The notes under the pieces: generated by a model
Seen by the model: only the letters and a program-made list of their open reading frames with translations
Databases searched by the model: none
What the model was told of the DNA's origin: nothing
DNA from: Methylocystaceae bacterium
GTDB lineage: Bacteria > Pseudomonadota > Alphaproteobacteria > Rhizobiales > Beijerinckiaceae
Direction of reading: 5' to 3'
NCBI GenBank assembly: GCA_014190435.1
Contig: BJGJ01000005.1
Location: forward strand, 1-64,000
Length of the DNA stretch: 64,000 bases
In this document: in pieces, positions 1 to 64,000 of the stretch
Numbering within the stretch: position 1 is the stretch's first letter
How the letters are laid out: the number at the start of each line of letters is the position of its first letter
Translations under genes and position numbers: made by a program

Positions 1-175
1 GCATCAATTAAGCTGACGGCAATCGCCTCAACATCCCCGGCCAGCAACGCTTCGTTAATTGTGCAGATTTATTTCTGATGCCTCTAGGACGGCCTGAGGG
101 GTTGCCTGAAAAGCCCTTTTCAAACTGGCCAGCCAGATTTCTACCTGTATTTGCAGGTTGGTCGTTGTTGCTCAT
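1..175 (-). pseudogene. Frameshifted DUF5681-type phage-associated protein (truncated by window edge)
   Basis: Minus-strand ATG at 175 reads MSNNDQPANTGRNLAGQFEKGFSGNPSGRPRGIRNKSAQLT; the next frame continues EALLAGDVEAIAVSLIDA off the window. This matches the DUF5681 N-terminal pattern (GNPxGRPxGxRNK...EALLxG). One base appears to be missing near 53-56, so the ATG frame stops at 8-10. Confidence 0.7.
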
Positions 176-471
176 TGACCCATATCTTCCTGGAGATCAT
201 ATGATTCAGATACTTAAGATTAGGCACCCCAGCAAATCACATACCGATTCACCGGTCTGCTTACCCGCTATTTCTTGAGCTTTTTAGCATAAAATACGTT
301 TATTTTCAATGGTTTATAATGTAAAAAACACTTCTCATCTTTTTAAAAATAGGATCTATTTAGAAGCAATTTTTTAATTTAGTTTTTAAGTATGGTGCCG
401 ACAGGGTGACGACACGATCATTTTTCAGTTACTGGTTTTTCTAAAATTATTTTGTAAGTCATTGAAAATAA

Positions 472-548
472 TGGTGCCGATTGAGGGATTCGAACCTCCG
501 ACCTACTGATTACAAATCAGTTGCTCTACCAGCTGAGCTAAATCGGCA
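472..548 (-). tRNA. tRNA-Thr (anticodon TGT), CCA encoded
   Basis: Minus strand GCCGATTTAGCTCAGCTGGTAGAGCAACTGATTTGTAATCAGTAGGTCGGAGGTTCGAATCCCTCAATCGGCACCA; full cloverleaf. Confidence 0.97.
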
Positions 549-593
549 CACACGAGGCCTTTATTCCTCGAATGTGCACGTAAGGTCAATCCA

Positions 594-1502
594 CTAGGGC
601 GCTTCTGGGCATGATTTATCCAACCGGAGATTTATTTGGCTCAGAACGGCCGCACAGGCATTAGAGACATTCAAACTTTGAATTGGGCCGGGGAGATGTA
701 GTCTTGCCATGGCGTCGCAGTTTTCACGCGTTAATCTTCTCAAGCCCCTATCTTCTGAGCCAAATACCAACGCAAGGGGTTTTGATAGCTTTATTTCAGA
801 GATTAATTCAGTCCCTTGAGAGTCTAGTCCAACAATCAGGTAGCCGCGGGCATGCAAGTCCTCTAGGGCTCGTGCGAGATTGGTCACATTTACAATGAGG
901 AGATGCTCGAGCCCCCCGGATGCTATTTTTGCTAAAACGCCAGAGAAATTGGGGCTATGCCGCTGCGTGACAATGAGCGCATCAACACCATAGGCGCAGG
1001 CAGTACGCACAATCGCGCCGACATTATGTGGGTCAGTAATTTGATCGAGAACCAAAATAACGCCAGTCAGAGTCTCTATATCTGCAACATCAGCGTCAGG
1101 TAGCGGGCGTGCTTCAATCAAAAAACCTTGATGAACAGCCTCTTCTCCCAAATGAGCGGAGAGATTTTTCACTTCAACAATTTTTGGATCAATACCTCTG
1201 GCGTTAGCGATTTCTATGATCCGAGGCAGCGTATTTTGAGTGACATAAAGGTCCAGAATTTGTCGTTTTTTTGCTGTCAGGGTAGCAACGACGGCATGAA
1301 AACCATAAATAACAATTATATCAGGTGAAATTGGACGAAATATTTTTTTTACTGGCAGAGTCTGTACCCTAGAGGGTGAGCTCGACAACGGTATTTCCTT
1401 TTTACGACCTGTAAAATTTGTAGATTTTTTTAAGATAGAGACAGGCTGTGGTGTTTTAGATTTTGGTCGTTTCATCTCAGGGCTGCCGTTTTTATCCACC
1501 AT
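594..1502 (-). CDS. rlmB: TrmH/SpoU-family 23S rRNA (guanosine-2'-O-)-methyltransferase RlmB
   Basis: GFHAVVATL, LDQITDPHNVGAIVRTACAYGVDALI, SLNVSNACAAVLSQ motifs. Likely start is internal Met at 1475, giving a 4-nt overlap with ispE. Confidence 0.92.
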   Translation of the reverse strand: MVDKNGSPEMKRPKSKTPQPVSILKKSTNFTGRKKEIPLSSSPSRVQTLPVKKIFRPISPDIIVIYGFHAVVATLTAKKRQILDLYVTQNTLPRIIEIANARGIDPKIVEVKNLSAHLGEEAVHQGFLIEARPLPDADVADIETLTGVILVLDQITDPHNVGAIVRTACAYGVDALIVTQRHSPNFSGVLAKIASGGLEHLLIVNVTNLARALEDLHARGYLIVGLDSQGTELISEIKLSKPLALVFGSEDRGLRRLTRENCDAMARLHLPGPIQSLNVSNACAAVLSQINLRLDKSCPEAP

Positions 1503-2341
1503 GAAGGGTGAGCCGCGCGGATCACACGCGCTGCATGTACGGCTGACTTAGGCGCATCAAAGATTGCAAAGCAAGTTGCGCCTGATCCAGACATGCGAGC
1601 AACCTTGACCCCTCTGGCTGCTCGCAAAATGGCCAATACATCAACGATAATTGGCGCTAGCTGACATGCAGCGTCTTCAAGATCATTGCGGCCTAACTCT
1701 ATCTGTTTCAAAAAGGCGTTGAAATCGAGACCTATTGGCAACGCCGGATGGGGTAGAGTGTTGAGCTTTTGCCCACATTCTAATCCAAGACGTTGGAAAA
1801 TTGGTTTCGTATCAACTGGAATTCCAGGGTTGATCAAGACCGCAGATAGGGGTGGGAGCTCTAATTTTGACCCCAAAACATCCCCAACGCCACGCATCAT
1901 TCGTGCGCGCGTTTCAAGACAGACTGGTACGTCTGCGCCAGTCGCACTAGCTGCTTCAACCAGCCGAGGATCGCTTAAAGATAACTGATTGAGTTGAGCG
2001 ATCAGTCGAAGGGCTGCTGCGGCATCAGATGAACCGCCGCCAATGCCTGCTGCAACCGGTAATCTTTTTTCTAAGTAGAAGGCACCTAAAGCTAATCCCT
2101 CAATTCTTTCTGAAAGATTACGCGCCGCGCGCATAACTAAGTTATCGTTGGCAGAGCCTACATTAGTTGCGGTTGGTCCATAGGTCTGGATAGAGAGTGT
2201 GGGATTAGGGCTTAACTGCAGTCTGTCGCCAGCGCCTGTGAAAGCAACTAAGCTTTCAAGGGAGTGATAACCATTTTCTTGACGACCCAATACATGGAGC
2301 GTGAGATTGATCTTCGCAGGGGCGCGCGTAGTGAGCATCAA
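1472..2341 (-). CDS. ispE: 4-diphosphocytidyl-2-C-methyl-D-erythritol kinase
   Basis: GHMP kinase motifs: APAKINLTLHVLGRQENGYHSLES, LPVAAGIGGGSSDAAAALR, MSGSGATCFAIF. Confidence 0.95.
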   Translation of the reverse strand: MMLTTRAPAKINLTLHVLGRQENGYHSLESLVAFTGAGDRLQLSPNPTLSIQTYGPTATNVGSANDNLVMRAARNLSERIEGLALGAFYLEKRLPVAAGIGGGSSDAAAALRLIAQLNQLSLSDPRLVEAASATGADVPVCLETRARMMRGVGDVLGSKLELPPLSAVLINPGIPVDTKPIFQRLGLECGQKLNTLPHPALPIGLDFNAFLKQIELGRNDLEDAACQLAPIIVDVLAILRAARGVKVARMSGSGATCFAIFDAPKSAVHAARVIRAAHPSWWIKTAALR

Positions 2342-2384
2342 ACCCCGGATCTCCGCAAAAGGGTAGGGCGGAGCGACAGAACAT

Positions 2385-2459
2385 TGGAGCGGGCGAAGGG
2401 ATTCGAACCCTCGACCCCAACCTTGGCAAGGTTGTGCTCTACCCCTGAGCTACACCCGC
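2385..2459 (-). tRNA. tRNA-Gly (anticodon GCC), CCA encoded
   Basis: Minus strand GCGGGTGTAGCTCAGGGGTAGAGCACAACCTTGCCAAGGTTGGGGTCGAGGGTTCGAATCCCTTCGCCCGCTCCA. Confidence 0.97.
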
Positions 2460-2700
2460 ATCCGTGATGACGAATATCCATCATCAAGAGAGGCTATGCC
2501 GCAAACACACCCTTTTTGCAACTGATTTTCCAGCGAAATTGGGCTAAATATTTACTTATGCCTCTGTTTAAATTCTGGGTTGCAGATGATTAGACCGCGT
2601 CCTCATCGAACTGCTGCGCTTCAGGGGTGTTGATTTAAGGTTATTCTAATTTTTACGGATACGTATGCGAGGCAATGTATACAAAGCGTCCTGGTCCAGC

Positions 2701-3447
2701 TTATTTACACTCTTGCGCGACCCTCGCGAGGGCGTCTGCCAGACCCTTCAAAGAATAGAGATCTGATGTGGCTGTGCCTTTGAGGGAAGAAGCCTTAATC
2801 GTGAGTTTGGCTCCGCCCCTTAATGCGCCCACAATTTCTTTCTCCCGACTTTGATCTTTGATCCAAGCATTTGTTCCCTTGGTAACAAGCTCATAACTTT
2901 CACCATCTATATCTGCTGTGCCGATTGAACTATCTTTTGTGGCATAGCCAAGGTTAATCGCAATTTCGTTGCGGATTCCCTCACTCGGGCGTGAGGAGAT
3001 AAAGATATAGCCAGGAGTATCTTTCAACTTACCCTTAGGTTGACGCTCTTTTGGTTGCCCTAGGGCATAGCAAGTTTTTTCCTTGCCAGCTTTTGCGACA
3101 TAGGCAACCCAATCACCATATGAACCAAGTTGTTCAGGCTTAGACGTGTCGCCATCAGCTTTTGTTTTCTCATCCGCTTTAGCTTTTGGCTTATCCGAAA
3201 TAGGTTTTTCTTTCGCTACTTTTGGCTTTCCAGACGAGGGTTTAGCCCCTTCACCCATCGATTCTGCGGCTTCTCCTGCAGGGACAGGTTTTTCCTTACC
3301 GAAAGCGGATATTGGCGCGCAAAATAGCGTCATTCCCAGCATGAGTCGCAAGGCAAAGCTTCGCGAAGGACAGAAGATCGGAAAAAAGGTCAGAAGAGAT
3401 TCGTTTTTCATATTTTCAAGTGTACCGCTCGAGATCAAAGTGAACAA
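2701..3447 (-). CDS. Secreted protein with Lys/Pro-rich linker and IalB-like (invasion-associated locus B) C-terminal domain
   Basis: N-terminal hydrophobic segment, low-complexity KPKxxxEKP stretch, then GDWVAYVAKAGKEKTCYALGQPKE...FISSRPSEGIRNEIAINLGY. Confidence 0.6.
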   Translation of the reverse strand: MFTLISSGTLENMKNESLLTFFPIFCPSRSFALRLMLGMTLFCAPISAFGKEKPVPAGEAAESMGEGAKPSSGKPKVAKEKPISDKPKAKADEKTKADGDTSKPEQLGSYGDWVAYVAKAGKEKTCYALGQPKERQPKGKLKDTPGYIFISSRPSEGIRNEIAINLGYATKDSSIGTADIDGESYELVTKGTNAWIKDQSREKEIVGALRGGAKLTIKASSLKGTATSDLYSLKGLADALARVAQECK

Positions 3448-3460
3448 GAAGTAGCTTTAA

Positions 3461-4228
3461 TCAGTCTTTTCTTGCTGTCATGAGATAATTCACATCCGTG
3501 TCATGACTTTTTCGCCAGCTGGTCATGAGGGGCATATAGCTCATACCAGCCCGGTCTACCTCCCGCATTCCTGCGTTTTTAAGCCATGAGGAGAGTTCAT
3601 TAGGTCGTATGAATTTATGATGTTCATGAGTGCCCTTAGGGACCCAACCCAGGACGTATTCAGCTCCAACAATAGCGAAAAGATAGCTTTTTAGGGTCCG
3701 GTCGATTGTTGCGAGGAATAATAGGCCGCCTGGGCGCACCATTGTGCTCAATAAGCGAATGAATTCACTTGGTCCTTCAACATGCTCGATCACCTCGAGG
3801 GCTGCAATCGCGTCGAACTTTTCTCCGCTTTGCGCCAGCGCCTCTGCAGTGATGTTGCGATAATCAATGGTCAGACCAGTTTGTTGGGCGTGCCTCAGAG
3901 CGACTGCAATGTTGTTGGGTGCTGGATCGACGCCCGTTACAGTGGCTCCTAACTCGGCCAGCGCCTCGCTCAATATACCTCCGCCACAGCCTATATCTGC
4001 TATTTTCAAGCCGTTAAGAGGTAAAGGGCTCGTTACATTCAACGCCGTCGGGTCATTAAGCAAGAAACGGCGTGCATGGTCACAGATATAATCAACCCGG
4101 ATCGGGTTTATATCGTGCAATATCCCCATTTTGCCTGTTTTGTCCCACCAAAGGTCGCCCAATCGATCAAAGCGCGCGACGTCATCAGGGTTTATGCTAG
4201 AAGCTTGCGGCTGTGTTTGCGAAGACAC
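3461..4228 (-). CDS. ubiG: Ubiquinone biosynthesis O-methyltransferase
   Basis: INPIRVDYI, IADIGCGGGILSEALAELGATVTGVDPAPNNI, ALEVIEHVEGP, TWRKSHDTDVNYLMTARK. Confidence 0.95.
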   Translation of the reverse strand: MSSQTQPQASSINPDDVARFDRLGDLWWDKTGKMGILHDINPIRVDYICDHARRFLLNDPTALNVTSPLPLNGLKIADIGCGGGILSEALAELGATVTGVDPAPNNIAVALRHAQQTGLTIDYRNITAEALAQSGEKFDAIAALEVIEHVEGPSEFIRLLSTMVRPGGLLFLATIDRTLKSYLFAIVGAEYVLGWVPKGTHEHHKFIRPNELSSWLKNAGMREVDRAGMSYMPLMTSWRKSHDTDVNYLMTARKD

Positions 4229-4403
4229 GTAAACCTCATCAAAATTACGTTAGGCCGCTAGAGCGGACCCCCGAGGAAGGCTAGCGTTGACAGCAGGCCA
4301 TTGGAACCGACATATACGCCCGCTTTCTATAATTGGCGACTAGAGCTCACGCCAAATATGAACGTTTTTTGCTCATCTGAGCGCGGTTGCTGAAACAGGT
4401 CTT

Positions 4404-5636
4404 ATGTCTCGTCTTGTCATGAAATTTGGCGGCACATCTGTCGCAACAATTGAACGCATACGCAACGTAGCGCGACATGTGAAACGCGAAGTTGATACCG
4501 GTCATCAGGTTGCTGTTGTTGTTTCGGCAATGGCAGGCAAGACCAATGAGCTGGTCGCCCTGTGTAAGGACGCCGCGCCTATTCATGACCAACGAGAATA
4601 TGACTCAGTTGTCGCCTCTGGCGAGCAAGTCACCGCCGGCTTGCTTGCAATTGCTTTACAAGAATCGGGCCTTGCTGCGCGCTCCTGGTTGGGTTGGCAA
4701 ACGCCAATTTATACCAACGACACCCATGGTTCCGCACGTATCATATCAATCGAAGGCGCAGGGATCATTGACGGCTTTTCAAGAGGCGAAGTCGCCGTCG
4801 TAGCTGGCTTTCAGGGCGTCCACAAAGACAGCCAACGAATAACAACGCTGGGACGAGGGGGCTCTGACACGAGCGCCGTCGCGATTGCTGCAGCCATAGA
4901 GGCAGATAGATGCGACATCTACACCGACGTTGATGGAGTTTATTCCACTGATCCGCGCGTGGTGCCTAAAGCAAAGCGTATGGATCGAATTGCATTTGAA
5001 GAAATGCTGGAAATGGCGTCACTTGGCGCCAAGGTTTTACAGGTGCGTTCCGTTGAAGTCGCGATGATACATGGGGTGCCAACCTATGTTCGCTCATCAT
5101 TTGACGATCCAGAAAATCCTAAAGAAGGAACGCTCATCTGTAATGAGGAGGATATAATGGAAGCCCAGGTGGTCACAGGCATAGCCTTTTCAAGAGATGA
5201 AGCGCAGATCACATTGCGGCGCGTTGCAGACAAGCCTGGCGTCGCGGCGGCAGTTTTTATGCCGTTAGCTGAGGCCGGTATTAATGTTGATATGATTGTA
5301 CAGGTTGTGTCTGATGATGGCACAACAGATATGACATTTACCGTTGGATCAGTTGATTACGAGCGTGCTTTTATAATTCTCGAGAAAATCAAAAATATCA
5401 TTGGTTTTTCGGGAATAGCAGGCGCTAAAGATGTAGCTAAAGTATCTGCAATAGGCATAGGCATGCGAAGTCACGCTGGCGTAGCTGCTCGAGCCTTTCA
5501 TGCGCTTTCAGAAAAAGGTGTAAATATTCGAGCTATTACGACATCAGAGATTAAATTTTCTGTATTAATTGACGAAGCTTATACTGAATTAGCAGTCAGA
5601 ACCCTACATTCGCTCTATGGCCTAGACGCTGCTTAA
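4404..5636 (+). CDS. lysC: Aspartate kinase
   Basis: VMKFGGTSVATIERIRNVA, TLGRGGSDTSAVAIAAAIEADRCDIYTDVDGVYSTDPR; tandem ACT domains. Confidence 0.97.
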   Translation: MSRLVMKFGGTSVATIERIRNVARHVKREVDTGHQVAVVVSAMAGKTNELVALCKDAAPIHDQREYDSVVASGEQVTAGLLAIALQESGLAARSWLGWQTPIYTNDTHGSARIISIEGAGIIDGFSRGEVAVVAGFQGVHKDSQRITTLGRGGSDTSAVAIAAAIEADRCDIYTDVDGVYSTDPRVVPKAKRMDRIAFEEMLEMASLGAKVLQVRSVEVAMIHGVPTYVRSSFDDPENPKEGTLICNEEDIMEAQVVTGIAFSRDEAQITLRRVADKPGVAAAVFMPLAEAGINVDMIVQVVSDDGTTDMTFTVGSVDYERAFIILEKIKNIIGFSGIAGAKDVAKVSAIGIGMRSHAGVAARAFHALSEKGVNIRAITTSEIKFSVLIDEAYTELAVRTLHSLYGLDAA

Positions 5637-5666
5637 CTGTCTGTACGCCATTAATGGGAGGATAAG

Positions 5667-6047
5667 ATGGAAGAATTCCTCAACTTGGTGCGGCAAGAAA
5701 TTGGCGTTGATGAAAACGTTGCTAAATTAGCTGTAGGTCATGTGCTCGCATTCTTACAAAAAGAATGCCCAGAAGGCGCATTAACTGAGTTCTTTGATAA
5801 AGTCCCTGGCGCAAAAGCGCTGATAGAGCTTGTTGAGAGTGAAACCGTGAGCGGCGCTAGCGTGCTCGGCGGTTTATTCTCCACCGGCTTGATGGGGTTA
5901 GCGTCAAAATTAAACACCCTTGGCCTCGATATGAGCCAAATACAAAAGCTTGCTCACGAAATATTTAAATACGCTGAAACCATACTTGGAAAAGAAAGGG
6001 TTGAGGTCTTAGCAGGCTCAATTCCTGGCCTATCGCAATTTATTTGA
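5667..6047 (+). CDS. Small helical DUF2780-like protein
   Basis: Complete ORF with GGAGGA-like RBS (gggaggataag); helical ...ASVLGGLFSTGLMGLASKLNTLGLDMSQIQKLAHEIFKYA...; family call by resemblance only. Confidence 0.6.
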   Translation: MEEFLNLVRQEIGVDENVAKLAVGHVLAFLQKECPEGALTEFFDKVPGAKALIELVESETVSGASVLGGLFSTGLMGLASKLNTLGLDMSQIQKLAHEIFKYAETILGKERVEVLAGSIPGLSQFI

Positions 6048-7589
6048 TTATCTTTTTGCTCGAGCCCAGAAAGCTTTTAAATCTATACCCAGCTTACTGA
6101 GTACGAGTAAGAGAGTAATACCATAGGCCAATGCACCGATTGCGCCAATGAGCAGCAGAGCAAAGATATTAGCAAAGGCTCCAAGATTAGAGCACAATAT
6201 CAAAATTGGCGTTCTTGCATAAATAGCAATGCAAGTCAGAGGGATCGCGGCAACGGTTGTCGCTAACAATGATTTAAAAAATAATTGATCAAAAGCCATC
6301 AGCTGTTTTTCAATTGCAAGAGCCACTAAGACAGTTAAATTAATCCATAAGCCGACAGAAGTTGCGGTAGCTAGTCCAACAGCGCCGAGAGGCCCAAACA
6401 ATATAAATTTAAAAATGACATTTACTGTCAAGGCGGCAAGCGCAATTTTCATCGGAGTAGATGTATCTCCGCGGGCCTGGAAACTTGCCCTAGCAGAAGC
6501 AATCAAAACCAATGCAAGCAGGCCTCCTCCATAGGCGGCCAATACGTCTCCAGCAGCGTAGGCGTCTGCAGGGGTAAATTTTCCATGCATAAATAGGCCG
6601 GCAACTATCAGCTCTGGGAGAGTTACAAACGCAATAAAGAAGGGAATTGTCAGGACAACCGTCAGAGCCATGGTTCGAGATTGGGCCGTATAAGCGCCTG
6701 TCACATCATCTGCAGCCAAGCGCCGACTCATTTCAGGAAGTAAAACCGTGCCCGCTGCAATTCCAATTACCCCAACCGGTAATTGATATAACCGCTCCGC
6801 GTAAGAAATTGCGGAAATGCCCCCATCTGCAAGTAGTGACGAGAGAATGGTATCAGCAAAAACTGCTATTTGAGGACTTGCAGAGCCGATAACAGCTGGC
6901 CCCAGACGAATAAAAAACTCCCTTACACGGCTCCACCGAGGAGCGCGAAAAGCGCGTAGAACGCCGATTTGACGCGTTCCCCACATTAATAACCCTAATT
7001 CAAAAGCCCCAGATAATGTGACGCCAAAACTTGCTGCATAGCCAGCATTTGGAAAAAGAAAATTAATAGCGAGCATCGCCATTACAGTGAGATTCATTAA
7101 ATTAGGTGCAAAAGCAGGCAAGGAAAATTTTCCATGCGCATTAAGCACTCCCATGTGCAAAGAAAATAAAGTCATAAAAAGAAGATAAGGAAAGGTAATT
7201 CTCGTTAAATTAACAGCGAGGGCAAATTTTTCAGGGCGATCATCTAATCCCGGAGCAAGTAAAGTCACAAATTGAGGAGTAAATACCCATACTAAGAGTA
7301 AGATGATAATTTGTGATAAAAACAGCAGGGAATATACTTCGCCAGCAAATTCTTCGGCGCTTTCATTTCCTTCCTGTTCGAGGATCATGGAGTAAGAGGG
7401 AACAAAAGCGGCGTTGAAGGCTCCCTCGCCAAATATAGCTCGAAAACTATTAGGCAGTCGCTGAGCAATAAAAAATGCGTCGGATATTGCGCCGGCGCCC
7501 ATAATTGCCGATTGCATCGCCAGAGACAGAAAGCCTGTCACCCGCGATAGAAGCGTGAAACCGCCCACTGAGAGTAAACTGCGAATCAT
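6048..7589 (-). CDS. murJ: Lipid II flippase MurJ (MviN)
   Basis: GFTLLSRVTGFLSLAMQSAIMGAGAISDAFFIAQRLPNSFRAIFGEGAFNAAFVPSY; many TM segments. Confidence 0.95.
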   Translation of the reverse strand: MIRSLLSVGGFTLLSRVTGFLSLAMQSAIMGAGAISDAFFIAQRLPNSFRAIFGEGAFNAAFVPSYSMILEQEGNESAEEFAGEVYSLLFLSQIIILLLVWVFTPQFVTLLAPGLDDRPEKFALAVNLTRITFPYLLFMTLFSLHMGVLNAHGKFSLPAFAPNLMNLTVMAMLAINFLFPNAGYAASFGVTLSGAFELGLLMWGTRQIGVLRAFRAPRWSRVREFFIRLGPAVIGSASPQIAVFADTILSSLLADGGISAISYAERLYQLPVGVIGIAAGTVLLPEMSRRLAADDVTGAYTAQSRTMALTVVLTIPFFIAFVTLPELIVAGLFMHGKFTPADAYAAGDVLAAYGGGLLALVLIASARASFQARGDTSTPMKIALAALTVNVIFKFILFGPLGAVGLATATSVGLWINLTVLVALAIEKQLMAFDQLFFKSLLATTVAAIPLTCIAIYARTPILILCSNLGAFANIFALLLIGAIGALAYGITLLLVLSKLGIDLKAFWARAKR

Positions 7590-7763
7590 ATTAAAATTTC
7601 TATCAGTATTTATTGATTAAAGCTGTCAGTTATTTTGAGGGCTACGCTTTTTTAGGGGAGTATTAAGGCCCTGGTTTTGAGAATATGCCACCCGGCCAAA
7701 TCATGCTTAGAAAGTTTGCTAAACATTAAGCGCATTAGCATATATTTTTACAGATGATCAGCC

Positions 7764-8735
7764 TTAAGGCGTTTGTTTCTCCTTTTTGTTAATGAGTTCA
7801 TAATTTATCGTTTCTTCAATAAGATATAAAGGCCGGCCCTTCACTTCATTAAAAATACGAGCAATATATTCGCCAATAACTCCTAGTGAAATAAGTTGCA
7901 CGCCAGAGAAAAAAGTTATCGACACAATCAGAGATGGGAAACCAGGCAAGTCCACGCCAAAAAGCATAGTGCGGATCCAGTAATAAGACGCCATGGCGAG
8001 AGCAAAACCAGAGATCAATGTTCCTGCATAGGTCCAAATTTTCAACGGAACAGAGGAGAACGACATAAAACCATCTAATGCAAATTGCATGAGACGAGAA
8101 AAATTGAACTTTGACTCTCCTGCTGCTCGGCTTTCCACTGAATAGGGCACACCAATTGAGCGAAACCCAATCCATGCATACAGACCCTTATTAAATCTGG
8201 CGCGTTCTCGCATCGATAGAAGCGCATCTACTGCTTGTCGATCAAGCAGGCGGTAATCTCCGGCTCCAGATGGCAGAGATATATCGCCAAATTTGTTCAC
8301 TAATCGATAAAAAAGCTTAGTAAAGATTGTTCTTAATCTTGGGTCGGTAGTGCGATCCAGTCGCTGTCCGTAGACATTTTTAAATCCTTGCCGCCATTTT
8401 TCAATGAATTGAGAAATTAATTCTGGAGGATGTTGCAGGTCAGCATCCATGATAATGACGGCATCCCCACGGGCCTTATCAAGGCCAGCTGTTATAGCAA
8501 CTTCTTTGCCAAAATTTCTTGATAGAGAGAGCGCTCTAAAATTTGTCGATTGCTCACAAAGAGACCGTATCTTCTCAAGGGTATCATCTTGTGACCCGTC
8601 ATTTACAAAGATTACCTCGAAGGATTGCTCGCAGCCTGCCATGACAGCCGACAATCGAGCGTTGAGGAGAGCAAGATTGTTTGCCTCGTTAAAGACAGGA
8701 ATGACGACGGAAATATCAGGATTATCACTACTCAT
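7764..8735 (-). CDS. GT2 family glycosyltransferase (GtrB/ArnC/DPM1-like, C-terminal TM helices)
   Basis: DISVVIPVFNEANNLALLNARL, IFVNDGSQDDT, DADLQHPPELI, GVIGEYIARIFNEVKGRPLYLIEE. Confidence 0.88.
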   Translation of the reverse strand: MSSDNPDISVVIPVFNEANNLALLNARLSAVMAGCEQSFEVIFVNDGSQDDTLEKIRSLCEQSTNFRALSLSRNFGKEVAITAGLDKARGDAVIIMDADLQHPPELISQFIEKWRQGFKNVYGQRLDRTTDPRLRTIFTKLFYRLVNKFGDISLPSGAGDYRLLDRQAVDALLSMRERARFNKGLYAWIGFRSIGVPYSVESRAAGESKFNFSRLMQFALDGFMSFSSVPLKIWTYAGTLISGFALAMASYYWIRTMLFGVDLPGFPSLIVSITFFSGVQLISLGVIGEYIARIFNEVKGRPLYLIEETINYELINKKEKQTP

Positions 8736-8803
8736 GATCTATGCTTGCATAATTTTTGGGATGATATAGCAGATTTATTTGAATTTATAAGAGATTATCG
8801 GGC

Positions 8804-9652
8804 ATGGTAAAAGAGAAGATAATTGCGCTGTGCGCCGATGACTATGGGCTGTCCTATGGCGTTAGTCTGGGAATACTCGAGGCTATTGCGGCAGGTCGGT
8901 TAACTGGCGTCTCAGCTCTTGTCACAGGTTCGCGCTGGCCGACTATGGGGCGAGAACTAGTTCGCCGCGCCGCTGATGCTGATATCGGTCTCCATCTTAA
9001 CTTAACACTAGGATCGCCGCTAGGACCTATGCCAAAATTTGCGCCTAAGGGCGTTTTTCCACCTATCGCTAAAGTTATAAGATTAGCCGTTCGGGGAAAA
9101 CTACCTCTAGGTGAAATTGAAGCAGAAATTGATCGGCAATTAGACCAATTTGAAGCAGTAATTGAAAAAGCGCCTGATCATGTCGATGGCCATCAACATG
9201 TCCATGTATTAGGACCTATTCGTGATATTTTATTTGATGCTTTGATCAAACGCAGTCTAGAGGGCCAAGTGTGGCTGCGTGACGTAAGTGATACCTTGCC
9301 GCGCATTTTATCTCGACGTTCGCAGATATCCAAAGCACTTTCTGTGAGAGCTTTAGCAAAAGGCTTTGCTAAAGAGGCGCGTCAACGGGGTTTTGATGTA
9401 AATGACGGCTTTTCTGGCTTTTCAGATTTTGATCCCACAAAAGACTACGCACAACAGTTTCATCGCTACCTTCAGTCAACAGGCGCGCGTCATCTCATCA
9501 TGTGCCATCCTGGATATGTCGATGAAGATCTAAAGCTCATCGATCCGGTTACAGTGACTCGGTCTCAAGAGCTGGAATTTTTACTTTCGCCCACATTGAT
9601 AGACTTATTCGAAAAAAATGGATTTTTACTCGCGCGTTTATCACAGATTTGA
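8804..9652 (+). CDS. ChbG/HpnK-family (YdjC-like) carbohydrate deacetylase
   Basis: ALCADDYGLSYGVSLGI, DIGLHLNLTLG, DHVDGHQHVHVLGPI, MCHPGYVDE. Confidence 0.87.
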   Translation: MVKEKIIALCADDYGLSYGVSLGILEAIAAGRLTGVSALVTGSRWPTMGRELVRRAADADIGLHLNLTLGSPLGPMPKFAPKGVFPPIAKVIRLAVRGKLPLGEIEAEIDRQLDQFEAVIEKAPDHVDGHQHVHVLGPIRDILFDALIKRSLEGQVWLRDVSDTLPRILSRRSQISKALSVRALAKGFAKEARQRGFDVNDGFSGFSDFDPTKDYAQQFHRYLQSTGARHLIMCHPGYVDEDLKLIDPVTVTRSQELEFLLSPTLIDLFEKNGFLLARLSQI

Positions 9653-9660
9653 GCGCAGAT

Positions 9661-10545
9661 TTAATTACAGATTTTTTGAATATTAATATCAAGACCCAAA
9701 TCCAAAACGGGGGCGGAATGTGTAAGTGCGCCTATTGAAATCAGGTCAACGCCTGTCTCAGCAACAGCTGCAACGGTTTCTAGAGATATTCCGCCAGAAG
9801 CCTCACATACAGCCTGTTTGTTTATGATTTTTACTGCTTCCGATAGCTGTGGAATACTCATATTATCAAGCATAATAGCGTCAGCCCCTTCACAGAGAGC
9901 TTCGCGTAATTGATCTAGCGTATCTACTTCTATTTCTATTTTAACGAGATGTCCGATTTTAGCTTTTGCAGCTCGTAGCGCCGAAGTTACGCTGCCAGCA
10001 ATTGCTATATGATTATCTTTTATGAGTATTGCATCATCTAAACCAAAGCGATGATTGACCCCGCCGCCGCATATGACGGCATATTTTTCTAAAGCACGTA
10101 GATTTGGTGTTGTTTTTCGTGTGTCGCATATTCTTGTATGGGTGTGCGCGATGAGGCTAACGTATTTGGCTGTTAATGTTGAAATTCCCGACAGATGACC
10201 CATAAAATTTAAGGCAACGCGTTCTGCCGCTAGGATGCTAGTCGCCAAACCTTTGATGCGCGCGATAATATCCCCAGATCTAACTAATGCCCCGTCCTCA
10301 TGTAAATTTTCATATAGTATTTCCGGGTCTATCACATTAAATGCTGCATAAGCTGCAGTTGTGCCGCATAATACGCCATTATTTCGAGCAACCACTAAAG
10401 CTTCGATTTTAATCTGATTATTAAAAACTGCTTCACTGGTTATGTCGCCTGCTCGACCAAGATCTTCAATTAATGCTTCTTTTATGCATTTTTCCAACAG
10501 AAGGTGGGGCGGCATAGGCATTTTCCTAGATACAAGAATTTGCAA
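9661..10545 (-). CDS. nadC: Nicotinate-nucleotide pyrophosphorylase (carboxylating)
   Basis: ALIEDLGRAGDITSEAVF, ERVALNFMGHLSGIST, TRKTTPNLRALEKYAVICGGGVNHRFGLDDAILIKDNHI, EASGGI. Confidence 0.96.
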   Translation of the reverse strand: MQILVSRKMPMPPHLLLEKCIKEALIEDLGRAGDITSEAVFNNQIKIEALVVARNNGVLCGTTAAYAAFNVIDPEILYENLHEDGALVRSGDIIARIKGLATSILAAERVALNFMGHLSGISTLTAKYVSLIAHTHTRICDTRKTTPNLRALEKYAVICGGGVNHRFGLDDAILIKDNHIAIAGSVTSALRAAKAKIGHLVKIEIEVDTLDQLREALCEGADAIMLDNMSIPQLSEAVKIINKQAVCEASGGISLETVAAVAETGVDLISIGALTHSAPVLDLGLDINIQKICN

Positions 10546-12064
10546 TATCTAAAACTTGATTAAGAGTTATTTTTGTTCGGCTGCCAAGCGTTGGATTTTC
10601 TTGCGGATAGTCATCTCTATAGTGAGCGCCACGACTTTCGCAGCGCTTTAAAGCGCTTGCAGCAATAAAAATAGCTGTAATAAGCATATTTTGAACTACA
10701 GGGGGCTTCTTCTTGTTGTAGAGCGTGGCGAAGCGTTTCAAAGCAAGACTAAGCCCTTGTTTATTTCTGATCACGCCAACATGATTACTCATGTTCTCGC
10801 GAATTTCAGTGATTATTGCTGAGCTTTGAATGTTTGGTGTATTTGATTTGGGTAAATTAACACCATAGTCAGAGCGAGCAATTTGACGCTTTTTTATATC
10901 GCTTGCTACCCGGTCAGCAAAAACAAGAGCCTCCAATAGAGAATTTGAGGCCAATCGATTTGCCCCATGAACGCCAGTAGAGGCTACTTCGCCGATTGCC
11001 CACATATGGTCAATTGATGTGCGGCCGCAGGCGTCCGTCAAAATCCCTCCCATATGATAGTGGGCGGCAGGCGCAATCGGTATGGGCTGATTTATTGGAT
11101 TAATCCCAGCAGCAATACAGCTCGCGTATACAGCGGGAAAACGAGTAGGGAAGTCTCTACCTATTTTTTCCCGCGCATCCAAAAAAGCGCCCGAGCCTTC
11201 TTGTATACTCTCATAAACCTTACGCGCGACAATATCTCTAGGCGCTAGCTCCGCTCTACTATCGCTGTCGATGAGGAAACGGTGACCAAACCGATTGATT
11301 ATCGTTGCGCCTTCTCCACGAAGAGACTCTGTCGCAAGTGGCGCTGGATCAGTATGAATATCGATCGCAGTTGGATGAAATTGAACAAATTCAGCATCCG
11401 CTATCACTGCTCCAACTTGCGCAGCCATAGCGACGCCGGCACCGCATGAGTCAAGAGGATTTGTTGTAAGACTATAGAGATGGCCTATGCCGCCTGTTGC
11501 TAAAATTAAACATGCGCACCGATACTCAATACTCTTCTCATCTGATGTTAAACAGAAAACGCTTAGAGAATGGCTGTTATGTTTCGATATTTTGTAGGCG
11601 GTGGCGCCCTCAATCACATTAATTGAAGGAGTGGCGTCTAATTTTTTCTTTAATGTCTCCATAATGGCTCGTCCGGCGCTATCGCCTTTGACCCGGACAA
11701 TGCGTCGATGTGAATGCGCAGCTTCCTGGGAGGGTAAAAACACTCCGTGTTTGGTGCGATCAAAAGGCGCGCCAAATTCTAGCAGTTCTTGAATCCTACT
11801 CCGAGCTTCCTGAGCCATTCCAAGAGCTATATTCTCGTCAACAAGTCCTGCTCCTGCTGCGATTGTATCAAAAGCATGTTTCTCGGGGCTGTCATCTTCC
11901 TCTACTGCAGCTGCGATACCGCCCTGAGCCCAATAAGAGGCACCGCTGGTTCCAACAGAACTTGGCGCTATTAACGTCACGGGAAGGGGGGCAAGTTTTA
12001 AGGCGCAGTATAATCCCGCAAGACCACCGCCTAGAATGATAATTGGCGTGGAAAAATTATTCAT
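10526..12064 (-). CDS. nadB: L-aspartate oxidase
   Basis: IILGGGLAGLYCALKLAP, YWAQGGIAAA, FVQFHPTAI, ESLRGEGATI, PAAHYHMGGILTDACGRTSIDHMWAIGEVASTGVHGANRLASNSLLEALVFA. Confidence 0.96.
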   Translation of the reverse strand: MNNFSTPIIILGGGLAGLYCALKLAPLPVTLIAPSSVGTSGASYWAQGGIAAAVEEDDSPEKHAFDTIAAGAGLVDENIALGMAQEARSRIQELLEFGAPFDRTKHGVFLPSQEAAHSHRRIVRVKGDSAGRAIMETLKKKLDATPSINVIEGATAYKISKHNSHSLSVFCLTSDEKSIEYRCACLILATGGIGHLYSLTTNPLDSCGAGVAMAAQVGAVIADAEFVQFHPTAIDIHTDPAPLATESLRGEGATIINRFGHRFLIDSDSRAELAPRDIVARKVYESIQEGSGAFLDAREKIGRDFPTRFPAVYASCIAAGINPINQPIPIAPAAHYHMGGILTDACGRTSIDHMWAIGEVASTGVHGANRLASNSLLEALVFADRVASDIKKRQIARSDYGVNLPKSNTPNIQSSAIITEIRENMSNHVGVIRNKQGLSLALKRFATLYNKKKPPVVQNMLITAIFIAASALKRCESRGAHYRDDYPQENPTLGSRTKITLNQVLDIANSCI

Positions 12065-12424
12065 AATGCAGGATCAATTCTCTTTTGGAGAGACAAATAA
12101 TTGCAACAAAGTGATCGGTTATAAGTAGTGATGAGAGATTAAAGCTATAAATATAATTATTGATTGATGGGCGAGTCATTGAGAATAAGTATTTCACATT
12201 AATATACTTTAATAAATTTGTTAGCGTTAAGAGTTTATGTGAGCGTTCCCCTTCAATAGAAATCTTGTGCCTAACAGATTTGAACGTAAAAAAAATAAAG
12301 AGTCTAATTGAGCTTGAAAAAATACGCATTGCTTGATCAGATGTTTTTATGTTGGCGATCATATTTTCACATACCAACATAGTTTTGAACCTTACCTAAA
12401 TAGGCGCCAAATCCAGACGCGCTA

Positions 12425-13534
12425 TTAGCCCAAATTAATCATGCGCTGGACGCTTTTTTTAGCTTTTTCAGCAATGATTGGATCAATAATAATCTCTTCT
12501 CTAATATAGAGTAGACTATCAAGTATCTTCGGTAAGGTAATGCGTTTCATATGTGGACATAGGTTACAGGGACGAACAAATTCAGTTCCAGTCGTCTCGG
12601 CTGCGACGTTATCCGCCATGGAACATTCTGTAACTAAAAGAACGCTTTTTGGTTTCTGCTTCTTCACATAATCAATCATTGCTGCTGTAGAACCAGAAAA
12701 ATCTGAAACCATAACAACTTCTTTTGGGCATTCCGGATGCGCGATCACAGTTAAACCAGGATGATCTAATCGATAATTCATAATTTCTTCTGCTGTAAAG
12801 CGCTCATGGACTTCGCAGGCGCCATTCCAGGGTATGATCTCAACGTCTGTTGAAGCGGCTACATTATCCGCCAAATGTCGATCTGGTAGTAAAATAACGC
12901 GCTTAACGCCAAGGCTTTCAACAACTCGAACAGCATTTGAGGAAGTACAGCATATATCAACCTCAGCTTTCACTTCCGCCGAGGTATTCACATAAGCAAT
13001 AATGGGCACGCCTGGATATTTTTTTCTTAAATAGCGAATATCTGAGGCAGTAATTGACGCTGCTAAAGAGCAACCTGCTTTTGTATCGGGCGTGAGGACA
13101 ACTTTTGACGGATTGAGTATCTTAGACGTCTCCGCCATAAAATGAACGCCGCCTTGAACAATGACGTCGGCTTGCGACTGGGCGGCCAATTTGGCTAGTT
13201 GTAAGCTGTCGCCGACATAATCTGCAACGCAATGAAAGATTTCTGGCGTTTGATAATTATGCGCCAAAATAACAGCATTTCTCTGAAGCTTTAATTCATT
13301 AATAGCTTTTATATAGGGTGCAAAGAGCGGCCACTCAAACTGTGGAATGACTTTAGAAACTTTTGGGTAGAGATGGGCCGTCGCTGCTTCGACTTCAGCT
13401 GTCCATGTTAAATCAGGTTTAGCAATAACAGAAAAACGGGACGCGGATTTAAAGCTGGGGCTGAGCGAGGCTTTAAACGTTGTGTCGCTATTAGCTTCAG
13501 GATAAAGATTCTGGACACCCATATTCCAGCCCAC
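12425..13534 (-). CDS. nadA: Quinolinate synthase
   Basis: [91 protein letters not shown]. Confidence 0.96.
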
Positions 13535-13542
13535 GCCTTAGA

Positions 13543-13561
13543 TATGCTCAAATTGAGCATA
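13543..13561. promoter_or_regulatory. Perfect 19-bp palindrome TATGCTCAA-A-TTGAGCATA upstream of nadA; candidate operator
   Basis: Exact 9-bp inverted repeat with a 1-nt centre, 9 bp before the annotated nadA start; minus strand overlaps a TATTAT -10-like hexamer. Confidence 0.7.
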
Positions 13562-13724
13562 ATAGGTTTATATAAAATCTCCGGTGCGAAGAATTCCACC
13601 CGGAGGCATCCATTCAGAATAGGGATCTCACAAGCCAATGGCAAGATGCATAAGACGACCCAAGACTACTGATTGAGATGTATGTCAACCGCTCCATCTT
13701 AAGGATAATGATTTTTCTGTCCGT

Positions 13725-13747
13725 CTAGACAAAACGCCCGGGTCTAG
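13725..13747 (+). promoter_or_regulatory. Hairpin CTAGAC-N11-GTCTAG upstream of pyrB
   Basis: 6-bp inverted repeat ~45 nt before the pyrB ATG; function unknown. Confidence 0.3.
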
Positions 13748-13792
13748 TCATAGGTTTTTGAAATAAACGAAAAAAGGCGGTCCGTACCAAGC

Positions 13793-14719
13793 ATGTTCGC
13801 GCACAGGCATTTACTCGGAATAGAGGGCTTGTCTCGACCCGATATTGAGACACTCCTTCAAATGTCAGATCAGGCAGTTGAGGTATCGCGGCGCATCAAT
13901 AAAAAACAATCCATTCTAAGCGGACGAACGCAAATAAATCTTTTTTATGAAGCCTCTACGCGGACACAAGCCTCATTTGAGCTTGCCGGAAAAAGACTTG
14001 GCGCTGACGTCATGAATATGTCTGTCGCCAGGTCTTCAGAAGCAAAAGGCGAAACACTTATCGATACAGCGATGACTCTCAATGCTATGCGTCCTGACAT
14101 CATAGTGGTTCGTCATTCTCAAGCTGGAGCAGCTAAATTATTGGCAAAGAAAGTTGATTGTTCTGTTGTTAACGCTGGTGATGGCGCTCACGAACATCCA
14201 ACCCAAGCTTTATTAGATGCTCTAACAATTCGACGGAATAAAAAGCGTATTGAAGGTCTAACAATTGCGATATGCGGAGATATTCTTCATTCACGCGTTG
14301 CGCGCTCGAATATCCTCTTGCTGTCAACACTGGGCGCTCATGTGCGCGTTATCGGCCCCTCAACGCTTGCGCCAGAGTCTTTTAGAAATATTGGCGTCGA
14401 GGTCTTTCACGATATGAAACGCGGTCTTCAAGGAGCCGATGTCGTGATGATGTTGAGATTACAAAAAGAACGCATGTCAGGAACACTCACGCCGAGCGCT
14501 AGAGAATATTTTCATTTCTATGGCTTAGACGAAGAAAAACTTAACTATGCTAAACCCGACGCTCTTGTTATGCACCCAGGTCCTATGAATCGCGGAGTTG
14601 AAATCGATTCAAGTGTTGCCGACGGAACGCGGTCCTTGATCCGGGAACAAGTTGAAATGGGTGTAGCCGTACGTATGGCGGTTCTTGAAGCCCTAACGCA
14701 TCATTTTCCAAATAGCTGA
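13793..14719 (+). CDS. pyrB: Aspartate carbamoyltransferase catalytic subunit
   Basis: [73 protein letters not shown]. Confidence 0.97.
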
Positions 14720-14752
14720 GCGCAAGATTCTATAAAGATTAAGGAGTTAAAA

Positions 14753-15076
14753 ATGGTCAAGCTCATTCGTTTTATTGCACTCGTCTCTCAATCAATTTTC
14801 ATCCAATTTGTTCACTTATTTGGATTAGTTGCTTTCGTTCTATCCGCTGTGATGGGGTATTTTCGGTTACCTTCATGGACTGTGCCCATCGCTTCAGTCA
14901 TTTTTGGCGTTGTTGCAGATAAATACATTGATGAAAGTGCTGTTTCATCCTTACTTGAAAAAGCAGCGTCAGCAAATCAACGCGGCGGTTTTTTGATCGT
15001 TGTATTTTTTGTTATTACCGCGGTCGGCTATGTTTCTGGAGCTTATGGTCGTCATTATCTCAAAAATCGTCAGTAA
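14753..15076 (+). CDS. Small hypothetical membrane protein
   Basis: 107 aa with several hydrophobic segments; RBS aaggag upstream of ATG. Confidence 0.6.
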   Translation: MVKLIRFIALVSQSIFIQFVHLFGLVAFVLSAVMGYFRLPSWTVPIASVIFGVVADKYIDESAVSSLLEKAASANQRGGFLIVVFFVITAVGYVSGAYGRHYLKNRQ

Positions 15077-15146
15077 GACAGATCACACAATCCAGCGAAC
15101 CATCTTACTGATAATTAAATTGTCCAGATCACAATTTAGCAACCAG

Positions 15147-16127
15147 TCACAGTCCTTCAAACAAGGCTGTTGAGAGGTATCTTTCTGCAAACGAGGCAAT
15201 AAGCACAACGATATTTTTTCCCTCTGTTTCAGGTCTTGCGGCGATTTCTAACGCTGCTGCGACAGCTGCGCCGGAAGATATTCCCCCCGGGATACCCTCT
15301 ACGCGTGCCAGCAACCGGGCTGTATCAATTGCCGTCTGATTACCAATCGTCACGATTTCATCGATGACTCCGCGGTCAAGAATAGGCGGCACAAAACCTG
15401 CGCCGATGCCTTGAATCTTATGCGGACCTGGCGGACGCCCAGAGAGAACAGCTGAATCCTCAGGTTCTACGGCAATAATGCGTATATCGCCTCGACGCTG
15501 TTTGAGCACTTGACCAACGCCCGTAATGGTTCCGCCGGTGCCTACGCCTGAAATAAAATAATCAATTTTTCCTTGAGTATCATTCCAAATTTCTTCTGCA
15601 GTCGTGCTTTTATGTATGGCTGGGTTGGCTTGATTTTCAAATTGTTGTGGAATGACCGCATTAGGGGTTTCGGCGGCAATTTCTGCCGCCTTTGTTAACG
15701 CGCCTTTCATGCCTTGAGCAGCTGGCGTCAATACGAGCTCTGCACCCAGTAAGGCGAGCATTTTTCTCCGTTCGATCGACATGGATTCAGGCATGACAAG
15801 AATAAGTTGATATCCACGTGCAGCGGCGACAAATGCGAGCGCTATTCCAGTATTGCCAGATGTTGGTTCAATTAAAATATTTTTTCCTGGACTGATCTGT
15901 CCCATCTTTTCAAGCGTTTCGATCATATTGACGCCAATACGATCTTTTACGCTTCCAATCGGATTAAAAAATTCTAATTTTGCTAAGATATTTCCTGGAA
16001 CGGCTTTAAGCGTTTTAATCCGATCTAGTCTAACGATTGGCGTATCGCCGATAGTTTGAGTGATAGATGAATAAATCTTTCCACGCCCAGGGGTGTGAGG
16101 TGGTGAAAAAGATGTATCGCTTACCAC
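15147..16127 (-). CDS. cysK: Cysteine synthase (O-acetylserine sulfhydrylase)
   Basis: [82 protein letters not shown]. Actual start may be slightly internal. Confidence 0.95.
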
Positions 16128-16536
16128 GAATCTCTCCTGTTATTCTCGTAGTTTTATAGATAAAACGCCCAATACCAGCCACAGCGTCAGCATAAAGCCC
16201 CGACTTATGAACTGAATAGCTAATTAGCATAAAATCAATTGTTTGCACCTTGATTATTTGTCGTCATTACTGCAAGGCGCGCCGCCAACTCACTCTTTTT
16301 ACTTGGTAACAGGGTTAAACGCATGAAAAAACATCCAAAAGGATTAGGCCCAATCTTTTAAGACGCAAAAAATAGACTTTCACCTATTCCTATTCTTGCT
16401 CTAAAAAACATAGATTTTCCAATGGATGCAAAAGGACTAAAATTACATCCGGTCGCCTTAGCTCAGTGGACAAGGATGTAAGGGCTGACTATAAGACACG
16501 CGTCAACTTAGGGTTGGCTTTCCCAGATATAGAAGG

Positions 16537-16555
16537 CCGGCGTATGCGTCGCCGG
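16537..16555 (+). promoter_or_regulatory. GC-rich hairpin CCGGCG-TATGCGT-CGCCGG overlapping the pcm RBS region
   Basis: 6-bp perfect stem, 7-nt loop, ending within GGGG at 16554-16557 just before ATG 16563. Confidence 0.5.
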
Positions 16556-16562
16556 GGTATGA

Positions 16563-17279
16563 ATGTCCGATATTGCGGTCGCGCCGATTTCGCGTGAAAA
16601 AGGGCAGAGTCTAACCACATCAGCGTTAAGAACGCGTATGGTCGATCGCCAGATTCGTCCATTTGACGTGACGGACGTTCCCGTGCTTGATCAGTTTCTT
16701 TATGTACCGCGCGAATATTTTCTTCCAGAAAATCAAATTTCGTTAGCCTATTCTGACTTGGCGATAAAGCTCGTTAATTCAGCCAACCCCAGACGGACGC
16801 TTTTACCGCCGCTCATTTTGGCCCGCATGATCCAAGGATCAACGCCACGAGAGGGAGATCGAGTATTAACTCTTGGTGGCGGCGGCTATTCGGCAGCTAT
16901 TTTAGCAGGCCTTGTCTCAGAAGTCGTAGTGGTTGAGAGCGATCAGCTTATCGCACAGCGGATGCTAACTGGATTTAAAAACTTAGGCATAAATAATATT
17001 CACGTTGAGATCAGTGCGCTTTCAAGAGGCGCCCCTCATTTGGGCCCGTTTGATATCATTTTAGTCGAAGGCGCCGTTGATACAGATCTCTCGGGTCTTT
17101 CTGCTCAATTAAGTAAGAGTGGCCGGATCATGACAATCGCTACGCCAGAATTAGGGGCAGGCAGACAACTGTCGCGCTTCGATAACGTCAAAGGCCATCT
17201 CGAAGGCGCGCTGCCTATTTTGAGTGTCCATGTGCCTGTTTTAGAAGGCTTTGAGAAAACTTCCGATTTCGTCTTCTAA
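16563..17279 (+). CDS. Protein-L-isoaspartate O-methyltransferase-like protein
   Basis: RTRMVDRQIRPFDVTDVPVLDQFLYVPREYFLPENQ...; precedes tolC, a common alphaproteobacterial arrangement. Confidence 0.85.
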   Translation: MSDIAVAPISREKGQSLTTSALRTRMVDRQIRPFDVTDVPVLDQFLYVPREYFLPENQISLAYSDLAIKLVNSANPRRTLLPPLILARMIQGSTPREGDRVLTLGGGGYSAAILAGLVSEVVVVESDQLIAQRMLTGFKNLGINNIHVEISALSRGAPHLGPFDIILVEGAVDTDLSGLSAQLSKSGRIMTIATPELGAGRQLSRFDNVKGHLEGALPILSVHVPVLEGFEKTSDFVF

Positions 17280-17433
17280 TAACTCGCCTCTAAGGGGATT
17301 TAGGGGAGTTTCTGGTTGAAATAGTCCGGGAAAATTCTTTTACGCCATCAGTTCGCCATGCCACTCACCCATCAATTGAGCATAAGCTAGGCCCAGCCTT
17401 TAGGTCGGTTTCGAGTTTGCAGGGGGTGGAGGG

Positions 17434-18879
17434 ATGAAAGGAGCGGTCTGGACGTGTATTCGCTCGTCCCGACGTCGCTATTTCACAATTATCGCACTAA
17501 CGCTTTTGTCTGTAACAGTGAATTCGGCCCACTGCCGCTCAGAAAGTTTACAATCAGCTTTGGCGCGGGCTTATTACGCCAACCCAGACCTCAATCAAAG
17601 CCGGTCAAAAGTACGCGCTCAAGATGAAGAGGCACCCAAAGCGCTTGCGGGCATGCGTCCCAAAGCGTCAATCGGCGCGAATGTGGGCGGACTTTATGGT
17701 AACGTCAACATCCCCTTCGGTTCGGGCGATGCAGCAGGCCGTAGAACGAATTTTGGCGAAAGCTATGTGGGCAAGCCGCGCGGCGCTACATTGAATGTTT
17801 CGCAAACGCTTTTTGATGGAGGTGCCACAACGAATAATGTGCGTCGCGCAGAGTCTGGAGTCTTTGCAGCAAGAGCCTCCATGCGTTTGACAGAGCAGGC
17901 GATCCTGCAAAACGGTGCCACAGCCTATATGAACGTCTTACGCGATACCGCCGTGCTTAATTTACGAAAAAATAATATTGGCGTTTTGGAGCAACAATTA
18001 AAGCTCACTCAAGACCGTTTTGATATTGGCGAAGTGACAAGAACGGATGTGGCTCAGGCGCAAAGCTCACTCGCACAAGCAAAAACTGAATATTATACTG
18101 CGCAAGCACAGTTAAAAAATAGCATTGCTACCTACCGACAAATCATTGGAAATGAGCCAGATAAATTAGAACCAGCCAGATCTCTTGAGCCTTTGCTGCC
18201 CCACACATTGAATGAAGCTATAGAAGTTGCAATTGTTGAACATCCAGGCGTAAAGGCGGCGATACATCAGGTCGATGCGGCAGAGATGGCTGTCAAAGTT
18301 GCTGAAGCCGCTTTAGCGCCCAACTTGTCAATAAACGCGCAAGTATCCAATAATTATGATAATTTTAATGGATTACCTGGATCACGTGCTTTTCTCGCGG
18401 GAACTAGCGCACAGCTCAATATTCCCCTCTACCAAGGTGGGTCTGAATATGCCTCGATAAGACAAGCTAAGGAGCAACTGGGACAAGCGCGGTTAAATAT
18501 GGATTTACAACGCGATAGTGTTCGAGCGAGTGTTGTATCAACTTATGGTCTGCTTGATACGGCCAAGTCGTCAATTATTTCCAGCATCTCTGCAGTCAAA
18601 GCCGCAGAAATCGCTTTAGCAGGAACAAGAGCGGAAGCTAAAGTAGGACAAAGAACAACGCTTGATGTTTTAAATGCACAGCAAGCCCTGCTGAATGCGC
18701 GCGTGTCATTGGTTACTGCGCAACGTGATAGAGTCGTTGCCTCATATGCGGCGCTCGGCTCAATTGGTCGACTATCAGCTAATGAAATAAATCTAGATGT
18801 TCAAGTATATGATGTTGATCGGCACTATGATCAAGTAAAATCAAAATGGATGGGCGTCGATACGCCAGGAGACAAATAA
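17434..18879 (+). CDS. tolC: TolC-family outer membrane efflux/type I secretion protein
   Basis: SLQSALARAYYANPDLNQSRSKVRAQDEEAPKALAGMRP, VSQTLFDGG, RFDIGEVTRTDVAQAQSSLAQA, VGQRTTLDVLNAQQALLNARV. Confidence 0.92.
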   Translation: MKGAVWTCIRSSRRRYFTIIALTLLSVTVNSAHCRSESLQSALARAYYANPDLNQSRSKVRAQDEEAPKALAGMRPKASIGANVGGLYGNVNIPFGSGDAAGRRTNFGESYVGKPRGATLNVSQTLFDGGATTNNVRRAESGVFAARASMRLTEQAILQNGATAYMNVLRDTAVLNLRKNNIGVLEQQLKLTQDRFDIGEVTRTDVAQAQSSLAQAKTEYYTAQAQLKNSIATYRQIIGNEPDKLEPARSLEPLLPHTLNEAIEVAIVEHPGVKAAIHQVDAAEMAVKVAEAALAPNLSINAQVSNNYDNFNGLPGSRAFLAGTSAQLNIPLYQGGSEYASIRQAKEQLGQARLNMDLQRDSVRASVVSTYGLLDTAKSSIISSISAVKAAEIALAGTRAEAKVGQRTTLDVLNAQQALLNARVSLVTAQRDRVVASYAALGSIGRLSANEINLDVQVYDVDRHYDQVKSKWMGVDTPGDK

Positions 18880-18948
18880 TTTTTTTAAAAAAAACTAGAC
18901 ATAAACTACACAACTCCCTCAATCGCATCAGAATAATATAGAAACTGA

Positions 18949-20046
18949 ATGACCATCTGGACAGTTGAGCAAGATAGGGCCTTAAAAAATGTTGCAGCTT
19001 GGCTTAAGTCCAAAGCAACAGATCAAGTATTTCGATTATTTGGCTTTGCAGGAACAGGCAAATCAACACTTGCGCGCCATCTTGTTGATCAGGTTGATGA
19101 TAATGTTGTTTTTGCAGCCTATACTGGTAAAGCAGCCCTCGTGATGCGCGCAAAGGGATGCAAAGACGCCTCAACAATCCATAGTCTTATCTATCGTGCA
19201 ACAGACACGGATACTGAAGAACCTTCATTTATCTTAAATAACGACAGTCAAGTTACTTCTGCAAAACTCATCGTAATTGATGAATGCTCTATGGTGGATG
19301 AGGATCTAGGTAGAGACTTACTTTCCTTTGGGAAGAAAGTTCTTGTTCTTGGCGATCCCGCACAATTACCGCCAATAAGGGGAGGGGGGTTTTTCACAAA
19401 TTGCGAACCAGATGTCATGTTGACACAAGTTCATCGTCAGGCAGCTGATGATCCAATTATTCGCTTATCAATGATGGCGCGCAGCGGAGAGGAAATAAAG
19501 CCTGGGGACTTTGGTGAAACGCGAGTTGTTTTACGTAATAATCTTGATCCAACTTATGTCACTAAATCAGATCAGGTGCTCGTTGGTTTAAATAAAACGA
19601 GGCGATCCTATAATACGCGCTTGCGTCAGCTTCGTGGCTTTGAAACTGAATTTCCTGTGGCTGGAGAAAAGCTTGTTTGCTTGAGAAATAATCGAAAAAA
19701 AGGATTGCTTAATGGAGCGTTGTTTACTGTAAAAAGCGCTGGAGCTTTACGAAAAGGCAAAATTCGTCTGTTGATAACGCCTGAGGAAGAGCATGCTGAG
19801 AAATTTCAACGCGTAGCTGTCTTACCTGATTTTTTTTCTCAAACTGAAGTCGAAATACCTTATGCTTTACGTAAAGGAACCGATGAATTTGAGTATGGAT
19901 ACGCCTTAACCGTTCATAAGTCCCAAGGCTCTCAATGGAACGCGGTCACTTTATTTGACGAGTCATTTGCCTTTCGGGAGCACAAAGCTCGTTGGCTCTA
20001 TACAGGTATTACGCGTGCAGCGAAGAGCCTTACTTTGGTGATGTAG
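18949..20046 (+). CDS. Dda/RecD2-like SF1 DNA helicase (UvrD_C_2 type)
   Basis: GFAGTGKSTLARHLV (Walker A), VIDECSMVDEDLGRDLL (Walker B), LGDPAQLPPI, YALTVHKSQGSQWNAVTLFDES, RWLYTGITRAAKSLTLV. Confidence 0.9.
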   Translation: MTIWTVEQDRALKNVAAWLKSKATDQVFRLFGFAGTGKSTLARHLVDQVDDNVVFAAYTGKAALVMRAKGCKDASTIHSLIYRATDTDTEEPSFILNNDSQVTSAKLIVIDECSMVDEDLGRDLLSFGKKVLVLGDPAQLPPIRGGGFFTNCEPDVMLTQVHRQAADDPIIRLSMMARSGEEIKPGDFGETRVVLRNNLDPTYVTKSDQVLVGLNKTRRSYNTRLRQLRGFETEFPVAGEKLVCLRNNRKKGLLNGALFTVKSAGALRKGKIRLLITPEEEHAEKFQRVAVLPDFFSQTEVEIPYALRKGTDEFEYGYALTVHKSQGSQWNAVTLFDESFAFREHKARWLYTGITRAAKSLTLVM

Positions 20047-20048
20047 AA

Positions 20049-20330
20049 ATGAAAAATCACATTGAAATGCACCGTTACTGTGATGGAGCTATCTATAAAT
20101 TTTATCTTGTGGAAGATGGTGCTGCAACGCGCTATCGGAGAGAAGATAAAAATATCTGGATTTTAAGACATCCGGAATTTGGATGGATTATATGGGACGA
20201 TATCGATAATACATTAATGTCTAGACCTTGGGATACGCCTATAAATCAGCAAGACGATACACCTCCCCAAGGTGATTGGGTGAGTAAGAAAGACAAAAAT
20301 TCATTTGTGTATAAGTTAAGATATGTTTAA
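20049..20330 (+). CDS. Hypothetical protein, 93 aa
   Basis: ATG at 20049, 2 nt after the helicase stop, same frame as the listed 19992 ORF (MKNHIEMHRYCDGAIYKFYLVEDG...). Confidence 0.55.
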   Translation: MKNHIEMHRYCDGAIYKFYLVEDGAATRYRREDKNIWILRHPEFGWIIWDDIDNTLMSRPWDTPINQQDDTPPQGDWVSKKDKNSFVYKLRYV

Positions 20331-20362
20331 CGGTTCGCTCAACTCATCGCCAATTAAAAATT

Positions 20363-21613
20363 TTAACGATTCCAAGACTCAATTGCCTCTGAAAAAACAC
20401 GATCTCCGCTGGCACCTTTTTCCATATTAATAGTTGCTATCCGACCATCATCAAATTGAAAGGGGAGGTCAATAATTGCTTGTGATCGGAGCAAGGCAAT
20501 ATTACGATTTTCCCGTTCTCCACGCATTAGGCCTATAAGAAAATAATTTTCGCTAATTGGAACTGGGATACCTACGATTTTTTCTCCTGCTTGAGCGTCT
20601 GGGCGACGCAATTGTAATGGGCCAATTGCTTTAATCCCTCCCAGTGGGCTGTCGCTGGTGGGCGCAAAAGAAATATTTATAGTATGAGAAGCAGAGAGAG
20701 TGGGATCAGTGTTTTTACGAATTAGGATTGACATCTTAAGCTTAGCTTCAGGGATGTCTACCTCCCCACGAATGGCTGGGGTGACCGGTTCGCCTGAGCT
20801 TCCCCCAACATTTTCCAGTCTCCATTGAACTGTCGCATTATAAATTCGATCGACCTTATCTGGCTCCTTAAGTGACCCAACCCACATTTCCGCTTTTTGA
20901 ACAGTCGGAACTGTCGCGCTGCTTCGACTTAGGCCTCCACCCTCTATCCGATCGCCTAATTTACCAGTCTCAGCGTTAGGATTGCGGCCTGCGTTGGATT
21001 GTGGATTGAGTTTGGCCAGATCGTCGGGACTTTCATGGAGCTTCCATGCCAACACCGTCAGTACAAGGATGAGCGCGATCAGAACGCCAATGACCGCATA
21101 GATCTGTCCTTTTGTTCGGGAGGGTTTTGGCGGCAAACGGGCCGGTGCAGCTGGACGTTGAGGCTCGCGTTGGGTTGGATCATCCAAACCAGTTTCTGAG
21201 GTAATCGACTGCAATTTTTGAGCAAGAGGCTTTTGCACGGCTTTGACAATTTTTGGCGGCGTTACAAAACGCGTCTTAGTCGTTTCCGTTAGTTTTTTAC
21301 GAAAACGCTCAAACGAAGGGGCGAGAGCGCTTGTCGGCTTGTTCAAAGCTGGTGGGGCAGAGGGGCGTGGGGGAGGCGGCGGAGCCGAATGAGGAAGGGC
21401 GCGTGTCGCTAGGTCAATTTCAAGACGTTGGATTGCTTCCTCAAGCGCATCCTTTTCTTTAGAAATCGCCTCTTCAGGTATTGGCGGCTCTATGCTAGTG
21501 AGCTGTTTGACGAGGGCTTTGCGCGCACGGTCAAATACTGCCAGTCGCGTCTCGGGGTTAGACTGTGGCAGAGCGGTGATTGCTCTCGAGAGTAGTGAAT
21601 AATAGTCCGCCAT
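20363..21613 (-). CDS. Conserved alphaproteobacterial membrane protein: N-terminal helical domain, Pro-rich linker, single TM
   Basis: MADYYSLLSRAITALPQSNPETRLAVFDRARKALVKQL; SAPPPPPRPSAPPA; TM IYAVIGVLIALILVLTVLAWKL. Confidence 0.75.
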   Translation of the reverse strand: MADYYSLLSRAITALPQSNPETRLAVFDRARKALVKQLTSIEPPIPEEAISKEKDALEEAIQRLEIDLATRALPHSAPPPPPRPSAPPALNKPTSALAPSFERFRKKLTETTKTRFVTPPKIVKAVQKPLAQKLQSITSETGLDDPTQREPQRPAAPARLPPKPSRTKGQIYAVIGVLIALILVLTVLAWKLHESPDDLAKLNPQSNAGRNPNAETGKLGDRIEGGGLSRSSATVPTVQKAEMWVGSLKEPDKVDRIYNATVQWRLENVGGSSGEPVTPAIRGEVDIPEAKLKMSILIRKNTDPTLSASHTINISFAPTSDSPLGGIKAIGPLQLRRPDAQAGEKIVGIPVPISENYFLIGLMRGERENRNIALLRSQAIIDLPFQFDDGRIATINMEKGASGDRVFSEAIESWNR

Positions 21614-21740
21614 CCTGGGTTAAGAGCACTTCCTGTTAAGAGCGTCAATCCTTTAGCTCCACGCCTTATGTGGCCTTCAATGTCGCTGCAGCCGACTGGA
21701 AAGAGGATCTAAAACCCTGGAAAGGTCAGGGAGAAAAGCA

Positions 21741-22307
21741 ATGCCGAGAAGATTTTTGGCCTATGCTCCTTTTCTGATTTGGCAATTATTATGCGCTTTT
21801 TCTGTCACCCAAGCTTATGCGTTCAGTATGGACAAGAGCTCTTCTTTACGTGAGCAGTGTGAAATTACCATCGGTCCAGATCCGGTCAGTATCGTTTCAT
21901 ATATGCCGGATCAGTCTCGAGATCGTTTTTGTGACGAGTTTCCTTTTCCTGGAAAAATTGTTCTGACTTTTGATCTGATTTCAACAAGATTAAGAGATTT
22001 ACCAATAGATGTGCGTCTTGTGTATGAACCCAATGGGTCACTGGAAAACGACTCAGATCTAGATAAGACGACGATTAATGTTACAGGCCAAAAAATTTAT
22101 CCCAACGGAGCAATAGTTATTGCAAATAATTTTTCAAAAAGCGGAAATTACGCAGCTTTTATTACTATTCATGAACCTTTTGGCGTAACGCGAACTACGC
22201 GTTTTGGATTTAGAATAGGCGGTAAAATACTTTATTATACGCCGGCTATTCTTGCAGCTATATTTTTATTTGGCTTGGTATATGTCTATTGCTTTGGACG
22301 GAAATAG
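21741..22307 (+). CDS. Hypothetical exported/membrane-anchored protein
   Basis: Signal-peptide-like N-terminus (FLIWQLLCAFSVTQAYA) and C-terminal TM (YTPAILAAIFLFGLVYVYCFGRK). Confidence 0.7.
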   Translation: MPRRFLAYAPFLIWQLLCAFSVTQAYAFSMDKSSSLREQCEITIGPDPVSIVSYMPDQSRDRFCDEFPFPGKIVLTFDLISTRLRDLPIDVRLVYEPNGSLENDSDLDKTTINVTGQKIYPNGAIVIANNFSKSGNYAAFITIHEPFGVTRTTRFGFRIGGKILYYTPAILAAIFLFGLVYVYCFGRK

Positions 22308-22309
22308 GT

Positions 22310-22804
22310 TTAGCGCGCAATTAAAGCATCATGATTCTTTTGACTAAAAAACCAATAAATAAGTCCTGTAGAAGTTCCGATCAAAAAAAACAACAAAGAA
22401 ACCTTCAACTCAATTGGATCAGTATTTATATCTGCTGCTGATTTATGGGCCGCCCGAATAATCCATGGTGCGAGGCTTGCTAACAATCCAGTAACACAAA
22501 CATACCAAACATATGATTTTGCTGATACTGCCTCTCCTATAAGAATAGTAATCAACAAGGGGACAAATATAATCGAAATAAAAATAGATCTAAATAAATA
22601 TACGACTAGTAGAAAGATGTTTTGTATTTCACCATTCACCAAAAAATCATATGTCGTAACTTGAAGGCTATAGAACACAGCGGTTAAAGCTGCGTCTCTC
22701 AAATTGGCGTCAATTAAAAACGCACAAAGAAGCAGTAACACGCCACAGGTTAAAGCCAGTGCAAGGGAGATCATATTTTTGAAGATGTGTCGGACAATCG
22801 TCAC
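22310..22804 (-). CDS. Hypothetical multi-pass membrane protein
   Basis: 164 aa with about 4 hydrophobic segments, adjacent to the HNH gene in the same orientation. Confidence 0.65.
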   Translation of the reverse strand: MTIVRHIFKNMISLALALTCGVLLLLCAFLIDANLRDAALTAVFYSLQVTTYDFLVNGEIQNIFLLVVYLFRSIFISIIFVPLLITILIGEAVSAKSYVWYVCVTGLLASLAPWIIRAAHKSAADINTDPIELKVSLLFFLIGTSTGLIYWFFSQKNHDALIAR

Positions 22805-22810
22805 TTCTGC

Positions 22811-23383
22811 CTAAGGCTCCAATACTGTGTCCCAATAGAGATAATCCATCCAGCTTTCATGGAGATGGTTAGGTGGAAACAGGCGTCCATTTCTGTGTAA
22901 ATCTGAAATTGTTGGTTGGTATGGCATCTGTGCTGGGGTCATATGAGCTTCATGCGGCAACCGGTTGCCTTTTTTAAGGTTGCAACTTGAACAAGCTGCA
23001 ACAACATTGTCCCAAGTGGTCGCGCCTCCTTTAGAGCGTGGTATAACATGGTCAAATGTTAATTCATCTTGTTGACCACAATACTGACAAGAGAAACGAT
23101 CACGTAGAAAAACATTAAAGCGAGTAAAAGCGGGATGCCGGCTTGGACGAACATATTCTTTTAAGGATACAACTGAGGGAATTCTAATTTCAAAGCTGGG
23201 GCTTTTAACCGTCCGATCGTATTCAGAAACTATATTCACCCTATCCAGAAACACAGCCTTAATCGCATCCTGCCAACACCAAAGCGACAGTGGATAATAG
23301 CTCAATGGGCGATAATCGGCATTAAGAACGAGCGCGGGGCAGGCTTGAGGAGATACTGTTTGGTGGCGAAGATATAGGTTCAA
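22811..23383 (-). CDS. HNH endonuclease family protein
   Basis: FNVFLRDRFSCQYCGQQDELTFDHVIPRSKGGATTWDNVVAACSSCNLKKGNRLP. Confidence 0.93.
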   Translation of the reverse strand: MNLYLRHQTVSPQACPALVLNADYRPLSYYPLSLWCWQDAIKAVFLDRVNIVSEYDRTVKSPSFEIRIPSVVSLKEYVRPSRHPAFTRFNVFLRDRFSCQYCGQQDELTFDHVIPRSKGGATTWDNVVAACSSCNLKKGNRLPHEAHMTPAQMPYQPTISDLHRNGRLFPPNHLHESWMDYLYWDTVLEP

Positions 23384-23513
23384 GCTACCAGCCTCTCATA
23401 GTCGAGAAGGTCCTATGAACCGCTGCAAGATCCAGAGGCCTTTTGCGAAGTTATCCCTGATAATAGCACTATGACATTGTTGTGAAGGTGCAATAGGTCA
23501 GAGTTGGACAAAT

Positions 23514-24758
23514 TTAGCTGGTTTTTGTGACGTCCTCTATGGCTTGGCAGATTAAATTCTCCAAAATAAGAGGATCTTGAGGGAATTTGGCTTGGATCCA
23601 GGCCTTTTGTAAGAGTTTAAGAGCGGTCCCTAACTTCTGGCCTGGCTTTATGCCACGACTAATCAGTTCTGCACTTTTAATTGGAAAAATAGGGATGGGG
23701 GCGCTCGCCACAAAATACGCGGCCTCCAGCCAGGACGAATCATGTGACTCTGGCGGCGTATCGCTAACGGCCAAACATAGGCCATCCTGACAGACGGATG
23801 AACCGTAAAGAAACAATAATTCATTGAGTAGCGTCCGATTCGGCGCTTGAGAGTTTTCCTTGAGGCGGTCATAAATTTTGATCATTACAATCAGCCTGTT
23901 GAATTCTTCATTTGAGAGACGTAAGTTTTCTCGCAGTCTCAAAACATCAGCTCTAGCAATAACTGCAAAAGCAGCAAGCGTTAAAAGTGATGTCGGTTGT
24001 TTATTTATGAGTTTTTCGAAAAAGCGTAATCTTGTCACTCTTGTGGGAAAGCTATCGCCAAATAGAAGTCTTACAAGACCATGATGCGACATGATCGCAA
24101 GTATCTCGGGAGCTCGCGTACTGAGCATTAATTTAAAGAGTTCTGCGTGTATTCTCTCTCGAGAAAGTCTTATAAGATTGTCTTTAGCTGCTACGCACTC
24201 CTTAAGGCCGTCAGGGTCTAATGCTCCTACGCCATGAGAGGCGGAAAATCGGAAAAATCTCAAGATGCGTAAATAATCTTCTTCAATTCTTGTTGCAGGA
24301 TCGCCAATGAAACGAACGCGTCCAGCTTCCAGATCCACAAGACCGTTGACATAGTCATAAATCTGACCCGTAGGAGAAAGAGACAGGGCATTAATCGTAA
24401 AATCTCGTCGCTTGGCGTCCTCTTCAAATGAATTTCCAAATGTTACTTTTGCATAACGACCATCTGTCACTACATCCGTGCGTAAGGTTGTAACTTCAAA
24501 CGGCTGGCCATCAATGATAATGGTAACTGTTCCATGATCGATTCCAGTTGGAACAACTTTATAGCCATATCTCACGGCGGCGTTGATCACGGATTCGGGC
24601 AAAGCGGCTGTTGCGAGATCAATTTCATGAGGCGTTCTTCCACATAAGACGTCTCTGATAGCCCCGCCGACAATTCTGCTTTCCTCGCCGGTGTTAGAAA
24701 GGCAAGAAAATAAGCGTTGTATTCTTTGATCATCCAATAAGATATCTTGTTTGTTCAT
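23514..24758 (-). CDS. CCA tRNA nucleotidyltransferase / poly(A) polymerase family
   Basis: RIVGGAIRDVLCGRTPHEIDLATAALPESV, FEVTTLRTDVVTDGRYAKVTFGNSFEEDAKRRDFTINALSLSPTGQIYDYVNGLVDLEAGRVRFIGDPATRIEEDYLRILRFFRF. Confidence 0.95.
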   Translation of the reverse strand: MNKQDILLDDQRIQRLFSCLSNTGEESRIVGGAIRDVLCGRTPHEIDLATAALPESVINAAVRYGYKVVPTGIDHGTVTIIIDGQPFEVTTLRTDVVTDGRYAKVTFGNSFEEDAKRRDFTINALSLSPTGQIYDYVNGLVDLEAGRVRFIGDPATRIEEDYLRILRFFRFSASHGVGALDPDGLKECVAAKDNLIRLSRERIHAELFKLMLSTRAPEILAIMSHHGLVRLLFGDSFPTRVTRLRFFEKLINKQPTSLLTLAAFAVIARADVLRLRENLRLSNEEFNRLIVMIKIYDRLKENSQAPNRTLLNELLFLYGSSVCQDGLCLAVSDTPPESHDSSWLEAAYFVASAPIPIFPIKSAELISRGIKPGQKLGTALKLLQKAWIQAKFPQDPLILENLICQAIEDVTKTS

Positions 24759-25053
24759 AGTATTTTCTATTAAATTTTCATCTACGATTTATAAGAAGAA
24801 GAGCTTTATTACAATTATCGATGTCGGTCTGTATGGACATTAAATTCCAAAATACACGGCTGATTACTCCTCCGGATCAGAGGAAGTTGGGCTACGGGCT
24901 AATTTTAGCATAACTTTCATATGTCTTGATTAAAATTTCAATCATAAAGCTGAAGAAAAAGCACAGATATAACAAAAGTCACCCTTAAGAGGGGTGTATT
25001 TAGGTTCAATATAGGGTAATTTTGTTTAGAATTTTTATGCTCCCTAAGATATA

Positions 25054-26100
25054 ATGCGGCTAACAGCATTTGACTATGAAGAAAGCGTTTATTCAATGAC
25101 CGTAGCTCCGGAGAGATCAACTTTAAATGAAAATGAGCTTTTAGAAAGCACGGATAAGGCAATTCTAAAAATTAAAGTTATAAAAGATTCTATTGGAAAA
25201 ATTATTTTTGGTCAGGAAGAAGTAATTGAACAAGTTCTGGTGACGATATTATCGGGGGGGCATGGACTTTTAGTTGGGTTACCAGGACTGGCTAAAACAA
25301 AACTTGTTGAAACGCTCGGCCTCACCCTAGGGTTAGCCCAGCAACGCATACAATTCACTCCGGATTTAATGCCTGCGGATATTATTGGCTCAGAAGTCCT
25401 TGAAGAAGGTCCAGATAGATCAAGAGTTTTCCGCTTCATTAAGGGGCCTATATTTGGCCAATTGCTAATGGCGGATGAAATTAATCGTGCCTCGCCACGC
25501 ACTCAGTCTGCCTTGCTTCAAGCCATGCAGGAACATCATGTTACAGTAGCGGGACAGCACTACGAACTGCCGACGCCTTTTCACGTTTTAGCGACGCAAA
25601 ATCCACTCGAGCAAGAGGGTACTTATCCCTTGCCTGAAGCGCAGCTTGATCGTTTTTTAATGCAAATAAACGTCTATTATCCGGATTGGGAGAGCGAGAG
25701 ACGTATTCTAATTGAGACAACAGGAGACAAAAGTCTTAAAGCCGCCAAATGCTTGTCCGGCGACGACCTTATATCGATACAAAGGCTTGTGCGGCAGTTA
25801 CCTGTTGGCGACAAGGTTGTGGATGCGATCTTGCGTCTTGTTCGCTCTGCAAGACCTGGGGATGGGCATGCAGAAATCAGTCGTCATATCGCCTGGGGAC
25901 CAGGTCCAAGAGGCGCGCAATCCTTGATGCTCGCAGCCCGCGCGCGGGCGCTGTTGTTGGGTCGACTGTCGCCCACCTTAGAGGATGTAGCCATTCTCGC
26001 TTTACCGATCTTGCGGCACAGAATGGCTTTAAATTCTTCATCTCGTCGGGACTTTACGATTGAAGAAATAATTAGAAAACTTGTCAATCGGATTGAATAA
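25054..26100 (+). CDS. MoxR-family AAA+ ATPase
   Basis: IIFGQEEVIEQVLVTILSGGHGLLVGLPGLAKTKLVETL, LMADEINRASPRTQSALLQAMQEHHVTV, ATQNPLEQEGTYPLPEAQLDRFLMQI. Start may be 25096. Confidence 0.95.
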   Translation: MRLTAFDYEESVYSMTVAPERSTLNENELLESTDKAILKIKVIKDSIGKIIFGQEEVIEQVLVTILSGGHGLLVGLPGLAKTKLVETLGLTLGLAQQRIQFTPDLMPADIIGSEVLEEGPDRSRVFRFIKGPIFGQLLMADEINRASPRTQSALLQAMQEHHVTVAGQHYELPTPFHVLATQNPLEQEGTYPLPEAQLDRFLMQINVYYPDWESERRILIETTGDKSLKAAKCLSGDDLISIQRLVRQLPVGDKVVDAILRLVRSARPGDGHAEISRHIAWGPGPRGAQSLMLAARARALLLGRLSPTLEDVAILALPILRHRMALNSSSRRDFTIEEIIRKLVNRIE

Positions 26101-26101
26101 T

Positions 26102-27028
26102 ATGTCTCGTTCGAACGCTATTGAGACAAGTCTTTTTGAGTCAGGCTTTTATCTTCCTATATCTATATCTAAGGCTCAAAGTCTTTCTGCAACTTTTGAT
26201 CGTCTGTTAGCAAGAAATCAGACACGATCATCTCAATCTACTTATGGAATGCATAATCGGAAACGATCCGGCTTAGGTGAAGCATTTTGGCAATATCGAC
26301 CTTATGAAAATGGAGAAGACGCGAGTAAGATTGATTGGAGACGTTCAGCGCGGGGAGATCAACTCTACGTCAAAGAAAAAGAATTAGAGTCATTGCGTGA
26401 CTATTATATTTGGATCGATTGTGCGTCTTCTATGAAGTTTTCATCGACCCTCAGCCAGGAAGATAAATTGACATGTGCAATAACTTTTGGCTTAGCAATC
26501 GTGGATTTAATATTGCGAAGTGGTGATCGCGTCGGGTTACTTGGCTCTAGTGCGCCGTCAGCCTCGCGCGCCACTCTTCAGCTTATCGCCAATCAAATTG
26601 GAAACGTTATATTAAATAATTTCAACAAGGCAATTCCATTGCTTCCACAGCCATCCAGCCGGTCAAAAATCATTATCATATCTGATTTTCTCAACAATTC
26701 AGACGATTTAAATTACACCCTAAGTTATTACGCTGATTTTGGAATAAGCGGCCTGGTTATTATGATCAATGATCCAAGTGAAGTTGATTTCCCATTTTCT
26801 GGGGAAACACAATTTTTTGATTCACAAGACGGCCAAGAATATTATGCCGGAGATGCTCAAAATATAGCAAAAGAATATCATCAAGTTTTTGAAAAATTTA
26901 AATTAAAAATTCAAGGAATAGCAGTTGATAATGCATTTCAATTTTTTCATCATATAACAAGTCATTCAACTGATGTAGTCGGTAATGATATTGCGGGACC
27001 ACTCCAAATTTGTTTGGCAGACTTTTAA
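26102..27028 (+). CDS. DUF58 domain-containing protein
   Basis: GLGEAFWQYRPYENGEDASKIDWRRSARGDQLYVKEKELES. ATG at 26102 follows the MoxR stop. Confidence 0.92.
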   Translation: MSRSNAIETSLFESGFYLPISISKAQSLSATFDRLLARNQTRSSQSTYGMHNRKRSGLGEAFWQYRPYENGEDASKIDWRRSARGDQLYVKEKELESLRDYYIWIDCASSMKFSSTLSQEDKLTCAITFGLAIVDLILRSGDRVGLLGSSAPSASRATLQLIANQIGNVILNNFNKAIPLLPQPSSRSKIIIISDFLNNSDDLNYTLSYYADFGISGLVIMINDPSEVDFPFSGETQFFDSQDGQEYYAGDAQNIAKEYHQVFEKFKLKIQGIAVDNAFQFFHHITSHSTDVVGNDIAGPLQICLADF

Positions 27029-29814
27029 TGTCGCTTTTTTTTACTGCGCCAATTGCTTTATCGGGATTTTTATTACTCCCAATATTATATTTTTTGTTGA
27101 AGATTTTGCCGCCCAAGCCTAAACGCGTTTTATTTCCTCCAACGCGCCTAATGCAGTCTATAGCTTCAGTTGAATCTAAACCCTTTAGATCCCCATGGTG
27201 GGTATTACTACTGAGAATGCTTATTGCAGCATTAATTATTACTGCAATGGCAGGGCCGCAATGGCGACCAAATGGCGCATCTACAGATTATAGCAATAAA
27301 ACTCTTATCATAGTTGATGATGGCTGGGCTGCAGCCAGTGACTGGGATCTAAGAATTAAAAAAGTAGAGTCGCTTATTCATGAATTACGAAATAATAATG
27401 CTCCCGTAGCTTTATTGATCAGCAATGAGCCCAAAAATATTGCTCTCATTGACCATAATAATGCACTGGATATTATACGCTCTTTAAAGCCAAAATCTTA
27501 TATTCCTAATTATAGCGAATTAAAGGACTTTATAACAAAATTTATCCGAGAAAACAAAAATATTAACATAATTTGGATATCAGAAAAATATGGACACGCC
27601 GATATTAATGATTTTATTAACTTTATTTCAGACCTTAAAAATAAAGTAAGCAATGTTTCAATTTTTATAAATAGCAGTCCTATAATTACTCTATCTAATC
27701 CCATTAATTCCCAAAAATCATTAAATTTAAAAATAAATGCTTATGATTTAAAAAACCAATTATATAGTCTGATTGCAAGCGATCAATCAGGTCACTGTCT
27801 ATATAAAAATGATATCACGATTAATTCTGGACAATCCGAAAATATTGATATCGACTTACCGCTTGAAATTAGAAATCAAATCTCTGTAGTAAAATTAGCA
27901 GATCATCATTCAGCAAGCTCAGTGATTTTACTCGATGATAATACCCATCTTAAGCGGGTAGGCCTATATGGCTCGATCAAAGACGACCAGTCTCAGCCTT
28001 TACTTTCATCACTCTACTATATTGATAAAGCGCTGTCGAAGATTGCTTCCATATCTCATGTAAGATCAGGAAATAACGATCCAATTAAATCCTTACTTGA
28101 CGAGAAGCCAAGTATACTTATCCTTTCTGATTTACTTTTAAGCAGTGAAGAAGATAAAAAAAATATTGAGAATTTTGTAGACAATGGCGGTATATTATTG
28201 CGGTTCGCTGGTCCGCTAACTGCCAAAAATATTGATGACTATGTTCCTGTGCGTTTACGTCATACCGGCAGAGTATTAGGCGGAGCACTCTCATGGCAGA
28301 CGCCAAAATCAATTAAGGATTTTGATCGGACAAGTCCATTTTTTCAACTTCCCATTTCATATGACGTTATCATCAACAAGCAAATACTAGCTGAACCAGA
28401 TGCGGGGCTAAACTTCAAAACCTGGGCGTCTCTAGATGATGGCACGCCATTGATTACAGCTAATAAGCTTGGACGTGGATTGATTATATTATTCCATATA
28501 ACTGCAGATAATAGCTGGTCAAATCTGCCTATGTCAGGACTTTTCGTCAGTATGATGGAGCGCATCGTTGCGCTCGCACCTGAAACCTTTTCTGTCAAAG
28601 AAGATGAAACGTATAAAGAGAGAAATTCTCAACAAATTGCAATGAAGCCTATAAAACTACTTGATGGGTTTGGTAATTTCATGGATGAAATCCCGAATTC
28701 GGCTTCGATATCAGATAATTTCACAATATCGCCAACGCGGGTAAATCCCGCTGGATTTTATGGTGATGCTTTTTATAAACGGGCGATCCAACCTATTGGG
28801 CCGATGGAGCGGATTGAACACATTAATGTGTTATCAAACTCCATACCGATTCAATCACTCAGTACTGGCATAGAAATTGATCTGAGGGGTTATTTTTTGA
28901 TCATAATTTTAATCCTATTTTTACTTGATGGCGTTGTATCGCAAGGCATAAAAAAATTCTCTATCAAAAATGCAATTATACATTCTATGATAATTATTTT
29001 AGCACTCTCCATATTTTCTCTGCAAAGCGACGCCAAAGCGGCAGAGAGTAAGGATTTTTTCAATTCAAAGGAAGTTGAATCAGCTCTTAAGTCACGCTTA
29101 GCTTATGTCGTCACAGGGAATACAAACATAGATCAAGTATCACATTTGGGTTTACTCAGTCTAAGCCAGGCTTTAAGACAACGCACATCCTACGCGCCAG
29201 GAGATCCGGTAGGAATTGTTTTGGGTCAAGATGATCTCTCTTTTTATCCAATAATTTACTGGCCAATTGATCCGATTACAGCGCAACCTTCTTCTACAAC
29301 TATTCAAGCTTTATCAAACTATTTAAATCATGGTGGCACAATCATATTTGATACGCGAGACGCAAATAATCATTTAATGGAAAATAAACAGTCAGCCGAA
29401 CAAGTTTGGTTGGGGCAATTATCTCAAAAATTGCCGATTCCTGAATTAGAGCCTGTTCCTCGCGATCACGTTATTACTAAAACATTTTATTTATTAACTG
29501 ATTTTATTGGGAGATATCATAATGGACAAACTTGGGTTGAAACACAAACCTATCCTGAGGCTTCCAATCAAAATGAAAGACCAATTCGCGCAAGCGACAG
29601 TGTGTCATCCGTTATTGTAACGTCGAATGATTTAGCTGCTGCCTGGGCTGAGGACGACTTTGGTCAGCCTCGCTATAGTTTATCCGCGACCAGAAAAAAT
29701 CAACATGAAATGGCAATACGCGGCGGTATAAATTTAGTTATGTACACCCTCACGGGTAACTATAAGTCTGATCAAGTTCATGTTCGTGATTTATTAGAGA
29801 GATTAGCGCGGTGA
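27028..29814 (+). CDS. BatA-like N-terminal / DUF4159 C-terminal membrane protein
   Basis: MSLFFTAPIALSGFLLLPILYFLLKILPPKPKRVLFPPTRLM is a BatA-type N-terminus; C-terminal SRLAYVVTGNTNIDQ...IYWPIDPITAQPSSTTIQALSNYLNHGGTIIFDTRD. Start at 27028 via TAATG overlap with the DUF58 gene. Confidence 0.85.
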   Translation: MSLFFTAPIALSGFLLLPILYFLLKILPPKPKRVLFPPTRLMQSIASVESKPFRSPWWVLLLRMLIAALIITAMAGPQWRPNGASTDYSNKTLIIVDDGWAAASDWDLRIKKVESLIHELRNNNAPVALLISNEPKNIALIDHNNALDIIRSLKPKSYIPNYSELKDFITKFIRENKNINIIWISEKYGHADINDFINFISDLKNKVSNVSIFINSSPIITLSNPINSQKSLNLKINAYDLKNQLYSLIASDQSGHCLYKNDITINSGQSENIDIDLPLEIRNQISVVKLADHHSASSVILLDDNTHLKRVGLYGSIKDDQSQPLLSSLYYIDKALSKIASISHVRSGNNDPIKSLLDEKPSILILSDLLLSSEEDKKNIENFVDNGGILLRFAGPLTAKNIDDYVPVRLRHTGRVLGGALSWQTPKSIKDFDRTSPFFQLPISYDVIINKQILAEPDAGLNFKTWASLDDGTPLITANKLGRGLIILFHITADNSWSNLPMSGLFVSMMERIVALAPETFSVKEDETYKERNSQQIAMKPIKLLDGFGNFMDEIPNSASISDNFTISPTRVNPAGFYGDAFYKRAIQPIGPMERIEHINVLSNSIPIQSLSTGIEIDLRGYFLIIILILFLLDGVVSQGIKKFSIKNAIIHSMIIILALSIFSLQSDAKAAESKDFFNSKEVESALKSRLAYVVTGNTNIDQVSHLGLLSLSQALRQRTSYAPGDPVGIVLGQDDLSFYPIIYWPIDPITAQPSSTTIQALSNYLNHGGTIIFDTRDANNHLMENKQSAEQVWLGQLSQKLPIPELEPVPRDHVITKTFYLLTDFIGRYHNGQTWVETQTYPEASNQNERPIRASDSVSSVIVTSNDLAAAWAEDDFGQPRYSLSATRKNQHEMAIRGGINLVMYTLTGNYKSDQVHVRDLLERLAR

Positions 29815-31901
29815 ATAATACTTCGTTGATTTTCTCACCATTGGTTCCTATTTATCTCTTAATTCCTATTCTATTTATTTCTTTTATTTATTGTCTTTAT
29901 TTAATTTTACGTCAAAATAAAGGGTGCTATTATCGTGTGCTTTCTATTATTGTTCTAGCAGGAACGCTCCTTGATCCGGCAATACAAGATGAAAAAAGAC
30001 AAAACCAAAAATCTTATGTAGCATTAGTCGTAGACCGTTCTGAAAGTCAAAGAATCGGACAACGACTTAGCCAAACAGACGATGCATTAGACTTAATAAA
30101 AAAAAGATTGAACGACTTACCAAATATTGAAGCAAAAATCATTGAATTTTATAATACGGACGGAGGCGTTAACGGCACTCGTTTATTTGACTCGCTTAGG
30201 ACATTGTTAAAAGAAATTCCCTCTGAGCGCCTATCTGGGGTTATCTTATTAACAGATGGCGTTATTCACGACATTCCAAAAAATATTGAACAATTGGGCG
30301 TTAGCGCCCCCTTGCATGCTTTTGTGACTGGAAATAGCGAAGAGTATGATCGACGTATTGAACTTATAGAATCTCCTCGTTTTGGAATTGTTGGCAAACA
30401 ACAAATTATTAGAGCGCGAATTATCGATACTCTAAATAATAAGGATCGCGTAAAAATAACCGTAAAGAAAGACGGCCAGGAAATTCAACCTTATAGCCCA
30501 ATTCCTGGCGATATTGTGAACATTAAAGTGAACATTGATCATGCAGGGGCTAATATCATTGAACTTGAGGCGCCTGTTGTTGCAGATGAGCTTACGCCCA
30601 ATAACAATAAAGCATTTGTCTCGATTGAAGGAGCTAGAGATCAGCTTAAGGTTTTGCTTGTATCAGGAGAACCTAACCCTGGAGAAAGAAGTTGGCGCAA
30701 CCTTTTACGATCTGATCCCAATGTTGAACTTGTGCATTTTACAATATTGCGACCGCCTGAAAAAGTTGATCCTACCCCTGCATCTGAATTATCGCTGATC
30801 GCATTTCCAACAGCAGATCTATTCGGACCAAAGATTAATGAATTTGATTTAATTATCTTTGATAGATACTTTAATCAGACATTTTTGCCGTCAATTTATT
30901 TTGAAAATATTAAAAAATATATTAACAATGGGGGTGCTTTTCTTGCAGTCGTAGGACCTGATTATGCGACGACAAAAGGGATTTTTTATTCGCCCCTAGA
31001 GACAATTCTGCCAGCTAAGCCAACTGGCGCTGTTATTGAGCAAACGTTCCGGCCATCAATTTCTAAATTAGGCGAACGCCATCCTGTCACGCGTGATCTT
31101 AATCACCTAAATAATTTACCTCAAACATGGGGACATTGGTTCAGACAAATTGCAGGGCAAGTCGTCAATGGCTCCCCAATATTAAATGGCGTTAATGATC
31201 TGCCTTTACTTGTCCTGTCACGCCAAGAAAAGGGCAGGACAGCTTTGTTGCTCTCTGATCAAATTTGGCTTTGGTCTCGCGGGTTTGATGGTGGCGGTCC
31301 ATACACTGAATTGTCCAGAAAACTGGCCCACTGGCTTATGAAAGAACCGGAGCTAGAAGAGGAAGCGCTTACCGCGCATGCTCAAGGAAATCAGGCGTCA
31401 ATCATCCGCCAAACTATGGAAGACACTGTATCCCCGGTCACAATTACCGCTCCCTCAGGCGCTAGTCGTAGCATTGAATTGTCACAAAAAGCTCCCGGTT
31501 TGTGGGAGGCACATTTATCAGTAGAAGAGCTTGGACTCTGGAAATTTGTGAATGATAAGCTTTCAACTTTATTACAAGTTGGATCTCAAACTACAAAAGA
31601 AACGGAAGATCTTATTTCATCTACTGAGAACCTTCTTCCTCTAGCCTCAGCTACCGGAGGCAGCGTCAGACGTCTTATAAAAGGAAGAAATAACATAACT
31701 GTTCCGCGTTTATTACAAATTCCTATGTCAAAACACTATCAGGGTGCGGATTGGATAGCGCTCAAGGACACTCAACCTTCAGAACTGATTGGTCTTAAAG
31801 TTTTTCCTCTCGCCAGTGGCTTTGGAGCCATGAGCATCCTCATGCTGATTATATCAATTGCTTGGTTTGCTGAAGGCTATGTTCGTAAAATCCGTAAATG
31901 A
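29811..31901 (+). CDS. Membrane protein with VWA-like domain
   Basis: N-terminal TM segments, VALVVDRSESQRIGQ (DxSxS MIDAS-like), GVILLTDGVIHDIP, C-terminal TM; GTG start in GTGA overlap. Confidence 0.8.
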   Translation: MNNTSLIFSPLVPIYLLIPILFISFIYCLYLILRQNKGCYYRVLSIIVLAGTLLDPAIQDEKRQNQKSYVALVVDRSESQRIGQRLSQTDDALDLIKKRLNDLPNIEAKIIEFYNTDGGVNGTRLFDSLRTLLKEIPSERLSGVILLTDGVIHDIPKNIEQLGVSAPLHAFVTGNSEEYDRRIELIESPRFGIVGKQQIIRARIIDTLNNKDRVKITVKKDGQEIQPYSPIPGDIVNIKVNIDHAGANIIELEAPVVADELTPNNNKAFVSIEGARDQLKVLLVSGEPNPGERSWRNLLRSDPNVELVHFTILRPPEKVDPTPASELSLIAFPTADLFGPKINEFDLIIFDRYFNQTFLPSIYFENIKKYINNGGAFLAVVGPDYATTKGIFYSPLETILPAKPTGAVIEQTFRPSISKLGERHPVTRDLNHLNNLPQTWGHWFRQIAGQVVNGSPILNGVNDLPLLVLSRQEKGRTALLLSDQIWLWSRGFDGGGPYTELSRKLAHWLMKEPELEEEALTAHAQGNQASIIRQTMEDTVSPVTITAPSGASRSIELSQKAPGLWEAHLSVEELGLWKFVNDKLSTLLQVGSQTTKETEDLISSTENLLPLASATGGSVRRLIKGRNNITVPRLLQIPMSKHYQGADWIALKDTQPSELIGLKVFPLASGFGAMSILMLIISIAWFAEGYVRKIRK

Positions 31902-31937
31902 AGCTATATTTAAGCGCTCTGAGTAAAGGAACGACTC

Positions 31938-33053
31938 GTGACCCTGCATCGTGCAATAGGCCTAATGTCTGGAACCTCTATGGATGGCGTAGATGTCGCC
32001 CTGCTGGAGACTGATGGCCAGGCAACAGTTATTTTTGGACCAACCAGTCACTACCCCTATAATGAATCTGATCGCATGTTACTGAGAAACGCATTAGGCG
32101 AAGCAGCAACACTTAAGAATAGAGATCAGCGTCCAGGCGTTTTGTCATTTGCTGAAAAAATGGTTACAGATCGACATGCAGAAGCGGTCGAGAATTTTCT
32201 CAAGCAGTATGACCTATCAAGTGAGAGCATCACTGTTATTGGTTTTCATGGCCAGACAGTTTTACATAAACCTAAACAGAAACTAACGATTCAAATTGGT
32301 GATGGCTCATCCTTAGCTGCGCGTCTTGGAATCGATATAGCTTATGACTTTCGTGCCGCTGACATCGCGGCAGGCGGAGAAGGCGCGCCAATCGTACCTG
32401 TGTTTCACAGAGCGCTAGCCGCTGCTGCGGGTATTAAGGGTGAAGTTGCTTTCGTAAATATAGGCGGTGTTGCAAATGTTACCTATGTTGCTGAAGATCA
32501 AGCGCCAATTGCGTGCGACACAGGCCCTGGAAATGCTTTAATCGATGACTTGATGTTACAACGCACTGGCGCGCCCATTGATCGCCATGGTCATATGGCC
32601 GCCAGAGGAAGAGTAAATGAAGCAGCGCTCCTTAGATTATTAGCGCATCCTTTTTTTGATGTTCCCCCGCCAAAATCCTTGGATCGTAATGCATTTTCTT
32701 TGGATGCCGTCAGTAAATTATCTACTGAGGATGCTGCCGCAACTCTAACTGCTTTTACTGCTGCTTCTGTTCTTAGACTATTTCCGCATTTGCCTACGCC
32801 GCCTCAACTCCTGATCGTTTGCGGCGGCGGCGCGCGTAACCCCATTCTTGTCAGAGAACTTGTCATGCATTTACCTTGTAAAGTAACAACGGCTGATGCG
32901 GTTGGCTGGTCAGCTGACTCCATGGAAGCGCAAGCTTTTGCTTATCTTGCTACGCGCGTGGTGGAAGGGTTGCCGCTAACTTTTCCAACAACAACCGGCG
33001 TAGATAAGGCTCTTGCGGGCGGCATAATTGCCTCAGCGCCTAATCGTCATTAA
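31938..33053 (+). CDS. anmK: Anhydro-N-acetylmuramic acid kinase
   Basis: AIGLMSGTSMDGVDVALLETDG, GFHGQTVLHKP, CDTGPGNALIDDL, VCGGGARNP. Confidence 0.96.
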   Translation: MTLHRAIGLMSGTSMDGVDVALLETDGQATVIFGPTSHYPYNESDRMLLRNALGEAATLKNRDQRPGVLSFAEKMVTDRHAEAVENFLKQYDLSSESITVIGFHGQTVLHKPKQKLTIQIGDGSSLAARLGIDIAYDFRAADIAAGGEGAPIVPVFHRALAAAAGIKGEVAFVNIGGVANVTYVAEDQAPIACDTGPGNALIDDLMLQRTGAPIDRHGHMAARGRVNEAALLRLLAHPFFDVPPPKSLDRNAFSLDAVSKLSTEDAAATLTAFTAASVLRLFPHLPTPPQLLIVCGGGARNPILVRELVMHLPCKVTTADAVGWSADSMEAQAFAYLATRVVEGLPLTFPTTTGVDKALAGGIIASAPNRH

Positions 33054-33075
33054 TAAATTTAATTTAAAACTCTCG

Positions 33076-33750
33076 TTAGTCTCCCCGAGAAGGTATCGCT
33101 ATTCGCGGGGGGTTACCTAATCGGCGATCGAGATAGGCATCTACATGAGCAATAAGCGGCTCAACTTTATTTTCAAAGAAATGATTAGCTCCCTCGACAA
33201 CAGCGTGCTCTATTAGAATGCCTTTTTGAGTTTTTAACTTTTCAATAAGAGCTGTAACCTCCTTGAGAGGCGCAACACGATCCTGATCGCCGTGGATGAA
33301 TAATCCAGAGGAGGGACAGGGAGCCAAAAAGGAAAAATCAAATCTATTTGCAGGCGGCGCAACAGATACAAACCCTTCAATTTCAGGGCGACGCATTAAA
33401 AGTTGCATGCCAATCCAGGAACCAAAGGAAACGCCAGCAATCCAGCAAGCTCTGGCTTCAGGATTGATTGATTGGGCCCAATCCAACGCTGAAGCAGCAT
33501 CAGATAACTCTCCAGAACCATGATCAAATGCGCCCTGACTTCGGCCTACGCCTCTAAAGTTAAATCTCAAAACAGAGAAGCCGCGTTCGGCAAAAGCATA
33601 GTATAAATTGTAGACTATTTGATTATTCATCGTGCCGCCAAATTGCGGATGCGGATGAAGAATGATGGCCAGGGGAGCCCCGCGCGTGGTTGACTGGTGG
33701 AAACGACCTTCAAGCCGGCCAGCAGGTCCGGTAAAAATAACTTCAGGCAT
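33076..33750 (-). CDS. Alpha/beta hydrolase
   Basis: LAIILHPHPQFGGTMNNQIVYNLYYAFAERGFSVLRFNFRGVGRSQG, AGVSFGSWIGMQLLMR, HGDQDRVAP. Confidence 0.92.
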   Translation of the reverse strand: MPEVIFTGPAGRLEGRFHQSTTRGAPLAIILHPHPQFGGTMNNQIVYNLYYAFAERGFSVLRFNFRGVGRSQGAFDHGSGELSDAASALDWAQSINPEARACWIAGVSFGSWIGMQLLMRRPEIEGFVSVAPPANRFDFSFLAPCPSSGLFIHGDQDRVAPLKEVTALIEKLKTQKGILIEHAVVEGANHFFENKVEPLIAHVDAYLDRRLGNPPRIAIPSRGD

Positions 33751-33827
33751 AGGAATCCTTGTTAAACCAATATAGGCCGCCTTCTAGCATGTACGTCCTA
33801 AATTAAATAAATATTTTTCTCGTTCTC

Positions 33828-33845
33828 ATATCTTTTTCAAGATAT
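33828..33845. promoter_or_regulatory. Inverted repeat ATATCTT-TTTC-AAGATAT in the suf-operon leader
   Basis: Perfect 7-bp inverted repeat ending 17 nt before ATG 33863. Confidence 0.35.
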
Positions 33846-33862
33846 TAAAAGAGATCAGTCCC

Positions 33863-35032
33863 ATGCAGTCGATTTCCCGTATTTATTTGGATCACAATGC
33901 GACGTCGCCGCTTAGACCTGAAGCCAGGGAAGCGATGCTTGCTGCTCTGGGATCCCCGTTCAATCCCTCATCTGTGCACACTGAGGGTCGCAAGGGAAAA
34001 TCATTACTTGAATCGGCGCGAGAAACAATCGCCCGGGGCATAGGTGGAAAGCCGAAAAACTTAATCTTTACCGCTAGCGCCACGGAAGCAGCTAATCTTG
34101 CGCTGACGCCGGCGCTTTTAAGCGGGCAGGATAGGCGCCCAATTGATCGACTTTTAATTGCAGGAGGCGAACACCCCGCGATTTTTCAAGGCCACAGATT
34201 TTCGCCACAAGCCATTGAAATACTTCCGTTAGAAAAAAACGGTCAACTTTCATTAGAAGCATTACAAACGGCTATAAGTCGTTACCCGGGTAAAAAATTG
34301 GCGCTCGCGCTTCAAGCTGTCAATAATGAAACCGGTGTCATTCAGCCCATTGAGATGGCTTGCGATCTCATCAAGAAAGAGGCAGGCATTTTCATCTGTG
34401 ACGCGACCCAGGCAATCGGACGAGTTGAGCTCTCCCTTGAGACGGTCAAGGCGGATTTACTCTTTTTTTCCTCCCATAAATTGGGCGGTCCAGCCGGCGC
34501 TGGGGCCTTAATCATCGCTTCAGATGACCTGGCAATACAAGACATCCTAATCAAAGGAGGCGGCCAAGAGGCTGGACGTCGGGCCGGGACAGAAAATATC
34601 CCAGCAGTCGTGGGTTTTGCGGCAGCCTTTAAAAGCGCTCTCGCAGATTTAAACAAAGAAAGGCCGCGCTTAAAGCAATTACAACAAGATGTTGAGGATT
34701 ATTTAGTCGCAATTGGCTCATCGTATGTTGTCTTTGGTCAGCAAAGCCCCAGATCTCCCAATACAGTCACTTTTGCGATCCCGGAGATTGATAGCCAAAC
34801 ACTCCTTATAGCTTTGGATCTAGCGGGAGTTGCTGTTTCGAGCGGGTCAGCCTGCTCATCAGGCAAAGTTAAGGAATCTCATGTCCTAAGCGCTATGGGA
34901 GTGCGTGAAAAATCGGCGCTGCGCATTAGCCTTGGATGGTCGAGTACAAAAAGGGACGTAGAAGAATTTGGAATCATTTTAAAAAATGTAGTAAGAGATA
35001 TTCATTCACGACGAAGCGGACTGCCACTCTAG
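33863..35032 (+). CDS. Cysteine desulfurase (IscS/NifS-like)
   Basis: IYLDHNATSPLRPEAREAMLAAL, TASATEAANLAL, SSHKLGGPAGAGALI, SSGSACSSGKVKESHVLSAMG. Confidence 0.95.
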   Translation: MQSISRIYLDHNATSPLRPEAREAMLAALGSPFNPSSVHTEGRKGKSLLESARETIARGIGGKPKNLIFTASATEAANLALTPALLSGQDRRPIDRLLIAGGEHPAIFQGHRFSPQAIEILPLEKNGQLSLEALQTAISRYPGKKLALALQAVNNETGVIQPIEMACDLIKKEAGIFICDATQAIGRVELSLETVKADLLFFSSHKLGGPAGAGALIIASDDLAIQDILIKGGGQEAGRRAGTENIPAVVGFAAAFKSALADLNKERPRLKQLQQDVEDYLVAIGSSYVVFGQQSPRSPNTVTFAIPEIDSQTLLIALDLAGVAVSSGSACSSGKVKESHVLSAMGVREKSALRISLGWSSTKRDVEEFGIILKNVVRDIHSRRSGLPL

Positions 35033-35099
35033 GTCCTCAGATGCCGTGAACCATTTCGGCCGACGGACCTTGAATCCGTTGTGACGAGGAGATTAAGCA

Positions 35100-36569
35100 A
35101 TGGCGGCTCTTCAGGAGACCGTTACGCATGTCGCATCGCTTGATGCGAAAGCGTACAAGTATGGTTTTACTACCAATATTGAGTCTGAAAAGGCGCCCAA
35201 AGGCCTAAACGAAGATATCGTTCGTTTTATTTCAGCAAAAAAGAATGAGCCGGATTGGCTAACGCAGTGGCGTTTAGCCGCCTATCAACGTTGGCTGACA
35301 ATGTCGGAGCCAAATTGGGCTCGAGTTCATTATCCTAAAATTGATTATCAAGACCTATATTATTACTCAGCCCCAAAATCGACTCCTGGTCCCAAAACGA
35401 TTGATGATGTGGACCCCGAGCTTTTGCGCACCTATGAAAAACTTGGCATCCCCTTGCGAGAGCAAGAAATCTTGGCTGGCGTACAAACTCGTAAAGTTGC
35501 GGTAGACGCAGTTTTTGACTCTGTTTCTGTAGCCACGACGTTTAAAGAAGAGCTCGCTAAAGCAGGGGTGATCTTCTGTCCAATTTCTGAAGCAGTTCAT
35601 ACGCATCCAGAACTTGTGCAGAAATATCTTGGATCTGTTGTTCCTGTAACAGATAATTATTTTGCAACATTAAATTCTGCCGTTTTTTCTGATGGTTCCT
35701 TTGTCTATATACCTAAAGGCGTTAGATGCCCGATGGAGTTATCGACATATTTTAGAATCAACGAACAAAATACGGGTCAATTTGAAAGAACCTTAATTAT
35801 TGCTGATTGTGATTCATATGTAAGTTACTTAGAGGGCTGTACAGCGCCAAAAAGAGATGAAAATCAATTGCATGCCGCAGTTGTTGAGCTTGTAGCTCTT
35901 GATAATGCGCAAATTAAATATTCGACAGTACAAAATTGGTATCCCGGAGATAGCGATGGACGAGGAGGTATATACAATTTTGTTACTAAAAGAGGCGACT
36001 GCCGGGGCGATAACTCACACATTTCTTGGACACAGGTTGAAACTGGTTCAGCAATAACCTGGAAATACCCATCGTGTATTCTCAGAGGAAACAACTCACA
36101 AGGTGAGTTTTATTCTATTGCCGTTTCAAATGGTCATCAGCAAGTCGATAGCGGCACTAAGATGATACATTTAGGAAAAAACACAAAGAGTAGGATCGTT
36201 TCAAAAGGCATCTCTGCAGGTAAATCGCAAAACACCTATAGAGGGCTTGTATCCGCTCATCGCAAAGCAGTTGGTTCTCGTAATTTTACGCAATGCGATA
36301 GTCTTTTAATTGGACAGAGCTGCAGCGCCCATACGATTCCCTACATCGAGGCTAAAAATAATCATCTCCAATTTGAACATGAGGCGACAACCTCAAAAAT
36401 ATCTGATGAGCAGTTATTTTACGCCATGCAACGAGGTCTTTCCGCTGAAGACGCTACAGCATTAATTGTAAACGGATTTGTGCGAGAAGTTTTACAGCAA
36501 CTTCCAATGGAATTCGCCGTCGAAGCGCAAAAGCTTATCTCAATTTCTCTAGAAGGCAGCGTTGGCTAA
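35100..36569 (+). CDS. sufB: Fe-S cluster assembly protein SufB
   Basis: [83 protein letters not shown]. Confidence 0.97.
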
Positions 36570-36580
36570 CACAGATATCT

Positions 36581-37348
36581 TTGGGAAATGATCAGATGTT
36601 GGAAGTAAATGATTTACACGTTTCTGTGGGTGATCGCGAAATCCTGAAAGGCTTTACTCTTAAAGTTGCAGCTGGAGAAGTTGCGGCGATTATGGGGCCA
36701 AATGGAACAGGAAAGTCGACTCTTTCTTACGTGATTGCTGGCCGAGAAGGTTATACGATTACTCGGGGAGAAATACTCCTTAATGGCGTTAACCTGCTTG
36801 ACCTAGCGCCTCATATGCGCGCTGCTAATGGCGTCTTTCTGGCATTCCAATACCCTGTAGAAATACCAGGTGTAGCCTGCATGCAATTTCTAAAAGCCGC
36901 CATGAATGCGCAAAGACGCTCAAGGGGCGATGAAGAAATCAATACGCCTGAATTTATGAAGCGCGTGAGAGAAGAATCAGAAAAATTAAAAATAAGCCAG
37001 GAAATGTTGAGAAGACCACTTAATTCCGGTTTCTCAGGCGGTGAGAAAAAACGTATGGAAATATTACAGATGGCGCTATTGCAGCCAAAATTATCGATTT
37101 TAGATGAAACGGACTCAGGATTAGATATTGACGCGCTTAAAACTGTTTCAGAAGGAGTAAATTCTCTCCGTAATCCTGCAAGAGGATTTTTAATTATTAC
37201 GCATTATCAGAGACTACTTGATTATATAAAGCCTGATACTGTCCACGTCATGGCCCAGGGACGCATACAAAAATCTGGGGGCGCAGAATTAGCGCTTGAG
37301 TTAGAAAAACATGGTTATCAGAATTATGTTTCTAATGAGGCTGCATAA
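36581..37348 (+). CDS. sufC: Fe-S cluster assembly ATPase SufC
   Basis: GPNGTGKSTLSYVIAG, FLAFQYPVEIPGV, GFSGGEKKRMEILQMALLQPKLSILDETDSGLDIDAL. Likely start 36596 (MLEVNDL). Confidence 0.96.
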   Translation: MGNDQMLEVNDLHVSVGDREILKGFTLKVAAGEVAAIMGPNGTGKSTLSYVIAGREGYTITRGEILLNGVNLLDLAPHMRAANGVFLAFQYPVEIPGVACMQFLKAAMNAQRRSRGDEEINTPEFMKRVREESEKLKISQEMLRRPLNSGFSGGEKKRMEILQMALLQPKLSILDETDSGLDIDALKTVSEGVNSLRNPARGFLIITHYQRLLDYIKPDTVHVMAQGRIQKSGGAELALELEKHGYQNYVSNEAA

Positions 37349-37351
37349 AAG

Positions 37352-38641
37352 ATGCGCCTCAATCCTTCAGAAAATATCCTGCCTTTCGAGATAAATTACG
37401 CTCAAGCTTCTGCGCATGAAATGTCACGCGAACGCAAAGAAGCTTGGGCGCGATACTCAAATCTTGGCCTTCCTAATCATAGGCTAGAGTCGTGGCGTTA
37501 TACTGATTTTCGAGCTGCTTGTTTGAAAAGCTTTCACCCTGCAGATAAAGCAATCGATAATATTGAATTAGTACGAGAGCATGAGAGTTATAGACTAGTT
37601 CTTCTTAATGGCGTTCTACGACATGACTTATCTGACATAAATTTAATGCCAGATGGCGTTAATGTTGACAATATTTATGAAAATCAATCCAATTTAAAAG
37701 AAAATATTTCTTTTAATACGAGTAATTTTTCAAATTTAATAAAAGACACTATTGTCGATCTTAATACAGCTTTAGCTAGCGATGGTTTCATAATAAAGAT
37801 CACAGAAGGCGTGGAGCTAACTAAACCAATTGAAATATTGAATGTAATTACCAAACAGTGTTCAGTATTTACGCGAATTTTTGTTGATTTATCCGAAAAT
37901 TCTAGAATTAATCTCATTGAGACATTAAAAAACAACTCTTTGCATGGCGCTCAAGTTAATCATGTCTTATATGCAAAATTGGCTCCAAATTCTGGACTTG
38001 ATTTATTTAGTTATCTGTCAGGATCAGGCCAGTCTTGCACCGGCATCTTGACATTATTAGCAGAATTGGAGCGCGGGGCATCGATTAATTCCAATGTTTT
38101 GTTCAATTTAAATGGGTTTTTTAGACGTCAGGTCTTTGCTAAACTTAAAGAAGAACACGCAAATATCACCTTAAATGGTGTTGTATTAGCAAAGACTAAG
38201 GATCACATTGATAATACCATAGCTGTAGAACATTGCGCCCCAAATACAATGAGTAATGAAGTTTTCCGTTACATTTTGAACAATAAATCAGTCGGTGTAT
38301 TTCAAGGCAAAATCATTGTGCAGCCTGCAGCTCAAAAATCAGATGGATTTATGCAGTCAAAAGCTATTTTGCTTTCTGATCTAGCCGCCATGAATTCAAA
38401 ACCAGAGTTAGAGATTTTCGCGGATGACGTGAAATGCAGTCATGGATCAACTTGCGGAGAGATTGATAAAGAGCAATTATTTTATCTAATGTCTCGTGGA
38501 CTTGATGAGCAGGAAGCAAAGTCTTTATTAATTGAAGCTTTTGCTTTTGAAGCGTTCTCAGCATTTAAGGATGATAAAATGTCTAATTTTACAAAAAATA
38601 TTCTTGCAGACTGGCTTTTTATAAAGAGAAATTTGTCATGA
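37352..38641 (+). CDS. sufD: Fe-S cluster assembly protein SufD
   Basis: Position between sufC and sufS; GVFQGKIIVQPAAQKSDGFMQSKAILLSDLAAMNSKPELEIFADDVKCSHGSTCGEIDKEQLFYLMSRGL. Confidence 0.95.
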   Translation: MRLNPSENILPFEINYAQASAHEMSRERKEAWARYSNLGLPNHRLESWRYTDFRAACLKSFHPADKAIDNIELVREHESYRLVLLNGVLRHDLSDINLMPDGVNVDNIYENQSNLKENISFNTSNFSNLIKDTIVDLNTALASDGFIIKITEGVELTKPIEILNVITKQCSVFTRIFVDLSENSRINLIETLKNNSLHGAQVNHVLYAKLAPNSGLDLFSYLSGSGQSCTGILTLLAELERGASINSNVLFNLNGFFRRQVFAKLKEEHANITLNGVVLAKTKDHIDNTIAVEHCAPNTMSNEVFRYILNNKSVGVFQGKIIVQPAAQKSDGFMQSKAILLSDLAAMNSKPELEIFADDVKCSHGSTCGEIDKEQLFYLMSRGLDEQEAKSLLIEAFAFEAFSAFKDDKMSNFTKNILADWLFIKRNLS

Positions 38642-39879
38642 ATATCTCTCATAACCCTTTGAATTATGATATTGATAAAATACGCAGCCAGTTTCCGTTT
38701 TTAGATGTTAGGCCGTATGGCAAAAACATTATCTACTTTGATAACGCAGCATCTGCGCAAAAACCTAAAATTGTTCTAGATCGATTGACGCAATTCTATA
38801 CTAATGAGTATGCAAATGTGCATAGAGGATTACATTATCTGGCAAATGCGGCAACGGAAGCCTATGAAGATGCTAGATTGACAGTATGTAAATTTTTAAA
38901 CGCAGTGGATTCTGAAGAAATAATATTTACGCGCGGTGCCACTGAAGCGCTGAATATGGTGGCTTCTTCATTTGGAAATGCGTATATTCGCGCCGGGGAT
39001 GAGATCATCCTTTCCACAATGGAGCATCATTCTAATATTGTTCCATGGCATTATCTGCGCGAGAATCATGGCGCAATTATCCAATGGATTGAGCCAGATT
39101 TAGATGGCAGAATTGATATTGTTAAACTTTCTAAGCTCATAAACAAAAAAACAAAGATCATCGCGCTAACGCATATGTCTAATGTTTTGGGCTCTCCAGT
39201 TCAAATAAAAGAAATAGCGAAAATGGCGCATACGCATAATGTTCCAATTTTAATAGATGGTTCCCAAGGAGCAGTTCACCTTGATGTAGATGTACAGGCG
39301 CTAGACGTAGATTTTTATGTCTTTACGGGCCATAAACTGTACGGCCCTACAGGAATTGGCGTTCTTTACGCAAAAAAACCCTGGCTTGAAGAGCTTCCTC
39401 CTTATAGCGGCGGAGGGGAAATGATTAACACTGTTACCCGCGATCAGGTGACCTATGCGATGCCGCCCCAACGATTTGAGGCTGGCACGCCGCCAGTCGC
39501 TCAAGCTGTAGGATTAGCTGCAGCAATCAAATATTTGGATTCTATTGGCCGCGAAGCAATTAGACAGCATGAAAAGCAGCTTACACAATATGCATCGAGC
39601 AAGCTTTCTGAGATGAAGCATGTAAAAATTTATGGCAATGCCCCTGATAAGGGTCCCATTATATCCTTTAATTTAAATGACGCGCATGCCCATGATGTTG
39701 CGACGATCATTGATCATTATGGGATTGCCGTACGAGCCGGAGCTCACTGCGCCATGCCATTGATGTCCATGTTAGGCGCGAGTTCAACATGCCGCGCGTC
39801 ATTTGGGCTTTATAATACTTTTGAGGAAATTGATGATTTCGTTGAAGGGCTCGCTAAGGCACAAAGCCTGTTCTCATGA
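38638..39879 (+). CDS. sufS: Cysteine desulfurase SufS
   Basis: YFDNAASAQKPKIVLDRLTQFY, ANVHRGLHYLANAATEAYEDAR, RAGAHCAMPLMSMLG. Confidence 0.96.
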   Translation: MNISHNPLNYDIDKIRSQFPFLDVRPYGKNIIYFDNAASAQKPKIVLDRLTQFYTNEYANVHRGLHYLANAATEAYEDARLTVCKFLNAVDSEEIIFTRGATEALNMVASSFGNAYIRAGDEIILSTMEHHSNIVPWHYLRENHGAIIQWIEPDLDGRIDIVKLSKLINKKTKIIALTHMSNVLGSPVQIKEIAKMAHTHNVPILIDGSQGAVHLDVDVQALDVDFYVFTGHKLYGPTGIGVLYAKKPWLEELPPYSGGGEMINTVTRDQVTYAMPPQRFEAGTPPVAQAVGLAAAIKYLDSIGREAIRQHEKQLTQYASSKLSEMKHVKIYGNAPDKGPIISFNLNDAHAHDVATIIDHYGIAVRAGAHCAMPLMSMLGASSTCRASFGLYNTFEEIDDFVEGLAKAQSLFS

Positions 39880-39891
39880 GGGGATTACCAT

Positions 39892-40266
39892 ATGACAGAT
39901 AAAGCTCTTGATACGAGTTTTGTCGCTCAAAGCGCAGGTGAGACTCAAAGAATAGCTGGTAACCATCCTCTTCATGACGATGTTATCATGGCGTTAAAAA
40001 CTGTTTATGATCCGGAAATTCCTGCAGATATCTATGAGCTTGGACTTATTTATCGGGTAGATATTAACGATGATGGCCTTGCTGACATTGATATGACGCT
40101 GACAGCGCCCGGCTGTCCTGTGGCGGGGGAAATGCCCATTTGGGTAAAAAACGCCGTTAGCGCTGTGCCTGGTATTTTAGATGTGCAAGTGAATATGGTT
40201 TTTGATCCCCCCTGGGATCAAAGCCGAATGTCAGATGAAGCGCGTGTTGCTTTAGATATGTGGTAA
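39892..40266 (+). CDS. sufT: SUF-associated DUF59 (MIP18-like) protein SufT
   Basis: ALKTVYDPEIPADIYELGLIYRVDI, MTLTAPGCPVAGEMP, VNMVFDPPWDQSRMSDEARVALDMW. Confidence 0.92.
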   Translation: MTDKALDTSFVAQSAGETQRIAGNHPLHDDVIMALKTVYDPEIPADIYELGLIYRVDINDDGLADIDMTLTAPGCPVAGEMPIWVKNAVSAVPGILDVQVNMVFDPPWDQSRMSDEARVALDMW

Positions 40267-40313
40267 TTCTGTTTACTGATAATTTGCGATAATCTCTAGC
40301 GTCGAGTTTTTTC

Positions 40314-40679
40314 ATGGCAATTGGATCATCTTCAGCTGTTTTAACTATAAGCTCTGCGGCAATCGAGCGGTTGCGTGAAGTTCTAGCAAGCGCCAACACA
40401 GGGGAGGGACTGCGTGTTGCTGTTGAAAAAGGCGGCTGCGCAGGCATGTCGTATAAAATGGCTCTAGCAGAGCCCCAGCAGGGAGACGAGATTATAGATA
40501 CGGAAGGTGGGCGCGTTATTATTGATGCAAAGGCCATTCTCTATTTGATTGGGTCAATACTAGACGTAAAAACAACCCAGTTCTCGTCTACATTTGTTTT
40601 TGAAAATCCCAACCAAACTTCTGCTTGCGGTTGCGGAGAGAGTGTTGAACTTAAGCCGGCTGCGCCGCTGCATTCCTGA
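40314..40679 (+). CDS. sufA: A-type Fe-S carrier/scaffold protein (SufA/IscA/ErpA family)
   Basis: EKGGCAGMSYKM, FVFENPNQTSACGCGESV (conserved Cys and C-G-C). Confidence 0.92.
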   Translation: MAIGSSSAVLTISSAAIERLREVLASANTGEGLRVAVEKGGCAGMSYKMALAEPQQGDEIIDTEGGRVIIDAKAILYLIGSILDVKTTQFSSTFVFENPNQTSACGCGESVELKPAAPLHS

Positions 40680-40792
40680 TCCCTGACCGGGTGCCAGTGA
40701 CGCCATACTCGAAGATAATATACTCTAACTTAGTATTTTTTTAGTGCTTTTCTTATCAAACTGCGAAGAAGAAATGGAGATAAAGGTAGCCT

Positions 40793-40814
40793 CTAGGCTG
40801 ATGTTTTAGCCTAG
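40793..40814. promoter_or_regulatory. Hairpin CTAGGCT-GATGTTTT-AGCCTAG between sufA and gyrA
   Basis: Perfect 7-bp stem and 8-nt loop; followed by an A-run rather than a T-run on the + strand, so not a canonical terminator. Confidence 0.4.
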
Positions 40815-41000
40815 TCAAAAAAAAGAAAACGCAGCCGTCCATTTGTTTCAATGAGGCTTATAATTTATTCAATTGCCTTGCGGTGCCTCACTTCAAATAA
40901 TAAATCATAAGTCATTGAATATATTGTTGTATAACCTATAACAGCGACTGGCTTGAGTGAAAAGAATCGCTTATAGAATTAGATCTCTTTCTCCATCCAT

Positions 41001-43742
41001 TTGAGTGGCGGGATCTTGGCTGACAACGACTTAAACACCGAGGGTTCAGGTAAATCTGAACAGGATATCCGACCGGTTTCGATCGCAGATGAAATGAAGC
41101 GATCCTATCTGGATTACGCAATGAGCGTAATCGTTAGTCGTGCACTGCCTGACGTCAGAGATGGATTAAAGCCGGTTCATAGGCGCATCATGTTCTCAAT
41201 GAATGAGAACGGACATACGCCGGATAAGTCATATGTTAAATCTGCGCGTATTGTTGGTGATGTAATGGGTAGATATCACCCACATGGCGATGCGGCGATT
41301 TATGACGCCCTTGTGCGAATGGCCCAGCCTTTTTCTATGCGGCTCATGCTCGTCGATGGCCAGGGTAATTTTGGCTCTGTCGATAATGATCCGCCTGCGG
41401 CGATGCGCTATACCGAGTCTAGATTAGCTAAGCCGGCTCTAGCTTTGCTTGAGGACATCGATGAAGGAACGGTTGATTTCCAACCAAATTATGATGGCAA
41501 GGAACATGAGCCTGCCGTTCTGCCGGCGCGTTTCCCCAATCTTCTAGTAAATGGCGCAGGCGGCATCGCTGTCGGCATGGCGACCAATATTCCACCTCAT
41601 AATTTGGGCGAGATTATTGATGGTGCTATAGCGCTAATAGACAGGCCAGATCTTACAATCTCCGAATTAATGGAAATCATACCTGGTCCTGATTTTCCAA
41701 CAGCAGCGACAATTTTAGGAAGAGGCGGAATAAAGAGCGCTTATGCAACAGGGCGCGGCTCTGTAATTATGCGCGCTAAAGGCGAAATCGAGACGCTGCG
41801 AAAAGATAGAGAAGCGATTATTTTTACTGAAATTCCATACCAAGTTAACAAAGCGGCATTAATTGAGCGCATCGCTGAATTGGTTAGAGAAAAAAAGATT
41901 GAGGGCATATCTGATCTGCGAGATGAGTCAGATCGTGATGGCATGAGAATAGTCATTGAGTTGAAACGAGAAGCTGTTGCTGAAGTTGTTATGAACCAGT
42001 TGTGGCGACACACATCATTACAATCAAGTTTTTCAGTAAATATGATTGCATTAAATGGCGGTCGCCCCGAGCTATTAACACTTTCAGACGTGTTGAAAGC
42101 TTTTATAGATTTCAGAGAAACTGTTGTCACGCGACGAACAAAATATCGATTAGTCAAAGCAAGAGACAATGCCCATCTTCAAGTAGGTTTAGCAATAGCT
42201 GTCGCCAATATTGATGAAGTCATTAAGCTGATCCGCACATCTGCCGATGCCGCAACAGCAAGAGAATCTCTGATGATCCGGGATTGGTCAGCAAAAGATA
42301 TGGCGCCCTTAGTAGAACTCATCGCCGATCCGCGTCATAAACTATCCACTACAGGCACAATAAAATTATCTGAAGCCCAAGCGCGAGCAATACTAGATTT
42401 AAGACTCCAGCGCTTAACTGCGCTAGGTCGTGAAGAAATTGCGGAAGCTTTAAATAAACTCGCAGTAGAAATTGCTGACTATTTAGACATACTTGGTTCG
42501 CGCGAACGTTTGTTTAAAATTATCAAAGATGAAATGCTGGCAGTTAAAGAACTCTACGCCACGCCCAGACGCACAGAAATTGTCGAAGCCGATGGCGATG
42601 TTGACGATGAAGATCTGATCGCTCGCGAAGATATGGTCGTAACTGTATCCCACGCCGGCTATATCAAACGCGTGCCTCTTTCCACTTATCGCGCACAACG
42701 TCGTGGTGGTAAGGGACGGTCAGGCATGCAGACAAAGGACGAAGATTTTGTTCACCGTATTTTTGTCGCAAATACGCACACGCCGGTCTTGTTTTTCTCC
42801 TCATTTGGTAAAGCCTACAAAGAGAAGGTGTGGCGATTGCCGTTAGCTGCGCCCCAAGCGCGAGGAAAGGCGCTCGTTAATATGTTGCCACTCGATCCTG
42901 GAGAGCGCATCACAACGATTATGCCATTGCCCGAGGATGAGGCGAGTTGGGCGACGCTTGATGTCATATTCGCGACTACTGGCGGTACTATACGACGCAA
43001 TAAGCTCTCTGACTTTGTTGACGTTAGGCGCAATGGTCTAATTGCTATGAAGCTTGATGATGGTGAAGCCATTGTCGATGTGGCCACAGCAACAGAGAGA
43101 GATGATATTCTCCTCACAACTAAAGATGGACAGTGTATTCGTTTTGCTGCGCCAGAAGTGCGCGTATTTCAGGGTCGCACCTCAATGGGCGTGCGTGGTA
43201 TCGCATTAGCAGAAAATGACAAAGTTATTGCCTTATCTATCCTTACGCATTTTGATGCAACAAGTGATGAAAGAATTGCATACCTTCGGCGTGCTAATGC
43301 ACTGAGAAGACGTATGGGTGAAGATGTTTCAACTGATCTTGGAGCTGAAGGCGACGAGAACGTTTCAGATGTAGAGCTGACAGATGAACGTTTCGCTGCA
43401 ATGCAAGTGGCGGAGCAAATTATTCTTACTGTTTCAGAAAACGGTTATGGTAAACGTACGTCTTCATATGAATATCGGACGACTGGTCGTGGAGGCAAAG
43501 GGATTGTCGCCATGGCGGTCAATCCCCGGAATGGTAAATTAATAGCTGCTTTTCCTGTCTTACAAGATGATGAGATTATGCTCGTTACTGATGGCGGTCA
43601 GCTAATTCGTTGTCCAGTCGGTGGGATCCGTATAGCCGGTCGCGGCACTCAGGGCGTCATTGTGTTTAATACAGCGGAGGATGAGCGTGTTGTGTCTGTC
43701 GAACATATTGGCGATGTTGGCGCGCAAGTGGACGAGGAGTGA
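41001..43742 (+). CDS. gyrA: DNA gyrase subunit A
   Basis: [105 protein letters not shown]-terminal pinwheel repeats. Confidence 0.97.
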
Positions 43743-43820
43743 ATTAGCTTTCCTGATATGATATTTCAAGGTGCGGATATGATGCTTTTTTTATACAATC
43801 AAATAAAGTAAGCTGTTTCT

Positions 43821-44315
43821 ATGTTAAAAATAGCTATATATTCAGGAACCTTTGATCCGTTAACAAACGGCCATTTACACATTATAAAAACAGCTGCAGA
43901 GCTATTTGATAAAATTATTGTCGCAATTGGCGTGAACCCTAGCAAAATACCTTTATTAAGTTTAAAAGATCGTCAAGATGTTTTAGAAAAAGTTTGCAAA
44001 AGAATTTCTTGCCAAAAAATTGAAATAATTTCTTTTGAAGGTCTCGTTGTTGATATTGCACTCTCTTATGATGCTAAATTTATTATACGAGGCCTGCGCG
44101 ACGATGGCGACTTCAATTATGAAATGCAAATGGCGGGGATGAATTCAACTCTTGCCCCAGAAATCCAGACAATATTCATACCCTCAGCAAGTAATATACG
44201 CCACATCAATTCAACACTTGTCCGACAAATTGCAAAATTAGACGGCGATGTCAGCTCATTTGTTCCGAAAGAAACAGATGATCTATTGCAGTATAAATTA
44301 AAAACAACAGTCTGA
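43821..44315 (+). CDS. coaD: Phosphopantetheine adenylyltransferase
   Basis: IYSGTFDPLTNGHLHIIKTAAELFDKIIVAIGVNPSK, IIRGLRDDGDFNYEMQMAGMN. Confidence 0.96.
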   Translation: MLKIAIYSGTFDPLTNGHLHIIKTAAELFDKIIVAIGVNPSKIPLLSLKDRQDVLEKVCKRISCQKIEIISFEGLVVDIALSYDAKFIIRGLRDDGDFNYEMQMAGMNSTLAPEIQTIFIPSASNIRHINSTLVRQIAKLDGDVSSFVPKETDDLLQYKLKTTV

Positions 44316-44322
44316 AATTATA

Positions 44323-44892
44323 ATGGGAGGTAATATGAAAAATATTGGATATAGACTATCAATACTAATCGCCTTCTTAATGTTGATGAGCTTTTACTCC
44401 ACAGCTTATGCAGAAGACGCGCATACACTCTATCTAGATACAAAAGACGGTAGAATAACAATTCAGCTTCGCCCCGATCTTGCCCCAAAACACGTTGAGC
44501 GTATTGAGAAACTAGCGAAAGAACACTTTTATGATGGGATTGTTTTTCATCGCGTCATCGATGGTTTTATGGCCCAAGCTGGAGATCCAACAGGAACGGG
44601 ACTTAGTGGATCGCGTTATCTTGATCTAAAAGCAGAATTTACAGATACCCCCTTTAAGAGAGGGTCTCTTGGAATGGCTAGAGATCCCAGTGATAAGGAT
44701 TCTGCTAATTCTCAATTTTTTATATGTCTAGCCGATCAGCCGCAACTAAATGGTAAATATACAAATTTTGGCGAAGTCGTTAGTGGAATGGATCTAGTTG
44801 ATAAGATTAAAAAAGGGTCTAAATCTGAAAATGGCAAAGTCACGGATCCTGATAAAATTATAAAACTAAGAGTAGCGGGCGATAATAGCTGA
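44323..44892 (+). CDS. Cyclophilin-type peptidyl-prolyl isomerase, predicted exported
   Basis: Signal-peptide-like N-terminus; FYDGIVFHRVIDGFMAQAGDPTGTGLSGS, DSANSQFFICL. Confidence 0.92.
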   Translation: MGGNMKNIGYRLSILIAFLMLMSFYSTAYAEDAHTLYLDTKDGRITIQLRPDLAPKHVERIEKLAKEHFYDGIVFHRVIDGFMAQAGDPTGTGLSGSRYLDLKAEFTDTPFKRGSLGMARDPSDKDSANSQFFICLADQPQLNGKYTNFGEVVSGMDLVDKIKKGSKSENGKVTDPDKIIKLRVAGDNS

Positions 44893-44933
44893 AATTTCTC
44901 AGCCTATCATCACACCAATAAAATCATGGTTTT

Positions 44934-45407
44934 TTGCTGATTGGAGTTAATATGATAAGTGAGATGAATACATTAACTTTGGAGACTACACAGGGCTCTG
45001 TTGTTATAAAATTAAAGCCAGAGCTTGCGCCAAACCATGTCGCCCATATCAAAAAACTCGTAAGTGAAGGCTTTTATGACGGAATAGTCTTTCACCGAGT
45101 TATAGATGGGTTTATGGCTCAAACAGGGTGTCCTCTTGGCACAGGAACGGGTGGATCAAAGTATCCAAATCTCACGCAAGAATTTAATGATGCACCGCAT
45201 GTTAGAGGGACATGTTCTATGGCGCGCGCCTCGCATCCAGACACAGCTAATTCACAGTTCTTTATATGCTTTAAAGAATCTCGTTTTCTAGACCGTCAGT
45301 ATACAGTCTGGGGCGAGGTGACTTCGGGTATGGAGAACGTAGATAAACTGAAACGAGGGGAACCTGTGCGTGATCCAGATAAAATCCTCAAGGCTACACT
45401 TAACTAG
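44934..45407 (+). CDS. Cyclophilin-type peptidyl-prolyl isomerase, predicted cytoplasmic
   Basis: FYDGIVFHRVIDGFMAQTGCPLGTGTGGSKYPNL, DTANSQFFICF; no signal peptide. Confidence 0.92.
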   Translation: MLIGVNMISEMNTLTLETTQGSVVIKLKPELAPNHVAHIKKLVSEGFYDGIVFHRVIDGFMAQTGCPLGTGTGGSKYPNLTQEFNDAPHVRGTCSMARASHPDTANSQFFICFKESRFLDRQYTVWGEVTSGMENVDKLKRGEPVRDPDKILKATLN

Positions 45408-45429
45408 TAGTAAAGGCGCCTCTAAGAAT

Positions 45430-45452
45430 GGCCAGCTTTCTGGCCGTTTTTT
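45430..45452 (+). terminator. Rho-independent terminator-like hairpin downstream of the second cyclophilin gene
   Basis: GGCCAG-CTTT-CTGGCC followed by GTTTTTT; 22 nt after the ppi stop and 16 nt before queA ATG. Confidence 0.8.
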
Positions 45453-45468
45453 ATATAGATAAATAGTA

Positions 45469-46530
45469 ATGCTCGTTGATCAGTTTAATTTTGATCTTCC
45501 TGAAGATCGAATTGCGTTAAGACCTATGCGGCCGCGCGATGCGGCGCGCATGCTTATTGTCTCGCCAAATAATCAATTTTTGGATAAACAAGTATCAGAT
45601 CTTCCATTTATGCTTCGTCCTGGTGACGCTCTCGTTATCAATAATACCAAAGTTATACATGCAAGATTGAAAGGTGAAAGATTCCGAAACGGCGTTAAAG
45701 CTGCCATTGAAGCAACACTTATAGAAAAATTAAACGAGCAGAGCTGGATAGCTTTAATAAAACCGGCAAAAAAACTTCAAGTTGGAGATATTGTCAAATT
45801 CTATTCAGATCGTATCTCTATTGAAGCAAAAGTGGAAAATAAAGAAGATGGCGGTCAGGTGACGCTTATATTCGACCATACATCGAATGATCTTGATAAA
45901 ATCATTGAACTAATTGGTGCGCCACCGCTTCCACCATATATAGCCGGAAAAAGACCAGCAGATAAGCAAGACGAGTTAGATTATCAAACTTATTTTGCTT
46001 CAAAACCTGGAGCTATTGCGGCGCCAACAGCCGGTCTTCACTTTACAAAAGAACTTATAAATAAATTATTGCAATCGGATATAAAAATATTCTCAATAAC
46101 ACTTCATGTAGGAGCCGGAACATTTGTACCAGTTAAGGTGGAGGACACGAAAGATCATATTATGCAGAGGGAATTTGCATATATTGATAAAGAAACAGCT
46201 AATCAACTTAATAGAGTTAAAAATGATGGCGGTAGAATTGTCGCAGTAGGCACTACTGCTTTGAGAGTTCTCGAGAGCGCTAGTAATGAAAACGGGTACA
46301 TAAGCTCATATAGTGATTTTACAGATATATTTATAACGCCAGGCTATAAATTTAAATTTACTGATCTACTACTAACAAATTTCCATTTGCCTAAATCTAC
46401 ACTTTTTATGCTTGTAAGCGCTTTTTCTGGATTATCAACTATGCACCTAGCTTATAGCTATGCCATAAAAAATAAATATAGATTTTATTCATATGGTGAT
46501 GCCTGTTTGTTAACTCGAGAGCAAATATGA
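45469..46530 (+). CDS. queA: S-adenosylmethionine:tRNA ribosyltransferase-isomerase
   Basis: FNFDLPEDRIALRPMRPRDAARML, VINNTKVIHARL, GAIAAPTAGLHFT, LHVGAGTFVPVK, TDLLLTNFHLPKSTLFMLVSAF. Confidence 0.96.
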   Translation: MLVDQFNFDLPEDRIALRPMRPRDAARMLIVSPNNQFLDKQVSDLPFMLRPGDALVINNTKVIHARLKGERFRNGVKAAIEATLIEKLNEQSWIALIKPAKKLQVGDIVKFYSDRISIEAKVENKEDGGQVTLIFDHTSNDLDKIIELIGAPPLPPYIAGKRPADKQDELDYQTYFASKPGAIAAPTAGLHFTKELINKLLQSDIKIFSITLHVGAGTFVPVKVEDTKDHIMQREFAYIDKETANQLNRVKNDGGRIVAVGTTALRVLESASNENGYISSYSDFTDIFITPGYKFKFTDLLLTNFHLPKSTLFMLVSAFSGLSTMHLAYSYAIKNKYRFYSYGDACLLTREQI

Positions 46531-46881
46531 ATGAATGAATATATTTATTATCGATTAATTGCTCAGTGGTGTGAGGATCCTCATGTAGCTATTTTCACAA
46601 TGGATTTACAAATAATTGATAATTTAATTTCCTCCAATTGGGATATTTTTGGCTCATTTGATCTTGATGGCGTAAATATGCGCCCCTTTGTTTTAAGAAA
46701 AAATGGCCAAATAGATTTTGGCTCTTTAGAGCCTATTAAATGGACCACAAATTTAAGGAGTATCAAGCTCGTGATTGGTAATATTTTTTATATATCTTTT
46801 AATGATCAGGATTCAGGGACATATAAAATCGTTAAAATTGCCGCGCTAGGACAAAAGAGAAGTCGTCCAAATGTCCCTTAA
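46531..46881 (+). CDS. Hypothetical protein between queA and tgt
   Basis: 116-aa ORF starting directly after the queA stop and overlapping the tgt start by 11 nt; no recognised family. Confidence 0.65.
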
Positions 46882-47986
46882 ATTTACGGTTCAATCCACA
46901 GATAAAAATGCCCGCACCGGCATAATTACAACGAGCCGAGGAGTGATAAAAACACCTGTATTTATGCCTGTTGGGACGGCCGCAACCGTAAAGGCGATGG
47001 TTTTGGATGATGTTCGTTTAGCTGGAGCGGATATCATCCTTGGTAATGTCTATCATCTTATGTTGCGGCCCGGCGCAGAACGAATAGCCCGACTAGGCGG
47101 ATTACATAAATTCATGAATTGGCCATACCCAATTTTAACAGACTCGGGTGGGTTTCAAGTTATGTCGCTTTCTAAATTGAGAAAATTGTCAGAAGAAGGA
47201 GTAGTTTTCCAATCCCATATTGATGGATCAAAACATTTATTGTCGCCTGAAAGATCCCTAGAAATTCAGGATTTGTTGGGTTCAGATATTCAAATGCAAT
47301 TTGATGAATGTATTAAACTACCATGCTCTGATGATGAGGCGTCTCGGGCAATGAATTTATCGTTGCGATGGGCAGCCCGATCGCGAGAAGCGTTCCACAA
47401 TGTTGATGGGCGAGGAATTTTCGGAATTGTTCAAGGCGGATCGAATAAAGAATTGCGACATCAAAGCGCAAAATTTTTAGCGGAAATGGATTTTGATGGA
47501 CTAGCCGTGGGCGGATTAGCAGTAGGTGAACCCCAGCAGATTATGTTAGAAATGCTAGAGTCAACCCTTCCTCATCTTCCAACAAATAAACCACATTATT
47601 TAATGGGTGTGGGTACTCCCGATGATATCATCAAGGCTGTCTGTCGCGGTATAGATATGTTTGATTGTGTCATGCCAACAAGGGCAGGGAGACATGGCTT
47701 AGCATATACGCGATATGGCGCAATTAATATAAGAAATGCTAAATATGCAGATGATCCTCGTCCTTTAGACCCTCAATCAGCCTGCGTCGCGACTAATGGC
47801 TATTCTCGCGCCTATCTCCATCATTTGGTCAGATCACATGAGATTTTAGGAATGATGTTATTAACACAATCGAATATTGCTTATTATCTCAATTTAATGC
47901 AGGGCATTAGAGATGCTATTACTAATAAATCCTTTGAAGAATTTGCCCTAAAAACTACAGAAGATTGGAAAACAGGCGATATTTAA
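46871..47986 (+). CDS. tgt: tRNA-guanine transglycosylase
   Basis: [83 protein letters not shown]. Confidence 0.97.
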
Positions 47987-48027
47987 ATGATCATTTTTAA
48001 TTCCTATTTCATGGGTTTTCAATAATC

Positions 48028-49239
48028 ATGATCAAGCATATTAATAATAAAAAAATTAAGTCATTTTTAAAAGAGATTGTAGAATTTAATAATTTCAATA
48101 AGAAAACCGTCAAATTTCAAGATGAAGATATAACCTATTTTATCAATGAATATTGGACTTCAAAACAGCGTGCATGTTCAAATTTACACGAAATAAGCTA
48201 TAGAGCTTGCTTTAAACCCCAACTTCCTGAGTTTTTCATACAAAGATTAACTCACAAAGGACATCGAGTTTATGATCCATTTATGGGAAGAGGAACAACG
48301 CCTATACAGTCAGCCTTAATGGGAAGACAAGCTGCAGGTTCAGATATTAATCCACTTTCTTTGCTTTTAACTAGGCCCAGAATTAATCCTCCAAAAATAG
48401 AAGAAATTAAATTTAGATTAGATAGTTTGGATTTAGCAGGTAAAACTGCAGCAGAATTGCGTGAGGATCTACTGCCTTTTTTTCATATAAAAACTTTAAA
48501 TCAAATCTGCTTTTTAAGACAATTTCTTTTAGAGACAACGCCGATTACTGGAAAGGTAGATCCAATTAATGACTGGATCAGAATGGTAGCTGTAAGCAGA
48601 CTGACAGGGCATTCGCCTGGATTCTTTTCTACATATACATTACCTCCAAATCAGGCAGTATCTATAGAATCACAAATAAAAATAAATAAAAAACGCAATC
48701 AAATAGCAGAAGAAAAGGATATAGGTTCTCTCATCTATAAAAAATCAAAATTTCTTCTAAAAAATTATACCCCTATTATTGCAAATAAATCAGATTTGTT
48801 TATTTCTGAGGCTTATAATTTAACTCATCTAAAAGATAACTCAATAGATTTAGTTGTTACATCTCCGCCGTTTTTAAACATTGTCAATTATAAGTTAGAC
48901 AACTGGATGCGTAATTGGTTTGCTGGTGTAAATGAAAATATCAATATATCTCACATAGGTAATTTAAATGAATGGACTCAAATGATCCATATTGTAATTA
49001 AAGAACTCGCGCGCGTTATTAAGCCTGGCGGGTTTTTGGCGTTTGAAGTAGGGGAGGTGAAAGGGGGAAAATATAACCTAGAAAAAAATGTTTGGCATTG
49101 TATGAATAATCTACCTTTTGACCGCTTATGTATCATTATCAATCAACAGAATTTCACTAAAACAGCAAACTGCTGGGGCATCAGCAATAACGAACGTGGC
49201 GTAAATACAAATAGAATTGTTGTTGCCCAAAAAACTTAG
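48028..49239 (+). CDS. DNA methyltransferase (amino-methyltransferase type, N4/N6), orphan
   Basis: SAM motif DPFMGRGTTPIQSALMGRQAAGSDINPLS and catalytic LVVTSPPFLNIVNYKLDNWMRNWF; no adjacent restriction endonuclease. Confidence 0.8.
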   Translation: MIKHINNKKIKSFLKEIVEFNNFNKKTVKFQDEDITYFINEYWTSKQRACSNLHEISYRACFKPQLPEFFIQRLTHKGHRVYDPFMGRGTTPIQSALMGRQAAGSDINPLSLLLTRPRINPPKIEEIKFRLDSLDLAGKTAAELREDLLPFFHIKTLNQICFLRQFLLETTPITGKVDPINDWIRMVAVSRLTGHSPGFFSTYTLPPNQAVSIESQIKINKKRNQIAEEKDIGSLIYKKSKFLLKNYTPIIANKSDLFISEAYNLTHLKDNSIDLVVTSPPFLNIVNYKLDNWMRNWFAGVNENINISHIGNLNEWTQMIHIVIKELARVIKPGGFLAFEVGEVKGGKYNLEKNVWHCMNNLPFDRLCIIINQQNFTKTANCWGISNNERGVNTNRIVVAQKT

Positions 49240-51347
49240 CCTGCGCGTAATAACCTTAAGGCATCATCTTTTTCAAACAAATACAGTAAAATTCGCAGGG
49301 CTTGACCTCGGTTGCTTAATAAATTTGGATCCTTATTAAGAATAACGTTTGAGTAATCGTGGGCAACAGCAAGCAATCGAGCATGCTCTTTCAAATTTGC
49401 CACTATGAAACTAGGTAATCCTGCCTGTTTTGTTCCTAGTATTTCTCCTTCACCGCGTAATCTTAAATCCTCTTCTGCAATTCGAAAACCGTCTTGTGTT
49501 TGACGAATCATCATTAATCTAGATTTTGCCATTTCGCCTAACGGCGGTTTATATAACAAGATACAACTGGACTTAATGCTCCCTCGACCTACGCGTCCTC
49601 TTAATTGATGTAATTGCGATAGGCCAAATCTTTCTGCATGTTCAATTACGATAATGTTTGCAGTAGGAACGTCAACCCCTACCTCAATAACTGTTGTCGC
49701 CACTAGAATTTTGGTTTTACCAAACTTAAATAATTCCATAGCATGATTTTTGTCATCATTTTTCATTTTGCCATGTATCAGTCCAACACTATCGCCAAAA
49801 ATTGACTGTAAATAACTTAGGCGATCTTGTGCTGCGGATAGATCTAATTCATCATTTTCTTCAACAAGAGGGCATACCCAATAAGCTTGTGAGCCTTTAA
49901 TGATTGCCCTGCGTAGAGCTTCTATAATTTCATCTAGTCTAGATATTGGTAATGCCCTTGTATCGATATCTGATCGATTTATCGGTTTTTCATCAAGGAT
50001 TGATATATCCATATCGCCAAAGGTTGTCAGAGCAAGAGTTCTCGGTATTGGCGTAGCGGTCATAACCAAAAGATCTACTGCTTCCCCTTTGTTTGAAAGC
50101 AATAATCTTTGTTCAACGCCAAATCTGTGCTGTTCATCGATTATTGCTATTCCTAAGGATTTAAATTCTATTGTATCTTGTAGTATTGCATGTGTGCCAA
50201 TTATTATATTTATTTGACCTTGGGCCAATTTATCGACAATGTCTTTTCTTTTTGAATTAGACAATTTACCCGTTAACAATTCTATTTTAATTTCTGTATT
50301 TTTTAGAATTTTTTTTATATTTTCAAAATGTTGCCTCGCTAAAATTTCTGTTGGAGCCATAAAAGCTGCTTGCTCGCCACCTTCTACTACATAAAGCATG
50401 GATAATAGTGAAATAATAGTTTTACCTGAACCAACATCACCTTGTACGAGACGAAGCATTTTATTATTTGACATCAAATCCATTTTAATTTCGTTTAATA
50501 CATTTTTTTGAGCACTTGTTAAACTATAAGGTAACGTATTAATAATTTTGGCTAAAAGATTATCAGAGATGTTTCTCTTTTCTCGATAAACACGTTTTAT
50601 TCTTGCTCTTATTAAACCTAATGCTAATTGACCTGCTAGTAATTCATCCAGAGCTAATCGTTGTCGAGACGCATGCTTAGGTGATAGAGCAAAAATATTT
50701 TCTGGTCTGTGGACTGACATTATTGCCACATAAAAACTAGGCAGCTTAAAAGATTTCAATACGTTTGGTTCATGCCACTCATCAAAATTTGGTAATTTTT
50801 CAAGCGCATAATCTGTAGCTTTAGTAATATATCTTGGAAACAGTCCTTGAGTAAGTCGATAAACAGGCTCTACTTGAGGTAATTTGAGAAACGCCTCTTC
50901 ATCAAGTATTCGATCTGGATGAACAATTTGAAGATGACGATCGTATATTTCAATTTTTCCAGAAACCCATCGAGTGGACCCAATAGGGAGACTTTTCATA
51001 AGCCATTCAGGATTGGCTCGGAAAAATAAAAGATCTAACTCACCACTATCATCTCTTACGATAACTCTTATAGGAGTTGTTTTATTTATTATTTTACTTA
51101 TTTTATATTCTATCACCACAACTTTTATCACAACAATTTTATCAATAATTGCATCTGCAATTAATACTCGGTGACTCCGATCTATTATATTTATCGGTAA
51201 ATTAAAAAGTATATCAATAATTCTCGCTTGTGAGATTTGCTGACGAGATGGCGCTAACAATCTATTAATTAAATTCGCCGTTTTCTCACCTATGCCAGGG
51301 ATTGCGGCAACACGTCCAAATAACGGAGTGAGCAGGTCAGGGCGCAT
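49236..51347 (-). CDS. recG: ATP-dependent DNA helicase RecG
   Basis: RLVQGDVGSGKTIISLLSMLYVVEGGEQAAFMAPTEILARQHF, IIDEQHRFGVEQRL, VMTATPIPRTLALTTFGDMDISILDEKP, QLRGRVGRG. Confidence 0.97.
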   Translation of the reverse strand: MRPDLLTPLFGRVAAIPGIGEKTANLINRLLAPSRQQISQARIIDILFNLPINIIDRSHRVLIADAIIDKIVVIKVVVIEYKISKIINKTTPIRVIVRDDSGELDLLFFRANPEWLMKSLPIGSTRWVSGKIEIYDRHLQIVHPDRILDEEAFLKLPQVEPVYRLTQGLFPRYITKATDYALEKLPNFDEWHEPNVLKSFKLPSFYVAIMSVHRPENIFALSPKHASRQRLALDELLAGQLALGLIRARIKRVYREKRNISDNLLAKIINTLPYSLTSAQKNVLNEIKMDLMSNNKMLRLVQGDVGSGKTIISLLSMLYVVEGGEQAAFMAPTEILARQHFENIKKILKNTEIKIELLTGKLSNSKRKDIVDKLAQGQINIIIGTHAILQDTIEFKSLGIAIIDEQHRFGVEQRLLLSNKGEAVDLLVMTATPIPRTLALTTFGDMDISILDEKPINRSDIDTRALPISRLDEIIEALRRAIIKGSQAYWVCPLVEENDELDLSAAQDRLSYLQSIFGDSVGLIHGKMKNDDKNHAMELFKFGKTKILVATTVIEVGVDVPTANIIVIEHAERFGLSQLHQLRGRVGRGSIKSSCILLYKPPLGEMAKSRLMMIRQTQDGFRIAEEDLRLRGEGEILGTKQAGLPSFIVANLKEHARLLAVAHDYSNVILNKDPNLLSNRGQALRILLYLFEKDDALRLLRAG

Positions 51348-51379
51348 AGGATTTATTTCCTATAATAATTTTTGTTGAG

Positions 51380-52093
51380 TTATTCTATTTCTATATCATA
51401 TACCGGCGCATCAATAGCCACCTTATAAGTAAAGTGCCACCACTCGCGGGGATAGTTAGTAAAATTATGCTGACTCAATAAATGACTTAATAATTTTCGA
51501 TTTTCTGCTACTTTTGTTGTTCTAGTATTTTCTGTCCAAGACTCTTTCCCAAAAAAATCAAAAGGAGTTCCAAAATTTAATCCTTTTATTCCTATATCTA
51601 CCGCTAATCCTGTTGAATGCATTGATTTTTCGGCTATGTATCCTTGCTCAAAAAGTTTTTTCTTTTCAACATTTGGATAAAATTCTTTTTTTGTTGCCTC
51701 ATTATTTGTTGCGGCCCAGTTGATAAATGACAAAACAGCGCGCTGTGGGCGATAGCAATCAAAAACTACTAAATTTAAACCAAGAACTTGTGCATCGATT
51801 TGAGCTTTTTTCAGTGCTTGGGCAACTTCTGTTCTCAACCAGCATTCTGGTGACTTATAGCCTGGCACGGTATGTCCAGTAAAATTATGTGATCCATAAT
51901 AGCGAATATCTTCTTTAATATCAGGCGCTATATCTTTCAATTTTGAAAAACCAGCCGGCAATTCAGAGCTTGTTGCTGAGGAACTAATACAAAAAGCTAA
52001 AATTATGAATATATACTTATTCAATCTAATCATCAGAACGGGTTTCCAGCTTAGGAAGGCTACTCTCAGATTCTTAGTTTTTAGCCCCGCCAT
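51380..52093 (-). CDS. VanX/DdpX-like D-alanyl-D-alanine dipeptidase (M15D), predicted exported
   Basis: IRYYGSHNFTGHTVPGY, VFDCYRPQRAV, SMHSTGLAVDIGI, PREWWHFTY. Likely start 52033 (MIRLNKYIFIILAFCISSSATSS). Confidence 0.9.
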   Translation of the reverse strand: MAGLKTKNLRVAFLSWKPVLMIRLNKYIFIILAFCISSSATSSELPAGFSKLKDIAPDIKEDIRYYGSHNFTGHTVPGYKSPECWLRTEVAQALKKAQIDAQVLGLNLVVFDCYRPQRAVLSFINWAATNNEATKKEFYPNVEKKKLFEQGYIAEKSMHSTGLAVDIGIKGLNFGTPFDFFGKESWTENTRTTKVAENRKLLSHLLSQHNFTNYPREWWHFTYKVAIDAPVYDIEIE

Positions 52094-52748
52094 GATTTGC
52101 TGACCATTGTACTGGATCTGAAATAAATGCCTCTATTTCGTTTAATTCCTGCTTGCTAAAATATTGATTTTTTGTAGCAATATTTAAAACATCCCGCCAG
52201 GTTGCTAGATAATATAAATTTATATTTTGAGATTCTAAGTCCTCTCTTGCTCCAGAAAATATATCATAAAAAAAGTAGACAAACACATCATTACATTGCT
52301 GTCCTGAATCTCTGATTGCTTGCACAAAATCTTTCTTAGAACCACCATCAGTAGCTAAATCTTCGACTAACAATACTTTAGCATTTTCTTGTAATAGCCC
52401 TTCGATACACGCATTACGGCCAAAACCTTTTGGTTTTTTTCTTACATATTGCATCGGTAAATGCATTTCGTCGGCAAGCCAGGCTGCGAAAGGTATTCCA
52501 GCAGTTTCGCCGCCGGCTATCACATCTAGACTTTCATAGCCAATATGGGTTTGAATTTTAACAACTGCAAAATGATTTAATTTTTTTCTTAACCTCGGAA
52601 AAGAGATTATTTTTCTCATATCAATATATACGGGAGACGCCCACCCAGCTGTTGTTTTGAATGGCGTTGTTGTATTAACAAGAATAGCTTCAACTTCAAT
52701 TAAAGCTTTTGCAGTCTCTTGTGCAGCAAAACGATCATCATTTGACAT
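52074..52748 (-). CDS. pyrE: Orotate phosphoribosyltransferase
   Basis: FKTTAGWASPVYIDMRKIISFPRLR, VIAGGETAGIPFAAWLADEM, VLLVEDLATDGGSKKDFVQAIR. Confidence 0.92.
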   Translation of the reverse strand: MSNDDRFAAQETAKALIEVEAILVNTTTPFKTTAGWASPVYIDMRKIISFPRLRKKLNHFAVVKIQTHIGYESLDVIAGGETAGIPFAAWLADEMHLPMQYVRKKPKGFGRNACIEGLLQENAKVLLVEDLATDGGSKKDFVQAIRDSGQQCNDVFVYFFYDIFSGAREDLESQNINLYYLATWRDVLNIATKNQYFSKQELNEIEAFISDPVQWSANHGGAKN

Positions 52749-52841
52749 AATCTTTATACCCTTATCCTTATAAATAGTCTCATATTATGTTCTAACAAAG
52801 TCATCTTATTCGTGTTAGCTTGATTGCTGTGATCTCGCTTA

Positions 52842-52857
52842 TTAGAATATTTTCTAA
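52842..52857. promoter_or_regulatory. Inverted repeat TTAGAA-TATT-TTCTAA in the pyrE/DUF2165 divergent intergenic region
   Basis: Exact 6-bp arms, 4-nt spacer, 31 nt before ATG 52888. Confidence 0.3.
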
Positions 52858-52887
52858 CATATGCATTGATGTGCGGAGAATAAGAAT

Positions 52888-53370
52888 ATGCCAATCCGTC
52901 TCCTAAAAATTATTATAACAGCCTCGGTAGGAATACTTGTATTTATTGTTGGACTAAATAATATCCTAGATTACTCCACGAATTTCGATTTTGTAAAACA
53001 TATCCTCTCTATGGATATGTATCCAGAGGGTCCGTTTCAGTCCAGAGCTGTTTTAAGCGCCTCTCTCCATCATTTATGCTATATGTTTATTATTTTTGTA
53101 GAATGCGCTGGATCCGGTTTGACGCTTTATGGAGCAAAACGCCTATGGAACGCCCGGCATTTAGTTAGCAAAAGTTTTAATCAATCCAAAAGCCAGGCTC
53201 TCCTGGGCATGGGGAGTCTTTTTACCCTATACTTACTAGGGTTCATGGCGATTGGCGGAGAGTGGTTTCAAATGTGGCGAGACGGCATCTATAATGCTCA
53301 AGAGCCAGTATTTAGGTTCATTGTCTGCATTGGTATTGCTATCTTGATTGTTAACCAACCAGATGAATAG
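52888..53370 (+). CDS. DUF2165-like small integral membrane protein
   Basis: NNILDYSTNFDFVKHILSMDMYPEGPFQSRAV, GGEWFQMWRDGIYNAQEPVFRF. Confidence 0.85.
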   Translation: MPIRLLKIIITASVGILVFIVGLNNILDYSTNFDFVKHILSMDMYPEGPFQSRAVLSASLHHLCYMFIIFVECAGSGLTLYGAKRLWNARHLVSKSFNQSKSQALLGMGSLFTLYLLGFMAIGGEWFQMWRDGIYNAQEPVFRFIVCIGIAILIVNQPDE

Positions 53371-53403
53371 AGGACCGGCTCAATTTGTCGCGTATCGGGT
53401 TAG

Positions 53404-53488
53404 TGGTGCCCCTGGCCGGAGTCGAACCAGCACTCCTTGCGGAACTCGATTTTGAGTCGAGCGCGTCTACCAATTCCGCCACAGGGGC
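53404..53488 (-). tRNA. tRNA-Leu (anticodon CAA), CCA encoded
   Basis: Minus strand GCCCCTGTGGCGGAATTGGTAGACGCGCTCGACTCAAAATCGAGTTCCGCAAGGAGTGCTGGTTCGACTCCGGCCAGGGGCACCA; long variable arm. Confidence 0.97.
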
Positions 53489-53649
53489 TCCTTTATGCAG
53501 AAGCCACTGGCAACCGCTGAGCGCTGCGGATTTTAGTCGGGCAGAGCACGCCGTCAACCCATTAGGTCTGTTTAAATTTTAACTAACAAGACTTATGCTC
53601 ATTTTTAGTCGTTTACCATCATGCCGTCATCTCGAGCAAAAGAGCTATA

Positions 53650-54228
53650 ATGAAGAAATTATACGATTGGACCATGTCACTTGCCGCCAGCCCGCATGCT
53701 ACTTGGGCGCTTGGTGCCATTGCTTTTGCAGAGAGCTCTTTCTTTCCGGTCCCTCCGGACGTCATTCTTGTTCCAATGACCCTGGCGCAACCAAAAAAGG
53801 CTTGGGCTTATGCGTCGATTTGCACCATCGCCTCTGTAGCAGGCGGCGCTTTAGGCTATGCCATTGGTGCCTTATTTTTTGATACCATCGGTCAGTGGTT
53901 AGTATCCCTATATGGATATGGTGCTAAAATAGAGAGTCTGCGTCAGTTTTATGCTGAATGGGGCGCGCTTTTTATTTTGGTTAAGGGCTTCACACCCATC
54001 CCTTATAAATTAGTTACGATTGTCTCGGGCTTATTGGCTTATAATTTTCCTCTATTTATTTGCTTATCCATCATTACGAGAGGAGCAAGATTTTTCATAC
54101 TCACAGCTGCTATTAATCACTTTGGCGATACAATACGTGAAAAACTTGAAAGTCATTTTGGGCTTTTCATTGGAGTAATGATTCTAATTGTTGTAGCTGG
54201 CTTTGCCCTAGCTGCTAAAATGTTTTGA
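53650..54228 (+). CDS. YqaA/DedA-family membrane protein
   Basis: AFAESSFFPVPPDVILVPMTLAQPKKAWAYASICTIASVAGGALGYAIG, VKGFTPIPYKLVTIVSGL. Confidence 0.9.
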   Translation: MKKLYDWTMSLAASPHATWALGAIAFAESSFFPVPPDVILVPMTLAQPKKAWAYASICTIASVAGGALGYAIGALFFDTIGQWLVSLYGYGAKIESLRQFYAEWGALFILVKGFTPIPYKLVTIVSGLLAYNFPLFICLSIITRGARFFILTAAINHFGDTIREKLESHFGLFIGVMILIVVAGFALAAKMF

Positions 54229-54235
54229 GAAGATA

Positions 54236-54751
54236 GTGAAAGTGCTTAAAAATTCATATGTAGTGGGCTTGTCAATTTTTTTGATAAGTTCGGGTGTTAT
54301 ACTTACAGCATGGTTTTATGAATCATTGGGCTATCTTCCATGTGAATTATGCTACAAAGAGCGTATAGTCTACTACTCTGTTTTTGTAATAATTCCTCTT
54401 AGCTGTATTTTTATCTCTAAAAATAATTATAAGATATCAGCTTATCTACTCTATTTTTTAGCTATTCTTTTTATTATTAATAGCTTTCTATCAATTTACC
54501 ATACCGGCGTAGAATTAAAGTATTTTACAGGCCCATCGGACTGCTCAGGGGCGCTAAACAATTCCTCAGATTTTGAAAGCTTTTATAATCAGTTACAAAC
54601 TGTAAAAGTTGTACGTTGCGATCAACCTAATTTATGGATTTTTGGTCTTACGCTTGCTAATTGGAATATAATTCTATCATTTATTTTGTCCATTATCACA
54701 TTAAAATCAGCTAATACTTTACGTATTGGTCATACGAATTCTAGCCCTTAA
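54236..54751 (+). CDS. dsbB: Disulfide bond formation protein B
   Basis: [19 protein letters not shown] (CxxC), [35 protein letters not shown] start. Confidence 0.9.
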
Positions 54752-55897
54752 TTTTTCTGTTTCGCTTTTTAGCTGACCGCAAGCTGCATAAATATCTCTA
54801 CCTCGAGGGGTTCTTACTGGACTTGCATATCCAGCATTAAAAACAATATCAGAAAATTGCTCTATTGTTGACCAATCTGAACACTCATAAGGAGCAGATG
54901 GCCAGGGATTAAAGGGTATAAGATTGATTTTAGCAGGTATACCCTTTAACAATCGCACAAGTTCACGCGCATCCTCAGGTTTATCATTAATATTTTTTAA
55001 CATTACATATTCAAAAGTAATGCGTCTAGCATTGCTGACGCCAGGATAATTTTGACACGCGAATAATAGATCTTTTATTGGATATTTTTTATTCAGAGGT
55101 ATCAATTTATTTCTTAGCTCATCATTAACCGCGTGAAGAGAAATAGCGAGCATAGGACTACATTGTTCACCTAATTTTTCTATTTCTGGTACTACTCCTG
55201 AAGTAGAAACTGTAATGCGTCTTTTGGATAAGGATAATCCTTCGCCATCCGCCATTATGTCTACTGCTTCGGATACATTGTTTAAATTATAAAGCGGTTC
55301 TCCCATACCCATAAATACAACATTAGAAATGGCTCTAACGCCTTCACCACTCGGAACCATGCCATTGTCAGGTCGCACGCCTTCAGGAAAATCGCCTAAT
55401 CTATGCCTTGCAACAAGTAGTTGCCCAACGATTTCTGATGTAGATAAGTTTCTAACGAGCTTTTGTGTGCCTGTATGACAGAAACTACAGGTTAAAGTAC
55501 AGCCGACTTGCGATGAGACGCACAAGGTGCCTCTATCGCTTTCAGGGATATAAACACACTCAATTTCAGCCCCCTTATCTTGATCGTTGGTAGGCGGCAA
55601 TCTTAGTAGCCACTTGCGTGTCCCGTCTGTCGATACTTGTTCTTCTACAATCTCTGGTAATCTTAAATTATAAGCCTCACTTAAAGACTGTCGTAATGTT
55701 TTTGATATATTCAGCATTTGGTCAAAATCAGTGACGCCTCGATAATAAATCCAGTGCCATAATTGATTAACGCGCATTCTGATCTCGCGCTCAGCTATCC
55801 CGTGCTGTAATAATGCAGACGCGATTTCACGTCGTGATAGACCGGCCAATGAAGCTTTATTCGACAAAGAAGCGGGTAGGAGAGATGCGTTTATCAT
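54719..55897 (-). CDS. rlmN: 23S rRNA (adenine2503-C2)-methyltransferase, radical SAM
   Basis: [73 protein letters not shown]. Confidence 0.97.
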
Positions 55898-55910
55898 TAA
55901 GTCCCTTGGT

Positions 55911-55945
55911 ATATTTTGTAATCGCTTTCGATTTTAACAAAATAT
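55911..55945. promoter_or_regulatory. Long hairpin in the rlmN leader / divergent intergenic region
   Basis: ATATTTTGTAATCG-CTTT-CGATT(TTA)ACAAAATAT: 5 + 9 bp stems with a 3-nt bulge and tetraloop. Confidence 0.6.
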
Positions 55946-55992
55946 TGTGGCGGTCGCTATCATCTGAAAAAAGTAAAACACTATAAAAATCA

Positions 55993-57291
55993 ATGACTCA
56001 TAAAATTATTCTCATCACAATTGGCTCTCTTGGGGACCTAAACCCTTTCATAGCTTTGGCGCATGCACTCTCTGAGGAAGGTTATAAGCCAATAATAGCA
56101 ACGAGTGCAGTTTACAAAGAATATATCATATCAGAGAATATCGAATTTTTTCCCATCAAACCTGATATCACAGATTTAAAAGAGCGCTTAGGATTAGAGC
56201 TACCTGACATAGCACGTTATATGGAAAAGGATGATCGTTTCTTATTTGAAAAAATAATTTTTCCTTATGTAAATGACACCTACGAAGATCTTCTACCAAT
56301 CTGTAGAGATGTCGTTGCGATCGTATCACATAGTATCACTTTTTCTGCTCGCCCGGTCGCCGAAAAACTACAAAAAACCTCTTTTACAGTTCTACTATCG
56401 CCCTTAATGATCTATTCGCCTCTAGACCCTCCAAAAGGCTCAATTATACCCTTTATTAAAGATCCCAGCTGGGACATTAGTATTGGTTATAATCGACTTC
56501 TCATTAGTCTTCTTGGAATTTTAGCGACACTGTGGGCGCAGCCTTTAAGAAAATTAAGACAGGACAAAGCCCTATCAAAATTGTCGGGTTTAGATCTGTT
56601 ACTTGGTGATAAAACTTTTAGTCACCACATTGCATTATTTAGCCCATCTTTGGTTTTGAATTCAGCTAAAAAAAATAACAAAATATTTTATGCTGGTCAT
56701 AGCTTTTATGATAAATATCTCCAAAGCAACCAGCTCCCAGTTGAATTAGATCAATTCATTCAATGCGGCGATCCCCCAATTATCTTTACACTTGGTAGTT
56801 TTGTAACTCATGGAGCGTTATTATATTATAAATTATTTGCGCTGGCAGCTGCAAAATTGAATCGTCGCGCTATATTACTTGTCAATGAAACTGATACAGA
56901 AGCTTTAAAAACTGAATGCTTAGAAAATGTCTTCATTAGCTCCTATATCAGACATTCATTGATATTCCCAAAATGCAGTCTTATCGTTCACCATGGCGGA
57001 ATTGGCACGACAGGCCAAGCTTTAAAAGTAGGAATTCCGCAGCTTGTTATCCCATTTCTTGGGGATCAATTTGATAATGCTGAACGATTATGTAGATTAG
57101 GGGTAGCGCTTAAAATTCCGGTAAAAAATATTAATGTAAATATTGTTATTCAAAAAATCCATATAATTTTGAATGATCCTTCTTATCTGAAAATGGCTCA
57201 AGATTTATCTAAAGCGCTAGATGATGAAAATGGGGCACAAAATGCAGCGCGTTATATATCCCAGAAACTCAAGGATGAATTGGATAACTGA
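55993..57291 (+). CDS. UGT-like (GT1) glycosyltransferase
   Basis: ITIGSLGDLNPFIALAHALSEEGYKPIIATS; LIVHHGGIGTTGQALKVGIPQLVIPFLGDQFDNAERLCRLGVA. Confidence 0.9.
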   Translation: MTHKIILITIGSLGDLNPFIALAHALSEEGYKPIIATSAVYKEYIISENIEFFPIKPDITDLKERLGLELPDIARYMEKDDRFLFEKIIFPYVNDTYEDLLPICRDVVAIVSHSITFSARPVAEKLQKTSFTVLLSPLMIYSPLDPPKGSIIPFIKDPSWDISIGYNRLLISLLGILATLWAQPLRKLRQDKALSKLSGLDLLLGDKTFSHHIALFSPSLVLNSAKKNNKIFYAGHSFYDKYLQSNQLPVELDQFIQCGDPPIIFTLGSFVTHGALLYYKLFALAAAKLNRRAILLVNETDTEALKTECLENVFISSYIRHSLIFPKCSLIVHHGGIGTTGQALKVGIPQLVIPFLGDQFDNAERLCRLGVALKIPVKNINVNIVIQKIHIILNDPSYLKMAQDLSKALDDENGAQNAARYISQKLKDELDN

Positions 57292-57293
57292 GC

Positions 57294-57644
57294 ATGCAAA
57301 ATAGATTTTTATTGTTTATACTTTTTTTAACCGCTTATACTCCTTTATGCTCTGCTCAAGATATTTTTCTAAGAAGAGGCGCTAGTAAAATTATTAATTT
57401 AGAAGAAAATCCATCAACTGGCTACCGATGGATAATCACACCAACAGTAGAGTCAAAACACACTGTTATCAGAATAAATGATTTGGGTTTCACGCCAAAA
57501 CATAAAATGCCAGGCAGTCCCGGAGTGCATAAATGGCGTTTAATAGCACAAGAAAAGGGGCGATTAATTCTACATTTTGAATATAAACGCGTTTGGGAAA
57601 CAGAAGTTATTAAGGACCTAAATATAGATATTGTAGTTGATTGA
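57294..57644 (+). CDS. Chagasin-like (I42 family) protease inhibitor, predicted secreted
   Basis: Signal-peptide-like N-terminus; NPSTGYRW (loop NPTTGY), MPGSPGVHKWRLIAQEKGRLILHFEYKRVWE (GxGG and RPW loop equivalents). Confidence 0.82.
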   Translation: MQNRFLLFILFLTAYTPLCSAQDIFLRRGASKIINLEENPSTGYRWIITPTVESKHTVIRINDLGFTPKHKMPGSPGVHKWRLIAQEKGRLILHFEYKRVWETEVIKDLNIDIVVD

Positions 57645-57658
57645 ATAATGACGAGTTT

Positions 57659-58519
57659 TTATTTTTCTAATCTATTAATTGATTTTTCAAGAGAAAACTG
57701 ACCAGACCCTGGCTTTGCAGGTTGTTGTTGGCTTACGTGAGGGGCCCAGCCTGCCAGCCACATAATTTCAAAACTTGCTCGAATCCGACCATCTTGATCA
57801 GAAAATCTTTCTGCATAGATCTCTGAAGCGCGTAGAATAACATCACGCCTCATAGGTTTACGGGACCTTCTTGATAATATATTCCCAGCGCCCATTTTCT
57901 TTAGATCTAACATTAAATCTACTAATGAGTTGTAGCGTATTGAAAAGCTATCAACATCCGTCACGGGCAATGCGAATCCTGCGCGCTGGAGTAAATGACC
58001 TAGGTCTTTAATTTCTACAAAAGGGGATACTCTGGGACTGACCCCGCCGGTGATTTCTTCTTCAGCCTGGGCAAAAACAGTTCTCAGTTCAATCAGACTT
58101 AAGCCTCCAATTAAGCAAGCAATAAAAAAACCATCTGGAGCAAGTAAGTGTCTGATTTGTTGGAGAGCTCCTGGCAGGTCATTTATCCATTGCAATGATA
58201 AACCACTAACAATCAGATCAAAGCTGCCCTCTCTAAAGGGAAGCTTTTCTTCATCTGCGATTACATTGCCGCTTATAAGATTTGCAGTAAGGGGTTTACT
58301 GCGACCAGATGCGCATACTGCAGCAGAATAATCGGTCATTAATAAACTGAGATCCAGAGATCTCTCAAAGGGACGTTTTATAATCAGCAATCTATCGGTT
58401 AGATCTTCTGCTGTTCTTAATTGTAAAAAATCACAGATATCTTGATTTTGAAGTCTTTGTAATCGTGCTCTTAGTAATTGGCGATCAAATATAATAGGCG
58501 TGCTAGAGTCTGTTCTCAT
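57659..58519 (-). CDS. Class I SAM-dependent methyltransferase (BioC/NDUFAF5-like)
   Basis: IADEEKLPFREGSFDLIVSGLSLQWINDLPGALQQIRHLLAPDGFFIACLIGGLSLIELR. Confidence 0.85.
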   Translation of the reverse strand: MRTDSSTPIIFDRQLLRARLQRLQNQDICDFLQLRTAEDLTDRLLIIKRPFERSLDLSLLMTDYSAAVCASGRSKPLTANLISGNVIADEEKLPFREGSFDLIVSGLSLQWINDLPGALQQIRHLLAPDGFFIACLIGGLSLIELRTVFAQAEEEITGGVSPRVSPFVEIKDLGHLLQRAGFALPVTDVDSFSIRYNSLVDLMLDLKKMGAGNILSRRSRKPMRRDVILRASEIYAERFSDQDGRIRASFEIMWLAGWAPHVSQQQPAKPGSGQFSLEKSINRLEK

Positions 58520-58997
58520 GAATTTGCAACCTCTAACAATGATAATAATGACGTTCTAACGTATATGCTATTTTATAAATCTCAGCGCTTAACTTCAGGC
58601 TGATAAGAGGAACGGTGCTGATGAGAGAGGTATTAACAGCTAGACCCAAGCGCCAATAGTTAGTCTCAAAGAATCACTTTGGTGGTAAATTTTTCCTTAA
58701 TTTACGTTTCATTACTCTATAGCTGTGGAAGAATCAGGGATATGCCATAGACCTATACCAACGAATCCAACAATGTTTGTTTTAGTTTGATAGACGTCTC
58801 GTCGCAGTGACGTCATGTAGTTCCAGCATTTGAGTCAATACTGATCCGAAGCGATTCGTCTGGTAGGCGACAAAGTTAGTTTAAAGCCTTTAAGGTTATT
58901 GGCTTAGATTTTCTTGTTATGCTGGAATACATGATGCGTCTTTTGTAATGAAACTTGTTACAGCGTCCATCTTAAGACACCAAAACAAGGTTGGCTT

Positions 58998-59501
58998 ATG
59001 CTAATCGCATCAGAAAAATCTATAGAGCGCTCAGAACATCCTGTGGATGTCGTGGAGCAATTAGCTGCATCAAATGATTGGTCGTTTGATCGTGACGATG
59101 AAGATGAAATCTCAATTATTGTTGCTGGAGCCTGGACGGAATATCACATTGCCTTCACTTGGCTGCCTGATTTAGAAACCTTGCATGTCAGTTGTGCTTT
59201 TGATGTTAAAGCTCCAGAGCTTCGTCGAACAGAAGTCACGCGGCTTATAGGGGCGATCAATGAACAAATGTGGATCGGCCACTTCGATTTCTGGCCTGAT
59301 CAGAGTGTTGTTATGCATCGTCATGGTCTCCTGTTATCGGGTGGAGCACACCCCTCTGCGCCCCAATGCGCGGCTTTATTAGATAATGCGCTTCGCGCCT
59401 GCGAACGCCACTATCAGGCATTTCAATTCGTCTTATGGGCGGGCAAATCTGCCAAAGAAGCCTTAGAAGCGGTTAATTTTGATACTTTAGGCGAGGCCTA
59501 A
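58998..59501 (+). CDS. YbjN domain-containing protein
   Basis: NDWSFDRDDEDEISIIVAGAWTEYHIAFTWLPDLETLHVSCAFD...INEQMWIGHFDFW; located upstream of proC. Confidence 0.8.
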   Translation: MLIASEKSIERSEHPVDVVEQLAASNDWSFDRDDEDEISIIVAGAWTEYHIAFTWLPDLETLHVSCAFDVKAPELRRTEVTRLIGAINEQMWIGHFDFWPDQSVVMHRHGLLLSGGAHPSAPQCAALLDNALRACERHYQAFQFVLWAGKSAKEALEAVNFDTLGEA

Positions 59502-59504
59502 CTC

Positions 59505-60329
59505 TTGGGCCGTCTGCATGAAAGACGCTTAGCCCTCATCGGGGCAGGTAATATGGGCTTTGCCTTATTGGAAGGTTGGGCTGGGCAAGGTCTGCAGGGC
59601 GACGCGGTAACCATCATCGAGCCCAATCCGTCCACACAACTTATAGCCTTGTGCCAAAACACGGGCTTCGAATTATACGCAGAGCCAAAGGCTTGCATCC
59701 CCAGTGACGCCGTTGTTCTGGCAATAAAACCCCAAATGCTTGATGAGAGCGTGAATGCTGCGGGTTATTTTCTTCATTCTGGCGCTTTGTTGATTTCAAT
59801 TTTGGCAGGAAAAAGCATCAAAGATCTGTCAGCTCGGTTTCCTCAGATTTCCTCAGTCGTGCGGGCAATGCCCAATACGCCTGCGGCCGTTGGTAGAGGA
59901 ATGACAGGTATATACGCAAGTGACGCGACAAGCGCCAAACAGCGCGATTTGACGGAAAGTCTCCTCAAGCCGATTAGTCAGGTAGAGTGGTTATCTGAAG
60001 AAAAACAGATCGATATGCTCACTGCCATTTCAGGCTCCGGACCCGCTTATGTCTTTTATTTGGTTGAAACCTTAGCTTCTGCTGGCGTCAAACTTGGCTT
60101 GTCAGCTGCTCTCTCTCAAAAGCTGGCGCGAGCAACGATTGAGGGGGCAGGGGAGCTTTTACATCAAATGCCGGACGTCACTGCAGAGGACCTTCGAAAA
60201 CGAGTGACATCTCCAGGGGGCACGACAGCTGCGGCATTAGCCATATTGATGAAAGATGATGGTCTGGCTGCCATTTTAGAGCAAGCCGTTGAAGCGGCTA
60301 GACACCGCGCGGAAGAACTCGCTGGTTAA
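59505..60329 (+). CDS. proC: Pyrroline-5-carboxylate reductase
   Basis: LIGAGNMGFALLEGWAGQG, AIKPQMLD, VRAMPNTPAAVGRGMTGIYA, TAISGSGPAYVFYLVETL, VTSPGGTTAAAL. Confidence 0.96.
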   Translation: MGRLHERRLALIGAGNMGFALLEGWAGQGLQGDAVTIIEPNPSTQLIALCQNTGFELYAEPKACIPSDAVVLAIKPQMLDESVNAAGYFLHSGALLISILAGKSIKDLSARFPQISSVVRAMPNTPAAVGRGMTGIYASDATSAKQRDLTESLLKPISQVEWLSEEKQIDMLTAISGSGPAYVFYLVETLASAGVKLGLSAALSQKLARATIEGAGELLHQMPDVTAEDLRKRVTSPGGTTAAALAILMKDDGLAAILEQAVEAARHRAEELAG

Positions 60330-60382
60330 AAAATCCAAGATCGATAGGTGACTTTGCTGTTAGAATTACGCAAATTGTATTC

Positions 60383-61066
60383 TTGAATTATACACTTCGG
60401 AGAACGAGCATGAGTAGCCCACGCGAAAGAGTTGTCGATGCGGCGCTCGTTTTGGCCACACGCCGAGACTATGGCGATGTAACGCTTAGCGATATTGCGC
60501 ATGAAGCTAATATCTCGCTCGCTGAACTAAGAGAGCTCTTTCCCTCCAAAGGGGCCATTATTGGCGGATTCTTGCGTCGAATAGATCAACAAATTCTTCA
60601 AGATCAGAATGGAACGCATTTCACCGAACCCATGAGGGAGAGGCTTTATGAAGTTTTAAAGCGCAGGTTGAGAGCTCTTGAACCCTATCGAGAATCTATC
60701 AAGAGCATTAGAAATTGGGTGAGCAGAGATCCCTTGACGCAAACAGCGCTTAATCGAGAAGTAATTAACTCCATGCGCTTTATGTTGGAAGCAGCTGATA
60801 TAGAAAGTGATGGAACGCTCGGAGCAGTAAAATTACAAGGCTTAGTATTTGTCTGGTGGCGCGTCATAAATGCATGGCTTGAAAGCGATTTAGATGAAGC
60901 ATTGAGTCAACTAAATCTCAATTTATCAAGAGGCGAGCAATTTTTAACTCAAGCTGAGCATGCCATAAGTATAGTACAGCCTGCACGAGATTTTTTTGAA
61001 AAAATTATGAACTTTAAAGACAAATCATATCACAATCATGATGATTTCCCGCATTCGAAATCATAA
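60383..61066 (+). CDS. TetR-like transcriptional regulator
   Basis: VVDAALVLATRRDYGDVTLSDIAHEANISLAELRELFPSKGAIIGGFLRRID; likely start 60410. Confidence 0.8.
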   Translation: MNYTLRRTSMSSPRERVVDAALVLATRRDYGDVTLSDIAHEANISLAELRELFPSKGAIIGGFLRRIDQQILQDQNGTHFTEPMRERLYEVLKRRLRALEPYRESIKSIRNWVSRDPLTQTALNREVINSMRFMLEAADIESDGTLGAVKLQGLVFVWWRVINAWLESDLDEALSQLNLNLSRGEQFLTQAEHAISIVQPARDFFEKIMNFKDKSYHNHDDFPHSKS

Positions 61067-61071
61067 TTTCG

Positions 61072-62442
61072 TTATAAGGGCAGAGTAACGGTTGCCCGAA
61101 GACCGCCTAGAGGACTTCTATCTAAGTCGATATCTCCTCCGTGCGCACGAGCAATATCTCGAGCAATAGCCAAGCCAAGTCCTGAATTTGCCGTATCTTG
61201 ATTTCTGGATTCATCGAGTCTGTAAAATGGTCTAAACGCATCCTCACGTCTTTCTAGAGGAATGCCTGGCCCATCATCATCAATATGAATTATCATAGAA
61301 TCGCCGGTATTTTTTGAAGAGAACTCGAGCTTTTCTCCATAACGCTGCGCATTCCCAACAAGATTAGCTAAAAGCCTTTTCATGGATGCAGGACGTGAGA
61401 CAATTACTGGATCGCCGTCAATATTGAATGATGCCACTAAACCGCGGCGTTCTGTATCAGCTTTTAGCTCTTCAAATATCATACTGATATCTGTCGCTGC
61501 AGACGCCTCGCCGCCATCGCCTCTTGCAAAGGCTAAATAGGCCTCTACAATACGCTCCATCTCATCAACATCTTTTCTCATTTCAACGGATTCACTTGAT
61601 TCAGTGATAAGCGCAAGTGAAAGCTTAAAGCGTGTAATAATCGTTCTTAGATCATGCGATACGCCATTTAGCATCGTGGTTCTTTGTTCTATAGCCCGCT
61701 CAACACGGCGCTTCATCTCTAAAAAGGCTGCGCCAGCTCGTCTTACTTCTCGCGCGCCTCTTGGACTGAATTTGACATCGCGACCCTTGCCGAATTCTTC
61801 AGCCGCTTCTGCCAGACGCAAGATCGGTCTTATTTGATTACGTAAAAACGATGTGGCGACAGCTAAGATAATGATAGAGGCAACCGCCATCCACATAAAG
61901 AAAATATAAGAATTTGAGGCATAGGCATGGGTGCGATTGACAAGCAGACGTAGGGTTGAATCGTTAAGTGCAACTTGGATTTCAATAAATTTTCTTGATA
62001 ATGAGGTATTGATCCAGAAGGGCTGCGAGATATGCCGAGTTAACTCTTTATTCAAGGCTTGATCTAGCAAAGCAAAAAGAGAAGGCTTTTTTGTAACCGT
62101 GGGAATAGGGGATTTTGGCAGGACAGTTAAATCAATATTCATTGCAGTCGCAGCAATATTACGCAACTTCTCTCGGTCAACATCATCAGGAAATTCGTTA
62201 TATATATCGATTATGGTTGCTACTTCTCGAGCTACGCCTGCAGACAACCGATAAGTAACGACCTCCCAATGCCTTTCCATAAAAACATAAGCAACTGCTG
62301 ATTGAAGCAAAACAATTGGTAATATTACGATTAATAAAGCACGCGCATATAATCCTTTTGGCATACGGTCATGTAGCCATTCTGTAAATCTTCGCCAAAC
62401 ATTATTAGGCGCGGAAAGTAGCTCTTTCAGTATGTCGCTCAC
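61072..62442 (-). CDS. Sensor histidine kinase (EnvZ-like)
   Basis: HAMP region, GVSHDLRTIITRFKLSLAL (H-box), NLVGNAQRYGEKL, DDGPGIPLERRE, SGLGLAIARDIARAHGGDIDLD. Confidence 0.93.
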   Translation of the reverse strand: MSDILKELLSAPNNVWRRFTEWLHDRMPKGLYARALLIVILPIVLLQSAVAYVFMERHWEVVTYRLSAGVAREVATIIDIYNEFPDDVDREKLRNIAATAMNIDLTVLPKSPIPTVTKKPSLFALLDQALNKELTRHISQPFWINTSLSRKFIEIQVALNDSTLRLLVNRTHAYASNSYIFFMWMAVASIIILAVATSFLRNQIRPILRLAEAAEEFGKGRDVKFSPRGAREVRRAGAAFLEMKRRVERAIEQRTTMLNGVSHDLRTIITRFKLSLALITESSESVEMRKDVDEMERIVEAYLAFARGDGGEASAATDISMIFEELKADTERRGLVASFNIDGDPVIVSRPASMKRLLANLVGNAQRYGEKLEFSSKNTGDSMIIHIDDDGPGIPLERREDAFRPFYRLDESRNQDTANSGLGLAIARDIARAHGGDIDLDRSPLGGLRATVTLPL

Positions 62443-62460
62443 AGAAACAGCTCCGTAATG

Positions 62461-63219
62461 TTAAAGGTTATTTGTTTGCTGATCTTCAATATTCAATTTA
62501 TAGCCGTGACCACGTATCGTCTTAAGATATTGGGGTAGTCTGGGATCATTCTCTATTTTCCGACGCAATCGCGCTATTTCAACGTCAATACTTCTTTCAG
62601 ACATTACTGATCGATTACTTATTTGAGCCAGATCAGTTCTGGAGACGCATTTATTCGCATTCGCGATCAATATTTTTAACATGTCTCTTTCTCTCAAGGT
62701 TAGCAAAACATTTTCACCATCTTGATAAAGCTGTCCGGTCTCCATATTGAAAAAGAAAGATCCAAAATTAACATTCTTACTATAATTTAAATTAAGCCGC
62801 GCACGTTTTAAAATATTTGCAACGCGCAACAATAGTTCGCGTGGGTCGAATGGCTTTGCTAGATAATCATCGGCACCTGCAGTTAGACCAGCTATTCGAT
62901 TTTCGGTTTCTCCTAAGGCTGTTAACATTAGAATTGGCGTGATATTTTCATTATAAGTATTTAACTTTATTCTTTGCGCAAATGACGTTCCATTTTCACC
63001 CGGCATCATTACGTCTAAAATAATTAAATCAAATATAAAATCATTCATTGCCTCATCGGCTTCAATTACATTAGCCGCCACACTTACTCTATACCCCTCC
63101 GTAATAAGAAACCGGGACAAAAGGCTACGTATACGGCTGTCGTCATCTACAACTAAAATATGTAGGAATTCTTCTAATCGATTATTTTTATTTAATATCG
63201 GTTTATTTAACTCAAGCAT
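62461..63219 (-). CDS. OmpR-family response regulator
   Basis: ILVVDDDSRIRSLLSRFL, DLIILDVMMPGENGTSF, GADDYLAKPFDPRELLLRV, winged-helix C-terminus VEIARLRRKIENDPRLPQYLKTIRGHGYKL. Confidence 0.95.
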   Translation of the reverse strand: MLELNKPILNKNNRLEEFLHILVVDDDSRIRSLLSRFLITEGYRVSVAANVIEADEAMNDFIFDLIILDVMMPGENGTSFAQRIKLNTYNENITPILMLTALGETENRIAGLTAGADDYLAKPFDPRELLLRVANILKRARLNLNYSKNVNFGSFFFNMETGQLYQDGENVLLTLRERDMLKILIANANKCVSRTDLAQISNRSVMSERSIDVEIARLRRKIENDPRLPQYLKTIRGHGYKLNIEDQQTNNL

Positions 63220-63221
63220 AA

Positions 63222-63818
63222 TTATGTCTCATTATTGCGAATAAACGATGCTTTTGCATGGCGTAAATGCTGTCTGACTTGCGGCCGCTGATCCTCATCA
63301 ATCATAGAATATAAAAATTCTATGGCGTTTTCTTTTTCTTTCCAAGACATATTATCTAATACTCGCTCAAAACGAGCGGCTTGAATACGAGCCAATTCTT
63401 TGGCCAATTCACTGCCAGTATGTGTAAGATAAAGTAGTCGCTGGCGACGATCAGATGGTCCAGCGCGCGACTCGACTAATTTCTCATCAAGCAATTGTTT
63501 AAGAACACGATTAAGACTTTGTTTTGTAATTTGTAAAATATCTAATAAAGCGGCGATAGATAAACCTGGCCGCCTTTGAACAAAGTGTAATATTCTATGA
63601 TGCGCCCGTCCAAAACCATAATTTTCAAGCAGCCTATCCGCATCTCCCACAAAATCACGATATGCAAAAAAAAATAATTCAATTAATTCCAATACATCAC
63701 TATCTTGGGATGCAGGAATCGGCTCGTCTTCACGAGCTATCACGCAACAATTTCCGTCCGCATCCTTTGACCCGGCAAGTACGCGGGCTGGGTGTTTTTT
63801 TTGAGGAAAGTTTTTCAA
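63222..63818 (-). CDS. MarR-family transcriptional regulator
   Basis: GRAHHRILHFVQRRPGLSIAALLDILQITKQSLNRVLKQLLDEKLVESRAGPSDRRQRLLYLTHTG. Confidence 0.93.
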   Translation of the reverse strand: MKNFPQKKHPARVLAGSKDADGNCCVIAREDEPIPASQDSDVLELIELFFFAYRDFVGDADRLLENYGFGRAHHRILHFVQRRPGLSIAALLDILQITKQSLNRVLKQLLDEKLVESRAGPSDRRQRLLYLTHTGSELAKELARIQAARFERVLDNMSWKEKENAIEFLYSMIDEDQRPQVRQHLRHAKASFIRNNET

Positions 63819-63943
63819 AATCTGAAACTCTGACTGGTTTTTACGTCAGCTATATTGACATAATTCTGGCTGATGGCTAGTCCATAGATAGATTTTATAC
63901 CGCCTTCAGGCTGATAATTCCTATTTATTTTCAGGAGCTTAGA

Positions 63944-64000
63944 ATGTCGCTACCGCCTTTCGACCAGCGCGACGGATATATTTGGTTTAATGGCAGCCTT
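63944..64000 (+). CDS. ilvE: Branched-chain amino acid aminotransferase, 5' fragment cut by window edge
   Basis: ATG at 63944 after an aggag RBS reads MSLPPFDQRDGYIWFNGSL, resembling alphaproteobacterial IlvE N-termini. Confidence 0.6.
   Translation, partial: MSLPPFDQRDGYIWFNGSL

Follow-up and report, generated by a model that had tools for sequence, protein, structure and literature searches.

Our results indicate that the nadA gene of the analysed DNA, a 64-kb stretch hereafter called the window, is preceded by a predicted NadQ operator and, between the predicted promoter and this operator, by a GC hairpin with a T-run (13605-13573). Strong comparative support was obtained for the existence of the hairpin and the operator as one conserved layout. 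With our confidence evenly divided, we propose that the operator lies in the transcribed nadA leader, where bound NadQ would stall RNA polymerase and the hairpin would terminate transcription, and that release of NadQ would let nadA be read.

The operator is located 8 bp from the nadA start, with nadB and nadC downstream, which together are the genes of de novo NAD synthesis; pyrB is the divergent neighbour. These genes were assigned as follows:

12425-13534, minus strand: nadA, quinolinate synthase, starting at GTG 13534 or ATG 13522 (TIGR00550, E 1.9e-93; NF006878, E 2.8e-103)
10526-12064, minus strand: nadB, L-aspartate oxidase (NF005701, E 3e-207)
9661-10545, minus strand: nadC, quinolinate phosphoribosyltransferase (TIGR00078, E 3.9e-98)
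13793-14719, plus strand: pyrB, divergent neighbour of nadA (NF002032, E 6.2e-125)

The 360 bp separating nadB from nadA (12065-12424) contain no convincing gene; in the relative G001 this gap is occupied by a 206-aa gene, which was apparently lost in the window genome. Elsewhere in the window, positions of about 16450-16530 resemble the start of a tRNA (GCCTTAGCTCAGTGGACA), perhaps a remnant, and ARAGORN reported no tRNA there.

The site itself is the following:

13543-13561, minus strand: NadQ operator (O1), predicted from consensus match and conservation; a perfect 9-1-9 palindrome, at about +48 to +66 of the predicted nadA transcript

A preliminary description of this DNA had claimed a perfect 19-bp palindrome upstream of nadA, and TATGCTCAAATTGAGCATA is indeed a perfect 9-1-9 inverted repeat of that length. 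Such symmetry alone is weak evidence, because chance alone would yield about 0.3 perfect 9-1-9 palindromes per 64 kb; it is the match to the published NadQ motif, together with conservation, that lifts this predicted operator above chance. The consensus derived from a comparative study reads ttATRCTCannntGAGYATaa (PMC5343134), and the site agrees with all of its upper-case positions and with 20 of the 21 letters overall. A motif scan of the window yielded a single copy, in line with the earlier statement that the same palindrome is absent before nadB. The whole-genome scan that had been called for was run on the 2.16 Mb assembly, and only one further match to TATGCTCAAATTGAGCATA was obtained with up to 3 mismatches allowed, carrying all 3. 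Near-matches elsewhere in the genome were set aside as operators, the one common to G000 (the window genome) and G008 being coding sequence of a porin-like gene.

Among 36 same-genus relatives, the exact ATRCTCANNNTGAGYAT site was found in 27, and the reversed pattern, used as a control in the same genomes, gave 0 matches. All the exact sites in the genus are situated at nadA; the one extra copy, in G001, belongs to a second nadA-pyrB locus. With 1 mismatch allowed, at least one core match occurs anywhere in the genome in 37 of 39 genomes of the genus. Furthermore, among 83 further loci drawn mostly from Hyphomicrobiales, the 400 bp preceding the NadA match include a box with no more than 1 mismatch in 75. 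Since the consensus fits and the palindrome is conserved upstream of nadA through the genus and the order, the 13543-13561 palindrome is best read as a predicted NadQ operator, a further instance of a known operator type; NadQ represses de novo NAD synthesis. In PMC5343134, which treats alpha- and betaproteobacteria, the NadQ (COG4111) operator and regulon resemble the present case in palindrome sequence, in the target nadA heading nadABC, and in taxon.

A protein encoded beside nadABC in Shinella resembles the solved NadQ structure 7q91 (E 7.5e-76), and relatives of this query were detected in 34 of 37 genomes of the genus. With the exact consensus fit and the nadA-linked conservation, this leaves the earlier suggestion of a NadQ-type operator well supported. 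The NrtR regulators of NAD metabolism share with NadQ the pathway and a related C-terminal winged-helix domain (PF21906), and differ in the effector domain. The absence of a regulator gene nearby, as previously described, was borne out in the window assembly, which is 66% complete: neither nadQ nor an NrtR-type winged-helix domain was found there, nor in the low-GC relatives G008 (98% complete) and G020. In relatives, nadQ sits within a conserved gene row; the G008 contig stops inside the HD-domain gene adjoining the expected nadQ place, the G020 contig stops inside a histidine kinase gene of the same neighbourhood, and no clear neighbours of the row were found in the 66%-complete G000. The lack of nadQ matches thus says nothing firm, because contigs end or neighbours are missing at the place of the gene. 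That the operator is a relic surviving in this low-GC subclade after loss of nadQ, as the missing matches in the three genomes might suggest, was therefore set aside and is given a very small probability; moreover, the palindrome is intact in G000, G008 and G020, differing across the three species only at its centre, while the surrounding intergenic region has diverged.

As side observations on these genomes, the GC content of the fetched loci is about 42-45% in G000, G008 and G020, versus about 58-65% in the other congeners, and their assemblies measure 1.6-2.2 Mb (2.1 Mb at 98% completeness for G008), versus mostly 3-5 Mb in congeners, which makes them a possible case of genome reduction. 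Separately, G050 (loci L012 and L235) carries both box and hairpin at nadA, and nadQ was not found in its 96%-complete assembly.

Two features concern the initiation of transcription:

13616-13644, minus strand: predicted nadA promoter TTGCCA-17-TATTCT, with the start expected near 13609 (consensus scan 9/12; congener alignment)
13680-13688, minus strand: remnant (TTGACATAC) of a now decayed upstream promoter/second NadQ-like box, which alignment shows to be recognisable in most high-GC congeners

The alignment of 30 genus sequences displays conserved TTGC and TANNCT blocks at the promoter place, a promoter-like element about 55 bp upstream of the operator, and, counted from the predicted start at about 13609, the operator would span about +48 to +66 and fall within the leader predicted to be transcribed. 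The preliminary description had read the palindrome as overlapping a TATTAT -10-like element and thereby blocking initiation. The hexamer is present, at 13564-13559; no -35 lies at the right distance, the six bases at that spacing forming a hairpin arm. Blocking by an operator placed on the -10 is consequently not supported, given that the promoter is predicted about 55 bp upstream and that the operator stands behind a terminator-like hairpin. Similarly, 16 Rhizobiaceae-type leaders carry a promoter-like element, TTGnnn-N16-18-TAARTC, ending 38-39 nt before the box core; at this spacing NadQ would not cover that -10, and the box would again lie in the transcribed leader. These predicted promoters would place the operator downstream of the transcription start, as a roadblock would require. 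Many relatives possess a second box upstream, near the upstream promoter, which is decayed in the window genome. In the set L013-L039, this second NadQ-like box is embedded in a CTTGAC promoter-like element, with about 118-124 nt from there down to the proximal box; most high-GC congeners have it, and G003, G013 and the low-GC species show it in degenerate form.

The leader between the predicted promoter and the operator contains two further features, and the first of them was absent from the preliminary description of the site:

13579-13605, minus strand: leader hairpin CTCCGGGTGGAATTCTTCGCACCGGAG, with the box core beginning 18 nt after its 3' end (leader fold; genus and class conservation)
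13573-13578, minus strand: T-run ATTTTA directly after the hairpin, a weak terminator tail (sequence)

The hairpin CTCCGGGTGGAATTCTTCGCACCGGAG is present in the minimum free energy structure of the 93-nt leader RNA (z -2.4 for the leader), a scan for terminator-like elements returned a shorter stem at the same place, and a hairpin occupies this place in 30 of the 30 genus sequences examined. The sequence features of an intrinsic terminator are present, namely a GC-rich stem-loop and a U-run directly after the stem, the latter weak in the window and stronger in many relatives. As pyrB is divergent, there is no upstream gene on the nadA strand that needs a terminator here. Leader attenuation, as in trp and riboswitches, is alike in that a biosynthetic operon has a terminator-like hairpin in its leader; however, no alternative antiterminator fold was identified in the nadA leader, the Rfam families offered no plausible match (only chance matches to microRNA families below gathering scores, or none), and the proposed switch is a DNA-bound repressor.

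The distance from hairpin to box was then compared across alphaproteobacteria. RNAalifold on gapped MAFFT alignments gave no consensus fold, because loop lengths differ, and box-anchored counting of stems was used instead. Of 88 non-redundant nadA leaders, 50 carry a perfect stem of 5 bp or more whose end lies 17-19 nt ahead of the box core, versus 1.6 leaders expected from dinucleotide shuffles, and distances below 17 or above 20 nt are at background; several of the remaining leaders, including that of the window, have imperfect stems at the same place. An automatic best-hairpin search, noisier than the perfect-stem test, placed 71 of 111 at 17-19 nt. At the six positions after the stem, the T fraction in the 88 leaders is 0.51-0.83. 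Distant families of the class show this layout as well. The distance from the box to the nadA match ranges from 32 to 242 nt, and the fixed spacing is therefore tied to the hairpin and the box, and not to the gene.

The stems are represented by at least 13 distinct sequences (CCGGC, GCGGC, ACGGC, GCCCG, GTCCG, TCCGA and others), the partner arm changing to match. Among non-Watson-Crick stem pairs, 10 are G-U versus 1 A-C (p 0.012), an excess which points to pairing in the RNA of the nadA strand, unlike what a DNA palindrome would give. This bears on the idea that the GC palindrome is bound as DNA by a second protein beside NadQ, or supplies the -35 region to a promoter with its -10 (TATRCT) in the box. 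The box does begin with TATRCT, and 18 nt is near the normal spacing of -35 and -10; nonetheless, the stem sequences and the loop length (3-12) are too variable for a protein site, the mismatches favour G-U over A-C, and in both the window and the genus the hairpin is preceded by a promoter-like element, which together make this idea highly improbable. Better placed, though still improbable, is the view of the hairpin as a pause signal, at which polymerase would halt briefly before the operator and NadQ occupancy would be tested with the RNA kept. Fixed spacing and a small stem fit a hairpin pause, as do the few U residues of some tails (ATTTCTC, ATTTTA); conversely, terminators are usually marked by a T-run right after the stem, and several lineages have a strong one (TTTTTTT in L208 and L209), the run being weak in the window genome (ATTTTA) and in Bradyrhizobium-type leaders.

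The coupling of hairpin and operator has its own counter-evidence. In the many relatives with a second box at the upstream promoter, ordinary repression of initiation would do, and the hairpin is missing from about a dozen leaders that carry a box, in which the -10 adjoins the box (e.g., L116, L205, L211 and L219); the hairpin is therefore not needed for NadQ control everywhere, and two layouts exist. These hairpin-less lineages and the box at the promoter of dual-box species, along with the description of NadQ as a repressor, would also suit an operator acting only by repression of initiation or by blocking elongation, next to a hairpin that is functionally independent of NadQ and serves as a separate element (a 5'-end stabiliser or a weak constitutive attenuator). 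We regard such independence as unlikely, although it deserves more weight than the pause, since it leaves unexplained why the hairpin keeps its 17-19 nt to the box while the box-to-gene distance varies widely, and why it is absent from most box-less leaders: 6 of 7 box-less nadA leaders lack a T-tailed stem by a loose criterion. In addition, the exact boxes outside nadA are without a hairpin in 3 of 3 cases.

Distances in the leader are consistent with the operator-coupled termination proposed above. Because the stem ends about 18 nt ahead of the box core, release at an intrinsic terminator would occur about 9-11 nt before the edge of the palindrome. When a DNA-bound protein blocks an elongating polymerase, the active site comes to rest roughly a dozen bp short of the obstacle. 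A NadQ-stalled polymerase would thus be on the U-run when the hairpin can form, and from this geometry we infer roadblock-assisted intrinsic termination. Transcription would start near 13609, yield the GC hairpin and the U-run, and then meet the operator, where bound NadQ would hold RNA polymerase such that the active site is at the U-run or just beyond it; the hairpin would form behind the stalled polymerase, and transcription would end. Once NadQ, which has been published as ATP-responsive, leaves, polymerase would pass the weak terminator and read nadA. From the sequence comparison, with its motif identity, conservation, upstream promoter-like blocks, fixed distance between hairpin/U-run and box, and absence of the hairpin from most box-less leaders, we infer NadQ binding at the site, the start site, the stall and the termination alike.

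Repression of elongation by a roadblock is known for C.Kpn2I (PMC6237814) and LacI (PMC6593788), and as far as the available text of these reports goes, a DNA-bound protein downstream of the promoter stops polymerase, as in the proposed NadQ case; they differ in having no intrinsic terminator at the stall point, with Mfd-linked release or GreA-aided bypass instead. The available text of PMC5343134 covers the NadQ motif and regulon, and neither a hairpin nor a place of the operator in the transcribed leader appears in it. In the literature searched, whose scope did not include the 2022 NadQ paper (J Struct Biol 214:107917), neither a nadA hairpin nor the coupling of a terminator with a repressor roadblock was found described.

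For alphaproteobacterial nadA operons in general, our proposal is more tentative, at somewhat short of an even chance: a weak intrinsic terminator in the leader would be switched on by NadQ bound at a fixed distance downstream, such that a DNA-binding sensor of the ATP/NAD state would control attenuation without an RNA switch. If true, repressor roadblock and intrinsic termination would be joined in one conserved device, with a hairpin-operator spacing set by the size of RNA polymerase, and a search rule would be suggested for other operators, namely terminator hairpins at a fixed distance upstream. NadQ regulation in rhizobia and other alphaproteobacteria would then be reread as repression after initiation, with short leader RNAs released.
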